Assembly (NCBI RefSeq): GCF_029633865.1
Contig: NC_079219.1
Coordinates: 17,427,310-17,491,309, forward strand
DNA from: Lampris incognitus
Lineage: Eukaryota; Chordata; Actinopteri; Lampriformes; Lampridae
Length of the DNA: 64,000 bases
Reading direction: 5' to 3'
The translations under genes and the position numbers were made by a program. The notes under the pieces were generated by a model. The model saw only the letters and a program-made list of their open reading frames with translations. It was not told the origin of the DNA and made no database searches. Position 1 is the first letter of the stretch. Each line of letters opens with the position of its first letter. Below are positions 1-64,000 of this stretch, in pieces.

Positions 1-152
1 AGAGCTATCATTTGCCACACGGACGGGCACACGGCTGGGCATCGAAGCCCACTTGTTCCGGGTTGAGACCACCAAGGATCTGTCCCTGTGGACCAGGCAC
101 ATTGTCAATGGATGTCACGCCGCAGCTGAAATGATTAAGGAAGTCACTACTA
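1..152 (+). CDS. sntb1: Syntrophin (beta-1-like), exon covering part of the second PH domain; 5' end outside or at window edge
   Basis: Syntrophins are cytoplasmic membrane-associated adaptors of the dystrophin complex (PH1-PDZ-PH1, PH2, SU domains). From base 2 the frame reads ELSFATRTGTRLGIEAHLFR and continues through WTRHIVNGCHAAAEMIKEVTT, the end of the syntrophin PH2 domain as I know it. The exon ends at 152 on a GTGAGT donor (153-158) in phase 1. The first base of the split codon is A and the next exon at 18779 supplies GT, giving a Ser. The frame is open to the window edge, so the exon start is not visible. Beta-1 rather than alpha-1 or beta-2 is inferred from the C-terminal exon and from the mtbp-like neighbour. 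No frame damage is seen. Confidence 0.88.
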
Positions 153-581
153 GTGAGTAATGAATCACCTCATACTCTCGTTCTCTCTCACTCAGATATA
201 GAAGAGAACTTTTGCATCACTCAAACGCTGTTAAGTGGATGCAGGGGACCACAAACTTACAAACACAGATGGTTGAAAAGAGAACACAAGCACATGTAGG
301 TGAAGTCAGCCACAGTGTGCTGCAAAGTGTGGCAGATTGAGGCTGGTATCGCCATGCTTTACACAGGACACATGACCAAAATGGCTCGTGTTGTTGCCTG
401 TTGGAAGATGAAGATTGTTGTAGCAAAAATACACCACAAGCTTGGTGATTTTAAATGACTAAAAAACTGCAAAGGAAGCAGATCAATAATGCCCGAGGAC
501 GTCCAAGTCGTTATGTCTCGTTTGGTTTTTGGACATCAGAGACCCATTTTTAAAATTAATGCATTGATCAAAATATTGAGG

Positions 582-703
<122 letters not shown>

Positions 704-719
704 TGGTTAGGTGTTTAGG

Positions 720-985
720 AAAAGTAGCTCAGGAGGGAGAGCAGGTCGTCTTGTAACGGGAGGGTTGCCAGTTCGATCCCCGGCTCCTCCCGGCAAAAAT
801 GTTGAGGTGTCCCTTAGCAAGACACCTAACCCCTAACTGCTCCGGTTGAGCTGGTTGTTACCTTGCGTGGTTGGTACTGTGTATGAGTGTGTGCGTGTGT
901 GGGTGAATGTGAGGTATTAATTAAAAGTGAAGCTGTTTGAGTGGCTGTTGCGGCTAGAAAAGCGCCGTATTAAATGCAGTCCACT
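720..985 (+). mobile_element. SINE-D copy, tRNA-derived
   Basis: The head GTAGCTCAGGAGGGAGAGCA resembles a tRNA A box and CCAGTTCGATCCCCGGCTCC a B box. The tail carries GAGTGGCTGTTGCGGCTAGA and TAAATGCAGTCCA. The second copy at 29392 (opposite strand) shares head and body. It resembles the widely spread teleost tRNA-derived SINEs, but I cannot fix the family name. Confidence 0.8.
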
Positions 986-1776
986 GACCATTTAAAGGGG
1001 TTTGTGATACTATTTGATGGCCGTATAGAAGAGAGAGACAAAGCTATTTATAGAATGGAATGCCTCTCAGCGTGTGTGTGTGTATGGGGGTGGAGGGGGT
1101 GGTGGTCTTTGGTACTGGCTGCCCTGGGAATTCCGATGGTATGTCCCTCTCCGTCTCCCCTCCCTCTCTTTCTCTCCATCTCATTCTCTCATTGCCTCAG
1201 TCTCTCGTTCTCCGAGCACAGAATGTTCTGGGAACTCTCCATCTTTCCCATGGGTAACTCTTCTCTCTATCTATAATTACATTTTGCCAAATTAAGTTGC
1301 AATTTGGATTCCACTCATGGATGAAACAGGTGGGCCAGAGTATCCTCACTAACAACGCAGATGATATATGATGTTAGAAATGTCCATCCTCTGCCAGTTC
1401 TGTCTCCAAATGATTTAATGATCCCAAATAAACAAACAAACAAAAATGTCTGCACATATGCTGTGTGTGGGCATTAACTATGATTAGCAGACATCTACAA
1501 TTCTTAGTTTGTATCAAACAGTCCAAGGCTTCAGATAGTGTCCAATTTCCTTTTTGATACAGGAGCGTTGCCATGACAAAATCGTGTCTGGACTTTGTTA
1601 TATAAATTACTATAGACGTAATCTATTATATTCTAATTGGAGCACCGGAATCAACAGATTAAGGATAATTGCACCAATCAAATTGAGCTATGGTACAGAT
1701 AGTTTTTTGTGTTATACCATTTGGAGCTACGTAGTATGAATACAAGTGTGAATTAAACAAGAAAGAAGAGAAAGCA
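986..1776. other. Intronic sequence without recognised feature
   Basis: TG- and TC-rich patches near 1070-1220, otherwise unremarkable. Short ORFs here are low-complexity or have no domain. Confidence 0.5.
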
Positions 1777-2100
1777 AGCCACTTTATTTTGTCATTGTAC
1801 GATTACAATGAAATTTGTTTTCTGTATTTCAACCCATCCGATTGGTAGGAGTGGTGGGCAGCTGTAGCACCCGGGAACCAACTCCAGTTCTTCTTTCCAT
1901 TGCCTTGGTCAGGGGCACAGACAGGAATATTAACCCTAACATGCATGTCTTTTTGATGGTGGGAGGAAACCGGAGCACCCGAAGGAAACCCATGCAGACA
2001 CGGAGAGAACATGCAAACTTCATACAGAAAGGACCTGGGACAGCCTGGGGTTCGAACCCAGGATCTTCTTGTTGTGAGGCAACAGTGTCATGCCGAATGT
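1777..2100 (-). mobile_element. SINE-A copy, tRNA-derived, reversed
   Basis: Reading on the minus strand: B-box-like GGGTTCGAACCC, body with TGGGTTTCCTTCGGGTGCTC, a GGATGGGTT motif and a tail GACAAAATAAAGTGGC. Part of the A-box half of the head is deleted. It stands head to head with the next SINE-A copy. Confidence 0.85.
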
Positions 2101-2111
2101 CCAGAATAACT

Positions 2112-2822
2112 GGTCAGGTGGCATGGTGGCCCAGTCGTTAGCACTGTTACCTCACAGCAAGAAGGTTCAAACCCGAGGCCATCCCAGGTCCTTTCTGTGT
2201 GGCGTTTGCATGTTCTCCCCATGTCTGTGTGGGTTTCCTCCGGGTGCTCCAGTTTCCTCCCACCATCAAAAAGGCATGCATGTTGGGCGTCCGGGTAGTG
2301 TAGCCGTCTATTCTGTTGCCTACCAACACGGGTCTTGCCAGTTCGAATCCCTGTGTTACCTCTGGCTTGGTCGGGCACCCCTACAGACAACTGGCCGTCT
2401 CTGTGGGTGGGAAGTGGTCGCTGCAATAGCGCCTTCTCTGATCAGTCGGGGCACCTGTTCAGGGGGGAGGGGGAACTGGGGAGAATAGTGTGATCCTCCC
2501 ACGTGCTACATCCTCCTGGTGAAACGCCTCACTGTCAGGTGAAAAGAAGAGGCTGGCGACTCCTCATGTATCGGAGAGAAACATATGGTAGTCTGAAGCC
2601 CTCCCTGGATCAGCAGAGGGGGTGGAGCAGACACCGGGACAGCTCAGAAGAGTGGGGTAATTGGCCGGATACAATTGGGGAGAAAAAAAATCACAAAAAG
2701 AAAACATGCATGTTAGGGTTGGTCCCCGGGCACTGCAGCTGCCCACTGCTCCTACACAATAGGATGGGTTAAATGCAGAGAACAACTTTGTTGTAAGAAT
2801 ACAATGACAAAATAAAGTGGCT
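2112..2822 (+). mobile_element. SINE-A copy split by a SINE-B insertion
   Basis: The left part runs 2112-2285 (GGCATGGTGGCCCAG head, Cys/Pro-like body) and the right part resumes at 2705-2715 and runs to a GACAAAATAAAGTGG tail at about 2822. The interruption at 2286-2704 is a complete SINE-B bounded by near-identical CATGCATGTTG/A duplications. Confidence 0.85.
2286..2704 (+). mobile_element. SINE-B copy nested in SINE-A
   Basis: tRNA-like head GCGTCCGGGTAGTGTAGCCG with B box CAGTTCGAATCC, body with CACTGTCAGGTGAAAAGAAG and TAATTGGCCGGATACAATTG, A-rich tail. Target duplication CATGCATGTTG (2275-2285) and CATGCATGTTA (2705-2715). Confidence 0.9.
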
Positions 2823-3300
2823 TTTTTTCTTCTTAAAATTGACACTATCACAGTAAATTCTAGTGTTACATCAACTCTGAGAGAGTTCACTTTGATACTA
2901 TGCTGGTGTTTATTTTGTCCCAATCTTTGCAGTGTTAAAATAACTCTATGTACAGTTAAAAGATAATTCTGCTTAACACCAGAAAGTGTTATCAACTTGC
3001 TACGCTGGAGTATAGAGTTATATTTCAACACTGTTAAAACTACAATGAACTCCAAAAGAGTGTTAATTTCACTTAAATTAGAGTCATATGATTTACACTG
3101 AATGGTTTGGTGCAATGTTGATTTACATTAATAAGTCATTACAGTGTTCAACTGATTGAATATTATTCTCCATACTGAACCCCATGACCTCTAAATAATT
3201 AACACAGTTGTTTGAACACTTCATAATTTTTCAAAAGGATATTCACATTTCCACGCTCTGTGAAAGTTTGTAATGAAATGAAATCCTGCACACAAGATAC
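2823..3300. repeat. AT-rich region with recurring AGTGTTA/TAACACT motifs
   Basis: Multiple short direct and inverted motifs such as CAGTGTTAAAATAACTC and TTCAACACTGTTAAAA. Similar motifs recur near 10630-10760. It is probably a degraded interspersed repeat; no termini could be defined. Confidence 0.4.
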
Positions 3301-3304
3301 CTGT

Positions 3305-3655
3305 ACACAGCAATGCAAGTGTGACATTAGCAAATATGACCGAGACACAAAATAGACGTTTCCATCAGAGTTGTCAGAAAATTGTCAAAAGGTTTTGTGA
3401 TAAAATAAACCAATACTGACAAGAAGAAATGGGCTTGATCACTCCTCTATACAACATGCACTGAAATGGCATATACAGCAATATAGGTGTGATAGTAGCA
3501 AATATGACAGTGAGGCACAATAAGGATGTTCCCATTAAAGTTGCAAGAAGATTGTTTGTCAAAAAGGTTTGTGATGAAAAAAACCATCAACACTCACAAG
3601 AAGCGATGGGCTTGATCGCTCCTCTATACAAAATGCACTGAGATGGTCATCAAAA
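3305..3655. repeat. Two tandem copies of a roughly 170-177 bp unit
   Basis: TGGGCTTGATCACTCCTCTA at 3430 recurs with one change at 3607. GCAAATATGACCGAGACAC-like sequence near 3330 recurs near 3497. The spacing is 168-177 bp. Confidence 0.7.
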
Positions 3656-3764
3656 CCCAAAATTACCACTTCACAAAGTAGAAAATTACATTATTTTGAA
3701 CATAGGCATATCAGATTGAAGGCCACAACAGACAAATGAACCAACATGATAATCATTGCCAAAA

Positions 3765-4378
3765 AACTTTTTTTTTTTCCCTGCTTTTTCTCCCCAGTTG
3801 TATCAGTTGGCCAATTACCCCACTCTTCCGAGCCGTCCCGGTCTCTGCTCCACCCTCTCTGCCGATCCGGGGAGGGCTGCAGACTACCACATGCCTCCTC
3901 CGATACATGTGGAATCGCCAGCCGCTTCTTTTCACCTGACAGTGAGGATCAAAGAAGGTTGAATCAGTTCACCAGGATACAACGTTTATTGACAGATACG
4001 TTTCATCACTCAACTAAGTGACATCTTCAGTCTGATTCAGTCTGATGAACTGATTCAACCTTCTTTGATTTTCTTAACTGGATTATTGAGCATGCATCAC
4101 GACACTGACAGTGAGGAGTTTCACCAGGGGGACATAGCGCGTGGAAGGATCACGCTATTACCCCCAGTTCCCCCCTGAACAGGCGCCCTGACCGACCAGA
4201 GGAGGCGCTAATGCAGCAACCAGGACACATACCCATGTCCGGCATCCCACCCGCAGACACGACCAATTGTGCCTTTAGGGATGTTCGACCAAGTCGAAGG
4301 TAACGCAGAGATTCGAACCTGCGATCCCCGTGTTGGTGGGCAATGGAATAGAACGCTTTCCTACCCAGACGCCCCTAG
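3765..4378 (-). mobile_element. SINE-B copy, split by a Penelope-like terminal fragment
   Basis: Minus-strand SINE-B: tail side at 3765, tRNA-like head at 4378. Candidate target duplication TTGCCAAAA at 3756-3764 and 4379-4387. The body is interrupted at 3949-4104. Confidence 0.88.
3949..4104 (-). mobile_element. 156-bp Penelope-like terminal fragment in inverted arrangement
   Basis: The flanks repeat CTGACAGTGAGGA (3936-3948 and 4105-4117), a 13-bp target duplication. Inside, GAAGGTTGAATCAGTTCA is mirrored by TGAACTGATTCAACCTTC. Between them the minus strand reads CTGAAGATGTCACTTAGTTG, AGTGATGAAACG and AATAAACG, the same terminal motif as the end of the Penelope-like element near 9941-9990. 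Inverted terminal copies are known for Penelope-like elements. Confidence 0.7.
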
Positions 4379-4683
4379 TTGCCAAAATATTTAACCCAGC
4401 TAGTTGTATAAGCATCAAAATGTGAACTCAGCTCAGGACCCTGACATATCACCTCATATCTCTCTAAATTACACACCATCTCAATATGTGTTGGTCCATG
4501 TTCATATCTTGTAAAATTAGGTTTCCCAGCAAAAAGCCGTGTGTGATAGTCTCACGGACATTTCTGAAGTTCTTAATTGAGCATTTGAAAAAATTATGTT
4601 TAGCCTAAAACCTCATGCACCAAACATGAAGGAGGGGCCTATTTGTCTAATACAACGAGGATAGTGGACTAAAAAATTGTGCT

Positions 4684-7346
4684 TCAGTAGCAGTCTTTTG
4701 TTTGGGAATACTGTCTTGAAAAAGTGAACTTGAAATGTCGATCTGAAATTAGATGCTGAAGAAAACAAGACCTGCCGTCGGTTACACAAGGAGTGAAAAC
4801 AATATAAACAATCTGAAACAAAAGTAATAGCAAGTGCCAGCCACAGAGATCACAAAAATGAGGCGTGTTGCACAATAAACACCATGCCTGACTTGCAATT
4901 AAACCAAGAACTTTGCTTTCATCCATTTTCAAGGCAGTTGGCTGATTTTTTTCTTTCAAGGTATAAGTAATTGAAAGCGAAAATCCATTCCAGCAAATCA
5001 GTTAGGTTAATTGTCTTAGTATTAAACAAGCGCTGATAAACAAGTTTCAGTTTATATTGTGCCACACTTTCCAAAATATCATGCATAATATCCGGCGCCA
5101 AGTTGTCACAAGTATGGTAGTATATATGGACATGCTCAAATTTGTTGGTACTCTTACAGCTCATTGAATTAATGCTTCATTCCTCCTGAAAAGTGATGAA
5201 ATTAAAAGCCATTTTGTCATGTATACTTGCATGCCTTTGGCATGTCATAGAATAAAGCAAAGAAGCTGTGAAACGATGATTATTGCTTATTCTACAAAGA
5301 TATTCTAAAATGGCCTGGACAGACTTTTTGATACCCCTTAGAAAAGATAATAAATAATTGGATTATAGTGATATTTCAAACTAATTAGTTTCTACAATTA
5401 GTATTACACATGTCCAATCTTGTAATCAGTCATTCAGCCTATTTAAATGGAGAAAAGTAGTCACTGTGCTGTTTGGTATTGTTGGGTGCTCCACACTGAA
5501 CATGGACCAGAGAAAGCAGAGGAGAGTGTTCTCTGAGGAGATCGGAATGAACATAATAGACCGGCATGGTAAAAGGTAAAGGCTACAAGACCATCCCCAA
5601 GCAGCTTGATGTTCCTGTGACAAAAGTTGCAAATATTATTATTAAGTCCATGGAACTGTAGCCAACCTCCCTGGACATGGCCACAAGAAGGAAATGGACC
5701 CCAGATTGAACAGAAGGATAGTGCAAATAGTAGAAAAACAACCAAGGATAACTGCCTATTCTGGACTATTCTGATGTGGCCTTCTACGAGTCTTGAGCTG
5801 AATCCTATCTAACATCTTTGGAAGGAGCTGAAACCTGCAGTCGGGAGAAAGTGCCCATCAAGCCCGAGACAGCTGGAGCAATTTGCTCAGGGAGAGTGGG
5901 CCAAAAGGCCTGTTAACATGTGCAGAAGTCCCACTGAGAGCTACAGAAAATGTTTGATTGCAGTGATTGCCTCTAAAAGGTTGTGCAACACAATATTAGG
6001 TTAAGGGTCCCATCATTTTTGTCCATGCAATTTTCATTTGTTCTGTTAGCATGTTGACTAAAAAAAAAAATCAAAAGCAAAGTGTGATTTCTATGAAATA
6101 TGGAATAAACAACGGTGATGCCAGTTACTTTTGTCATTTTCAAGTTATTTTAGAGAAAATTGTGCATTCTTCGTTTTTTGTGGACGGGTACCAACAAATT
6201 GAGCATGTCTGTAAGTGCATTAAACAAGCAATCTTTCTTCAGACCAAAGTAGATGACAGATATTGATTATCTCTTAAAAGTGCTGCAGTGCTCAGAATGA
6301 CGTTGTTTAGAAGGAAAAACAACACCAGGTTGATCTTCAGAAAAGATCCTTTGAAAAGCACCCCTCTCTGCTCAACAAAAATAACAGAAGTATGTTGCAC
6401 TAAACGATTCAACTAATCCAAATAAACTATGCAGTGGGAGGTTGCCTCCTGTGATCTGTACAACCCTTCCTCTCAATGGGTTATCACATACTAGGGTAGA
6501 AACACAACCCATTTCCAAACACTACAATTTATCGACTAGAGGCTTAAGGATGGCATCAGACCCATCAAACCATATTTTTTACGTCATCTATATGAAAAAG
6601 CAAAAGAAGTTGAATGTTCATTAATACAGGATTAAGTCTTGAGGGAATATTTCTCAAAATAAAATGCATGCAACCAAGTTTGTGGATTCCTTTTTGGGAC
6701 CCAAAGGATTAGCTGTCTCGAAACCATTGTAGTGCAGCTGAAGCTGTAAAGTGTTCTTCTCAAACGCAAATAACCTGTTACTTTTAACATAGTCACCGTC
6801 ACAAATACGTATCTTCATAAAAGTCATCTTTGTTTTCTTTTGTGTGCTGAAAAGCCTCCGATATGACTTTTGTTTCTGAACATTGACTGAATAGTTTTTA
6901 GGACTGGGACATAAATGAACTTATCTGTAACAGGAATCTGGCTGTATATCCCAGTTGTTCTGTTTTGTCTAACATCAGATCGAACACCTAGAACATATTC
7001 TACTGGTTGGACAATTTGCCACTTGTCTCCAAAGTACCTTTGCCGTTTAGCTTCTGTATTAAATTTTGTCAGTGGATTTTCAATGGAACGGAAACATCTC
7101 TCAACTGTCTCACAAAGCTCTGAAGCTCTGACGGACTTTACTGAGAACAGCCTCCTTTGTTTTGGTTTGTATTTCATCAACCAATTCCTCAATTGACACG
7201 ACTACTGCCTGAATTGTGCTATGAGCTACATTTGTAGCTTGTAACTGTGCAACTATAGACCCACACATATGATTCAAGTTAATCTCAGACTCAGTCACAG
7301 AACAGCTCTGCTTTATCAACCCTCCACTTTCATCCTCATTACTCAA
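4684..7346 (-). pseudogene. Decayed repeat-encoded protein gene, unnamed teleost family, split by Tc1 debris
   Basis: Four minus-strand frame segments read like one protein from right to left. 7346-7110 includes a CGSIVAQLQATNVAHSTIQA-like stretch. 7192-6824 includes NPLTKFNTEAKRQRYFGDKW and QPVEYVLGVRSD. After a gap, 5164-4919 includes DIMHDILESVAQYKLKLVYQ and LLEWIFAFNY. 4959-4684 includes QPTALKMDESKVLGLIASQA and WCLLCNTPHFCDL. The HD(L/I)LE...QYELKL and ASQ(A/S)WCLLRNTP patterns are familiar to me from many near-identical uncharacterised teleost proteins that appear to be transposon-encoded. I cannot name the superfamily. Frames shift between segments and a Tc1 remnant sits between the third and second, so this copy is dead. 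Confidence 0.5.
5462..6215 (+). pseudogene. Tc1-like transposon remnant, internally deleted
   Basis: The left part contains a Tc1-like N-terminal stretch around 5580-5680 (CATGGAACTGTAGCCAACCT). The right part encodes SLELNPI, then a stop (TAA 5810-5812) where the third catalytic Glu should be, then HLWKELKP and RKCLIAVIASKRLCNTI, the C-terminal end of a Tc1 transposase. A Tc1-type 3' end follows (GGTTAAGGGTCCCATCATTT onward). The catalytic core between the two parts is deleted. Confidence 0.75.
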
Positions 7347-7380
7347 CTCCAGATCATTGTCAAAGGTGTGCGGAACCCCA

Positions 7381-7422
7381 GCACGACAATCACATCTACT
7401 GTGTAGGATGTGATTGTCGTGC
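7381..7422. repeat. Perfect 16-bp-arm hairpin
   Basis: GCACGACAATCACATC (7381-7396) and its exact reverse complement (7407-7422) flank a 10-base loop. Confidence 0.9.
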
Positions 7423-7530
7423 AGAAGCTGTTAGAACAGGACAATGCTATTGACAGAATTTTGTACCATAGATTATACCCTGGGGAAGCCACACCTAGTC
7501 TGTATTGTTTCCCTAAGATACTACACAAAC

Positions 7531-8393
7531 AGATCCCCGTGTTACCTCCGGCTTGGTTGGGCGTTCCTCCAGACACAATTGACCTTTCGCAAAGTACCGC
7601 CCCAGAACGGTGCTTGTCCAATCCTACCTTAGCAACGGTCTGTCAAGCTTTCAAATACAACAAAATGCTGAAATGGTGTGCCTATGGGATCTGCAAATTG
7701 GATACTAGATATCTGAAAAGTTTGGAGAGGGTGTAATTTTCTTTCCCTTCCCGAAACCCAGAACGCAAGAAGCGCAATGTCGGCAATAGATTTCGCAGTA
7801 TAGCAGACCCCATGGCCAGCTTAATCCATCCAAAATCAACAAAAATACCTGTCTGCTCCAAGCTAAGCTTGCTAATATGTTAGCTGTATTAGCTATCAAT
7901 AATAGCTGGTATTACTGTTACTTTTACCCACACAATGCGCTGATGTCTTCCTTCAGGTTTTGGTGTTTTCCAGCTACTTCCTGGATAGTTCTGAAATGCT
8001 TGACGGGCATAGCAACAGTAGCTAAAGGGGGCGGGACTTTGCGAAAGGTCAATTGGTCGTGTTTGTGGATGGGAAGCCAGATGTGGGTGTGTGTCCAGGT
8101 CGCTGCACTAGTGCCTCCTCTGGTCAGTCATGGTATCTGTTCAGGGGGAGGGGAAGGGGGAACTGGAGGGAGTAGCGTGATCCTCCCACGCACTACGTCC
8201 CTCTGGTGAAACTCCTCACTGTCAGGAAAAAGAAGCAGCTGGCAACTCCACATGTATCGGAGGAGGCGTGGTAGTCTGCAACCCTCCCCGGATTGACAGA
8301 GGGGGTGGAGCAGCGACTGGGACGGCTCGGAAGAGTGGGGTAATTGGCCGGATACAATTGGAGAGAAGAAGGGGGGAGGGGGGGATAAAAAAT
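7531..8393 (+). mobile_element. 5'-truncated SINE-B copy split by a TIR element
   Basis: SINE-B sequence begins at ATCCCCGTGTTACCTCCGGC (about 7532), stops at CAATTG (7576-7581), and resumes at 8050 (CAATTGGTCGTG) through CACTGTCAGG and TAATTGGCCGGATACAATTG to about 8393. The 5' tRNA-like head is missing apart from the last bases of the B box. Confidence 0.85.
7582..8049. mobile_element. 468-bp non-autonomous DNA transposon with inverted termini
   Basis: It starts ACCTTTCGCAAAGTACCGCC and ends with the reverse complement (GGCGGGACTTTGCGAAAGGT). The match continues imperfectly for about 70 bp (GTCTGTCAAGC / GCTTGACGGGC). It is flanked by CAATTG on both sides and interrupts SINE-B, so the boundaries are exact. 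No ORF. The superfamily is unassigned; a 6-bp palindromic duplication is unusual. Confidence 0.85.
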
Positions 8394-8401
8394 ATACATA
8401 A

Positions 8402-10020
8402 ACAGGATGTGCCATTATGGCCTATTGTTCGTATGATTAACTCAGTGATCTATAACATCTCTAAGTTTCTTGCATCTATTCTTAATCCATTGGCAGGCAG
8501 TAATGAACATCACATTCAGAACACTATGGATTTTGTGGTTAAGATGAGGGACATCATTATGGAGAGGAATTAAACAATGGTCTCTTATGATGTTAAGTCT
8601 CTCTTCATGTGCGTTCTTGTTGATGGAAGGAGTGGAGGTAGTCCATATGAAATCAAAAAACGACCCCACCCTTAGCAATAGGACCACCTTCAACACTGAC
8701 CAAGTGTGTTTGCCCCTGAAACTGTTTCTTCAGTCCATGTACTTCACATACAGAGGCAGTACTATAGGCAGAGGCATGGCTGTGCTATGGTTTCCCAGTT
8801 TTATCTGTAGTGGCCAATTTGTCTATGGAAGAAGTGGAAAAGAGGGCTCTGATGTCCTATCCAGGGATACCACCTAGCCATTGGTTCAGATTTGTGGACA
8901 ATACCTGGGTTAAAATTAAATCTCAGGACATACCACATTTCACCGACCACATTAACTGTGGACAACCACATCAAGTTCACCAGGGTGGATGTGAAAAATG
9001 GCAGGTTAGCCTTCTGAGACTGTGAAATTGCAATTGGTGATGGGGGACATTTGACTGTTGACGTTTACCGTAAACCAACATATACTGATCAGTACTTAAG
9101 GTTTGACTCTCATCATCCACTGGAGCACAAACTAGGAGTCATCAGGACACTGTACCATCACGCTGACAACGTTCCCACCGACACAGCGGCCGGGGAAGGG
9201 AGAAATCCCACATTAAACAGGCCCTGGTTAAGTGTGGTTATCCTAACTGGGTGTTTGTCAAAGCCAGGAAGATGCACAAACAGTGCATCAGCTGATCGAA
9301 GAGAGGAGGACGACAGCTGCCTCAGCATAAACCAGTGGTGCTTCTGTATGAGGCAGGAGTGTCAGAACAGATGAGACGCATATTTTCGAAACACTGCGTC
9401 TCAGTTGCTTTCAAACCCCAAAACACACTGCACCAGAAATTGGTTCACCCCAAGGATCAGGTACCCCTGTACAAACAGAGCAATACAGTGTACACTGGTA
9501 AGTGCCAATAGGATTGCCGTGACTTGTACATTGGGGAAACTAAACAGACACTGGTCAAGAGGATGGCACAACACAGGAGAGCTAACATGTCAGGCCAGGG
9601 CTCCGCAGTCTACACCCATCTACAGGCCAGTGGCCACTCTTTCAAGGATGAGGATGTGCACATCCTTGATAGGGAGGAACGCTAGTTTGAATGGGGAGTC
9701 AAAGAGGCCATATATGTTAAGAGGAAACGAACATTCCTGAACCAAGCGAGGGCTAAGAGTACATTTGTCGCCGTCTTACAATGCTTTGATTACAACTATT
9801 CCCCAATCCTCTGTGAATAGTACACATGGCCATTGTAACTCTAGTTATATAGCAATTTGCATATGAAACCAATCATTGGTTTCAATCGTTATGCGACTGT
9901 ATTGTTTATAAGGGGAGGGGATACCTGCAGTCAGTTTAGACTGAAGAGGTCACTTAGATGAGTGATGAAATGCGTCTGTCAATAAACGTGTCCAGATGAA
10001 CTGATTCACCTTTCTGTGAT
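8402..10020 (+). pseudogene. Penelope-like retroelement, decayed: RT remnants, GIY-YIG endonuclease and 3' terminal motif
   Basis: Penelope-like elements couple a telomerase-related reverse transcriptase to a GIY-YIG nuclease. Frame fragments run in order. 8409-8573 holds an RT-upstream piece (IVRMINSVIYNISKFLASIL). 8580-8620 holds a VSYDVKSLF motif with the first catalytic Asp. 8870-8910 reads FRFVDNTWVKIK, where the expected second Asp of the VDD-type motif is Asn. 9045-9180 reads LTVDVYRKPTYTDQYLRFDS and HHPLEHKLGVIRTLYH. 9521-9820 is one frame reading DLYIGETKQTLVKRMAQHRR, HLQASGHSFKDEDVHILDRE and KRTFLNQARA, with one internal stop near 9685 and a terminal TAG at 9818-9820. Earlier fragments lie in different frames, so it is inactive. 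The 3' end (9936-10020) has the terminal motif shared with 3949-4104. Confidence 0.85.
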
Positions 10021-12361
10021 TTTAGACTGATAGGTCCAGTAGTTTGCGAGATTGGCCACGGAGAGAGACACACACATATGCACGCACGTAACCGAACGCA
10101 TAATCCCCTCCAGGCTACCACCCGGTGGAGATAATAAGGACCAGCCAGTTTGGCCACGACACTGTCTAATTTTGCTCTGTTAACCATAAATAACTGACCA
10201 TCTCGCTAACATTAGATAATGCCAGAGGATCCCTCCAGTTATTTGTGACGGTGCGCTACCTTGCAAATTGCGGCACTGTGAAAAACTGGAGGGACTCACT
10301 TACTTCCAAACAATTAACTGGTAGGTACTGCAAATGTAAGTCTTAAGTCCATAGCAGACTGACTGCTAAAGATATTAATTATTGGAGCATATTTTAAATA
10401 CTAGAAACCTGACCATGGTTTACACATGCAAGTACATGGTAAGCCACGTGCTTTTACTCCAGGAAAAATGGCGTCTCTGTTTAATTGGGAAAATCCATGA
10501 AATTTTTGAATGCGCATGCGTAAACGGCATGTGGTTTCATAACTCCGGGAGTTGAATCTCCAACGCTTTTCAATGACACCATCTCTCTTACGTAACTGGT
10601 TCCTTTCGTGATAAACCATATTCTCACAGTGTCAAGCCAACTCTGTATTTAACCCTTTGCTTAACTCTGGCAAATCAACTCTGAGAATGCTGTGTTGCTG
10701 TGTATTCATCTCAGATTAAATCTGTGGTTGAACTAGAACTGTTAAAACAGTGGCAAACAGGATAGCCATGTAGGAGTCTTAAGAGAGTAGGAGGACGTTG
10801 ACTCTGGGTAAGTACGAAATTTATAAGCCAGAAAATGAATTAACTATTTAAAACAATCGATCAGAGTTGTTGACAGGGTTGTCTATTTTGTCTCAAACAT
10901 AGATATGTGCAACTATGCCAGTTTCTTTACTGTTACTCAACACAAGTGCAGAGCACGTGGTAATTTATTCACAAGACTTGTATTATGGATGTAAGGAACA
11001 TTTGCTTCTGCCGGGCATGTACAGCAGCCTTGAGAGTCAGACAAATCTTGCATGTTGATCACATCATCTATACTTGCATTTGCATCTGGCTTTTCCGCAC
11101 TGAAATTGATTTCCAAACATTGGGCCTGGTCAAAAACGGCTGGTCCAAACACAGTTTTGGAAGGTTGATGGAAGGGGCCTTGTTGTGTGAGACATGACAC
11201 ACTAGAATAAGTGAGAAGCAAGAGCTACAAGTGAGTCACAACTGTTGTGTCTTCACCGGGTCAACAAAGTGCACAAGTCTTACAATGCGGCATGATATAC
11301 ATGACAACCTGGACATGATGTACTGTGTTGTGCGTTGTTGAATGATAGGGCTTCCTTGACACAACTTTTTCCATCTGCCGTTTCCCATCATGCATGCGTA
11401 GCCTCCTTGGATCAGCTTGCAAAGCATTGATCTGATGCAAAGTGTTTGGTCCCGCTTTCTTTAAATCCCTCTCGGTAAGATGCAAGTCAGATATACATTC
11501 AAGTATGATCAATTTCATCAACAAGAACAAGCCCGGATAGGGTAGGAGGCTTATAGGGTAAAAGATCCTATAAATGAATCGGGATTCGTGGTTTTCCCCC
11601 ACGAATCATGGACGGGGCCTTGACAGTGGTGGCGGTGGAGTGGTGGAGGGGCAAGTGGCACTGACTGTAATGACAGCAAAGACATGTGTCAGTTAAGATA
11701 TTCAAATTCAATGGTGATGGTAATGCGATGGGAGAGTATCAGCTCCACATTGTCCTGAGAAGAAATGTCATTATGCATTCAAGGTACATGCAGTCATTTT
11801 CACTAGGTACCAGTTGAGGAGCTGTTCCGTTGACCTTGTCAACTTATTTTCCATGTGACATTCCAGTAAAGTGCCGTGATTATTAACTCCCCACCAAAAG
11901 CTTATGACAAATATTTGCTTTAAAGATAGATAAACTCTCAATCATTTATTTGGCGGTGGGCCATTATGAGAGGGACTTTGGAAACGAGTCGTTTATTTGA
12001 CTCAGTTTTCAAATTTCCGTCACTAGTACTTCTTTTTTGCTGTTGATCTTGCGGAAACTGCTGTAAGTCCAGCAGATTCCTTCTAAAAGACTTTAGGCAT
12101 CGAGTTGAAATCATTCTAGGGTGTTAAGTTGGGCCAAGGTATATTGTTTGTACCCAGTGTCACTAGTTAAAATCTGCTCACAAGTTGCATCTACTAATGT
12201 AGTCTCTTTCTTTGAACTTGCGTCTTGCGCGCCTTCTTCCATATCACCATATGCGTCTTTTTCCACAACACCCTTGCAACATTGCCAATCCTTGAAGGGT
12301 CGTTTTTAAGGAAAAATTTGCCCACATTGACAAAGTCATCCAGACTCCCTAGACTACCTCT
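10021..12361. other. Intronic sequence, mostly unrecognised
   Basis: It contains a roughly 70-bp imperfect palindrome at 10228-10296 (GATCCCTCCAGTTATTTGTG mirrored by CACTGTGAAAAACTGGAGGGA). Motifs resembling the AT-rich repeat of 2823-3300 occur near 10620-10760. Minus-strand ORFs at 10937-11221 and 11261-11602 have no domain I recognise. Confidence 0.45.
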
Positions 12362-13393
12362 CATTTACGCCTGGCATTAAAATGCGATCTGTATCCGGAT
12401 AATAACCGATCCGATCTTGCCTTTGCATTTACACCTGGTATTTTTATTGCATTCTTGTTATCCTCATTTAGACTGGATCTCTGTCCTCCAGAGGAAAACT
12501 TGCACACGAGTAATTTGAGGTGTCAGAAAATCAGCTGTAGGCTAGATGTCAACGTGGCATGTGTTAAGACTGCCAGAGATGCTATTGCTGCACTCGTTTC
12601 CTGATGGCTCCTGGGACGTGAATCCTCCATTTCTACCAGTCACTGTATAGCCTACTTTCTTGAAATGTTCATCAGTTTCATCATCCAACTTCTGAGGCGA
12701 GGAGTGCTTGGTGGTGTTTGTGGTCAGAGGTTAGAGTGGGAATGATGACGTTACATAGGTACGGATGCCAGCACGTTGTACAGATTGCGTTTACACCTAC
12801 CTAAGATCTGAAAACAATGCGAGCCAGACTCCCTTCAGATGTGGTCATCCAGATCCAATCACATTCCAGTCACGACGCATTTACACCTTGCACTAACATT
12901 CGTTTTTCAGGGCATAGCAGTCTATTCCCTTGCCTACCAACATGGGGATTGCTGGCTCAAATCTCCGTGTTACCTCCGGCTTGGTCGGGCGTCCCTACAG
13001 ACACAGTGGGCCGTGTCTGTGGGTGAGAAGCTGGATGTCGGTATGTGTCCTGGTCACTGCACTAGCGCCTCCTCTGGTCGGTTGGGGCACCCGTTTGGGA
13101 ACTGGGGTGAATAGCGTGATCCTCCCACGTGCTACGTCCCCCTGGCGAAACGCCTCACTGTCAGGTGAAAAGGATCGGTTGGCAACTCCACATGTATCGG
13201 AGGAGGCATGTGGTAGTCTGCAGCCCTCCCTGGATCAGCAGAGGGGGTGGAGCAGCAGCTGGGATGGCTCGGAAGAGTGGGGTAATTGGCCGAGTACAAT
13301 TGGGGAGAAAAAGAGGGAATAAAGCCACCAAAAAAGCGTTTTTCCTTATCCAAATAACGTGTCCAGATACAGATTTAACACCAGGTGCAAATG
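12362..13393. mobile_element. DNA transposon remnant with TTTACACCTGG-type inverted ends, carrying a SINE-B
   Basis: CATTTACGCCTGGCATTAAA and TCTGTATCCGGATAA at the left are mirrored at the right by TTATCCAAATAACG, CAGATACAGATTTAACACC and AGGTGCAAATG. The CATTTACACCTGG motif also recurs internally (12427, 12878). The SINE at 12909-13336 lies inside. No coding sequence survives. Confidence 0.65.
12909..13336 (+). mobile_element. SINE-B copy with 8-bp target duplication
   Basis: CGTTTTTC at 12901-12908 and 13337-13344 flank a SINE-B from a GGCATAGCAGTCTATTCC head to a TAATTGGCCGAGTACAATTG tail plus A-rich end. Confidence 0.9.
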
Positions 13394-14852
13394 CCGACTG
13401 TTGAAGTAATTGATGTCCATGGTGGCAGATGTACAACTTTCTAACTGGGTCTGCAGGTCAAAAAGGCATTGTGTATTTTGTCTGTTTCACGAAGAGACAA
13501 ACAGCGTAATGATCTGCAGCAATGGAGGGCCGTTTGAAAAGTGCTTTTAGCTCATCGGTTGCGGAAAATCAGTGTTACTATCAGGGTCGTCAATTCACCA
13601 GAAGCCAAGGTATGGCAAAGTCAGATGACGTCACATCTGACATCACGTGACATCAAATCAAGTCCCTCAAATTCTCATTCCATCTCAACCATGGGGCTCT
13701 ATGCCGGTAGTTAGCTACAACCATTTATTTCATTTATACAGTCGCGTCACCCTAATACAGTCAGAGCCTTGACTGATTCACCTAGACATTCCTCATCGCC
13801 CGCAACGGAATCTGTATCCCCGCAACAGGTGGAACGCCTTGACCCCGCTACAGATTATGGTATGGCAAGGATGGGATTTTAAGAAGCTCTCCCTTTGAGA
13901 GTTTTCATTTAATTTCAAAGTCATCCATTGTGCATGCTAGTTATTAGCTAGCTACACAGTACACACGCTCTTCTTCCTCTGTTTCTGGCGCCCGTGTCAG
14001 TTAGCAACACACGTGCAGAGAGAGAGACAGCTCCTCTCACTATTGAGTCAGTGACGACCGAAAGACAGGAATTGAGCCGAGTGAGGTGCCGATTCACACG
14101 ATTTTATTCTACTTCGTGCAATTAATGATTTTGCTATAGTAACGGGATCATTTAAAACACTGAGAAATGTGTAATTAAAATATGTAATTTCACACTGACC
14201 AGGCAGCCAAGGCCTTGGCATACCCAACTGACGCCCCTGGTTACTATTTAACCTTATCTGAATACCTGACTCTTTTCAACAAAGACAGCCATCTGAAACT
14301 GTGGGATGCAGTTTTCAGGATGTATAGTATTCTCCCTGCTCCAGGGCAGCGTCCATGTATTCCCCTGTCTCAAAAATAGTTGCAAACATGAATCTTGTGA
14401 AATTCTACGCAGTGTCTCGTGGTAACACACTTTTTCATCTCCACCGCTGGTTAGAGTAAACTTCTCTCCGCTTCTCTCTCTCTTACACCGTCACCATTCC
14501 CTTGGTGTTTCCCATGTTATCTCTCTTTTTTTTCCTCTCTCATTCATTCCTTGCTCTCAATTACCACTACCCCCCCCCTGCCCCCAACACATACACACCC
14601 CGACTCTTACTCTGAGCTCTTTCTTTTTGGACTTACCCTCATGTTGAAAGGTTTTTTGTTGTAGCCTGAAAAGCCCCTTTCTCTTTGTGTGTGTGTGTGT
14701 GGGGGGGGTACCCTCCTCCTCCTCCATGGATCAGACCCTTCAGGTAGAGGAGTACAGTTCACTTCTGGACAGAACAGAAACCCCACGCTCGCTGTCCACT
14801 CTCCCACTGATGAAGTGGTGAAACCATTGAAACATGAATCATCCGTTTTGAT
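13394..14852. other. Intronic sequence without recognised feature
   Basis: Pyrimidine-rich patches near 14460-14600 and a short TG/poly-G run at 14686-14708. Nothing else supported. Confidence 0.5.
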
Positions 14853-15281
14853 TTTTTTTTTTGTGGCTTTTTCCCCCTCTTTTTATCCTCAGTTGTACTT
14901 GGCCAATTACCCTATTTTCCGAGCCATCCCAGTCGCTGCTCCACCCCCTCTGTCGATCCGGGGAGGGCTGCAGACAACCATATGCCTCCTCCGATACATG
15001 TGGAGTCGCCAGCTGCTTCTTTTCGCCTGACAGTGAGGAGTTTCACCAAGGGGGCGTAGCACATGGGAGGATCACACGATCCCCCCCAATCGACCAGACC
15101 GACCAGAGGAGGTACTAGTGCAGCGACCAGGACACATACCCACATCCGGCTCCCCACCCACAGACACGGCCAGTTGTGTCTGTAGGGATGCCCGGCCAAG
15201 CTGGAGGTAACGCGGGGATTCAAACCAGCGATCTCCATGTTGATAGGCAACGGAACAGACCGCTACGCTACTCGGATGCTC
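14853..15281 (-). mobile_element. SINE-B copy, reversed, with 13-bp target duplication
   Basis: CATCCGTTTTGAT (14840-14852) and CATCTGTTTTGAT (15282-15294) flank a complete minus-strand SINE-B. Confidence 0.92.
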
Positions 15282-15715
15282 CATCTGTTTTGATGTTATT
15301 CCAGAATCCATGGGGGGGGGGGGGGGTCAATAAGAGGTGCTGATTGTGTTTGTGAAACGCTGGTGTTTAAAAGTGGGACTTAGGTAATTTTCAATGGAGT
15401 ACGGTGAAACTTCATCTTTGTATTTCACTTCATCCTTTTATTCCTGTCATACCCAGCGTGTAAGCTGTCTGGAGCATATGCCCACCTGATGTTGTCCTGT
15501 GTCAAGCAACGACTCCCAGCTATATTCATATGCTCCTGCTTATTGTGTTCTTTCACTTACAGAAACAAAAGAGCACATGATGTTAATAAATGTGTTGTCA
15601 GAGTCCCAGTTTTGGGAAAAAAATGCTTAGAAAGTTTTCAGAAACATTTTTTCTAAATCCACAACACTCATGTTGGGCTCTTCCCCCCATTGGGTATAAA
15701 TTAGAAACTTTACAC

Positions 15716-15921
15716 CAGGGGTGCCCAAGTCCAGGCCTCGAGGGCTGCCGTGTTTGCAGGTATTTGTTGCAACCATGCACTATACCACCTGATTTAACCA
15801 ATTAGCTCACCTCTTGGACCAAGGAGGGAGAGGAATTAGTTAAATCAGGTGGTATAGTGCATGGTTGCAACAAATACCTGCAGACACTGTGGCCCTCGAG
15901 GCCTGGAGTTGGGCACCCCTG
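15716..15921. mobile_element. 206-bp hAT-type foldback MITE
   Basis: It begins CAGGGGTGCCCAAGTCCAGG and ends with the inverse (GGAGTTGGGCACCCCTG). The arms are complementary almost to the centre. It is flanked by the exact 8-bp duplication CTTTACAC (15708-15715, 15922-15929), the hAT signature. Confidence 0.93.
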
Positions 15922-16619
15922 CTTTACACCATGCAGTCAGTGAGAAGATGGTATCACAGGACTTTCCTCATTTTTAATGATGAGATATGTCTCATCAGGT
16001 CTCCTCGAGGAAACTGTTTAATTACTTTTTCTAACATTGTATTTCTCTGTAAGCTTAGCTGAGTTTAAAAGTGTGCGTTTCGCAGCAGGCTTGTGCGTGT
16101 TGAAATCTTTTACTCATCCTTTCCCAGCTGTTTATTCCTGTGTCCTATTTGTGTTACACTCAGGTGATGCGGGAAAGTTAATGTGTAACAGGAAGTGAAT
16201 GTGTGTATTTCTTGTGTGTTTCTGTCTTGTTTGTGCATGCATTTCTTATGTGCAGAAAGCGCAGCTGACACAGGGAAGTTCATGTGTGCATGAGAAAGTG
16301 TGTGTGTGCATCACTAGTCTGAGTACCTCTGTCTACAAAGTCGTACCGAACTCTCAGTTCACCTAATATACATGGTTTTATGGACTGAGGGAGGGAAGCA
16401 AAGCCAAGTCCACACAAAAGGGCTGGACTCACAGCCAGGACACCCTCGCTAGCAGGCAGTACTGCCAACCACCAAGCCACCAAACTCTCAGAGTGTTGGG
16501 CCGCTCTTATTTTGAAAGCTGAATAGGTGGGTTGTGCCCCAACCCCAGCATGCTAACCACACTCATCATACAACAACACTACGAACTGTTTGCATATACA
16601 ATTTGACCTCGGTCAGTCT

Positions 16620-16620
<1 letters not shown>

Positions 16621-16712
<92 letters not shown>
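16621..16712. repeat. (GT)n microsatellite
   Basis: About 46 uninterrupted GT units. Confidence 0.98.
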
Positions 16713-16717
<5 letters not shown>

Positions 16718-17306
16718 TATCCACATGTACCTTTACCTTTGCTTTCATAATTGCCTCTGGACAAGGAGATAAGCGTGGAAGAGATTTATATGTGTAGTAA
16801 GTGATTAGCAGGGTTGACTCACACCATAGTGGAGTAGTTGGCGGTCAGATAAAGGAGACCATGAAGCGCACAAGAAAAAAAAACAAAAAAAGGTGTATGC
16901 ACGGCACAGAGGAGGACAACACCCACAAATATCTGTTTTTCTCCCTGTCTTTCACACATGTGAACACACATTCGCACATATACTAGCATCAATGAATGAA
17001 CACACACACACACACTGTCAGACTGTTAGACTTTCATGTTTACAGTAAGTGCACACATTTTTTGTCAGTCTCTCACAATACACCACAAGTATCTTCTCTC
17101 ACGCAGAGAGAAAAACATGCAAACACACACCCACACACCACTCTTACATCTGTAAACAAGATAGACAACAACTGTGCACACTCTTCCTCTCTCAAGCACA
17201 CACACACACACAGATAGGAGTAAGTGTATAAATAAAGCTTTCAGCGTGCTGATTGCAGTTCTGCTGAGCGTTCGCTCTTTTGCCCAGAAAAGTGTGAAAA
17301 CAGACA

Positions 17307-17912
17307 GAGTACTGACTAGAGACACATAGAGTACTGACTAGAGATACATGGAGTACTGACTAGAGACACATAGAGTACTGACTAGAGACACATAAAGTAC
17401 TGACTAGAGACACATAGAGTACTGACTAGAGACACATAGAGTACTGACTAGAGCCACATAAAGTACAGACTAGAGACACATAAAGTACTGACTAGAGATA
17501 CATAGAGTACTGACTAGAGATTCATAGAGTACTGACTAGAGACATAGAGTACTGACTAGAGATACATAGAGTACTGACTACAGACACATAGAGTACTGAC
17601 TAGAGACACATAGAGTACTGACTAGAGACACATAGAGTACTGACTAGAGATACATAGAGTACTGACTAGAGACACATAGAGTACTGACTAGAGACACATA
17701 GAGTACTGACTAGAGATACATAGAGTACTGACTAGAGACACATAGAGTACTGACTAGAGACAGAGTACTGACTAGAGACACATAAAGTACTGACTAGAGA
17801 CACATAGAGACTGACTAGAGACACATAGAGTACTGACTAGAGACATAAAGTACAGACTAGAGACACATAAAGTACTGACTAGAGATACATAGAGTACTGA
17901 CTAGAGACACAT
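17307..17912. repeat. 22-bp minisatellite, about 27 units
   Basis: The unit GAGTACTGACTAGAGACACA plus TA is repeated head to tail with point variants (GATACATA, AAGTAC, ACAGAC) and a few shortened units (17540, 17759, 17808, 17845). It lies about 870 bp upstream of the sntb1 exon at 18779. Confidence 0.97.
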
Positions 17913-18778
17913 TGTGAAGAGAGGACACATGGCGGTGACTCAAGTGTGGGAAAGTGACGTGCAAATGGACGGAGTAGACGCATTGCCTTTCCCTTCGGGA
18001 GGGAAAAGAAGTGGGCAGAAGAGGATGCGGGGTCTTTCATTATCATATCTAGTATGATTAGATCAGAGGGATGGAAGTGACGGGGAATGGTGAAGGACAT
18101 CCTTATTTCAGGGAAACGGTCACAGTGTGAAAGGAAGAGGCCGGCACTGAAGCATGACGAGTCGTTGATGTGTGATTTGGGGGGGGGGCAAAACAAAGCA
18201 GAGACAGAGAAAGAGATTTGATAGCATATCATTTGTGTACTAAGCAAAAAGAAAGTGTTGTCTCGCCATTGATGCCATTCATGTGTCGATGCTGTGAGTG
18301 ACAGCCGAAACGGGGGAGAACTTGGCCCCATAAAGAGGACAGTGCTCTTTATGGGAGAGAGATTTGCAGGACGTGGACGAGACGCGGCTTTGTAAACGGC
18401 TTTAGCATGCAGAAAAGGACAAGCGACCACATTCAGAAGGCCGTGTTGTGTGGTGACTTGCGAGACTGTCATTCAACCCACGGACGTGTCCTGAAGCCCC
18501 CATGTTGGCACTCTTCCCAAACTGCATCAGAGCAAGACATTTACTGCTACGAATACTTACAACCGACTCCAGGGGTGCTGCTCCTCATTCATAGCGTCCT
18601 ATGACTCATTTATTAATCCCCATTTACAGCCACTCATATTAAAGCGTGACCGAAGTTACCCTGCTCGTAAGCGGGTTGTCGGGGGGGGGGCAAAAGTGTT
18701 AAAATCAACAAATCAGATTAAAAAGGATCAAAATACTGCTTCTGCTGAATTTTCATTCACGTTGCCTCTCTCTCCCAG

Positions 18779-19008
18779 GTTGTCTTTATCAGGGCCAGGA
18801 GTGCCGGCTGGTGGTCCACTACGAACAGGGCTTCTCCGTGTTAACGGAGCCCAGCCGAGGAGATGGAGAGAACGGGGAGGAGAGAGGAGTTCAGACTCCC
18901 GTGAAGCCCAGGGTGCTCCTCTCCTATCCCTTTGAGAAGCTCAAGATGTCCTCCGATGACGGAGTTCGCATGCTCTTCCTCGACTTTGGAGGGAAGGAGG
19001 GCGAGATT
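18779..19008 (+). CDS. sntb1: Syntrophin (beta-1-like), penultimate coding exon: end of PH2 and start of SU domain
   Basis: The exon follows a pyrimidine-rich acceptor ending CAG at 18776-18778 and ends before GTGAGT at 19009. Its 230 bases are two completing a codon plus 76 codons. The frame reads CLYQGQECRLVVHYEQGFSV, then an acidic/Gly-rich insertion (EPSRGDGENGEERGVQT), then FEKLKMSSDDGVRMLFLDFG and GKEGEI. The KLKMSSDDG and LDFGGKEGEI stretches are hallmarks of the syntrophin-unique C-terminal region that contacts dystrophin/dystrobrevin. The acidic insertion looks longer than I recall for mammalian beta-1 and would sit in a PH2 loop. The exon is immediately preceded by poly-G and downstream of a large minisatellite. 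It joins in frame to the exons at 1-152 and 24871. Confidence 0.92.
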
Positions 19009-19079
19009 GTGAGTGCAGTTTTATCTTTTCCTTCTATTCAAGTGTATTAGTGGAATGGAGTATAAAATTCAACAGTATG

Positions 19080-19514
19080 GGCAGCCAGGTGGTGTAGCGG
19101 TCTATTCCATTGCCTACCAGCATGGGGATCTCCAGTTCGACTCCCCATGTTACCTCCGGCTTGGTCAGGCGTCCCTACAGATACAATTGACCGTGGCTGC
19201 GGGTGGGAAGCCGCATGTGTCCTGGTCACTGCACTAGCGCCTCCTCTGGTCGGTCAGGGCACCTGTTCAGGGGGGAGGGGGAACTGGGGGAGATGGCATG
19301 ATCCTTCCCCGTTTGGGGGGGGGGACTGGGGGGGATGGCGTGATCCTCTCACGCATTATGTCCCCCTGGTGAAACTCCTCACTGTCAGGTGAAGAGTAGC
19401 ATGTGGTAGTCTGCAGCCCTCCCCGGACTGGCAGAGGGGGTGGAGCAGCGACCGGGATGGCTCGGAAGAGTGGGGTAATTGGCCAAGTACAATTGGGGAG
19501 AGGAAAAAAAAAAC
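19080..19514 (+). mobile_element. SINE-B copy with 11-bp target duplication, in sntb1 intron 2
   Basis: TCAACAGTATG at 19069-19079 and 19515-19525. The internal GGGGAACTGGGGGAGATGGC segment is tandemly duplicated (about 19270-19345). Confidence 0.93.
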
Positions 19515-19525
19515 TCAACAGTATG

Positions 19526-20275
19526 TCTTTTGAAGGAGTGCATCGTAGTCGACAAATTAAAAAAAAAGATGCATTATTACAGGAATGCGGTATTGTTCAG
19601 TGAAATTAAAGTTGTAATTGAGACTATAATAATTTCCTCTTTGCCACACCGATGATCGTCAGGTGTGGTATTGAAAAGGTAGTGGAGACATTATGCGGCA
19701 AGTCAGCATAATAAGCGGAGGAGGAAGGTTACAGCTCGATTGTTGTGCGGAGCATCTCCAAAATGTTGTCCCAAATACAGTAGACAAGCTGTTCAACACG
19801 TACACAAGAAGACACTGTGGTTATTGACGTCTCTTTAGCCAGTCCATGCAAAAGTCCCCATGCAAAAGTGGAAAATTAAATGTATTTTGGTATTGACGGA
19901 GCACTCCTTCTCACCTGTAGCACTGATATAAAGTCTTACAGGAAATCGAATGGGAATTGAATCCATTTCTGATAGGAGCAGTGTTTGCTTTATACTTCAT
20001 TAGCCAGTTTGAGGGTTTGTTTGTTTTGGGGGGGGGTTTTGGAGCAAACAAGAAGCATCAGCTTCAATCTCAAATCCCTCAGTCAGCTACTGTAAGAGTT
20101 TAGCCACAGTTTGGACTACACAAGGGCACATACTGTGGAAACTGTTGGCTAATGTTTCACCGACATTGCTCAAAGTTTACTCAAGGCACCAAAGTACAAA
20201 CATGACTTGCTGCAAGTAGCCAATGTGCAAATTTTTTCCCAGGGTTTAATTTTGTATTCACTCTGATATATATAG
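19526..20275. other. Intronic sequence without recognised feature
   Basis: No coding or repeat signal that I recognise. Confidence 0.5.
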
Positions 20276-20474
20276 CTAAAACTTTGTTAAAAGAAACACT
20301 CAACGGTAGGGATAGTGCTCAACAAATAAGGAGCAAAATAATCCTGCACGTGATGTGCATGGTGATGCAGTAGATGGTATGTCCTTCCTCGAGTGGATTC
20401 ATTGACAGCTGATGATTGCTTATAGCATGAAACAGGCTTGTACTGTCTCATAGAGAATTTACTTGACTAACTGG
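20276..20474 (+). mobile_element. Penelope-like terminal copy with inverted leader
   Basis: The left part (20280-20343) is the reverse complement of the tail seen at 22932-22993 (ACTTTGTTAAAAGAAACACT, CAACGGTAGGGATAGTGCTC). It is followed in direct orientation by CACGTGATGTGCATGGTGAT and the hammerhead-bearing segment ending ACTTGACTAACTGGATTA. It runs into a TA microsatellite. Confidence 0.6.
20404..20447 (+). ncRNA. Hammerhead ribozyme motif (type I, minimal helix III)
   Basis: Core order matches the hammerhead consensus. Helix I strand GACAG (20404-20408), CTGATGA (20409-20415), helix II TGCT-TAT-AGCA (20417-20427), GAAA (20429-20432), a 2-bp helix III (A-C with G-T around AGGCTT), cleavage triplet GTA (20440-20442), then CTGTC (20443-20447) pairing perfectly with GACAG. 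Hammerheads with very short helix III are known in Penelope-like elements. Inferred from sequence only. Confidence 0.75.
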
Positions 20475-20524
<50 letters not shown>

Positions 20525-20543
20525 TATACATATATATATATAC

Positions 20544-20575
<32 letters not shown>
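20475..20575. repeat. (TA)n microsatellite with TACA interruptions
   Basis: About 100 bp of TA repeats between the Penelope-like terminus and a SINE-C head. Confidence 0.97.
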
Positions 20576-20930
20576 CAGTAGTTAGTGCGGTCGCCTCACA
20601 GCAAGAAGGTCCTGGGTTCGAGCCCCGGGGTAGTCCACCCTTGGGGGTCATCCCGGGTCGTCCTCTGTGTGGAGTTTGCATGCTCTCCCCGTGTCTGCGT
20701 GGGTTTCCTCTGGGAGCTCCGGTTTCCTCCCGCAGTCCAAAGACATGTAGGTCAGTTGAATTTGCCGTACTAAATTATCCCTAGGTATGAATGTGTGGGT
20801 GTGTATGTCGACACTGTGTGATGGCCTGGCGGCCTGTCCAGGGTGTCTCCCTGCCTGCTGCCCAATGATTGCTGGGATAGGCTCCAGCATCCCCGTGACC
20901 CTGAGAGCAGGATAACATTAATTAAACATT
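20576..20930 (+). mobile_element. SINE-C copy, tRNA-derived
   Basis: Head GTCGCCTCACAGCAAGAAGG with B box GGGTTCGAGCCC, body with TTTGCATGCTCTCCCCGTGT, 3' end GCTGGGATAGGCTCCAGCAT and GACCCTGAGAGCAGGATAA. The head is shared with SINE-A but the 3' half differs. Confidence 0.85.
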
Positions 20931-21002
20931 AATTATTCAACCACCTGGAAAATCCTCTCAAAGAACAAAGCATATTCAACCAGCAGTAAAATGTACAATC
21001 TA

Positions 21003-22587
21003 CACTACCGTTCAAAAGTTTGGGATCACCCAAACAATTTTGTGTTTTCCATGAAAAGTCACACTTATTCACCACCATATGTTGTGAAATGAATAGAAAA
21101 TAGAGTCAAGACATTGACAAGGTTAGAAATAATGATTTGTATTTTAAATAAGATTTTTTTTACATCAAACTTTGCTTTCGTCAAAGAATCCTCCATTTGC
21201 AGCAATTACAGCATTGCAGACCTTTGGCATTCTAGCTGCTAATTTGTTGAGGTAATCTGGAGAAATTGCACCCCACGCTTCCAGAAGCAGCTCCCACAAG
21301 TTGGATTGGTTGGATGGGCACTTCTTTGAGCAGATTGAGTTTCTGGAGCATCACATTTGTGGGGTCAATTAAACGCTCAAAATGGCCAGAAAAAGAGAAC
21401 TTTCATCTGAAACTCGACAGTCTATTCTTGTTCTTAGAAATGAAGGCTATTCCATGCGAGAAATTGCTAAGAAATTGAAGATTTCCTACACCGGTGTGTA
21501 CTACTCCCTTCAGAGGACAGCACAAACAGGCTCTAACCAGAGTAGAAAAACAAGTGGGAGGCCGCGTTGCACAACTGAGCAAGAAGATAAGTACATTAGA
21601 GTCTCTAGTTTGAGAAACAGACGCCTCACAGGTCCCCAACTGGCATCTTCATTAAATAGTACCCGCAAAACACCAGTGTCAACATCTACAGTGAAGAGGC
21701 GGCTGCGGGATTCTGGGCTTCAGGGCAGAGTGGCAAAGAAAAAGCCATATCTGAGACTGACCAATAAAAGAAAAAGATTAGGATGGGCAAAAGAACACAG
21801 ACATTGGACAGAGGAAGACTGGAAAAAAGTGTTGTGGACGGATGAATCCAAGTTTGAGGTGTTTGGATCACAAAGAAGAACGTTTGTGAGACGCAGAACA
21901 AATGAAAAGATGCTGGAAGAATGCCTGACGCCATCTGTTAAGCATGGTGGAGGTAATGTGATGGTCTGGGGTTGCTTTGGTGCTGGTAAGGTGGGAGATT
22001 TGTACAGGGTAAAAGGGATTCTGAATAAGGAAGGCTATCACTCCATTTTGCAACGCCATGCCATACCCAGTGGACAGCGCTTGATTGGAGCCAATTTCAT
22101 CCTACAACAGGACAATGACCCTAAACACACCTCCAAATTGTGCAAGAACTATTTAGAGCAGAAGCAGGCAGCTGGTATTCTATCGGTAATGGAGTGGCCA
22201 GCGCAGTCACCAGATCTGAACCCCATTGAGCTGTTGTGGGAGCAGCTTGACCGTATGGTACGCAAGAAGTGCCCATCCAACCAATCCAACTTGTGGGAGC
22301 TGCTTCTGGAAGCGTGGGGTGCAATTTCTCCAGATTACCTCAACAAATTAACAGCTAGAATGCCAAAGGTCTGCAATGCTGTAATTGCTGCAAATGGAGG
22401 ATTCTTTGACGAAAGCAAAGTTTGATGTAAAAAAAATCTTATTTCAAATACAAATCATTATTTCTAACCTTGTCAATGTCTTGACTCTATTTTCTATTCA
22501 TTTCACAACATATGGTGGTGAATAAGTGTGACTTTTCATGGAAAACACAAAATTGTTTGGGTGATCCCAAACTTTTGAACGGTAGTG
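21003..22587 (+). mobile_element. Apparently intact Tc1-type DNA transposon, DD38E (Intruder-like)
   Basis: Flanked by TA (21001-21002, 22588-22589). The ends are CACTACCGTTCAAAAGTTTG and its inverse. The inverted repeats extend about 324 bp (21003-21326 against 22264-22587) without a length difference, so the right repeat includes the last 53 codons of the transposase. Element length 1585 bp with one uninterrupted transposase ORF. It lies in sntb1 intron 2 in the sense orientation. Confidence 0.95.
21382..22425 (+). CDS. Tc1 family transposase, DD38E, 347 residues, full length
   Basis: A cut-and-paste transposase acting on TA targets. Residues 1-110 form the paired-like DNA-binding region with two helix-turn-helix segments (REIAKKLKISYTGVYYSLQR near 27-45) and a GRPR hinge at 59-62. 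The catalytic domain has D154 in LWTDESKF, D244 in QQDNDPKHTS and E283 in SPDLNPIELLW. There are 38 residues between D244 and E283 rather than the 34 of classical Tc1, which is the Intruder signature as I know it. The C-terminus ANGGFFDESKV is normal for the group. The start ATG at 21382 is well placed 55 bp inside the left inverted repeat. No stop or frameshift. Whether it is active cannot be told from sequence alone. Confidence 0.95.
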   Translation: MARKRELSSETRQSILVLRNEGYSMREIAKKLKISYTGVYYSLQRTAQTGSNQSRKTSGRPRCTTEQEDKYIRVSSLRNRRLTGPQLASSLNSTRKTPVSTSTVKRRLRDSGLQGRVAKKKPYLRLTNKRKRLGWAKEHRHWTEEDWKKVLWTDESKFEVFGSQRRTFVRRRTNEKMLEECLTPSVKHGGGNVMVWGCFGAGKVGDLYRVKGILNKEGYHSILQRHAIPSGQRLIGANFILQQDNDPKHTSKLCKNYLEQKQAAGILSVMEWPAQSPDLNPIELLWEQLDRMVRKKCPSNQSNLWELLLEAWGAISPDYLNKLTARMPKVCNAVIAANGGFFDESKV

Positions 22588-22799
22588 TATGTCTAACTGA
22601 AAAATATTTTATCATTTGCAAACCAGAAATGTCCACATTGAATAACAGGAATGAATTGGCCAGCAGTTGCAGACATAGATATAAGCACCTATTTTGTAAT
22701 TATAAATAATTCATGCCAATACCCCCCCCCCCCATTGGACCGTTAGCAATCACGTGTTTTTCAATTTTTGAATGTCGCACCTCTCCCTTCCCCACCGGA

Positions 22800-23000
22800 C
22801 GTTGTGCACGTGATGTGCATGATGAGGCCGTAAACGGTGTCCTATCCCGGATAGCTTTATTGACAGCTGATGATTGCTTATGGCATGAAACAGGCTTGCA
22901 CTGTCTCATAGAGAATTTACTTGACTCACTGGATTATTTTGCTCCTTATTTGTTGAGCACTTTCCTACCGTTGAGTGTTTCTTTTAACAAAGTGTATGTG

Positions 23001-23054
<54 letters not shown>

Positions 23055-23060
23055 CTGGGG
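22800..23060 (+). mobile_element. Second Penelope-like terminal copy with microsatellite tail
   Basis: GTGCACGTGATGTGCATGAT onward is a direct repeat of 20348-20474, continuing through CTCACTGGATTATTTTGCTC and GTTGAGTGTTTCTTTTAACA to a TA/CA microsatellite (23001-23055). The hammerhead-like core at 22863-22905 has GCA in place of the GTA cleavage triplet. Confidence 0.6.
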
Positions 23061-24870
23061 ACTCACTTGCATGGCTGATAGGGTCTATCTATGAATGTTT
23101 AACAAGGAAGATGACAGCACTTCATTCTCAAGTTAGTGGGAAATTAACGGGGGCTCTCTCTCTGCCTTGTCCCAGTACTCAGGTAAACCGTTGGCCGTGG
23201 AAAACACGGCAGAACATTTCATAATTCACAAAGCTGTAGCCATATGATTTAATTCTGCGCGGCAGAACAGAGGTGTGAGTGGAAACGTGGGTATTTCTCA
23301 TCGACCACTTGGTCCCTCTTTGGACGAGTGTGTACAAAACTGTAAAACCCGCGCTCCAGGACTGGACTCTCTCATGTGCGAGTGCTCAGATCTCGCTGAA
23401 GGGAAAGTAAGAGAGGCTGTCAGAGCTTCCCCTCGGACCACTCTGCTGGCTTTCTAAACAGGATGGATTTTAGCTTTCCGTTGTGTCTCCAAATCCCACG
23501 CCACTTATGGATTTGGCCTTAATAGGAGATTAAGTGGCTGATGACTCATTAACTCAACAAGTAATAGTAAATGATCCAGGTCTGTTTGTGCTGTGTTGAC
23601 TCTGCTTTCCTAGTGCAACACAAATCTGTCCCTTTAGTTTTGTGTCTTCTCTGCTGCAAATGAAAGCTTCTTTTCTTTCGCGTATATAGAAAACGAGTTT
23701 TTGCCACATCTGATTACTTCATACACCAAACTGTTTGTAATGCCATGTGCGGTAGAACAATACACTGGCCTGAAGAGGCACTGGTAGTCTGGGAACTGGA
23801 GGCTGGTGCCCCTCGCACAGCACCGCAGCTAATAAACGAGACAGGTTTTGAAGATAGTCGTTTAAAATGACAGCGGCCTAGCCCAAAAAGCAGGTACCGT
23901 ATCGGCTCAGGACTGAACGCCGCATCCCGGGTTCAAACCCGGCCAGCCCTTAGCTGCACGTGCACTTCTCTTCATCCTATATATCCGCTCTCTCTCTTCG
24001 CTGTCCTGTCCAATGAACGCAAAAACGCCAAAAATATTCGTTAAAAATACATCGACTTCAGCAATGACCCCCACTTTTTGCAGTGTTCTCAAAAAAAAAG
24101 ACTTTTTCAACATTCGTGGTTGAAATGGTTGCACACCCACCTATGTTTCATTGTTTACCAGATAGGAGTCAAGACGTCATAGTTTCCATCTCTAAATCCC
24201 CCTCCTGTAAGTGTACCGGGGGTAGGCTACACTTTCACTTTCAAGTGTGAATGCAGTCAAAGTCCCAAAAGACCACAGGAACAGGATGTGAGACCCAGCG
24301 CGAGTGAAACTCCATCACTTACAGTCCACGCTGGCTATGAACTGAGCTTTGTTCACCGTGTGTGCATGCGTGCGTGCGTGTGTGTGTGTGCGTGCATGTG
24401 CGTGTGTGTGTGTGTGTATGTGCGCATGTGTGTGCGTGTGTGTTTGCATAGCTCCAACCAGGACCTTGTGTGTAGCAATCAAATGCATGCCTCATGGGGA
24501 TTTGTTGACTGTGGATTTAGTTTGGTGTTTGTTGAAAATATCCTTGCTCTTACACTGTATGACTCTGCTCTGTTCTCTCTTTTCCTCCTCCTCCTCCCCC
24601 CCCCCCCATGCTTTCTCATTCCTCCTCTTCTCCTCACACTCTGATCATACCGGTCTACATTTCATCGCATCTGTCCTGTTTGGTTCTGTTCTATGCCACT
24701 ATACTTATTCCATCAAATCATGTTATGTCATATTTTGGTGTTATACCTCTGTTCGTTCTGTTGTGTGTTTGTTTTACTCCATAATGTTTAATTCTGTTTT
24801 GTCCTGACCTGCCTCATTGCATTCGATTCATATTCATTGTATTCTCTTCTCTTCCATCTCACCCTACCAG
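23061..24870. other. Remaining part of sntb1 intron 2
   Basis: No gene seen. TG-rich microsatellite at about 24356-24446 and a pyrimidine-rich stretch near 24570-24640. Confidence 0.5.
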
Positions 24871-24963
24871 CAACTGGACCTCCACTCATGTCCAAAGCCG
24901 ATTGTCTTCATCCTTCACTCCTTCCTCTCTGCAAAGATCTCCCGCCTCGGACTGGTGGCATGA
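24871..24963 (+). CDS. sntb1: Syntrophin (beta-1-like), last coding exon with stop
   Basis: The acceptor CCCTACCAG ends at 24870. Thirty codons follow, beginning [20 protein letters not shown] and ending LGLVA, then TGA at 24961-24963. The final segment is the highly conserved end of the SU domain. The Pro-Ile-Val in CPKPIV and the terminal LGLVA fit beta-1 better than alpha-1 or beta-2 by my recollection. The exon is phase 0 and joins directly to GEI at 19008. Intron 2 is about 5.9 kb and contains a SINE, an intact Tc1 element and Penelope-like fragments. The 3' UTR follows; a possible polyadenylation signal AATAAA is at 26019-26024. Confidence 0.93.
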
Positions 24964-26040
24964 CAGTCTCTTTAACCTGACATTTCACTTCTTCAGAGAA
25001 CATCTCCCTTGTTTCTCCTGCTCGCCACAGCTCATTACAGACCATGGGTGAAACTTAAACCTTTTAAATCCGGGACCTAAGCTGAGTGAGCTTAGTTTCT
25101 CCCTAAGACCAAGGCGCCTTAAAATGTAGTAGTGCTCTTGCCATACATGGACACCACAGAGACAGGCTTGCAACCCTTTTTGGGGTTCCCAACCCGTAGT
25201 TTAAGCAACACCGACGCACAGCATGCAGTAAATGTGGACGCTCGATCATACTGGGTGACATCTGCCCCCAATGGACAACACTGGAGAATGGACAAGGCTG
25301 GAGCCTGCTCCCAGAAGGCCTGCACTGACTGAACTGATGACAAGAGGCACAGAAGAAACAACAAACTGTGATTGAACCAGAGGGTCGGTTTGGACACAGA
25401 GCCAGAGATGGATGGAGAGCCAGAGATGGACTGGGCGGCACTGCCATGCTCAGTTGTAATTAGAGGGATAGGACATGCGCAGCAGGGTCTTGACAGAATC
25501 AACTTTAATTCATTCAAATCAATCATGTGATGAAAAAAAATCCATTTGCCAAGGATAACACATTCACTCTGCAAACAGCTCTGAAAGTGGTGCATTTATT
25601 TTTATTTTGGAGTTTGGATTTGGCGTCTTGAATTTTGAGTTTGACACTTTGCCTTTTAGTTGGTTGTTATTCTTTACCAAACATTAAAATGTCGCCCATA
25701 CTAGCACAGCTAGCTGCTCAATTATCAGTAATGTACCCAAGTCATATGCAGCATCCCCGATGCCTCCTAAAGTCTTTCAATGTTTGAATTCTGGAAAAAA
25801 AATTGAATTGATTTGAGTGTGGTAGGAAGTCAGAACTTGATGACCAGTGACATGTTTCACCCAATTCAAATGAAAAATATTGGCTTCATTTATATGCACA
25901 GTATAATTCTAATGTTATTCAAGATACTCGCAGATTCTGTTTTGAGTTTGCATCTTGTTAAAGCCATATCTCATTTATAGTAACCCACATAACCTCCAAA
26001 TCTTGGCCGGAGAAATCCAATAAAGATAGCTGGGTTTTTC
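24964..26040 (+). other. Probable sntb1 3' UTR and downstream flank
   Basis: Non-coding sequence after the sntb1 stop. No recognised repeat. The first clear AATAAA in the sense orientation is at 26019-26024, so the 3' UTR may extend about 1.06 kb; ATTAAA near 25683 is an alternative. ORFs on the opposite strand at 25103-25595 have no recognisable domain and I treat them as chance. Confidence 0.45.
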
Positions 26041-27500
26041 GATATTAGCTTAGGCATGTGTACGCCTCGTTTTAATTTACTTGAGCAATAAGCCATGGCT
26101 CCACATATTTCTTGCTGAAAAAAAAAAGTGATTGCCAAATAAAAAGTGAGTGGTATGGGGGATTTGGTGTGACAGCCAGTAAGACTGACGAATTAAATTC
26201 AGATTCTGAACTAAAAATCAGAACTTGAATGTTGTAAATTTTGGTATATAAAACTTTATTCTCCACAATGATGTTATAATGTAAATGCACGGGTTCTGAT
26301 GATGGGACTATACAGAATCATATGACGAGTCCATCCCTAATAACTGTAACCCGGATAATGACTGGTTATCAAATACAGACTATCCAGGGTCAAAAATCAC
26401 TTTGAAATTGTTATAATCGTCATTGCATATGTCTCAAATCATCTGATTTGGCATAAGGACACTGTATATCCACGCCTTTTTTTTTTCATTTGAGGCCAAT
26501 GTAACACCCGTCGACTCACTCTGGGCTGCTAACCTGCAGAACAGCGGACAACACGGTGCCACCGAGTCGTCGTGTGGCAGCAGTAGCAGCGCTACCAGTG
26601 TTCATAATTCATGCATTTGCTTGTGGATGTTTTTCACAGAGAGGAAAAAAAAAAGTTGACATGTTTGAAATTAAATGCCAACCTATGATTGTGCAGCCAC
26701 CCCATCAAGTATAATGTGTCTGAGAGAAGTCCTATCATTAGGCTGGCAGCCATCTTAATGGTCCTCCATGCTGCAGCAGACACTGTACACACTTTTTTTT
26801 TTTCCTTGAATTTTATGAAATGGAACACAATTTGTATATTGTCCTGTCACTCAACTGGCCACTCGCCAGATCATTCCTTGTGCCTTCTGAAGGCTGAACA
26901 GAAAATATATTGAAGGTTTTACAAAGAGGAAAAGTTGGCAGCAGTTTAGCACCAAGTGCCCCGGTGAGAGACTTCCAAAGACGGCTTTATGTATGAATGA
27001 TTAAACCCAGCAGACAGAAAGGTTGTAAGCCAACAGACATTTTGTTTTAGGTCTCTTCTTTACTTGCAGACCAAAATGCATACACATTTCCGATGACCAA
27101 TTCAACACTTGAGTAATGATGTGAGCAGATTTACTGTAGAGACAATACACCGATTTGTCTCCTGTTGCGAGTGCTGGAGGTGTTATTCGGTGGCCATTTC
27201 TCTGTTAGAGACCAACACAGGACGTATTGTTGACTACAAACGGAGGCTTTAGAGGTGGAAAGAATCAAGGCTGCTTTGAGATGTAGAAGAATCAAATGCC
27301 TTGGGCAGCTATTGTACTATCATTGATTGAATGATGCTTACTTTATAACTCAAGACTGTGCACATAAATCACATATTTAACAAATTAACTGGCTGAGTTT
27401 GTTTTTATTGTGCTCATTTGCAGATTTAACGTCACCATAAATATTGGGGGGAGGGTGGTGGTGGTGGGATGGAGTTTGGGAAAATTTCTTTTCATTTCAG
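26041..27500. other. Intergenic sequence without recognised feature
   Basis: AT-rich, several short poly-A/poly-T runs, no ORF with a recognisable domain. Confidence 0.45.
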
Positions 27501-27506
27501 TTATTC

Positions 27507-27882
27507 CATCCATCATCCGAACTGCTTATCCTGCCCTCAGGGTCGTGGGGATGCTGGAGCCTATCCCAGCAGTCACTGGGCGGCAGGCAGGGAGACACCC
27601 TGGACAGGCCTCCAAGCCGTCACACAAGGCCAACACACACACACACACACACACACACAAATTCATACCTAGGGACAATTTAGTATGGCTGATTCACCTG
27701 ATCTACATGTCTTTGGACTGTGGGGGGAAACCGGACCATCCCGAGGAAACCCACACAAACACGAGAACATGCAAACTCCACACAGAGGATGACCCTGGAC
27801 GACCCCCAAGGTTTGACTACCCCGGGGGCTCGAACCCAGGACCTTCTTGTTGTGAGGCGACCGCGCTAACCACTGCGCCCAT
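27507..27882 (-). mobile_element. SINE-C copy, reversed, near full length
   Basis: The left end TCCATCCATCATCCGAACTG is the reversed GGATGGA tail; the right end has the reversed tRNA-like head (CTCGAACCCAGGACCTTCTT). An internal (CA)n run at 27632-27659 replaces the TG tract of the family body. Confidence 0.88.
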
Positions 27883-28341
27883 TTCAGTTGTTATAGAATA
27901 TAAAAAAAACAAGTTTCAGTTATTATAGAATATTAAAAAACATTGTTTGTTTGCTGAAACAAATGTACATCTATTCTTATTTAAAATGTTAGCTATGTAC
28001 TTTAATTTACAGAGAAACCCCACCAACCCAACAGTTCTGCTACTCCTTGCACGCGCTGCCCGCAGTGCATTGAATACGTCCAGTGTTTTGTGTTGTGGAC
28101 AGGAGGAAGAAAGGGGTGCAACTAATTCTCAGGGTGTTCGTGACACTTCGGTGTAATTTGAGATGAGTATTTTATCGACCAGCTCAGCAGAAAGTATTCA
28201 AGTGTCCTCAGCCAAAGACACTGAAATTCACTGAATAGCTGGGAGCTCTAACAAATCGTAACTCTTGACATTGTTTACTGAGTTCCTACATAATGAGATG
28301 GCACGCTATGGACCTCACACGTACACACATGCACACTCACA

Positions 28342-28352
28342 CACACAAACAA

Positions 28353-28394
<42 letters not shown>
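28342..28394. repeat. (CA)n microsatellite
   Basis: Interrupted CA run, pure from about 28354 to 28393. Confidence 0.95.
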
Positions 28395-28399
<5 letters not shown>

Positions 28400-28485
28400 C
28401 ACCACATTGAGAGAAATCCATACCGCCACCTTCAACAACAGGTAGCTTCAGGCCTTGAACACAACTGTGGCCTAGAACATTCTTT

Positions 28486-28935
28486 TTCTTTTATTGGGGG
28501 GGGGGTTCCCCCTTTTTCTCCCCAGTTTTATCCGTCCAATTACCCCACTCTTCCGAGCCATTCCCAGTCACTGTTCCACCCCTTCTGCTGATCCGGGGAG
28601 GGCTGCAGACTACCACATGTCTCCTCCGATACATGTGGAGTTGCCAGCCGCTTCTTTTCACCTGACAGTGAGGAGTTTCTCCAGGGGGACGTAGCGCCTG
28701 GGATGATCACGCTACCCCCCGTTCCCCCTCACCCGTTTCCCCTCACGACTGACCAGAGGAGGCGCTAGCGTAGTGACCAGGACACATACCCACATTCGGC
28801 TTCCCACCGCAGACACAGCCAACTGTGTCTGTAGGGATGCCCGACTAAGCCGGAGGTAACACAGGGATTCGAACCGGCGATCCCTGTGTTGGTAGGCAAC
28901 GGAATAGACCGCCATGCCACCCGGACCCCCCACAC
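28486..28935 (-). mobile_element. SINE-B copy, reversed, with 16-bp target duplication
   Basis: GCCTAGAACATTCTTT at 28470-28485 and 28936-28951 flank a complete minus-strand SINE-B. Confidence 0.93.
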
Positions 28936-29391
28936 GCCTAGAACATTCTTTACTACCACCGATAAGGTTCTTATTGACCACACATTGAAGACAGGCGTGC
29001 ATGAGCTAAGTAATGACGTCCTTCAAAAGAAGCATTCTTGGCAAGTGTGCGCACCAATACACACGTAACAGTCAAAACATCCACATTACTGGTGCACACC
29101 CATTACTCCTGACAACATTATGTCTTAAACGCTACCTCCTCCTCCTCCGTCTGTTCATCCAGAGTACAGACCTAAGAGGAGACGGCAACCCTAACGCTCG
29201 TTGCTAGGCATTGCAATAAACAAATATGTTTCCCTCTCCGTCACGTTCATTCACCGTCGCACACATGGTGCGCAGCATCTATACAGCTGTGTGGTGTATT
29301 TGTGGCATAGATGTGTACTTCTTTTCCCAATGCAAGAATATTTAACATTTCATCATATTTCACCTTACATTTCTCACAGTAAATGGCCTGC

Positions 29392-29640
29392 ATTATAAAG
29401 CACTTTTCTAGCCTACCGACCACTTAGAAGCACTTCACAGTGGACGCGTCACATTCACCCACACACCCACACACACACACTGGTGGAGGCTGCCATGCAA
29501 GGCGCCAACCTGCTCATCAGGAGCAGTTAAGGGCTCAGTGTCTTGCTCAAGGACATTCTGACATGCTCTCCGGAGGAGCCGGGGATCGAACCAGCGACCT
29601 TCCGATTACTAGACGACCCGCTTTACCTCCTGAGCCGTGC
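29392..29640 (-). mobile_element. SINE-D copy, reversed
   Basis: On the minus strand: head GGCTCAGGAGGTAAAGCGGG, B box TGGTTCGATCCCCGGCTCC, body AGCAAGACACTGAGCCC, and a tail with GGCTAGAAAAGTGCTTTATA. Confidence 0.82.
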
Positions 29641-30940
29641 AGAATACGCATGGATGACAGGCGAGGAGTTCCCATGCCTGGTAGTGTGCTGGGTGTCGGT
29701 ATGGACAGACATCTCAGTAAGGGACTGACCCGCAGGGCCGCTCCATGGCCGCCACACACCGACTGCAGCATCACGGACAAATACACACCAGCCGCAGATC
29801 CTCCTTTGTTAGGGGCCGTTCTTTCTTCAGCCAGGGCCGTCGATATATACATGGCACACGAATGTGATCCTTATTACCGGTGGTTTATTTTCATTTACCC
29901 CTCTGGGCATCAGATTTTATTTTTTTTCTTTCATTCAGGCGGCTGTGTGCTTGCGTGCACTTTGAAATAAACCACCTGCCTTGGGGGAAGCCAAATGTAC
30001 ACAGATGGTTGCGGTTACGTCATGTGAAAGCAAAGGACAAGGAAGACCAGCATCCACACACACACACACACATACACACACACACACAGAAACAAGGGGA
30101 CAGCGCTATTGGTGGACAAGGAGCCGTTGCTGTTTTCAAAGCACACAAATGTGCATATGTGAATCTGGTGCACACAGATCGACTTAGACTTGTATGAGCT
30201 GTCTGAAGTGTGAAACAGAGGGATGGCCGTATTGATTAGGACAGTCAGCTTCTCCAACTGCAGAGTGGAAAAGGGTGATATCAATTCGTACTTTGCAAGA
30301 AAGTGTGTGTGGGTGTTGGGGGCGCGAGGGGGGCTGAGGGGGCCTCCGACTGAAAAGCTTTTGTTTTTGCTCTGTTTCCTGGTACATTCCTCAACTGTGG
30401 CAGGTCCTAACAGGTCTCGCAGGACTGCCTGTGTGTTGTGTGTGTGCATGTTGTGTAGCGAGGTTGTGTATGTGTGTGTGTGTGAGCAGGCGTGGAGTTG
30501 TTGTAAGGCTAATGCATCTATTTTCCCCAGTAAGTGTGAGTAAATAAAATAGAAATACTAAGTGAATCAACGCACAGTATGCAGTGAGGGAGTTTATCCC
30601 CATCTTATATCTTTGTGACTGATTTACACAAGATAACAACCTGCACATCATCACAGGGAACAGGGCGGCCACAGCCTAGGCATGGTCATAATAACCCAGG
30701 GTTCAAGCCAGTTTTAACAGATTGACGTGTTTGAATGAAAATTACATCTGACATTTTCTCGAGGCGGGGTGACCTACCTGTGCAGCATTTCTATCTGCAG
30801 CTAACAGCTTGTTTATCAGCTTCACCCATCGTTCTAGAAAACGGGGTTCGACATCTTCGATATTATGAAGCAGGTTACTGTGAACACACTGTAAATGTAA
30901 CTAGTTGATAATTGAAACATGTTTCAAGCTAATGAAAGAA

Positions 30941-30984
<44 letters not shown>

Positions 30985-30992
30985 TTCTTATA

Positions 30993-31029
<37 letters not shown>

Positions 31030-31036
31030 ATGTATG

Positions 31037-31076
<40 letters not shown>

Positions 31077-31340
31077 CAGCCTAAAAATGTATACTGGGTA
31101 AACATAAAAACACAATCTGCAGTGGATGAATATATGTGCCCCCCACCATCCATACAAAAACTCCCATCTGATTTTAATTTCAGATTAAATACTGGTTTAC
31201 CTTACCCGATAACGTAAACCTGCTCAGTAAACCTGATAACTAGAGTGATAGAGCCTGCTAACACATGTAAATAAACAAGGCTGTATTTAAGAGAAACAAC
31301 AGAGCATCACTTCATATGAGCATCACTTCGCATGCGGACC
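29641..31340. other. Intergenic stretch with microsatellites
   Basis: (CA)n at about 30056-30090 and TG-rich sequence at 30430-30484. At 30943-31072 a TA-TG-TATG-TA compound microsatellite begins with an inverted pair, GAACTTA and TAAGTTC. No gene seen. Confidence 0.5.
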
Positions 31341-31343
31341 CTT

Positions 31344-31409
31344 TAGTTGACTGGTTGGAGCAGTCCCCCGTGGTCTGTGCTATCCGGGTTCGATTCCCGG
31401 CTGCCCCCT
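31344..31409 (+). repeat. tRNA-like fragment (SINE head or tRNA pseudogene)
   Basis: A-box-like TAGTTGACTGGTTGGAGCAG and B-box-like GGGTTCGATTCCCGGCTGCC, no recognisable tail. A functional tRNA fold is not evident. Confidence 0.5.
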
Positions 31410-31423
31410 GAATTTGTTACATG

Positions 31424-31795
31424 TGGGGCGGCATGGCGGCCCAGTGGTTATCGCTGTCGCCTCACAGCAAGAAGGTCCTGGGTTCGAACCCTGGGGTTGT
31501 CCAACCTTGGGAGTCATCCCAGGTCGTCCTCTGTGTGGAGTTTGCATGTTCTCCCCATGTCTGCGGTGGGTTTTCTCCGGGTGATCCGTTTTCCCCTACC
31601 ATCAAAAAGACATGTATATTAAGGTTAATACTCCTATCTGTACCCCTGACCGAGGCATGGCAAGACGAACTGGAGTTGGTCCCCGGGGCGCTGCACGACA
31701 GCTGCACCACTACCCCTAGCTACACAGCTAGGATGGGTTAAATGCAGAGCATAACTTCCCCACGGGGATCAATAAAGTATATCAAAATCAAATAT
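31424..31795 (+). mobile_element. SINE-A copy, near full length
   Basis: Head GGCGGCATGGCGGCCCAGTG, B box GGGTTCGAACCC, body with GTTAATACTCCTATCTGTAC, GGATGGGTTAAATGCAGAGC and tail GGGGATCAATAAAGTATAT. Confidence 0.9.
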
Positions 31796-32089
31796 AGGCT
31801 ATAGGTTTCCAATGCCGAATAGGCTTGTGAAAACATATCCTAAGTCGCTTCTACCAGATAACTAGCCTCTTATGGTTATTGAGGTAAAACTGCACGATTC
31901 AATAGATGTTTGATATTTTCAAAACAGATTATATGGTTCTTCCACAAAAGCTTTGCCACCCTAGATCACAGGATTTATCATGTAACCCAGTCCAGCCCTT
32001 CTGGTTTATGGACTAGGAAGGGTGTTTATACATATAATATACCTCTCCTTTCAACACCATGTCAATCAAATCACCAGAACTGCTTTTTT

Positions 32090-32710
32090 CCAGCTAAAAA
32101 ACATAGCTTGTCTCCACCCACCACGCTCCTTCTCTGCTGCTGAAACTGGTCCATCCCTTCATCACATCCAGAATTGACTACTGCAACAGCGTTCTCTATA
32201 CGGCTCATCATCCGAAGTCCTAAACAAACTCCATCCAGAACTCTGCTGCTCACCTGCTCACCCACTCCCGCTCCCGTGACCACATCACCCCTGTTCTCCA
32301 CAACCTCCACTGGATCCCTGTCCCACAACAGATCCAATTCAAAGCCCTTCGCCTCATTCACAAAGCCCTCCATAACCAGGCCCCCTCCTACCTCACCTAT
32401 ACCTGCTCCACTACCATACTCCTTCTTGTAGCCTTCGCTCCCCCGATGCCAACCTCCTGTCTCCACTACACAGGACCAAGCACCGGGCCTGGGGCGACAG
32501 AGCCTTCTCCATAGCTGCCCCCTCCCTCTGGAACTCCCCCCCCAAACACATCCGTGACCGCACCCATCTGTCCGCATTCAAGTCATGCATTTAAAACTCA
32601 CCTTTGCAGAATTGCGTTTAATGCATGATTAATGTGTGTTGCATGTTTTTGGTGTGTTGCTTTTATGTTAATTTCATCGTGTGTAAAGCGTCTTGAAAAT
32701 GACGCAGGCT
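32090..32710 (+). pseudogene. L2-like (CR1/L2 clade) LINE, 3' end of reverse transcriptase ORF and 3' UTR
   Basis: 5'-truncated copy. Frame segments encode the region after the RT domain: ITSRIDYCNS-like sequence at 32160-32195, SRDHITPVLHNLHWIPVQQR-like sequence (shifted) at 32270-32340, and LLSPLHRTKHRAWGDRAFSI at 32455-32510, followed by NSPPKHIRDRTHLSAFKSCI and a stop at about 32591. The 3' UTR ends in the L2-type GTGTAAAGCGTCTTGAAAAT. Several frameshifts. Confidence 0.8.
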
Positions 32711-33253
32711 ATGGTGAGCCGTGTTAATATTTAACTGAAATGTTAGATATGAAACATGAAATTCTATATCACATTATTGAAATTTGACATCAACTCATTT
32801 GAAATACGATATCCGTTTAATGAACGTTGATATCAGCGCTTTTGAGACCCGGCTCTGAACAAATTTAATATCCTGTTATTGAAATTTGATGTCCGGGTTT
32901 GAATTTTCAAACCAGTGCTTTCCATGCACATCAGCGGTTCCGATAACACCGAGGGCGGTCTGGCGGCGGTCCCGCCTGGCGTCGACTGTGTTTTTGGTGT
33001 CGTCGTGTGGAGGACGGGGAGGTGTGTCGAGGGTGTCTTGCTGGCAGAGCTGATGCTGGATCAGCTGGGGGAGCCCGGTCTGCTGTGTCCGGAGGGCCCA
33101 GGGACCACGGCCCCTGCCCGGAGCTGTGCCCGAAGAGGAAACACCGAGGGAGGTGTGACAGGACGTGGAAGTGGGGCAGGCTAAGCTAACTGCTAGCCCA
33201 TGCAGACAGGCAGTTCCAACAGCCATCCTGGCTGGCGTTCGCTCTCTTGGACA

Positions 33254-33402
33254 GTCCATCCATCCATCCATCCATCCATCCATCCATTATCTGAACCGCT
33301 TATCCTGCTCTCAGGGTCGCAGGGATGCTGGAGCCTCTTTCCAGCAGGCACTGGGCGGCAGGCGGAGAGACACCCTGGACAGGCCGCCAGGCCATCACAG
33401 GT
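33254..33402 (-). mobile_element. SINE-C 3' fragment, reversed, with (TCCA)n end
   Basis: (TCCA)n at 33254-33287, then TATCTGAACCGCTTATCCTG and CTCAGGGTCGCAGGGATGCT, ending near ACAGGCCGCCAGGCCATCAC. Confidence 0.88.
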
Positions 33403-33939
33403 GATATGTTGGATATATGTATTTTTGTAGGTTTTGATTTATTTATTTGTTTGTTTTTTGGATATGTGTGTTCTTGTAGGTTTGGGGTATGTGTTTTTGT
33501 CTTTGTGTTGCACTGCTGTGGGCTGGGGGGCAACAATATTTCATTTCATTTCATGTATTTGCGTACATGAAAAACTGGTGAAACAAATAAGTCGGTTGTT
33601 CACCTTACATACAGTATGCCCATGTGTACCAAAGGTTCGCCCGCTGGCTCGTGGGGGTAAGCACATCAGTTGTGCTTTTCCCAAGTTCAGCAGTGATGTT
33701 GTAGGTTGGACCCTGGCTGCCACTTTATTTTTCATTGTAGAAGATTATTTGTCGATTCTGCTGTTACACTACCATGTTGAGCTAAAGCAGATCAGGGGGT
33801 GTGAGGTGACGCTTGTTTTCCTGTTTCTCTCCTCCCTACTGTGATATTGTGTACGTCACGGTGCCTCTGAGACCTGGATAAGCAAAATGCCACCGTTGTG
33901 ACAGCAGCAGATCATGGAGGAAGAAGAACGCCACCTCAT

Positions 33940-34275
33940 CTTCGTCATTGTACAGCTGATTTTGCTTACAATGAATTTGTTCTCTGCATTTAATCCATCC
34001 TATTGTGTTGAAGCGGTGGGCAGCTGCAGCACCGAGGGACCAACTCCAGCTCTTCTTTCCATTGTCTTGGTCAGGGACAGACAGGAGTATTAACTCTAAC
34101 ATGCATGTCTTTTTGATGGTGGGAGGAAACCGGAGCACCCGGAGGAAACCCATGCAGACACAGGGAGAACATGCAAACTCCACACAGAAAGGACCTGGGA
34201 CGGCCTGGGGTTCGAACCCAGGACCTTCTTACTGTGAGGCAACAGTGCTAACCACTGGACCACCATGCCAACAGA
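33940..34275 (-). mobile_element. SINE-A copy, reversed
   Basis: Left end has the reversed tail; right end the reversed tRNA-like head (GGTTCGAACCCAGGACCTTC, GTGCTAACCACTGGACCACC). Confidence 0.9.
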
Positions 34276-36060
34276 AATGGAAATCGACCTCTGGACACAA
34301 CACATTAGGGCATGTGTTGTTGTGTCAATTGAGATGGACCTACCAGGCGAATCCAGATGAAATTTAGTTGATCCGTATTTTATTTCACCTGTTAAATATG
34401 CTACGCTTCAGTCAGAGTAAAGCGAGGAGGAGACGGTTAAGGCAATTTTTATCCGTTTGAGACCTGCATTTTGTAAATGAGGGTAAGTAGGAAAAAAAAG
34501 ACTAAAAAATTTTCACAAAGGTATATCACAGGAGGCTCTGTTTCTTGAGCATGTCAGTGAGTTACCTATAGCATTGCTAGATTGTTCACACGCAACAGTG
34601 CCCTGACCTGCACATATTTTAAATGGTGAAACACGTGTAGGACTTCCAGCCAAATGTACGCCGCTGGTCGCAAACTGGACGCTGGCGAAAATTATCCAAG
34701 GAGGCTTACAGGACCCGTGTTGAGTTTCTAAGATGACAATAAATACAACATAATGATCTGTCCTGACGTTGGGTCACAATCCAACTGAACAGCTATAGGA
34801 TGAGACAGAATGACTTATTCAGAGTAGCAATCACAAGTAAACACAACCAAAATAAACACAACCACAACACAACTTGGGGGGATACTCTCCAGTCAGTATG
34901 GACCAGCATCTCTTTTCAATACTTTCAACACTCTTTTTCCATGTCCACACTAGGGCTGTGCGATATGACCAAAATCTCATAGATTACAGTATAAGTCATT
35001 CATATCATGATAACGATACATATCACGAGATGGCACATTTTCTGTAAATTCAATGAATAGTTTATATAAAATGACCACATGGAAAGGCCAATTTCTTATT
35101 ACATTTTGAATGAAAGCAATACATCACAGGGACATTGTGCTATTCTAAATGTTGCTAAATATGCTGTGTTCTGAATGGCGTTACTACATAGGACCTAATC
35201 TACCCTTTGAGGGGGGGCTGCAGCGAAGCCATGGGTAGAGTTTGTACCAACTTTTGTTAAAATGCAGGACTCTATTTGATGCTTCTGAATTTCAATGAAT
35301 TCAGGGTCAGGTTGGTTGGCTTTTGAGCGATGTCAATAGTAGTGACATCTTCACTGCGTCTCTCCTTCTCCTCGATACCGCCACTGTCCCTGGTGCTGTC
35401 AGGATCCATACTCTCCCTTGCATTGCTGCTGCCACTGCTGTCAAGATCCGTGTTATCCCTTGCATTGCCAATCTCCAAAAACTGATAAAAGAATATATGT
35501 TTAACTATCTGATCACCAGCTGATGTCAGCTGATAATATCAACAATACTGTTTACAACTGTGCCATTGTTAATAGATATATGGCACTTGCAAATTAGGCA
35601 TTCTCAAATTAATTGAAAGAGCATAAACACTACCATTCTTTATATTAATTTATATGGCCAGCAGTTGGCTATGTCACTGCCCCAAAAATAAAATGACACG
35701 CTTATGTATCTCATTCAGGTGTCTAGACTAGAATTTTAAAACCTTACCTGAGAGCCTGTGCTGCTTCCCAGCAAACATTTAGACGTCTAATCGACGTCTT
35801 GTACAGGTCATTTTTGAACGTCCAATTTTGGTCCGTGGTGGGTGCAGACTGTGAGTTTTTATGACGTCTTTTTCTAACGTCTTCTGGACGTCCAATTCTG
35901 ACATCCACAGGACTTCTATATAAGGGCTGATTCTAATCCAAATGTGGTCATTTTGGACGTCTTTTCAATGTCAAATTTAAACTTATTTTAGACAACTTTT
36001 TAATACTGCTTAATCAGTGCATACGCCCCCATTTTCAGACAGTGGCCCATTTTCTGTCAA
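34276..36060. other. Repeat-rich intergenic stretch with a possible hAT end
   Basis: TAGGGCTGTGCGATATGACC at about 34951 resembles the terminus of a common fish hAT family, but no matching right end was found. 35750-35930 carries recurring GACGTCT/AACGTCC motifs of an unidentified repeat. Confidence 0.4.
35272..35502 (-). other. Exon-like segment, unassigned
   Basis: On the minus strand an acceptor-like TTCTTTTATCAG precedes an open frame reading FLEIGNARDNTDLDSSGSSN and on to KPTNLTLNSLKFRSIK before a stop. It is Ser/Asp-rich with an imperfect repeat of NARD/E-S. It may be the last exon of a transposon gene tied to the hAT-like end at 34951. No recognised domain. Confidence 0.3.
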
Positions 36061-36064
36061 TTAA

Positions 36065-36557
36065 AGGACCAGGTTGCCGTAAAAACAAGTTATTTCTAAA
36101 AATTCCTCAATTTTCTGAGCTTGGTAAAACAAAAAGTAAGTCTCCAGCCCCTTCCTAAGATTTGTTATGATTTAAAAATGACAATTAAGCAAAATCTTTA
36201 AAAATTCATAAATCACAGGAATCAGATAGACTTACTCTGATACCTTTTTGCTCGGGAATTTATGCACAAAAACTAGTTGCCATTAATTTTTCCAAAACAG
36301 GAAGTACATTGAAAAAATTATACTTCCTGTTTTGGAAAAATGAATGGCGACTAGTTTTTGTGCATAATCTCCTGAGCAAAAGTCTCTTTGAAAAAGTCTT
36401 ACTCATTCCTGTGATTTTCTTTGAATTTTTAAAAATTTTGCTTAATCGTCGTTTTTAAATCATAAATCATAGGAAGGGGCTAGAGACTTTTTGTTTTGCC
36501 AAGCTCAGAAAATTGAGGAATTTTTAGAAAGACTTGTTTTTACGCCAACCTGGTCCT
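36065..36557. mobile_element. 493-bp foldback MITE flanked by TTAA
   Basis: It starts AGGACCAGGTTGCCGTAAAA and ends with the inverse (TTTTACGCCAACCTGGTCCT). The arms pair nearly to the centre at about 36311. TTAA at 36061-36064 and 36558-36561 suggests piggyBac- or Kolobok-type mobilisation (inference). Confidence 0.82.
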
Positions 36558-38661
36558 TTAATTGCAGGACTACACAGGTTAATACTATTCCTAAGGTAGA
36601 TTTCAAGATAATGTAACATTGTTCCTATTTTAAGTACAAATTGCATTAATTAACCCATCATACATATAAAGTTTAAGACAGATCAACACAATAATCATAG
36701 TGGGCTGATCTGCTTTCATTCTGTAGTGCACGCACGCCGCATGTGCACACACACACACACCATACTCACACAGAAACTATTCAGGGCTTTGCAGTTGAGA
36801 CATTTATTTCTCCACACAGTGAGTAAAACAGTATGTATATGGTAATACATAGGTGGAATAATAAAGCAATAGAACATGAGCAGGAGTGCAATATCGCGTG
36901 ATATCGACACTGCTGTGATTTGGTTGTAGGCAGTACCACAGACAATCACAGCAGTGCTGATATCCAGAGGTGGAAAGTAACGAAATACATTTACTCACGT
37001 TACTGTATTGAATACTTTTTTTGTGTATTTTGTATTTTTTTAAGTACAATTTAAAATCGGTATTTTGTATTTTACTTGAGTACGTTTTGACTCAAGTATT
37101 GTACTTAGTTACTTTATAAATCCTATCCGTTACTGAGTAAAAATAACAATTCAACCTACAGGGGAAAAATACGCGCCAGAACCATAGACAGTAAACCAAT
37201 GGCCAGAACCAACAGTGACAAATGATGATGTGATTAGCACTGGCGCGTGAACATAGAGGGCGCGCGCGGACAAGCTAGGTTAGTGGGCGCGAAGTTTTTA
37301 GTTTCTAGTGCTAGAATGGAGGTCGACAAAGCAGGCACGGCCAGCGGTCGCGGTCCAGAAGACCCGGACCTAGAAATAATAGATGAAGCTCAAGCTGAAA
37401 CATCGAAGTCTGTAGAACTAGATGCAGAAAAAAATGCTTGGCCACATTTGGAAGATTTCTTTTTGTTCAAGCGTAGGAAAGGCAACAGCATCATCATGCA
37501 GTGCAAGATGTGCCTCCCAGCAGTGAAGTACCTGTCTGCTTTCAACAACTCCACTTCACATCTGCAGAAGCATGTTTTGGTAAGTATTTCTGCTGTCTCA
37601 TTAGTAGTTTTATTTAATATAGCCAACCCAGGCTCACCCCATTTCGTGGGCATTTTTATGCTAGTACCTGCAACCATTGACAGTAGAAGAAACCCACAGC
37701 TAGCCAGCACATTCTAATTAGCTCCTATGCTAACATAATCAAACGTGACACATCATTAAGTACCAAATGAACTCGCTCCAGCCGACAATCCGCATGTTTA
37801 TTGTACTTCAAACAGATACAAAACGCGTAATGTATATTTGCAGTCTGTTTAAGTCTTTAGGACATTGGCTAAATTTGCATAACAGCTAGCCCCTGGTACT
37901 TGAGTGTGTAAAGGCTAGCTGTTAGTTGCTAGTAGTCTTGAGTGGACTCGGGGAAATAAGCCTTGGTTAAATTTAGCTGCTATGAATAGTCGGTGTTACC
38001 CAGTCGAAATTGCCACGGGTTTCAATTTGATTGTGTCTTTGAATTTACAGTCAAATCAAATGTATCAACCGTGTTAACAGAGAGGGTTGTAGTGTGAGGC
38101 ACTTTGCCTAACCAACATTACAGGGCACTCAGCGCTCCTCCACTATAGGCGGGGAGCTAAGGGGCCCTACCGTGCACCCTCCTTACAATCGAACTAAACC
38201 AACTTTTTTTAAAAACGTCTGACCATGCTGAACATGTTAACAAATGTTAACATTGAAAATTTTGGGTTGCATTTCATGTTTCAGGTACTCAATGCATTTC
38301 AATGTATTTCCCTCCATTGGAAATGCATTACAATTACAGGAACATGACTCTCCATGAGCAAGGGGAAAGTGTGACATCTGTCTTTGCAAATTTAATCACA
38401 TCTAGTGATAAATGTATGGTTTTAGTGGTATTATTGGCTTTCTCTAAATAATAAAGGCCAAAATGTAAAGTCTTTCTACTCGATTTACAAGGCAAATCAA
38501 GTAGAAAGACTTTAAATTTTGGTCTCTACTATTATGGAAAGCCAATAATACCACTGAAACCATACATTTTCCAAAAGCTTGTGTCCTCTAGATGTGATTA
38601 AACATGTAGAGACAGATGTCACACCTTCCCCTTGCTCGTGGAGAGCCAATGGAGGGAAATA

Positions 38662-40241
38662 TACTGCTCAAAAAAATAAAGGGAACACCTAAAAACACAA
38701 TATAGACCTCGATGAATGAAATATTTCAGCTGAAAATCTTTATTTATTAGACAGAGGAATGTGTTTAGAGCAAAATAACCTAAGAATGATCAATGGAAAT
38801 CAAAATCATTAGCCCATTAAGGTCTGGATTCAGAATCATACTCAAAATCAAAGTGGAAAATGAGAACATAGGCTGATCCAACTTCTGTGGAAATTCTTCC
38901 AGACAATTCAAAATGAGGCTCAGTAGTGTGTGTGGCCTCCACGTGCCTGTATGCACTCCCTACAACGTCTGGGCATGCTCCTGATGAGACGACGGATGGT
39001 CTCTGAGGGATCTCCTCCCAGACCTGGATCAGGGCATCGGTCAACTCCTGGACAATCTGTGCTGCGACATCGCGTTGGCGGATGGTACGAGACATGATGT
39101 CCCAGAGGTGCTCGATTGGATTCAGGTCTGGGGAACGTGCAGGCCAGTCCATAGCATCAATGCCCTCGACATACAGGAACTGCTGACACACTCTGGCCAC
39201 ATGAGGATGAGCATTGTCATGCATGAGCAGGAACCCAGGGCCCACTGCACCAGCATATGGTCTGACAATGGGTCTGGGGATGTCATCCCGGTACCGAATG
39301 GCAGGCATGGTACCTCTGGCTAGCACGTAGAGGTCTGTGCGGCCCTCCAAGGATATGCCTCCCCCAGACCATCACTGACCCACCGCCAAACCGGTCATGC
39401 TGGAGGATGTTGCAGGCAGCAGAACGTTCTCCACAGCGTCTCCAGACTCTCTCACGTCTGTCACATGTGTTCAGTGTGAACCTGCTCTCATCTGTGAAGA
39501 GCACAGGGCGCCAATGGCGAATCTGCCAACCAAGATGTTCTCTGGCAAAGGTCAATCGGGCTGCACGGTGTTGGGCTGTGAGCACAGGCCCCAATTGTGG
39601 ACGTCGGGCCCTCATACCATCCTCATGCATTCTGTTTCTCACTGTTTGAGCAGAAACCTGCACATTAGTGGCCTGTTGAAGGTCGTTTTGTAGGGCTCCG
39701 GCAGTGCTCCTCCTGTTCCTCCTTGCACAAAGGACCAGATAGCGGTCCTGCTGCGGGGTTGTTGTCCTCCTGCGGCCCCCTCCACGTCTCCTGGTGTACT
39801 GGCCTGTCTCCTGGTACCTCCTCCATGCTCTGGACACTGTGCTGGGAGACACATCAAATCTTCTTGCCACAGCACGCATTGATGTGCCATCCTGGATGAG
39901 CTGCACTACCTGAGCAACTTCTGTAGGTTGCAGATACCGCCTCATGCCACCTCTAGTGGTGAGGGCACTAGCAAAATGAAAAACTAACCAAAGATCGGCC
40001 AGAAAAGATGAGGACAGGCAAATGGTCTGTGGCCACCACCTGCAAATCCATTCCTTTTATAGGGGTTGTCTTGCAAATTGTCTAATTTCCACCAGGTGGA
40101 AATTAGACAATTTACCAACAGGTGAAATTGATTCACAAATCAGTGTTGCTTCCTAACTGGACAGGTTGATATCTCAAAAGTGTGATTGACTTGGAGCTAC
40201 ATTGCATTGCTTATGTGTTCCCTTTATTTTTTTGAGCAGTG
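38662..40241 (-). mobile_element. Tc1 transposon (DD34E), 1580 bp, decayed, nested in the foldback
   Basis: Inverted ends TACTGCTCAAAAAAATAAAG (left) and CTTTATTTTTTTGAGCAGTG (right), with TA at 38660-38661 and 40242-40243. It encodes one reversed transposase with frame breaks. Right-hand inner palindrome CAATTTCCACCTGGTGGAAA-type sequence near 40085 belongs to the element. Confidence 0.93.
38920..39945 (-). pseudogene. Tc1 transposase, DD34E, with two frame breaks
   Basis: The start ATG is at 39945. The N-terminal half has a clear helix-turn-helix ([20 protein letters not shown]), a GRRR-rich hinge and VLFTDESRF with the first Asp. Near 39355 the frame shifts after GGGSVMVWG and resumes as [20 protein letters not shown]. 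The second Asp is in LLMHDNAHPH and the Glu in SPDLNPIEHLW, separated by 34 residues. Near 39000 a second one-base loss shifts the C-terminal tail; the original stop is most likely at 38920-38922. Not functional as it stands. Confidence 0.9.
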
Positions 40242-42775
40242 TACATTGAAATGCATTGAGTACCTGAAACATGACGTGCAACCCAAAATTTTCAATGTTA
40301 ACATTTGTTAACATGTTCAGCATGGTCAGACCTTTCAAAAAAAGTTGGTTTCGTTCGATTATAAGGAGGGTGCACGACTTTACGGCAAGGCCTCGTAGCT
40401 CCCCGCCTACTAGGCAGACCCAGAAAAGATTGTTTTGACTCCTTCATATCGACGACAAGGGATTAGATCACTAGTAGGCGATTGTTGCTCTGTGTGCATG
40501 CAAGCAGCTATGATGATTACACATGCATTGATATGTCTACTTCATCTGTATCATAATACTGGTAGGCTATAGAAACACATTGGCTTTTGATGTTGACTTG
40601 AAATCTCAATTTTAGCATTCAAATCCAAATCATTGATTTTGTTGGGAAGGGTGCAGCATTGTAATGCCCTCTGGATTGTGGCATATTGTGCTTAATACAA
40701 TGTAATAGACAAAATGTGATGACTAAAGAAATAGAAAACTTTTATTTATCAAAGTTTTAATTTCAGTGTGTTTAATACGCACCACATTGATTCCTCTACT
40801 GATAATACCCTTTTCTTTTTTTTTCACAGAGGAAACATCCATCGAAACAGTTGGCTTTTAGCCGAGCAAAGCCAGGGAAGCGAACCCACCACGCAAATCC
40901 ACCAAGTCCAAGCAAGCAAACAAATATAAAAGATGCCATGACAGTGGGAGGCAACCGCCGTGTGCCACAAGGCAAGATCGACAAGATCATCATTAGGCCA
41001 ATATGTGAGGGCCTTCATACATTTAGTTTGGTTGAACAACCTGCATTCAAAGAACTTTTGACAACGCTAAATCCACAATGCAAGGTCATTTCCAGGCCCA
41101 CTGTCCGGACAAGATTAGAGGCATCTGCCATTCAGATGAAGAAGAATGTCATGTCCCATCTCAGTAAAGTGAGCTACGTTGCCACCACTACAGATTGTTG
41201 GACTGCACACCAGCAAAGTTTTATTGGGGTGACGGGTCATTTGGTGGATGAAGAAACCTTTGAGAGGAGATCAGCTGTGCTTGCATGTAAGAGGTTAAGA
41301 GGGTCCCACACCTTTGATGTCCTTGCAGGGGCACTTGACGACATACACTGTCAGTATAGAATTAGGGGCAAAGTGGTGAGAACCACAACAGATAGTGGCT
41401 CAAACTTCGTTAAAGCTTTTAGTGTCTTCGGAGAACAGAGCCAGTCTGAGGATGCAGAATCAGATGCTGAGTCGGACAGAGATTCAATTGATGATGAGCC
41501 CACAGCCAACTACCTGGACACATTCAGCATCCTGGAGCAAGATAATGGCCTGGAGTACCAACTTCCTACACACCAAAGGTGTGCATGCCATCTTCTCAAC
41601 TTAGTTGCCACAACAGATGCTGAGATAGCAGAAAAGAAGATGGACACATACAAGAGACTATCACGTGCAGCCTTTGGGAAATGTCAAGCCATGTGGAACA
41701 ATATGGGTCATTCATACATGGCAGCAGAAGTTGTGGAAGATCACTGCCGACTCCAGCTCATCCGACCAAATCAAACAAGGTGGAATTCAACATTCATGGC
41801 TGTGGAGAGAATCATACGGATCATACAAGAGAAAGGGGAGGAGGCAATCAGGAATATTTGTGAAGAATTCAAATTGAAAACGTAAGTTTTAATTTGCATT
41901 TCAACAGTATGAAAGTGTGAATGTGTGTTTACATACTTGAAACTTAACTTTTCCTGCTTGATTTCCTAACAATTGTTTGTATTCTATTTATGCCAGGCTG
42001 ACTCAAGCAGAAATTGCTTTCCTGACTGATTACTGCTCGGTGATGAAACCTCTGGTAAAGGCCTTGAACATACTTCAGTCAGAGACCAACACACACTTAG
42101 GGTGGCTTCTCCCAGTGATATGTCAGCTACAAGCAAAACTCAAAAGGCAGGAGACCTCATCCAAGATGTGTCTACCACTCATCAAAGCCATTCAGGATGG
42201 TGTCCAAAAGCGTTTTGGTGAGATGATGATGGACCCAGAACTGATTGCGGCAGCAATACTTCTACCGAAGTTCAAGACCACCTGGACAGAGAGGCCTGAT
42301 GTCATAGAAACAGGTATGATTGCATCTTATAATAAACTGCTTTTCAACAGTTTATTGGAGATCTAATTTGTTTTATACTCAATACAATGTGGTCAGTGCT
42401 ATAAGGCATTATGCATTATGGTGCACTCTTGGTAAATTAATCAAGTCTTAATTGTTAGAAATGTGTTGTTTGTCACTCGACAGGTCTGGCTTATGTCAGA
42501 CAACACCTTGACCAGATGGCAGAGGTGGAAGTGGAGCAAGTTGGACAACATTCCTCAGATGAAGATGATTTCTTCTCCTCAATGAAGTCCAGAAGGTCAG
42601 AAGGTACAGGGGAGTTGGAAGGGTACCTAGCCTGTATCCCAAACGATATGGATCTGCTAAACTCCTTTCCAAATTTAAAAAAACTCTCTGAAACTCAACA
42701 CTGGCCTGCCTGCTTCAGCTGCCTGCGAGCGGCTTTTCAGTTGTGCTGGATTACTGTTCACTGCAAAGCGAGCAA

Positions 42776-43615
42776 GGATGAGCTCAACTAACTTTGAAAA
42801 TCAGCTGCTGCTTAAACTGAACAAGAAGTTTGTAGACTAGGTTATAGGTGATTTAGGGTGTCACAAAACTAGTGGCCTTGATTTGCAATATTCCTCTCTG
42901 GAATATTGCTGCTCTTTTATGTTAGTTCCTTTAATTTTGTAATACTTGTGAGCGTCATCATGTGGACATTACTTTGTAGTTTGTACCTCTCTGAGAGAGA
43001 CAGAGAGAGAAAGTAGGTGTGCACAAGCCTGTTTAATGTTTTTTACCACTAAATGGATGAGCTCAATTAACTTTGAAAATCAGCAGCTGCTTAAACTGAA
43101 CTGAAGAAGTTTGTAGACTAGGTTACAGGTGATTCAGGGTGTCACAAAACTAGCTGCCTTGATTTGCAGTATAACAGCTGTTGCTGTTGGTGTTGACATG
43201 TATGTTGTTGTAATTACACTTACATTTGTGTAGGTATTCTTTGTTGTTATCGCACTTACACACACATGCCCTCTATAGCGCTCTTGCAGCTGTGGAGATG
43301 GCATTAACACATTCTCATTCTCTGACGGTTAACAAACACACACACACACACACGCAAGCATGTCTCCTCTGGAATATTGCTGCTCCTTTATGTCAGTTTG
43401 ACTTTGTAGCAACACTCATGAGCGTCATCATGTGGGCATTACTTTGTACTTTTTACCTGTGTGTGAGAGAGAGAGAGGGTGAGAGGGAGAGTGTGTGCGT
43501 GTGAGAGAGAGAGTGAGAGAGAGAAAACGTGAGAGTAAGCATGTTTAATGTTGTACCACTAAATGGATGAGCTCAACTAACTTTAAGATGCTACTTAAAC
43601 TGAACAAAAAGTTCA
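42776..43615 (+). repeat. Three diverged copies of the hAT C-terminal coding end and 3' UTR
   Basis: GATGAGCTCAACTAACTTTG and the following CTTAAACTGAAC occur at about 42777, 43055 and 43566. Intervening UTR segments (GTGTCACAAAACTAG, CTCTGGAATATTGCTGCTC, GAGCGTCATCATGTG) also recur, with GA microsatellite expansion at 43468-43526. Spacing is about 280 and 510 bp. Confidence 0.85.
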
Positions 43616-44599
43616 GTTGTTGTGAAGTTGTTGTTATTGCGCTTACATTTGTTACACTTGTTCTTTAATTAAAAACAAGTTATGGATTTCTGACCCCTTG
43701 TCCTATTTTTACTACCCTCACACCCCACACAAAGAAAGTAACTAAGTAACTTTTACTTAAAGTACATTTCAAATGAACTACTTTTTACTTTTACTTGAGT
43801 ACATTTTCAGATGAGTACTTTTACTTCTACTTGAGTAATATTTCATCAAAGTATTGGTACTTTTACTTGAGTACAATATTTTTGTACTTTTTCCACCTCT
43901 GCTGATATCACACGATATTGCACAACCTCAAGTGTTCTATTGCTTTTATACAACAAGTCTACATGTTAATTTCATCAATATAGGCTAGGACAATCATGTT
44001 TTGTTATTCAGTGGCTCTGCCAAGACAAGTAGTTCCTCAACTGCACATTTTGCACCTTCCAATCAGTAAGGTAATACTGAAAAACAAAAACTGGACCAAC
44101 TGGTCCTTCTGCCCAGAACTTGGCACACGATCTCTAAAATATAAAAATAAAGCCTCTGTGTGGGCGGGGCTTTTCCTTTGGTGGCGGCCACCTACCCCTG
44201 CCCACCCATGGCTACACGGCTACCCTACCGAGTGCCTGGTGTGTGTCCACCACCTCCCCGTCTCCCTGGAGCGTGCTTGAGATGGTCTGCGGCATGCTGC
44301 TTAATGATGCCTTCTGTGGCCTTAGGGTCAAATTTCATGACTGCATCTGCATAGAAAAAGACAACATGCATTTAAACAACAAGTCTCCATATTTGTACAA
44401 AAAATAAATTTCCTGTACATCCACTACAGGTGTAATCGTTAGTTAGTTATCGTTTATTAAAGGGACGCCTTTGTAGAAAGCGACTTACAAAAACAGGTAG
44501 ACATAGTTGTGCATCTATACAGTCAAACTCCAAAAGGCTGAATGATTGAAAGTGTCCTTTTCTTTCAGGGGGAGGTCCCTTATCCTTTGGCCTCACGAA

Positions 44600-44910
44600 G
44601 GTATTTTGACAGGTAGAGCCATACTGGGTGTGGCCTCTGCCCATGGAAGTGTTCATGAGCATTAAAGACTTCCTCTACCCTGGCACAGCCATCCCTACTA
44701 CGTTTTTATCATTTAGAATGAGATATTGAAGTTGTAGTAGGGATGGCTGTCTATCCATGCCCATCCCTACTACAGCATCAATATCTCATTCTAAATGATA
44801 CCAACGTAGTAGGGATGGCTGTGCCAGGCTAGAGGAAGTCTTTAATGCGCATGAACACTTCCATGGGCGAAGGCCACGCCTGGTAAAACTTTACCTGTCA
44901 TTTAATTACC
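44600..44910. mobile_element. Foldback MITE of about 310 bp
   Basis: Arms of about 150 bp: GTGGCCTCTGCCCATGGAAG is mirrored by CTTCCATGGGCGAAGGCCAC. CATCCCTACTAC/GTAGTAGGGATG occurs four times around the centre at about 44755. Termini are not exact, so the superfamily is unknown. Confidence 0.8.
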
Positions 44911-44911
44911 T

Positions 44912-44978
44912 TGACTGTCTCCCATCCATGTACTAACCAGGCCCTACCCTGCTCAGCTTCCAAGATCTGACAAAGGTC
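44912..44978 (-). rRNA. 5S rRNA-derived fragment (pseudogene or 5S-headed SINE)
   Basis: On the minus strand AAGCTGAGCAGGGTAGGGCC, TGGTTAGTACATGGATGGGA and GAC match the internal promoter half of vertebrate 5S rRNA with a few substitutions. Only about 65 bases remain. It starts right after the foldback end. Confidence 0.8.
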
Positions 44979-45533
44979 CACAAAAGTGACTACTCCGGTA
45001 TGTGTGACAATCATTAGGACTTTATGAATTTACCCTTGTGATGCTTAAGTTAAAGGTTATTGTATTTTAAAACATACCTGTCAAGAACTTTGTGAACAGT
45101 CTTTTGTGTCTTTCCCGCCAATACGGGAAAGTTGCAGCACCTGTTGGAATAAGTCCATGAAAACTTTGACCTAAAAAAATAGTGTGCAAGTGCAGCTTAC
45201 ACTGTGTTATGCTGTTCATTAATTCCAGACTTTTGTAAAACTTACCAGGGTATTGAAAGCTTTGGCATCAGACAGGCGTTGTTCCTCTCTCTTGAAGGCT
45301 TCCATGTCCTCCATCCTCTCCACACGACTGGCTGAAGAGACCGGTTCAGCTCTTCCGATGAGTCCCACCTCATTGCGAATGTCTATCAACATGTTTAGCA
45401 CTTTCTTCTGGTACACTGAAAGAAAGAAAAGTAACACCCTCAAAGCTTTTGTTGAAAACAAGGATGGGTCTGCCGTACTTCCTAGAAGTATAATCCCGTG
45501 AAGCACGGTTTTATTGCTTAAGTAATTGAAATA

Positions 45534-45763
45534 CCGGCTCAGTGGCCTAGTGGTTAGAGTGTCTGCCCCGAGTCCGGGGAGGCTGTGAGTTTAATTCCCG
45601 GCCGAGTCATACCAAATACTACTTAAAAATAGTACCCATAGCCTCCCTGCCTGACACTCAGCATCAAGGGTTGGTTTGGGGGTAAGTCCTTACGACATAC
45701 AGGAGATATGCTCCTGCCCTATGAGCCTAACGGCTTAAGAACCATTGGTTCAAGGCTACTTAC
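45534..45763 (+). mobile_element. tRNA-derived SINE of a further family, with target duplication
   Basis: Head CTCAGTGGCCTAGTGGTTAG, B box GTGAGTTTAATTCCCGGCC, body with TCAGCATCAAGGGTTGGTTT. Flanks AAGTAATTGAAATA (45520-45533) and AAGTCATTGAAATA (45765-45778). It sits in an intron of the decayed SR/DUF4806-like gene. Confidence 0.8.
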
Positions 45764-47124
45764 TAAGTCATTGAAATAGCTCAGCACTTACCTGCTGGTG
45801 GCAATGGGAATGTCCCTGCTGGCTTCTCAGTCACTGTCTCAACACCTGTAGTAAGAAAAAAAAGTGTTTTAGATTGCATTAAAACTTCCAAAGACACAGA
45901 GGACCATACATTACATGAGAAATAATAAATCTGGTATATTGTAACAAATAGGGATGCACCGATACTAATTGTTGGCGAATTATAAAGACTGATTACTTAG
46001 GCACTCACCATGCCTGTCCCTGGATCGGTCAAGTCTGGACCTAGTCTCTCTTGACCCATGTCTGCGGCGGGATCTGTGATCATATCTCGAGCCACTGCTG
46101 GACCTTTGCCTGTCAAGTCTGGACCTCGTCTCCCTCGACCCATGACTGCGGTGGGACCTGTGATCATGTCTCGAGCCACTGCTGGACCTTTCGCTGTACC
46201 TAGATTCGTGGGTGGACCTGGACCGGTGCCGGTATCCGACACTGGGTTAGAGCCGCCACTGTGTCCAGAACTGATGCTGGCTCTGTCACTGGACCTAGAA
46301 CATAAGTGACCATTTAATTATTGGACATAATACTACAATACCATGTCACACTGAAAAAGACTAACCCCTACTGGTCTTCGATGCTGACAATCACGCCTCC
46401 TCTGATACAAACATAGTTGCCCTGCCCTGCTGACAGGTGCCCTAGGCCTTTCGGAAATCGCTAGGGCAGCGATAAGCCCTAGCCTCGGTACCACGCTCAC
46501 CATTACAGTGTATGGAGAGCATGGAATTTTTGTGTACGAGCCTCTAGACAGCGGATATACAGGTGACGTTATGGCTGTATTCCATGCAAATAGGTCAAAG
46601 CAGTTCCGTAGGCGGGCAGTGGCGCGAAGCTAACTAGCCACTGGCCGATTCAAAAACTCAGAACCTATCAGATCCCTGCCTCCGATTTCCGAAGACTCGC
46701 CATCTTTGCGGAAGACTAGTTGAAAGCGGGAACTGGGCCAGACGTGTCTTTACCCCGTCCACCCGTCACATGACACGTTTGGTACACAGACTAGCCTGGC
46801 CTAAGCCATCCTGAAGGCCATAATCACAAATGTGATTTGGTATGTAGGCCTGAGACCAACCAGTAGAAGTCAGTCGCTACTGATGCTGTGCCCTAACCAT
46901 AGTACACTGTACCTGGAGCGATAGCCATGCCTTGGAGGACCTCCATCCTTTCTGGTTTTCTTGTCGAGCTCCTGAAGAGACAAATGTTTTGAGATTTAAC
47001 TTGGCAAAAGGGTGATTTTTTAATAAAATGTGACAAATACTCACTGGGTGTTGAAGTTTCTCTGCTTTGAGACGTTGCACTTGCATGTGGAAAGCCTGAA
47101 AGCGACAAATAATGTTCTTAGATT

Positions 47125-47512
47125 AAGGTGACCAGATATTCGAATGCTAAAACCGGGACACTTAGTGCACGTCTTATCCTTGCACGCGCATGTGACATCC
47201 TTGTACGCGCACACATTTTTCAGATAGATCACATCAAAACAATGGTAAATGGGCTGCACATCAAGGGGCCTTACATAGTCCTAGCTCCGCGTAGTCTCGT
47301 GCACGAGCATGCGTGAAGTTACAATTGAGCGCACTACACACTAATGGCCCGGGTTTGATCCCCGGACGAGCAAAAACCCAGCGCGTGTTAAAAACCGGGA
47401 CCGTTCGTTGGTGCATCACAAAAACCGGGACAATTCTGTTTTTTACAGATATCTCTCGAGTCGGGACTTGGAGCTTAAAACCGGGACTGTACCGAACCAA
47501 TGGCCACCCTTT
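47125..47512. mobile_element. 388-bp hAT-type MITE with AAAACCGGGAC motifs
   Basis: Ends AAGGTGACCAGA and TGGCCACCCTTT, with the 8-bp duplication CTTAGATT/CCTAGATT (47117-47124, 47513-47520). AAAACCGGGAC occurs four times inside. Confidence 0.82.
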
Positions 47513-47650
47513 CCTAGATTCTAGTTTTTTTTTTAGCTAGCTAACGTTACGTTAATTAGCTACAAGCTGTTGGCTGATTCAGACGCAAATGCTAGCTAGC
47601 GAACGTTAACTAACTAGATCGACCTCGTGATATGGTTGAGACAAAGCTAA

Positions 47651-48611
47651 TGTGGTGGGGAGTGCTTCATGGTAGGTTGAGTGGTTGTGAATGCAGCTCC
47701 AGGCCTGACTCCTCCCTCAGCCAATCTCCTCATCAGGGCCAGGTTATCTAAGCCACCTGTGACCACCTGTGCAATCCTTTTTGTTGCCTTCTCTCTTCCT
47801 CGTTGTGGCAGGTGTCTGGTAGTTGGTGCTGCAGTTCCCGAACTTCTAGCGTGGAACCGCTACTGTTTGCCGCCACTGTTGTGCTGGTTATCAGGAGTGT
47901 TTCCTGGTGTCAGGGTTCCCTGCTGGAGGTGGTTCTGCTGCTGTTTTGCCCTAGTTTCTTTTGATTACTAACTGGGTTGACCCTTCTCTAGTTTGGGTTT
48001 TTGTTGTTGACCTATTTGACTTATTTTGTCAGTTATTCCCCTCAGCGGTCTGAGTGTCATCTTGTGGGAGGCTAGGCACTTGTCGAGGTCCCTGCGCGCG
48101 CGCGCGTGTGTGTGCGTGCGTGAGTAGGAGCACCGGGACATGTGTGGCGAGTTCACCAGTTTGCTGTGCTGCACTGAAGGTGAGTATTGGTAGCACCCCT
48201 GGGCACTCCTTAGTTAGTCTGCCTTCCACAGTTGGCCTCAGCCTAGCTTTCTAGTTTGGTTACCATTATTTCTGTAGGTTGGGCATTTTTTGGTATTTTA
48301 AAGTACTTTTACATTTTCTTAATTGTATTAAAAGATCCTTTTTAAAAATTTGTAATAAAAATTCAATGGCTTCATGTTGGTTTTAATTTTTTTATTTCCT
48401 TAGCAGCTCCAATTCCGGTCCTTTCTTGTTTTGATTAATTAAAGTATTTATATTTTTGAACCACGTCTCTGTCCTTTTTCAGTTGCGAATCTTTTTGCCT
48501 GGCTAAGCTTCAAGTCCTTAATTCTGGTTTTAAAGAGAAATAGTATTTCCTGGGGTGCAATTCCCCAGGTGGCGTTGTCGGCCCTTTTCTTCGTCTTAGC
48601 CCTCCGCCACA
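47651..48611 (+). repeat. 5' LTR of Ty3/gypsy element 1
   Basis: It begins TGTGGTGGGGAGTGC and ends CCTCCGCCACA, giving TG...CA ends with a TGTGG/CCACA inverted repeat. A primer-binding-like TTGGCGTTGTCGGCAGGAT follows directly. No second copy lies in the window. Confidence 0.75.
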
Positions 48612-48783
48612 TTTTGGCGTTGTCGGCAGGATACTGATAAGGCAGAGACGTGTAGTATTTTTTTCTTCCAACCCAGTTAGTTTATTCAGTCACTTGTTTT
48701 GTGTGGGCAAAACAGCAGCGGGTCCTGGACGGATCCGTGAATTGCCGGCCGGTGCTCTGAACTCTTCTGCTCTGTGTCCCACC

Positions 48784-49302
48784 ATGGAGGAGGAACTTGC
48801 CCAGCTAAAAGACTTGGTCACACAGTTGCAAGCTGAGAATCGAAGGATGCGGCAGGAACGGGAAGCCAACCAGCCTGGGTCCACCACCACATCAAGTGCT
48901 TCAGCCTCTGGGCAGTCTTCAGTCCAGGTCCCAGTAGCAGAGAGGTTGATTTATCTTCCCAGAGACAGGAAGTGTCCAATGTTCAGGGGTAGGACTGGCC
49001 TGAGCATTGTTGAGTGGATTGAAGAGGTCCAGGCTTGTATACGGGCTCGACACTTATCCTCATCTGAGCAAGCACTTTTCATGTATGATCATTTAGAAGG
49101 AGAGGCAAGGGATGAGATTAAGTACTGGTCACAGGAGGAAAGGGAAGATCCAGCTAAAATGTTGGCTATATTACAAGAACTGTATGGGTGTAGTAAATCA
49201 TATGTGTCCTCGCAGGAAGACTTCTTTTCCAGAAAGCAGCAGGAGGGGGAAACGCTGCAAGAATTTTCTCATGTTTTAATGGGTCTAATGGATAAAGAGT
49301 AA
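48784..49302 (+). CDS. Gag-like ORF of Ty3/gypsy element 1 (truncated by frameshift)
   Basis: Structural protein of a retrotransposon. From the ATG at 48784 it opens with a Leu-rich coiled coil (MEEELAQLKDLVTQLQAENR), a Ser/Thr linker, then a capsid-like region (GLSIVEWIEEVQACIRARHL, MYDHLEGEARDEIKYWS, EFSHVLMGLMDKE). Just after this the reading frame stops, although sequence downstream (49310-49520) still encodes a CCHC knuckle (CWRCQQRGHLPREC) in another frame. An upstream in-frame ATG at 48694 also exists, but 48784 fits the start of the coiled coil. 173 residues, shorter than intact Gag proteins of this type. Confidence 0.75.
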   Translation: MEEELAQLKDLVTQLQAENRRMRQEREANQPGSTTTSSASASGQSSVQVPVAERLIYLPRDRKCPMFRGRTGLSIVEWIEEVQACIRARHLSSSEQALFMYDHLEGEARDEIKYWSQEEREDPAKMLAILQELYGCSKSYVSSQEDFFSRKQQEGETLQEFSHVLMGLMDKE

Positions 49303-51238
49303 TACCTTAGTCAGTTCTGAGCTAAATGAACTGAAGGAAATTCTCAGAAATCAGCAAGAGCAGTTGAACCAGCTTACCAGAAGTCTTTCAGCCCTTAATA
49401 ATGCCCCCAAAACTCAGTTGAATCATTTCAAGAGAACTGCCATTTGCTGGAGGTGCCAACAGCGTGGTCACTTACCCAGGGAGTGTCGTAGTGAGTATGT
49501 AGCTGCGCAGCCTCTGTAGCAGCGCACTCCAGCTCTGATAGGGACTGTCCTTTAAACCAGGGAAACTTTCACCCCCTGAACTGTTGAGCCAAAGTTCAGA
49601 TGGGGGTGCCTCCGGCTCAAAGTCCGTAGCAGATGGTTCAGAAAATTTGGTGTCAGCTTGCCCAACTATGAACATACTAATGGGTGGGGTTTCAGTTCCA
49701 TGTCTGGTTGACACGGGGGTCAATGGTATCAACTGTGACTGAGAGTTTCTTTGTACAGCATTTTGAACTTTGGGGCCCAGAAAACTCTATTCTTGCAACT
49801 GGTTAAAGCTGAATGCTGCTAATGGGCTAGCAATCCCATATGTACGCTCCTTTTAGTTGGATGTACAGCTATGTGGTAAAGTGATTGCCAACTGGGGAGT
49901 GTTGGTGGTTAAGGATCCCCCACACAGTGTACCTTCAGTACCGGGTGTGTTGGGGATGAACATTATTAAGGAATGTTACAAGGAGTTGTTGTACAGCATG
50001 GCCCTGCCCTCTTTAACTTACCCTCTGTGTTGCAGGCTCCCACCACAATTCAGCAGGCCCTCCAGCAATGTCACCAGGCCCAGGCGAATGTTCCCCCTGA
50101 TCGCTCAGGTTGTGTAAAAGTGAGAGGACGGAGGGTGTGTAGAGTCCCAGGGGGTACTATGAAGATTGTGGCAGCTACCTGCTCCCAACATTACCTATCA
50201 GATGATGCTTTATTTGAGCCCCTTAGTCAAGGTTTATCTGCAGAGTTGTTGGCATCTCCAGCACTGGTCAGCGTGACTAGGGGTACTGTTTACATTCCCA
50301 TTGTCAATGTAGGGACCCAGGATATTTTGCTGTACCCACGCACTGTGCTAGGTACACTGACTCATGCTCACCTGGTGAGCTTACCTACAGGTCTTGAGGA
50401 AGAGGTAGTAGTAGCCACAGTTTCCGCTCAGACTGTTTTCAGTGCAGGGAAAGATTGCTGCAGTTGCCTTAACAGCTCTCACAGAGCTGGAGCAGTGTCA
50501 GGTCCTTGCTGCAAAAGTATAGTGGTGTCTTTTCTGCTCATGATGGAGACATAGGCTGCACTAATCTCATTTCTCACGATATTCCTCTAGTAGATGAGGT
50601 ACCTGTACGTCAGAGATATAGGCGGATCCCTCCTTCAGAGTATGAGGCAGCCTAGGCCCACATCCATCAGCTGCTTAAGGCACAGATTATCAGAGAAAGT
50701 AGTAGCCCCTTTGCCTCTCCCATTGTGCTGGTAAAGAAAAAAGACGGTAGCCTTCGTTTGTGTGTCGACTACCGGCTCTTGAACAGCAAGACCCGCAAGG
50801 ATGCCTTTACCTTGCCCCATATTGAAGAGTCCCTCGATGCCCTATCAGGGACCCGCTGGTTCTCCACCCTGGACCTTGCTGCAGGCTATAACCAGTTACA
50901 GAAAAAGACAAGATAAAGACTGCATTTTGCACTCCGTTTGGGCTGTTTGAGTGGAATCGTATGCCCTTTGGGTTGTGCAACGCCCCAAGTACTTTCCAGA
51001 GACTAATGGAGAGGATTTTTGGAGACCAGCACTGTCAGTCATAGTTACTGTACTTGGATGATGTGGTTGTCTTCTCTTCCTCTGTAGCAGAACACGTGGA
51101 GCGTTTGGATGCTGTGCTGGGTCGCTTTCAGCGAGAAGGTCTCAAAGCTAAGCTGGAGAAATGCTCCTTCTTCAAGCAAGAGGTAGGCTATTTGGGCCAT
51201 GTTATATCAAGGGATGGTGTGTCCACAGATTCCACAGA
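49303..51238 (+). pseudogene. Protease and reverse transcriptase remnants of Ty3/gypsy element 1, 3'-truncated
   Basis: In order: zinc knuckle at about 49445-49490, a protease-like CLVDTG near 49705, spacer similar to gypsy protease-RT linkers (to 50550), then RT pieces. 50725-50916 carries LVKKKDGSLRLCVDYRLLNS and [12 protein letters not shown], and 51054-51238 carries the catalytic LDD box and the SFFKQEVGYLGHVISRDG motif. Several stops and frame changes lie between. RNase H, integrase and a 3' LTR are absent; the sequence leaves the element at about 51238. Confidence 0.82.
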
Positions 51239-51815
51239 CGCGTGTTTGGCGAACTCGTGATGTCCCCCCACACACACACCGAATTATTCTCAGGGACGTA
51301 CATAAACTTTACATTCCTCTGTTTTGTTTTTTTAATCAAATATTTGCCTACTCGCTCACACAAATAAGCTGGCGAATTAACGTTAGCTAGCTATCTTATG
51401 TTAGCCCTTGCAAATCCTGAACAGACTTGACCAACAAAAACGTTTCCATTTGGCTAGCATCAGCTATTCACATGAAGTTTCTCAAAATCACTTTATAACA
51501 TCATACGGTACAAACAAGCAATTGGCTTATTTAAGGGAGCCTACCATGCGAATCGGGATTAAAGTAAAAAAAAAATACTCATGGCTTGCCTCGCCTTGCC
51601 TTACTTGGTTCCTGAGGTTTGTGACGTATGAAAGCCTGCCTGTCTGAATCCGATGTTTTTTGGGGGGCTGTCCTCGGTACGCTGCCGTTTCAAAGCAGAT
51701 ATGCTCAGCCATGGCGCTGACTGCGTATTTTGCCCCCGATATGTCTTGTGACATTACCCCAACACCACATGTACATGTTAATGAGGTTAAAAACTTGATT
51801 TTCATCGGAGGGGGT
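51239..51815. other. Unique-looking sequence between the two Ty3 elements
   Basis: No gene. TTAATGAGGTTAAA (51778-51791) is mirrored by TTTAACCTCATTAA just past the right LTR (56296-56309), so element 2 entered a small hairpin. Confidence 0.5.
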
Positions 51816-52015
51816 TATTGTATTTAGAAATCACGTCAGGACACAGCGCTGTCGCTCGACACAACCTCTCCGTGGCATTCTTTATTTAGACTGACACAGC
51901 ATCAAAGGCAGACCCGATCAAACATCCCAGAGCCCGCAGGCATCACCAATCGATCCCAGCACAATAGAACAGCACCAAATCAAATGCAGCACTGTCGATG
52001 TGTGCATACATAACA
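51816..52015 (-). repeat. 3' LTR of Ty3/gypsy element 2
   Basis: 200 bp. On the minus strand it starts TGTTATGTATGCACACATCG and ends AAATACAATA. It contains AATAAAG as a likely polyadenylation signal (TTTATT on the plus strand near 51883). Confidence 0.94.
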
Positions 52016-52033
52016 TCCCCCCCCCCCCCCGGC
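52016..52033 (-). promoter_or_regulatory. Polypurine tract of Ty3/gypsy element 2
   Basis: Minus strand GCC followed by 14 G and one A directly before the 3' LTR. Plus-strand primer role inferred from position. Confidence 0.7.
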
Positions 52034-52039
52034 AGGATT

Positions 52040-55000
52040 TCAAACATGAAAGGTTGACACAAAGTCCTCTAGGTGGCCAGGGCGTAAACGTGTGCGAACA
52101 GGTCGCGGGGCGGCCTGAGGCTGGGCAGGCCGAGGTGGGGAGGGAGATGGCAGGGGAAGCTGAGGCCCAGAAATGTCTGGGGCCCGTGTAGGAGCTGCAT
52201 GAAGCCCCGGGGCGTCTCGCCATGCTGAGGGAATGGCTATGGTTGTGTCACCAGCTGTGTGTGGCGGAGCTGACACCTTCCGTAGACGACTGGAGTGCCA
52301 CCGAGTGCCATCGCTGAGGAGGTAAGTGGCTGGGCCCAGCTGACGGGTGACTTGGAGAGGAGAGGACCAGTATGAAGCCATTTTATTGTCCCTGTGGGGC
52401 CTGCGGACCCTGACCCAGTCTGACACATTGATGTCTGGCACCCTGGTTCGTTTTGACTGGTCAAACCGTTGCTTCATCCGCGTCTGCTGACGAGTGACTG
52501 AGGCTCTGACCCCAGAGGGAGGTGCCTGAGGTGTGGAGGGGCGGAGCCTGTCAAGGGGCATGCACAGTTCCCGGCCTAGCATGAGAGAGGCTGGGGAGAC
52601 GCCTGTGGTCGAGTGCTGTGTGGCCCGATAGTGCAGCAGAGTGTGACGGATGGCCTGCGTGAAAGAGCACCCTTGGGCCATGTGTGCTCTGAGGCCGTTC
52701 TTCAGTGACTGGTGAAAACGTTCAACGCCGCCATTGGCCTGGGGGTGGTAGTACGCAGTGCGTATATGACGGATGCCCTTGCTTTCGAGATAAGCAGTGA
52801 ACTCAGCAGAAACCAGCTGAGGGCCGTTGTCAGTGGTGATGGCCTTTGGGAGGCCCCAGCGAGAGAAAAGAGAGTCCAGGAAGTCGATGATGATCTGTGA
52901 GGTCACAGTGCCGGAAGTGGTGAGTTCAGGCCATTTTGAGTGTAGATCGTAGGCGACCACCATGAAGCGTTGGTGGTGGGGAACTCCATGGATCTCACCA
53001 CAAATGTCCAACTGCAGGTGTTCCCAGGGCTGAGAGGGCCAGGCGAGAGGTTGCAGGGGTGGGGGAGCCTGGTGGCCAGTCTTGCCACTCACAAGGCAGG
53101 CAGAACAGTCCTTCACCAGAGCCTCAATATCTCTGTCTATCCCCGGCCACCACACCAGGTCTCGGCAGCGCTGTTTCAGTTTCACAATGCCCAGGTGGCC
53201 TTCATGCGCCGTATTCAAAACACGTGCACGGAGAGCAGCTGGGACCACTGTGCAAAACCCACGTGCCACGCAGGTGTCGTTCCAGCAGGAGAGCTCCTGT
53301 CTGACTCGGGCGAACGCAGCCAGCTCCTCTGGGACCTTGTGAGGCCAGCCGTTCTGGATGTAGGTGCGGAGCTGGGAGAGGACAGGGTCCTGTTTGGAGG
53401 CTGCCCTCAGCTCCTGCAGAGAGACAGTGGCCTGGAGGGGAGTGTGTAGCATTTGGACAATGTCCTTTTCCACACAGTCAGTGTCCGTCTGTGGAGCTGG
53501 GGTGGAGACAGAGCGAGAGAGCAGGTCGGCGACAACATTGTCTCTGCCTGGGGTGAACTGCAGGCTGAAGTTGTACTGGCGGAGGCGGTCAGACCAGCGG
53601 TGCAGCCTCAGGGGTTTGTGGCCTGTCCCAGATGTGGACAGCAGCGCTGTCAGGGCCTGGTGATCTGTCCTGAGGGTGAAGGAGCGGCCATAGAGGTAGA
53701 GGTGCCACCTTTCACAAGCCCAGATACAGGCTAACGCCTCACGCTCACCCACGGAGTACCGCTGCTCGGTCAGGTTGAGGGCACGGGAGGCGAAGGCAAT
53801 GGGCTTCTCCACACCGTTCTGGGTTTGAGACAGCACGGCCCCTATCGCTGTGGCTGATGCGTCACAGGTCACAAAGGTGGAGCTGGAGATGTCGAAGTGA
53901 GCCAACACTGGTGGTGAAGTCAGTTGAGTCTTGAGATCACGCACAGCGTCACTGCATGCCTTTGACCACACCCATGGCTCGTCCTTACGCAGCAGCTGGC
54001 ACAGGGGGGCTGTGGTCGCAGAGTACTGGGGAAGAAACCTCAGGTAGTAACTTGTCATACCCAGGAAGGAGGCGACCTGGGCGGCCGAGCTGGGCTCAGG
54101 GATGGCCTGAATGGCGTCCACGTTGGATTGTAGTGGAGTTACACCGCTCGCTGACAGCCGGAACCCCACGAAGTCGATGGCTGGCACAGAGAGGACACAT
54201 TTCTCAGCATTGAGAGTTAGCTTGTGCTTGGACAGGGCTGCGAAGACCATGTTAAGGCGCTTGTCGTGGATTTCACTGGTGGGCCCGTGTACCACTATAT
54301 CGTCCAGATAAATGGCCACGCCCAGTATGCCAGCCAGCACGGAGACCATGATTTTCTGGAAGCAGCTAGGGGCGGAGCGGAGACCGAAAGGCATCCTGGT
54401 GTAGCGAAACACTCCTGCATGTGTCACAAAGGCTGTGAGGTTTCGGCTGCTGGGGTGGAGGGGCACCTGTAAGTACCCCTGTCTGAGGTCGAGCTTGGAG
54501 AACACCTCAGAGCCATAGAACTGAGCAGTGAGTTCTTCTGAGGTGGGCAGTGGATACTTATCAGGGACCACTGCCTTATTTACTGCACGTAGATCGACGC
54601 AGACACGCAGGCCCCCCGACTTCTTCTTAGCCACCACGAGGTTTGAGACCCAAGGTGACGCGTCCACCGGTTCAATGATGCCAGCTTCCAGCAGTTGTTG
54701 CAGCTCGGCGGAGACCCCATCACGGAGAGCCAACGGGATGCGGCGCAGTGGTTGGATGACAGATTTCACAGCAGGGTTGAGGAGAGGTTGATGGGTGAAG
54801 GCGGAGAGGCAGCCCAGCCCCATAAACAGCGATGGCCACTTCTGCTGCCAAGGTGTGGCGACAGTCAGGATTGCTGCCCCCCTTGTGTCTAAGAGGGAGA
54901 ACCCCAGAGCAGAGAACAGGTCCAGGCCCATCAGGTTGGCCCCACGGCGTGCCACATGAAAAACTGCATTGGGCACCAGCTTGGTTCCATAGCGGACAGT

Positions 55001-56077
55001 CACTTGGAGAGAGCCAACCAGATCGATTTTGGAGTCACCATACCCACAGAGGACAGCTGAGGGTGCGGACAGTGGCAGTGAACCGAAAAATTGACTGTAG
55101 GTATCAACATTCAGGAGAGACACACTTGCACCGGTGTCCAACAGCAGGGGGATGCACACATCATTAATGTTGACTGTGCATGATTTGAATGACACTGGCC
55201 CAGAGCTCACCTTGTGAATGACGGCGGTTGAAGACTGGGGGGTGTGGCCCTCTGACCCAGCCGGGGAAGATCGACAGACGTTGGCAAAGTGATTGTGCTT
55301 ACCGCAGCTACGGCATGTCTGGCCACGGGCAGGGCAGTTCTGAGCCCTTGAAACATGAGACCGAGAACCACAGTTACCACAGGACTGTTGAGGGCGGGGC
55401 CGAGAACGCCGACGTTGCAGTTGCAAGATGTCCCCAGTGGAGTCGGCGCCCGCCTCGCTCTGGTTGGGTTGCGTCCCGAGGGGCAGCCGTGAGTAGAGGG
55501 AGGAGTCGTTGGCAGCTTGACTGGAGGTGGCCACTTGCTGTGTATTTAGCATAGCAGCACACTCAGCTGCTCCCTCAACCTGTAGTGCGATGGTAATTGC
55601 TCTGGACAGCAGCAGATCGTCTTTTTCCAGCAGGAGAGTCTCACGCACCTTTGCGTTGTTGGTGTGTTCGATTAGCTGGTCGTGAACCATCTCGTCCTGA
55701 AGCGCGCCAAACTTGCATGAGCTAGCTAGCCCTCGCAAATTAGCTACGTACTGCCGCACAGACTCACCAGGCAGTTGGTGTCGCTGACGGAATATAAATC
55801 GCCGAAGGAGGGCACTCTGTGGAGCAGCGAAATGGGTGCTCATAAGTCCCACAGCTTCGGCAAAGCTTGTGACGTTCCCCAGAGTCCCGAGCACACGATG
55901 ACCCTCTGCTCCCAAGCAGTGTAGCAACAGAGGCGTCTTCCTAGCCTGGCTCACGTCGTCGAGCCCTGAGGCGATGATGTAATTTTCAAAACTATGTAGC
56001 CAGCGAGTCCATGGTACCGGAGGCTCGCCAGGTAATGCCAGGAAGGGGGCAGGTGGTGGGAGAGAGATATATCCCAT
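52040..56077 (-). CDS. Gag-Pol polyprotein of Ty3/gypsy element 2, uninterrupted
   Basis: Retrotransposon polyprotein for reverse transcription and integration. The frame is open from 56089, but the first ATG is at 56077 (1345 residues). Numbering from 56089: Gag about 1-230; zinc knuckles C237-C240-H245-C252 (atypical last spacing) and C259-C262-H267-C272 (canonical); protease DTG at 318-320; RT with D534 in SKLDLRQGYL and YLDD at 594-597; RNase H with D743, E783 and D809; integrase zinc region H962/H965/C995/C998; catalytic D1028, D1087 and E1123 (35 residues between the last two). The C-terminus is Pro-rich. Gag and Pol share one frame with no shift or stop. The sequence has all expected catalytic residues, which with near-identical LTRs suggests a recent insertion. 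Confidence 0.95.
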   Translation of the reverse strand: MGYISLPPPAPFLALPGEPPVPWTRWLHSFENYIIASGLDDVSQARKTPLLLHCLGAEGHRVLGTLGNVTSFAEAVGLMSTHFAAPQSALLRRFIFRQRHQLPGESVRQYVANLRGLASSCKFGALQDEMVHDQLIEHTNNAKVRETLLLEKDDLLLSRAITIALQVEGAAECAAMLNTQQVATSSQAANDSSLYSRLPLGTQPNQSEAGADSTGDILQLQRRRSRPRPQQSCGNCGSRSHVSRAQNCPARGQTCRSCGKHNHFANVCRSSPAGSEGHTPQSSTAVIHKVSSGPVSFKSCTVNINDVCIPLLLDTGASVSLLNVDTYSQFFGSLPLSAPSAVLCGYGDSKIDLVGSLQVTVRYGTKLVPNAVFHVARRGANLMGLDLFSALGFSLLDTRGAAILTVATPWQQKWPSLFMGLGCLSAFTHQPLLNPAVKSVIQPLRRIPLALRDGVSAELQQLLEAGIIEPVDASPWVSNLVVAKKKSGGLRVCVDLRAVNKAVVPDKYPLPTSEELTAQFYGSEVFSKLDLRQGYLQVPLHPSSRNLTAFVTHAGVFRYTRMPFGLRSAPSCFQKIMVSVLAGILGVAIYLDDIVVHGPTSEIHDKRLNMVFAALSKHKLTLNAEKCVLSVPAIDFVGFRLSASGVTPLQSNVDAIQAIPEPSSAAQVASFLGMTSYYLRFLPQYSATTAPLCQLLRKDEPWVWSKACSDAVRDLKTQLTSPPVLAHFDISSSTFVTCDASATAIGAVLSQTQNGVEKPIAFASRALNLTEQRYSVGEREALACIWACERWHLYLYGRSFTLRTDHQALTALLSTSGTGHKPLRLHRWSDRLRQYNFSLQFTPGRDNVVADLLSRSVSTPAPQTDTDCVEKDIVQMLHTPLQATVSLQELRAASKQDPVLSQLRTYIQNGWPHKVPEELAAFARVRQELSCWNDTCVARGFCTVVPAALRARVLNTAHEGHLGIVKLKQRCRDLVWWPGIDRDIEALVKDCSACLVSGKTGHQAPPPLQPLAWPSQPWEHLQLDICGEIHGVPHHQRFMVVAYDLHSKWPELTTSGTVTSQIIIDFLDSLFSRWGLPKAITTDNGPQLVSAEFTAYLESKGIRHIRTAYYHPQANGGVERFHQSLKNGLRAHMAQGCSFTQAIRHTLLHYRATQHSTTGVSPASLMLGRELCMPLDRLRPSTPQAPPSGVRASVTRQQTRMKQRFDQSKRTRVPDINVSDWVRVRRPHRDNKMASYWSSPLQVTRQLGPATYLLSDGTRWHSSRLRKVSAPPHTAGDTTIAIPSAWRDAPGLHAAPTRAPDISGPQLPLPSPSPPRPAQPQAAPRPVRTRLRPGHLEDFVSTFHV

Positions 56078-56089
56078 CCTCGTCGCCAA
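56072..56089 (-). promoter_or_regulatory. Primer-binding site overlapping the gag-pol start codon
   Basis: Minus strand TTGGCGACGAGGATGGGA begins right after the 5' LTR. The ATG within it (56077-56075) is the first ATG of the long ORF. Confidence 0.7.
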
Positions 56090-56288
56090 TATTGTATTTT
56101 AAATCACGTCAGGACACAGCGCTGTCGCTCGACACAACCTCTCCGTGGCATTCTTTATTTAGACTGACCCAGCATCAAAGGCAGACCCGATCAAACAACC
56201 CAGAGCCCGCAGGCATCACCAATCGATCCCAGCACAATAGAACAGCACCAAATCAAATGCAGCACTGTCGATGTGTGCATACATAACA
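56090..56288 (-). repeat. 5' LTR of Ty3/gypsy element 2
   Basis: 199 bp, same ends as the 3' LTR. Differences include GACCCAG versus GACACAG, CAACCCAG versus CATCCCAG, and a short change at TATTTTAAAT versus TATTTAGAAAT. Confidence 0.94.
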
Positions 56289-56293
56289 GGGGT

Positions 56294-56890
56294 CTTTAAC
56301 CTCATTAAAATAACCGCACGGGTCCCGGTCCCTGTGGACTTGTCAGGCATCCAGCACAAGGCACACACCGTAAAAAAAAAAAGGTCTTATGGCAAGTGTC
56401 ACTAATAAAAAAAAAAATCTCCTCTCCGTGATGCTCCTTTGCTGTTCTGTTGAATGGCATGGCTTGTCCCTTAAATCTCCTTAAAAAAGGGCCATGTTCC
56501 GTGATGGCGTGCCATACCCAAGGGACAGCACAGGCACACACACGCGTGCAGTGCAAGCGAACGTGCAGCACACTCGGTTGGTCGTGGTGTCTTTGTGTCT
56601 ACATGGACATTTCTCACTGGAGAGATCAGATCACTGCCCCCCTGGGGTGCACTTGTTTGGAAGTGCTGGGCAGTGATTTGGCAGTGGCATCCTTTAACAT
56701 TCCCTTTACTCGCACGCACGCACGCGCACACACAACCTGGTTGTAGGTATGTGTGCTTGTGTGTTGAGCTTGAGCAAAGAGGAAAATAAAGACAGAAGAA
56801 TGAGTGCTGCAAAGGGTTGCTGCCACACTACCACACAGTTTTATCGTCGGATTCCTCTGAAATTTGCTTTGCATCGCCGCCACTCTAAAC

Positions 56891-56937
<47 letters not shown>

Positions 56938-57344
56938 CGTTTGACACAATCAGTTGAACACACATCTGAACAGCCGGCAGCAGCGGGGTTGTGAAGAAGC
57001 AGGCTGAGAAGAGGAGTCGATGTGCACAGCACCTACAGTCCAAACCAGGGGAAGTGAAAATGGGGCAAGACAGAGATAAAGACATAGAGGCAGAGGCAAA
57101 TGGACAATGAGACAAAGGCAAGGAAGCCTGACACAGTGCTCCTTGTGTAGGGGGAGTGAGGGCTGAGAACGACAAAAGAAGCAATGTCATTGCCCACACG
57201 CGTCCCATTTTCATCCTGTGTTGTGCTGAAGACGGTCCTTCTGCTAGTGTGGGATGCTGACAGGGCTACTCATCTATTTGCCTGTAGCTGGGGAACAGAA
57301 ACTAGATGAAGTAACTCCTCTGTCCACACACACACACCATGTCA
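56294..57344. other. Intergenic sequence with (CA)n microsatellite
   Basis: (CA)n at 56894-56934; CG/CA-rich patch at 56709-56735. No gene recognised. Confidence 0.5.
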
Positions 57345-57640
57345 CCCTATACTTGTGGGGACCCCTCATTGACTACATTCATTCCCTAGCCCTTGACCCT
57401 AACCTTAACCCTTACCCTAACCTTAACCTAATCCTCATTCTAACCTTAACCCTAAACCCAAAGCCTAACCCTAAAATAGACCCTTTTCCTCATGGGGAGC
57501 CATAAACTGTCCCCACAGGGTAGGTGGGTTTCAGTTTTATTGGTTCCCATTAGGATAGAAAAACCAGAAATCACCTACCTTGTTGGGGCATTTTATGGGT
57601 CCGGGTATGGGCCTATACCAATAATCAATTTTTTGACCAA
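57345..57640. repeat. Interspersed repeat with degenerate telomere-like CCCTAA runs
   Basis: CTTGTGGGGACCCCTCATTG, a series of CCTTAACCCTTACCCTAACC-type units at 57395-57478, then GTCCCCACAGGGTAGGTGGG. The pattern recurs in fish genomes as a dispersed repeat; ends undefined. Confidence 0.6.
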
Positions 57641-57744
57641 TAATGGGGACATTGGGTCCCGTTGGGAGTTGGAGGTTCTTCCTACAGGCCATGTTGTTTA
57701 TTGATAGACTTGACAAAACGAAGGCTGGTAGTAAAATGACTGCT

Positions 57745-57820
57745 GGGCTAGGCTCCAGCATCCCCGCGACCCTGAGAGCAGGGTAAGCGGTTCGGATGAT
57801 GGATGGATGGATGGATGGAT
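57745..57820 (+). mobile_element. SINE-C 3' end with (GGAT)n tail
   Basis: GCTGGGCTAGGCTCCAGCAT, GACCCTGAGAGCAGGGTAAG, CGGTTCGGATGATGGATGGA. Confidence 0.88.
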
Positions 57821-57892
57821 TAATTTTATAATATGAATCCAACCTAGGAAGATTTGCCTCTGATTGTTAGTAAGGGCAAGTCTTATTCTCAT

Positions 57893-58078
57893 CAGACCTG
57901 ATGCTGAATATGGAGCTGCCAGGGGAGAGGAAAAGAGGAAGGCCAGAGAGGAGGCTTATGGATGTGGTGAGGGAGGACATGCAGGTGGCTGGTGTGACAG
58001 AGGAAGATGGAGACAGGAAGAAATGGATCCGCTGTGGCAACGCCTAACGGGAGCAGCCGGAAGTGGTAGTAGCAGATC
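57893..58078 (+). pseudogene. Non-LTR retrotransposon (RTE-like) ORF C-terminal fragment
   Basis: The frame reads LPGERKRGRPERRLMDVVRE, DMQVAGVTEEDGDRKKWIRC and GNA then TAA, followed by the CGGGAGCAGCCGGAAG end typical of these fish elements. 5'-truncated, about 60 codons. Confidence 0.75.
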
Positions 58079-58614
58079 CTCACCAGACCGACATTGTGTA
58101 TTTAAACTGCATTCTGTAATGTTTGTATTCCTTCATCTTATTACAGGGCCAATAGCTGCTAATTTGATTGCACGACAGAAAGTCTTGGATTTTCAGCGTT
58201 CATATGTGAAGGGCACTCAGTACTGGGTGTTGGTCTCAGGGGAGATGTTTGCCTTGCTAAAGCAGGGTTTGTTATATCCACAACACCTTCATGACTCAAC
58301 GCTATGTCACACTAAGCACTGACAACAGACAGAGCAAATACTGACCCAACACCAACAGGTAAAACTTTTATTATCCGCTGACTCCATGGTTGAGCGGACG
58401 CCCTGTAACACAGTCAGATTATCAGCCGATGGTTGTTTTTAAAGGATGCTTCACTTGAGGCGGCAGAACAAGGACTCGAGATACTATCGCACTGTAATGC
58501 TGCAGTATAGACTCACACAACGACCTGCTCAGCAGACGCTCCGCTCATACGCGCACACACACGGAACATTTACACGTTGTCAAGGGGACAGATGCACCGC
58601 TTTCCTCACTAAAC

Positions 58615-58617
<3 letters not shown>

Positions 58618-58665
<48 letters not shown>

Positions 58666-58672
58666 ACACACT
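58618..58672. repeat. (CA)n microsatellite
   Basis: About 25 CA units with one TACA interruption. Confidence 0.95.
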
Positions 58673-58867
58673 AAAACACGCTCCTAAACTAAAACATACA
58701 CATTAGCAGACTAACGCAACCAGGGACACACCTTCTCTCCACACATAGAAGCTTTCACAAGCGCACGTGCACGCACGCACGCACGCACTCTCCTTGGTAA
58801 ATAAGTGGCACGGAGATAACGTCTTAACTAAAACACGTTGCACCTTGATGTTTATAATATGCCAATC

Positions 58868-59275
58868 AGGGGCGTCCGGGTAGCGTGGCGGTCTACTCCG
58901 TTGCCGGCCAACACGGGGATCGCCGGTTCGAATCCCCGTGTTACCTCCGGCTTGGTCGGGCGTCGCTACAGACACAGTTGGCTGCGGGTGGAAAGCCAGA
59001 TGTGGGTATGCGTCCTGGTCGCTGCCCTAGCGCCTCCTCTGGTCGGTCGGGGCGCCTGGCGGGGGGTGGAAGACCGTGATCCTCCCACGCGCTACGTCCC
59101 CCTGGCGAAACTGCTCACTGTCAGGTGAAAAGAAGCGGCTGGCCACTCCACATGTATCGGAGGAGGCACGTGGTAGTCTGCAGCCCTCCCCGGATCGGCA
59201 GAGGGCGTGGAGCAGCGAGTGGGGTAATTGGCGAAGTACGATTGGGAACAAAAAGGGAGAATAAAAAAAATAAAA
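58868..59275 (+). mobile_element. SINE-B copy, well preserved head
   Basis: GGGGCGTCCGGGTAGCGTGG head, GCCGGTTCGAATCCCCGTG B box, shortened near the tail (the CGGGACGGCTCGGAAG segment is deleted at about 59219). Flanks TGCCAATCAG and TGGCAATCTG may be a worn target duplication. Confidence 0.9.
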
Positions 59276-59957
59276 AAAACTGGCAATCTGAGATGAGAAT
59301 AAAATTGTGGGCATTTCTGTTTGTTTTTCTCTTTGCCTCTTGGCCCTTCCCCCGGTCCTGTCCTCCAGGACAACCTAGAGCCAACACATCTTCTCATCTT
59401 TGTGGACAGATTCTGCTTCAACAGAGCATGTCTACAACATGAGCAGGACAGTCATGGCACAAAACCAAATCCCATGATATCTCTGGTGCATTGTTTGAGA
59501 TGCAGGGGGTGTATGCTGGAACCTGTTACTGCTCAGTATTAGTTCCACACTCGGCTTTGGTTGTTTTCTCTTACAGTCATGGAGTACATTTCTCAGCACA
59601 CCATGAACCGTTGTCAACTACAATAAACAAACCCGTAGATTTGAAGGACATTGCAGAGATGGGGGAGGTATCTACAAGTCGATTAGTTACCCTTATTACT
59701 CATTTAGGAATAACTGGTGATGTCTGGTGACATTTGATGTCTACCATTCCACAGTCGTTAAGTAAATTTATACAACAATACAATTTCGTATGGAGCTTAT
59801 TTACATAAACTCAAGTTGAGCTCATACAAAGTGCAATGTCCCTCAAGGACATTTTGTTGGTTGAGAGTGATATGAACAGGACACATGTAATAGTGATTTC
59901 AGTCAGCCTTCCACTCAAATATCTAGTGGACCTTCCAAACATCACCCACACTTTTGT
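59276..59957. other. Intergenic sequence without recognised feature
   Basis: No coding or repeat signal that I can name. Confidence 0.45.
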
Positions 59958-59958
59958 A

Positions 59959-60910
59959 TAGTGAATTCAGAAAGTATTCACCTGAACAACTGAAGGGCAA
60001 TCATAAGAAGTGACCGAGAGACCAGCAACAGTGTTCACAGAGCCACAGAACTCATTGGCTGAAATGAAGAGGAAAAAAAACCCAAACCGTCTAGATATCA
60101 ACACTGTCTTCAGTGCTCCAGACTCGGGTCTGTTTGCGGGCATCTAGCAGGAAGCCACTTTTGAGCAAAGCAGACATGAAGTCATACCTGGGTGTTAACT
60201 ACAAGCCTTGTGACAAAATGTGAGAACTTCAGGAAGAAGATTTTGAGGTCTAATGAGACTAAAGTTGAGCGCTTCAGCCTCACAGCATCTTCACAGCCCG
60301 ATACCCAGGTATTGATCCATTTCGACCGTCAAGCATAGTGGTGGGAGCATCGTGCTATAGGTTTGCTTTTCGGTAGGATGGACCGGGAAGCTCGTTGCAA
60401 TCAAGGGGAAGATGAACAAAGCAAGTCAAATACAGAAGAAAAAAAATCCTTGAGGGGAAAACCTTCAGTCAGGAACATATCGGTGTTCAGGGTGAAGATT
60501 CGCTTTCCAACAGGACAAAGAACCAAAATGCACAACAAAAAATACTAAAGAATGGTTTAAGCCCCCATCAGAAAAAAAAATAATCGTGGGACGACATGAA
60601 AATTGCTGTCCAACACCACTCTTCGGTAGAGTTGGAACAAACACATGAACGAATGGAGAAAACATCCAAAATCTAATTTTACAAAGTTTATACAAACATA
60701 TCCAGGAAGACTGCAAATGCTGCCAAAGACCAATCTGCATAGTCATAACTTGGGGGGGCTTAATATTTTTGTATGAGAAACTTAAGTCTTTCATTTATTG
60801 TGTTAGTGAAGGGTGAAAGAAAAACATTTCAACACATCAAAATGCAGAGGTGCAACAGGAATGGTATGAAAAATTTAAAGGGGATTGAATGCTTTCTGAA
60901 GGCACTGCAC
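59959..60910 (+). pseudogene. Tc1-like transposon remnant
   Basis: Left end GTGAATTCAGAAAGTATTCA and right end TGAATGCTTTCTGAAGGCAC are the inverted ends of a common fish Tc1 family. Inside, NETKVERF-like sequence near 60255 and a TGGTGGGAGCATCGTGCTAT stretch near 60340 come from the transposase core. Stops and deletions abound and the N-terminal half is mostly gone. Confidence 0.82.
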
Positions 60911-61255
60911 TGTGTGCCTGTTGACACTGGGAATCACAAAAAATACTAATATAACATATCTTAATTCAGTGTATCTGCCAAAATGCAGTCCAAATGCCAG
61001 CTCCTCTTGCATGAAATAAAGCCGTTAGAAATCTCTTATGTGGAAAAAACACACTACATGGAAAAGTTGAACAGAAGCAAGCTAATGGCAGCATCAAACT
61101 CACAAACTGGATGTGAGAAAAGGCTACAGTGTGCCGTCATTAGAGGCAGTGGGTTTAGTCGCACCAAAACATTTGGTAATGTTTGCTTATCGGTCTTCAG
61201 TTGCAGCTACATTCCTTCCACAAAATTGCTAAGCGTCAATGTCAAGGGGGCAGTC
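60911..61255. other. Intergenic sequence without recognised feature
   Basis: A plus-strand ORF starting at 60983 runs into SINE-A; only its first part is unique and it shows no domain. Confidence 0.45.
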
Positions 61256-61257
61256 AA

Positions 61258-61625
61258 CTGGGTGGTGTGGTGGCCCAGTGATTCGCGCTGTCGCCTCACA
61301 GCAAGGTCCTGGGTTCGAACCCCGGGGTTGTCCATCCTGGGGGGGTCATCCCAGGTCCTTTCTGTGTGGAGTTTGCACGTCCCCCGTGTCTGCGGCGGGT
61401 TTTCTTCGGGTGCTCCGGTTTCCCCCACCGTCAAAAAGAAACACGCTTTAGTACGGTTAGTACTCCTGTCTGTGCCCCTGACCAAGGCAATGGGTACAGA
61501 ACTGGAGTTGGACCCTGGGCACAGCAGGAAGGCAGCAGCCCACTGCTCCTAGCTACACAGATCACAGCTGGGATGGGTTAATTTGCAGTAACGGAATTTC
61601 CCCAAAGGAATTAATAAAGGAAACT
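61258..61625 (+). mobile_element. SINE-A copy
   Basis: Head GGGTGGTGTGGTGGCCCAGT, B box GGGTTCGAACCC, GTTAGTACTCCTGTCTGTGC, GGATGGGTTAATTTGCAGTA, tail GGAATTAATAAAGGAAAC. Confidence 0.9.
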
Positions 61626-61820
61626 TGGGGAAAAAACACCCCCACAAAGGACCTTGGCAGAGAGGTGCCAACGGAGGTGACGGGTGCAGTCAACACGTCT
61701 TTGCTCGTGGAGAGGCAGCAATAAGGTGCCCATATTACTGTCTTGCCATAGTGTCTCGTAAAAGGCTCTCAGTGTCCAATATCAGCAAGGCGCTAGCAAA
61801 ATCCTAGAAGCATTCCTTAC

Positions 61821-61930
61821 CTTATCTGTCTGTAGCAAGGACAAACTAGCACTGACAGGAGGTATCTGACAGTCGGCGATAATGAGAGCGGCATAATGTG
61901 TTGCACTGCCTGTAGCTTTGTTTGAGCCGT
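61821..61930 (-). other. Unassigned exon-like segment, 36 codons
   Basis: On the minus strand a polypyrimidine tract ending CTTCCCAG precedes 110 bases open in one frame and followed by GTAAGG. The segment is two bases plus 36 codons reading GSNKATGSATHYAALIIADC and then QIPPVSASLSLLQTDK. Both splice sites are good and the base composition is coding-like. It lies downstream of the mtbp-like stop on the same strand, so it is not a later mtbp exon in simple order. I do not recognise the protein. It could be an exon of another gene, a non-coding or alternative 3' exon, or a transposon relic. Confidence 0.35.
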
Positions 61931-62096
61931 CTGGGAAGAAAAAAAAAACAAAAAAAACAAAACAAAGCCTGATGCCAGATTGGGAGTAATTTGCTGTTAT
62001 CAACTCTATGTAACACATATTTCTAGGTGATGACACATTCACCTCCGTGTGCCCTTAATCTTTTACGCAGCTTCCATTGGACTGTACACAAAACTT

Positions 62097-62102
62097 TTTA
62101 TT
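62097..62102 (-). promoter_or_regulatory. Candidate polyadenylation signal for the mtbp-like gene
   Basis: Plus-strand TTTATT reads AATAAA on the minus strand about 1.17 kb past the stop at 63274. It is only a hexamer match. Confidence 0.3.
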
Positions 62103-63273
62103 GTGTTGAAAACAAACATTAAAATATGATGCAATGGATAATGACAACAAATTAGATTGAATTAAAATTCTCAAATACTTAAAATTATTACATTTAAAAA
62201 GAAAAGTACATGTAAAAGTTCACTGAAATATTATAGAGGATTAAAACGTCCATAAAAAATGGCAAATGACCTCCTGTTTGCCTTCGAGAGTTGTCAGTGA
62301 GTGCAGTGCAGAATGCAGTAGATGGACCGGCCCTGCAGCTCCATAGAACATTGTGTTTCATGGTTCAGAACCCGAGCTGAAACCACTACGATGATCTCAT
62401 GGTTGACGCACACACACACGAATTAAAAACAAAACAAAACTGCTCTATTGTACAATCTCCCTGGTAAAAACATGCATTAAATGTAGGATTAGGTTAATTA
62501 AATCAAACCTAAACTAATGACTCACTGCTAATCAGTGAGGCTTAGAAAGGATGAGGGTTCTGACACGTCTGAGGTCCCACCACATCCTCTGCAATCTTTC
62601 AGTATAGTGTCTCATTAAGCAAAACATTTGAAACCCTATTGTGTAATCTTTTCAAGATGTACATTGTGCTGTACGCAAGGATGTGTCGAAAAATGCATCT
62701 TTTGCACTGAGACCGTTTGCTGAAGAGAATTTTACAGAGAAAATCTCTCTCAACACAGGACACATACTGGATTCTCATGGTTTCGATGTTATGTTAAATT
62801 GCTGGAAGAAGTATCTATTGTTTCAAGGATTATTTCTATGGCTTTCGGCAGTTCAATATTTCTTCAGATGAGCATATCACTCCCAAAGCTGCAAACTCGA
62901 AGGCTAAATAAAACGTTGCTCCATCGTGTTATCAGTAGACACGTTCTGGGGCTGTTTCACTGACAAGCTGATGCGAGACAAAACGTGTATTCTGTCTCAG
63001 TGCCCAGAGCGTTTTTGCAGGGATGCTTTTTGATGGTCAAGGTGATACTGAGGAATACTATCAAATGAATCTCATTGTGAGAGGTGTTGAATAGCTGGAC
63101 AAATCCACCGGCGTAATCTGGTGAACTCAGTTTTAAGGTGGATTGACATTTGGACAAATGTAGATGTAACACAAACAGGACAGGGTAGGCTACTGTGGTC
63201 AAAGAAAACCATGACATCAATTTAAAAGATTTGACGACTTTGTCAAAAGAGATGCATTTTGTTGTTTGTCTCT
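62103..63273 (-). other. Probable 3' UTR of the mtbp-like gene
   Basis: Non-coding on the minus strand after the stop at 63274. No repeat recognised. Its end is inferred from the AATAAA at 62097-62102. Confidence 0.35.
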
Positions 63274-63312
63274 TTACTTCTTCGGGGCCTTCTCCAAAAC
63301 CCACTCAATCAC
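63274..63312 (-). CDS. mtbp: MDM2-binding protein-like, last coding exon with stop
   Basis: The minus-strand acceptor CTCATTTTAG is followed by 12 codons, VIEWVLEKAPKK, and TAA (63274-63276 on the plus strand). It joins in frame to the 66-bp exon at 63760 across a 447-bp intron. The identification rests on the combined 34-residue tail and on synteny with sntb1. The 3' UTR runs toward lower coordinates; the first clear minus-strand AATAAA is at 62097-62102. Confidence 0.72.
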   Translation of the reverse strand: MIEWVLEKAPKK

Positions 63313-63759
63313 CTAAAATGAGAGGGAAAACGAACATAATTATGAGGCTTTGGCTCAGTATTGTCGTACAGAACATTATTTGCTAGCCTGTATTGTATGA
63401 TATCACCCTGCTAAATAACGCCTGCCAAATAAATGACTATACTGCCCTGTAAAAGTAGACTGCAGCAACTTTGCGTGCATTTTGCCGATCACGACTAGAA
63501 TTTAGGTTTAATATCTACAAAAGTCGGACCCATCAATTCTCTTCAAAGATGCTCAGTCCACTTTTGTGTCAACAACCCCTTTGTGTGGACGAAAGGTAAA
63601 AGTTGAGGCTATTTTTCTCATTGCCTGCCACTCACACTGGTTACAGTGCTATTGCTTTGTAGGGCAATATATCGAAATAGACCTCTTGCAGCTGCTCCAG
63701 GAGGAGTCCGCGTGTTCATTTGTTACAGTTTTTTTGTTTTTTCTGTTGGTTGGTGTTAC

Positions 63760-63825
63760 CTGCTTGGCGTTGCTGCAGGCTGCCTTCTTCATTTCCTCAT
63801 GAAGACCGCGAGATGTCTTCAGATC
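63760..63825 (-). CDS. mtbp: MDM2-binding protein-like, penultimate coding exon
   Basis: On the minus strand this 66-bp exon follows an acceptor (GATCCCAG) and ends before a GTAACA donor. It encodes 22 residues starting DLKTSRGLHEEMKKAACSNA and ending KQ, in phase 0, joining to VIEWVLEKAPKK in the last exon. This matches my memory of the C-terminal end of vertebrate MTBP, a factor that binds MDM2 and, with TICRR/Treslin, acts in replication origin firing. MTBP is the tail-to-tail neighbour of SNTB1 in human, which fits the opposite orientation here. Earlier exons would lie beyond the right edge; I saw no convincing exon between 63826 and 64000. Confidence 0.72.
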
Positions 63826-64000
63826 CTGGGATCAAAATGACAAAGAGGAAGGAGGGTCACTCACGTTGGATATCTACAACATATCCTGATGTGGGCTTCA
63901 CACACACTCTATTTCAACCTGGAAATGAGGAAGTCTCTCCTGAGATGTCAGGTAAAACATCACCATCCACATTAATTCCCCATTGTAATTTCATTGTTAA

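What the first reader, a model, noticed from the sequence alone, without database searches (positions are those of the whole stretch)
20404..22905. A complete hammerhead ribozyme and a decayed twin in paired Penelope-like termini inside sntb1
20404-20447 has every core element in order (CTGATGA, GAAA, GTA), a perfect 5-bp helix I, a 4-bp helix II and the 2-bp helix III typical of minimal hammerheads. The twin at 22862-22905 keeps the same helices but has GCA at the cleavage site, predicted to be inactive. An inverted copy of the tail precedes the first copy, the arrangement known for Penelope-like termini. The two copies flank a SINE and an intact Tc1. Both lie on the sense strand of sntb1 intron 2, so the first could cut the pre-mRNA.
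Basis: partly seen in the sequence, partly recalled or inferred. Interest (0 to 1): 0.75.

Follow-up and report, generated by a model that had tools for sequence, protein, structure and literature searches.

The report
Self-cleaving RNA motif in fish retrotransposon
The sequence is a real hammerhead-type (self-cleaving RNA) motif, but it is one of well over a thousand copies that a Penelope-like retrotransposon has left in this genome, probably works best as a pair, and seems to lie by chance in an intron of a syntrophin (muscle-membrane protein) gene.

Summary
Confirmed: 20404-20447 holds every hammerhead core element in order, and 22862-22905 is a tandem twin with GCA at the cleavage site. 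A strict descriptor finds one site in the window (the first) and none in 200 shuffles. It is not rare: the exact 34-nt ribozyme occurs 1346 times in this genome, the GCA form 31 times. The copies are 3' ends of a Penelope-like element whose relatives carry a YRDD reverse-transcriptase-like and a GIY-YIG-like domain. A second family there has a related hammerhead with different helices; in 27 of 27 comparisons of pseudo-LTRs it is the best conserved stretch. That predicts a double hammerhead: as a monomer the hammerhead is not the best fold, but the best fold of left plus right contains the double-hammerhead helices. Rfam gives no hit at threshold. The host gene is a syntrophin, last intron, sense strand. 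New member of a known kind; cleavage and any effect on the gene are untested.

The parts
20281..20344 (-). Inverted copy of the element's 3' 'tail', left boundary of the insertion
   Evidence: Reverse complement of about 22930-22992, 97% over the aligned 61 nt (locus L001); outer end read by eye
20345..20479 (+). Left pseudo-LTR, 5'-truncated, without tail, running into (TA)n
   Evidence: Aligned with the right copy; 44 scored matches (lower bound) in the same genome
20404..20447 (+). Left hammerhead motif: helix I 20404-20408/20443-20447, CUGAUGA 20409-20415, helix II 20416-20428 (U.U then 4 pairs, triloop UAU), GAAA 20429-20432, helix III CA/UG with loop GGCU 20435-20438, cleavage predicted after 20442
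   Evidence: descriptor and shuffles; family comparison
20576..20923 (+). SINE-like repeat between the two copies
   Evidence: Similar copies in other fetched loci; edges approximate
20924..21003 (+). Element body: part of the endonuclease C-terminal coding region, cut off by the Tc1
   Evidence: 94.9-97.5% identical to other copies in the full-length rows shown
21001..22589 (+). Tc1-type DNA transposon nested in the element, open transposase frame 21373-22425
   Evidence: TIRs 21001-21326/22264-22589, 99% complementary; Pfam PF01498, PF13358; joined flanks align to uninterrupted copies
22589..22804 (+). Element 3' coding end and 3' UTR
   Evidence: First 113 nt 97-99% identical to the best copy of each locus in the rows shown
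22805..22937 (+). Right pseudo-LTR
22862..22905 (+). Right hammerhead motif, same helices, core intact, GCA instead of GUA at the cleavage triplet
   Evidence: model R1 match 80.7 bits (the model includes this sequence); the exact GCA form occurs 31 times in the genome
22930..22992 (+). 3' tail of the right copy, right boundary of the insertion
   Evidence: Present in some copies (e.g. L015, L018, L022, L029), absent in others, e.g. L007, L008

Best explanation
The two motifs are hammerhead ribozymes of the pseudo-LTRs of an old, multicopy Penelope-like retrotransposon. SHOWN: the left copy keeps all core nucleotides and the three helices; the exact ribozyme occurs over a thousand times in the genome; related copies continue upstream into a reading frame with YRDD and GIY-YIG-like motifs; a second family carries a hammerhead with different helix letters and the same consensus core. 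INFERRED: the ribozyme works mainly as a double hammerhead. The 8-nt arm-loop-arm of helix III (CAGGCUUG) is self-complementary, so two copies can share a 10-bp helix III, and the core of one copy cuts the GUA of the other; in the element's life this would process its RNA. In this window only one half-site would be good: the right copy's intact core on the left copy's GUA; the left core would face the right copy's GCA. Its place in the syntrophin intron is most likely a chance insertion, with at most weak cutting of the pre-mRNA.
For: Exact 34-mer 1346 times, reversed control 0. Of 36 distinct family 1 hammerheads in the first loci (L001-L042 and the window, chosen for similarity to the left copy), core intact in 35, GAAA in 35, U16.1 site in 32, all three in 30, self-complementary loop in 34. 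Pseudo-LTRs of 3 family 1 and 9 family 2 copies, up to 340 nt: the hammerhead is the best match in 27 of 27 comparisons, E<0.001 in 24 of 27 (4.7e-8 to 8.6e-4; the other three 0.003, 0.003, 0.008); no other match is better than 0.008. Paired changes between families: A-U to G-C in helix I (7 rows), U-A/U-G to G-C/G-U at the loop end of helix II; 88.5% of cells paired against 25-49% when slid. Loop ends G-U, G-C or A-U in 32 of 33 rows. By dimer energy minus twice the monomer energy GGCC ranks 1, AGCU 12, GGCU 16 of 256 loops. The unconstrained fold of left+right contains the double-hammerhead helices; its extra pairs tie up only the left core with the right GCA. YRDD frames with a C-terminal YVGLTEG... 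part. Rfam's best match to the 95-nt stretch is Hammerhead_HH9 with the core in register. U10.1-U11.1 occurs in natural hammerheads and is the best tolerated mismatch there (PMC3088659, section 8 read).
Against: No Rfam match at the gathering score, none to a hammerhead at E<=10 on the 2.7-kb stretch; HH9 only 13 bits against 52; RF00163 not found in the genome, though only 73 of 202055 candidates were scored. Monomer folds of 58-141 nt are not better than shuffles (z +0.57 to -0.85). For left+left and right+right the best two-strand fold is not the double hammerhead. The U-U mismatch stands in 22 of 25 family 1 rows of A2. Family 2 copies are decayed: all core features in 2 of 8; 3 of 12 family 2 and 1 of 4 further family 1 loci fetched downstream of the endonuclease gave no hammerhead match and were not compared. 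Covariation rests on essentially one between-family event; pairs with a change on both sides (3) and further pair types (10) do not exceed the column shuffles (389 and 489 of 500 reach them). Pfam recognises neither the reverse transcriptase nor the endonuclease, so Penelope membership rests on motifs and anatomy. Of the 100 listed of 1346 exact copies (contig C1 only), 6 of 6 neighbouring pairs closer than 2 kb are head-to-head, not tandem.
Confidence: 0.82

Rival explanations
1. A monomeric hammerhead: the left copy folds alone, helped by a long outer helix I, and cuts its own transcript, including the syntrophin pre-mRNA.
For: All core elements in one 44-nt stretch; an outer 12-bp stem (UCGAGUGGAUUC/GAAUUUACUUGA) closes the hammerhead region in both the best and the constrained fold of the left copy.
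Against: Hammerhead fold 3.5 kcal/mol above the best fold; helix III of 3 bp counting A15.1-U16.1, and a U-U mismatch in helix II; related small hammerheads are reported to need dimers (PMC6466107, PMC7761336, passages seen) or the element's protein (PMC11167929).
Confidence: 0.2
2. A fossil: the family's ribozyme was already poor (U-U at 10.1-11.1), and no copy, including this one, cleaves at a useful rate today.
For: U-U in 22 of 25 family 1 rows; no Rfam hit at threshold; weak monomer fold.
Against: The hammerhead is the best conserved stretch between the two families (27 of 27 comparisons); 1346 exact copies; U-U is the best tolerated mismatch at this place (PMC3088659).
Confidence: 0.3
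3. Not a ribozyme: the conserved segment is kept for another reason, such as binding of the element's protein or DNA cleavage at the pseudo-LTR, and resembles a hammerhead by chance.
For: In PMC11167929 the protein is thought to bind the adjacent start of the ORF, and ribozyme mutants did not reduce insertion in vitro.
Against: Changes between the families fall in helices and loops while the consensus CUGAUGA, GAAA and UA stay; a chance descriptor hit is not seen in 200 shuffles.
Confidence: 0.06

Closest known systems
Small hammerhead variants of Penelope-like elements that cleave as dimers (Lunse, Weinberg, Breaker; paper not held, known here through PMC6466107 and PMC7761336, passages)
   Same: Hammerhead in a pseudo-LTR, helix III of two or three pairs, self-complementary loop, copies sometimes in tandem
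   Different: Family 1 here has a U-U at 10.1-11.1 and a wobble palindrome (CAGGCUUG); cleavage not tested; no sequence comparison with the published ones was possible
PAc, the Poseidon element of Anolis carolinensis (PMC11167929, abstract and sections 3 and 11 read)
   Same: Pseudo-LTR hammerhead; optional tail ending 111-118 nt into the ORF there and about 117-120 nt after A9 here; AT-rich targets; cut 26 nt after the start codon there, 28 nt after A9 here (equating the two points is my inference)
   Different: In both window copies the frame from the ATG in the core stops after 13 codons; the reverse transcriptase of relatives is not matched by Pfam; protein dependence unknown
Penelope elements of the rotifer Adineta vaga (PMC3846280, passages seen)
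   Same: Direct and inverted pseudo-LTRs, optional tail, frequent head-to-head inverted pairs, 5' truncation
   Different: Hammerhead not mentioned in that paper (0 occurrences)
Hammerhead_HH9 (Rfam RF02275)
   Same: Core aligned in register; best of 4227 families for the 95-nt stretch
   Different: 13 bits against a cut-off of 52; HH9's consensus has a regular helix II

Membership tests
Hammerhead ribozyme, type I | Core CUGANGA and GAAA, NUH cleavage triplet, in order | tested here: met
   Left copy all three; right copy lacks U16.1 (GCA)
Hammerhead ribozyme, type I | Three helices around the core | tested here: met
   Helix I 5 bp, helix II 4 bp after a U-U mismatch, helix III 2 bp plus A15.1-U16.1
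Hammerhead ribozyme, type I | Match to a curated covariance model at its threshold | tested here: not met
   No match at gathering score; HH9 13.0 bits, E 0.77, best of the library on 95 nt. Of 5 family 2 loci 1 gave HH9 at 19.0 bits and 4 no hammerhead at E<=10, so the models seem insensitive to this group
Hammerhead ribozyme, type I | Self-cleavage at the predicted bond | not testable with these tools
   Needs bench work
Penelope-like element | Reverse transcriptase with C-terminal GIY-YIG endonuclease in one frame | tested here: inconclusive
   One open frame with YRDD and YVGLTEG... in L059 (484 aa) and L060 (340 aa); such sequence lies upstream of the same pseudo-LTR in L031, L036, L057, L058; no Pfam match to either domain; motifs recognised from knowledge
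Penelope-like element | Direct and inverted pseudo-LTRs, optional tail, 5' truncation | tested here: met
Dimeric (double) hammerhead | Self-complementary helix III loop | tested here: met
   Both inner pairs possible in 34 of 36 family 1 sequences and 8 of 8 family 2 rows
Dimeric (double) hammerhead | Two motifs in tandem in one transcript | tested here: inconclusive
   2458 nt apart on the same strand: met for the DNA; that one transcript holds both is inferred from the gene, not shown
Dimeric (double) hammerhead | Higher activity of two-copy than one-copy RNA | not testable with these tools
   Needs bench work

The most novel reading that the evidence does not exclude
In the syntrophin pre-mRNA the two copies fold into a one-sided double hammerhead in which the 'decayed' right copy supplies the catalytic core and the left copy the cleavable GUA, so the intron is cut at 20442/20443 before splicing of the last exon, in competition with it.
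Probability: 0.06. Interest if true: 0.7.

Novelty: new member of a known kind. Interest (0 to 1): 0.36.

Why it matters
It adds to the Penelope-associated hammerheads two families, one with over a thousand identical ribozyme copies in one genome, which Rfam's thresholds miss. The three loop types (GGCU, GGCC, AGCU) that keep self-complementarity give a direct, cheap test of whether dimer formation is what selection preserves; [quoted passage not shown]

Tried and rejected
Whole-window Rfam scan at threshold: nothing. Rfam at E<=10 on 2.7 kb: matches to AT-rich microsatellite and chance ones, no hammerhead. Genome-wide RF00163: none, but only 73 of 202055 candidates scored. RF00008: not completed. 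Single-strand folding of 58-141 nt: no better than shuffles. The Tc1 as carrier of the motif: rejected, it is nested inside the element. A large 'GCA subfamily' as the origin of the right copy: no sign of it, 31 GCA against 1346 GTA exact copies. Other CTGANGA..GAAA matches in the window (12 besides the two; 3.7 expected by chance for all): two alike ones at 4001-4030(-) and 9941-9970(+) were checked with Rfam and give no hammerhead match; the others were not followed. Recalled syntrophin PDZ peptides: only weak matches, taken as chance. Papers not held: Cervera and de la Pena 2014, Lunse and others. Literature searches: the listings show no paper whose title or abstract start describes these families; most listed papers were not opened, and subscription papers are not covered. 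Counting family 2 genome-wide: not answered.

After the report check I recounted. The full set is 27 comparisons, with three hammerhead matches above E 0.001, as reported now. Rows dropped: alignment A2 holds 22 of the 36 distinct family 1 sequences (11 left out for another length, 3 of 58 nt left out as the most divergent or frame-shifted) plus L055, L057, L058; itself kept only matches spanning the whole hammerhead. L052 (family 2, 5' part of the core missing) is not in A2 but is.
Full report
WHAT IS THERE. The letters and coordinates of the finding are correct. In the left copy helix I is GACAG/CUGUC (20404-20408 with 20443-20447), the core CUGAUGA is 20409-20415, helix II is 20416-20428, GAAA is 20429-20432, helix III is CA/UG around the loop GGCU, and the triplet GUA ends at 20442. 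The right copy has the same helices, one U-A changed to U·G in helix II, and GCA in place of GUA. A strict descriptor (5-bp helix I, 4-bp helix II with a U·U allowed first, at least 2 bp of helix III, NUH) finds one site in the window, the left copy, and none in 200 dinucleotide-preserving shuffles.

CORRECTIONS. Helix II begins with a U·U mismatch at positions 10.1-11.1 and only then has four standard pairs. That pair is normally the best conserved of helix II, but a U·U start has been seen in natural hammerheads and supports more cleavage than other mismatches there (PMC3088659, section 8). The GCA of the right copy breaks A15.1-U16.1; the same section says that wild types were at least tenfold more active than mutants at 15.1 and 16.1, and its reference list has an 'NHH rule' paper (title only), so strongly weakened is safer than dead.

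WHAT IT BELONGS TO. The window lies in a genome of 1.48 Gb. The 132-nt left pseudo-LTR has 44 scored matches, a lower bound, out of 2093 first-look candidates of which 40 were scored. Copies share the 3' end and are cut at varying 5' points, as retroelements are. Some end at CTGGATTA and run into TA-rich DNA, others continue with a tail of about 55 nt, and inverted tails or inverted pseudo-LTRs occur in several loci. In copies that reach further upstream, sequence with HRDD and, in another copy...YIGLTEGTFKKRFNAHV... lies before the pseudo-LTR (L031, L036). The 122-aa endonuclease-like stretch has 150 scored matches out of 1786 candidates. Single-copy open frames of 484 and 340 aa join the YRDD part and the endonuclease-like part. 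Pfam matches neither domain, so the assignment to Penelope-like elements rests on these motifs, which I recognise from knowledge, and on the anatomy: direct and inverted pseudo-LTRs with an optional tail (PMC3846280, passages), and a tail that ends about 117-120 nt after A9 here against 111-118 nt into the ORF in the Anolis element (PMC11167929; equating the two starting points is my inference).

THE LOCAL BUILD. Left unit: inverted tail 20281-20344, then a 5'-truncated pseudo-LTR without tail 20345-20479, then (TA)n. Right unit: end of the endonuclease coding region from 20924, interrupted by a Tc1 (21001-22589), continued at 22589 through the 3' UTR to the pseudo-LTR (22805-22937) and tail (to 22992). 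Joining the Tc1 flanks in a script gives a stretch that aligns in one piece to other copies. A SINE-like repeat (about 20576-20923) lies between the units. Whether the two units are one rearranged insertion or two is not settled, and I found no clear target-site duplication by eye. The whole lies in an intron between syntrophin exons at about 18779-19008 and 24874-24957 on the same strand (recalled query peptides; Pfam PF23012 E 4.1e-22); a further exon lies at the start of the window (2-148). The exon at 24874 matches the C-terminus of the recalled protein, so this is the last coding intron. That it is sntb1 and not another syntrophin rests on recalled sequence only.

IS THE RIBOZYME MORE THAN A LOOK-ALIKE? 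Of 36 distinct family 1 hammerheads found in the window and loci L001-L042, chosen for similarity to the left copy, the core is intact in 35, GAAA in 35, the U16.1 site in 32, all three in 30. Genome-wide the exact 34-nt ribozyme occurs 1346 times (660 + and 686 -, reversed control 0) and the GCA version 31 times. A second family, whose endonuclease is 64-69% identical (12 loci picked), has hammerheads of the kind CUGAUGA-GUGC-GCGAU-GCAC-GAAA-CAAGCUUG or CAGGCCUG-UA-CUGC; 9 of the 12 loci show one, one of them partial, as do 3 of 4 further family 1 loci. Comparing pseudo-LTRs of these 3 with these 9 over up to 340 nt, the hammerhead is the best match in 27 of 27 comparisons, with E below 0.001 in 24 (4.7e-8 to 8.6e-4) and 0.003, 0.003 and 0.008 in the others; no other match is better than 0.008. 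Changes between families fall in helices and loops and keep pairing: A-U to G-C in helix I, U-A or U·G to G-C or G·U in helix II. On 33 rows 88.5% of cells pair, against 25-49% with partners slid by 1-3 columns; cells paired, cells with double changes and the covariation score exceed all 500 column shuffles, but the number of pairs with double changes (3) and of further pair types (10) do not. This is in essence one between-family event, so it is support, not proof. Family 2 copies are decayed: all core features in 2 of 8.

COVARIANCE MODELS. Rfam gives no match at threshold and none to a hammerhead at E<=10 on the 2.7-kb stretch. Given only 95 nt, the best of 4227 families is Hammerhead_HH9, 13.0 bits against a cut-off of 52, E 0.77, with the core in register. 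Of five family 2 loci one gives HH9 at 19.0 bits and four give no hammerhead match, so Rfam's models seem insensitive to this group. My own model finds both copies at 86.5 and 80.7 bits and nothing else convincing (next 13.9 bits, E 0.13), but the model contains both.

HOW IT LIKELY WORKS. As a single molecule the hammerhead is not the favoured fold: -6.5 against -9.7 kcal/mol for 58 nt of the left copy, and 3.5 kcal/mol above the best fold for 101 nt, where a 12-bp outer stem closes the hammerhead region; for the right copy the gap is 4.1. But the 8 nt of helix III and its loop are self-complementary: CAGGCUUG here (with two G·U), CAGGCCUG and CAAGCUUG in family 2. Over all 256 loops in this frame, the gain of the double hammerhead over two monomers ranks GGCC 1, AGCU 12 and GGCU 16. 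For left plus right the unconstrained two-strand fold (-27.6) contains the helices of the double hammerhead (-25.7 by itself) plus seven more pairs; two of these tie the left core to the right GCA, leaving the other half (right core, left GUA) open. For left plus left the best fold is a different one, though the energies are close (-28.1 and -27.3), and for right plus right also (-28.2 and -24.1). Double hammerheads with palindromic loops are reported for Penelope-like elements (PMC6466107 and PMC7761336, passages; the primary paper is not held). In a double hammerhead each core cuts the other strand's site, so here the right core on the left GUA would be the only good half-site. Against routine tandem pairing: among the 100 listed of the 1346 exact matches (contig C1 only), 6 of 6 neighbouring pairs closer than 2 kb are head-to-head; L008 however holds three direct copies about 155 nt apart.

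VERDICT. A real hammerhead motif, new member of the known Penelope-associated group. With over a thousand exact copies in the genome, finding one in sense in an intron needs no special explanation; I inferred this and did not compute it. Whether it cleaves, alone or as a pair, and whether the gene notices, is untested.

Noticed in passing
window 4001-4030 (-) and 9941-9970 (+): Two alike CTGAAGA...GAAA repeats. They recall (from memory) a common fish repeat with a hammerhead-like core, but helix II is irregular and Rfam gives no hammerhead match.
   Followed up: partly
window 8768-9374 (+): Open stretches with VYRKPTYTDQYLRFDSHHPLEHKL, which looks like a different Penelope-type reverse transcriptase remnant; no Pfam match.
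   Followed up: partly
window 52040-56098 (-): A 1352-codon open frame with reverse transcriptase, RNase H, integrase zinc-binding and integrase core domains: an LTR retrotransposon frame without stops.
   Followed up: no
L008 1554-1919: Three direct hammerhead copies about 155 nt apart, a short tandem array of pseudo-LTR ends.
   Followed up: no
G000 C1, 2680142-2680243 and 18537832-18537910: Head-to-head pairs of exact ribozyme copies less than 100 nt apart; their RNA would fold into hairpins.
   Followed up: no
L059 388-1839, L060 470-1489: Open frames with YRDD and GIY-YIG-like motifs (L059 also LKDHKPNF) that no Pfam reverse transcriptase or endonuclease model matches.
   Followed up: partly
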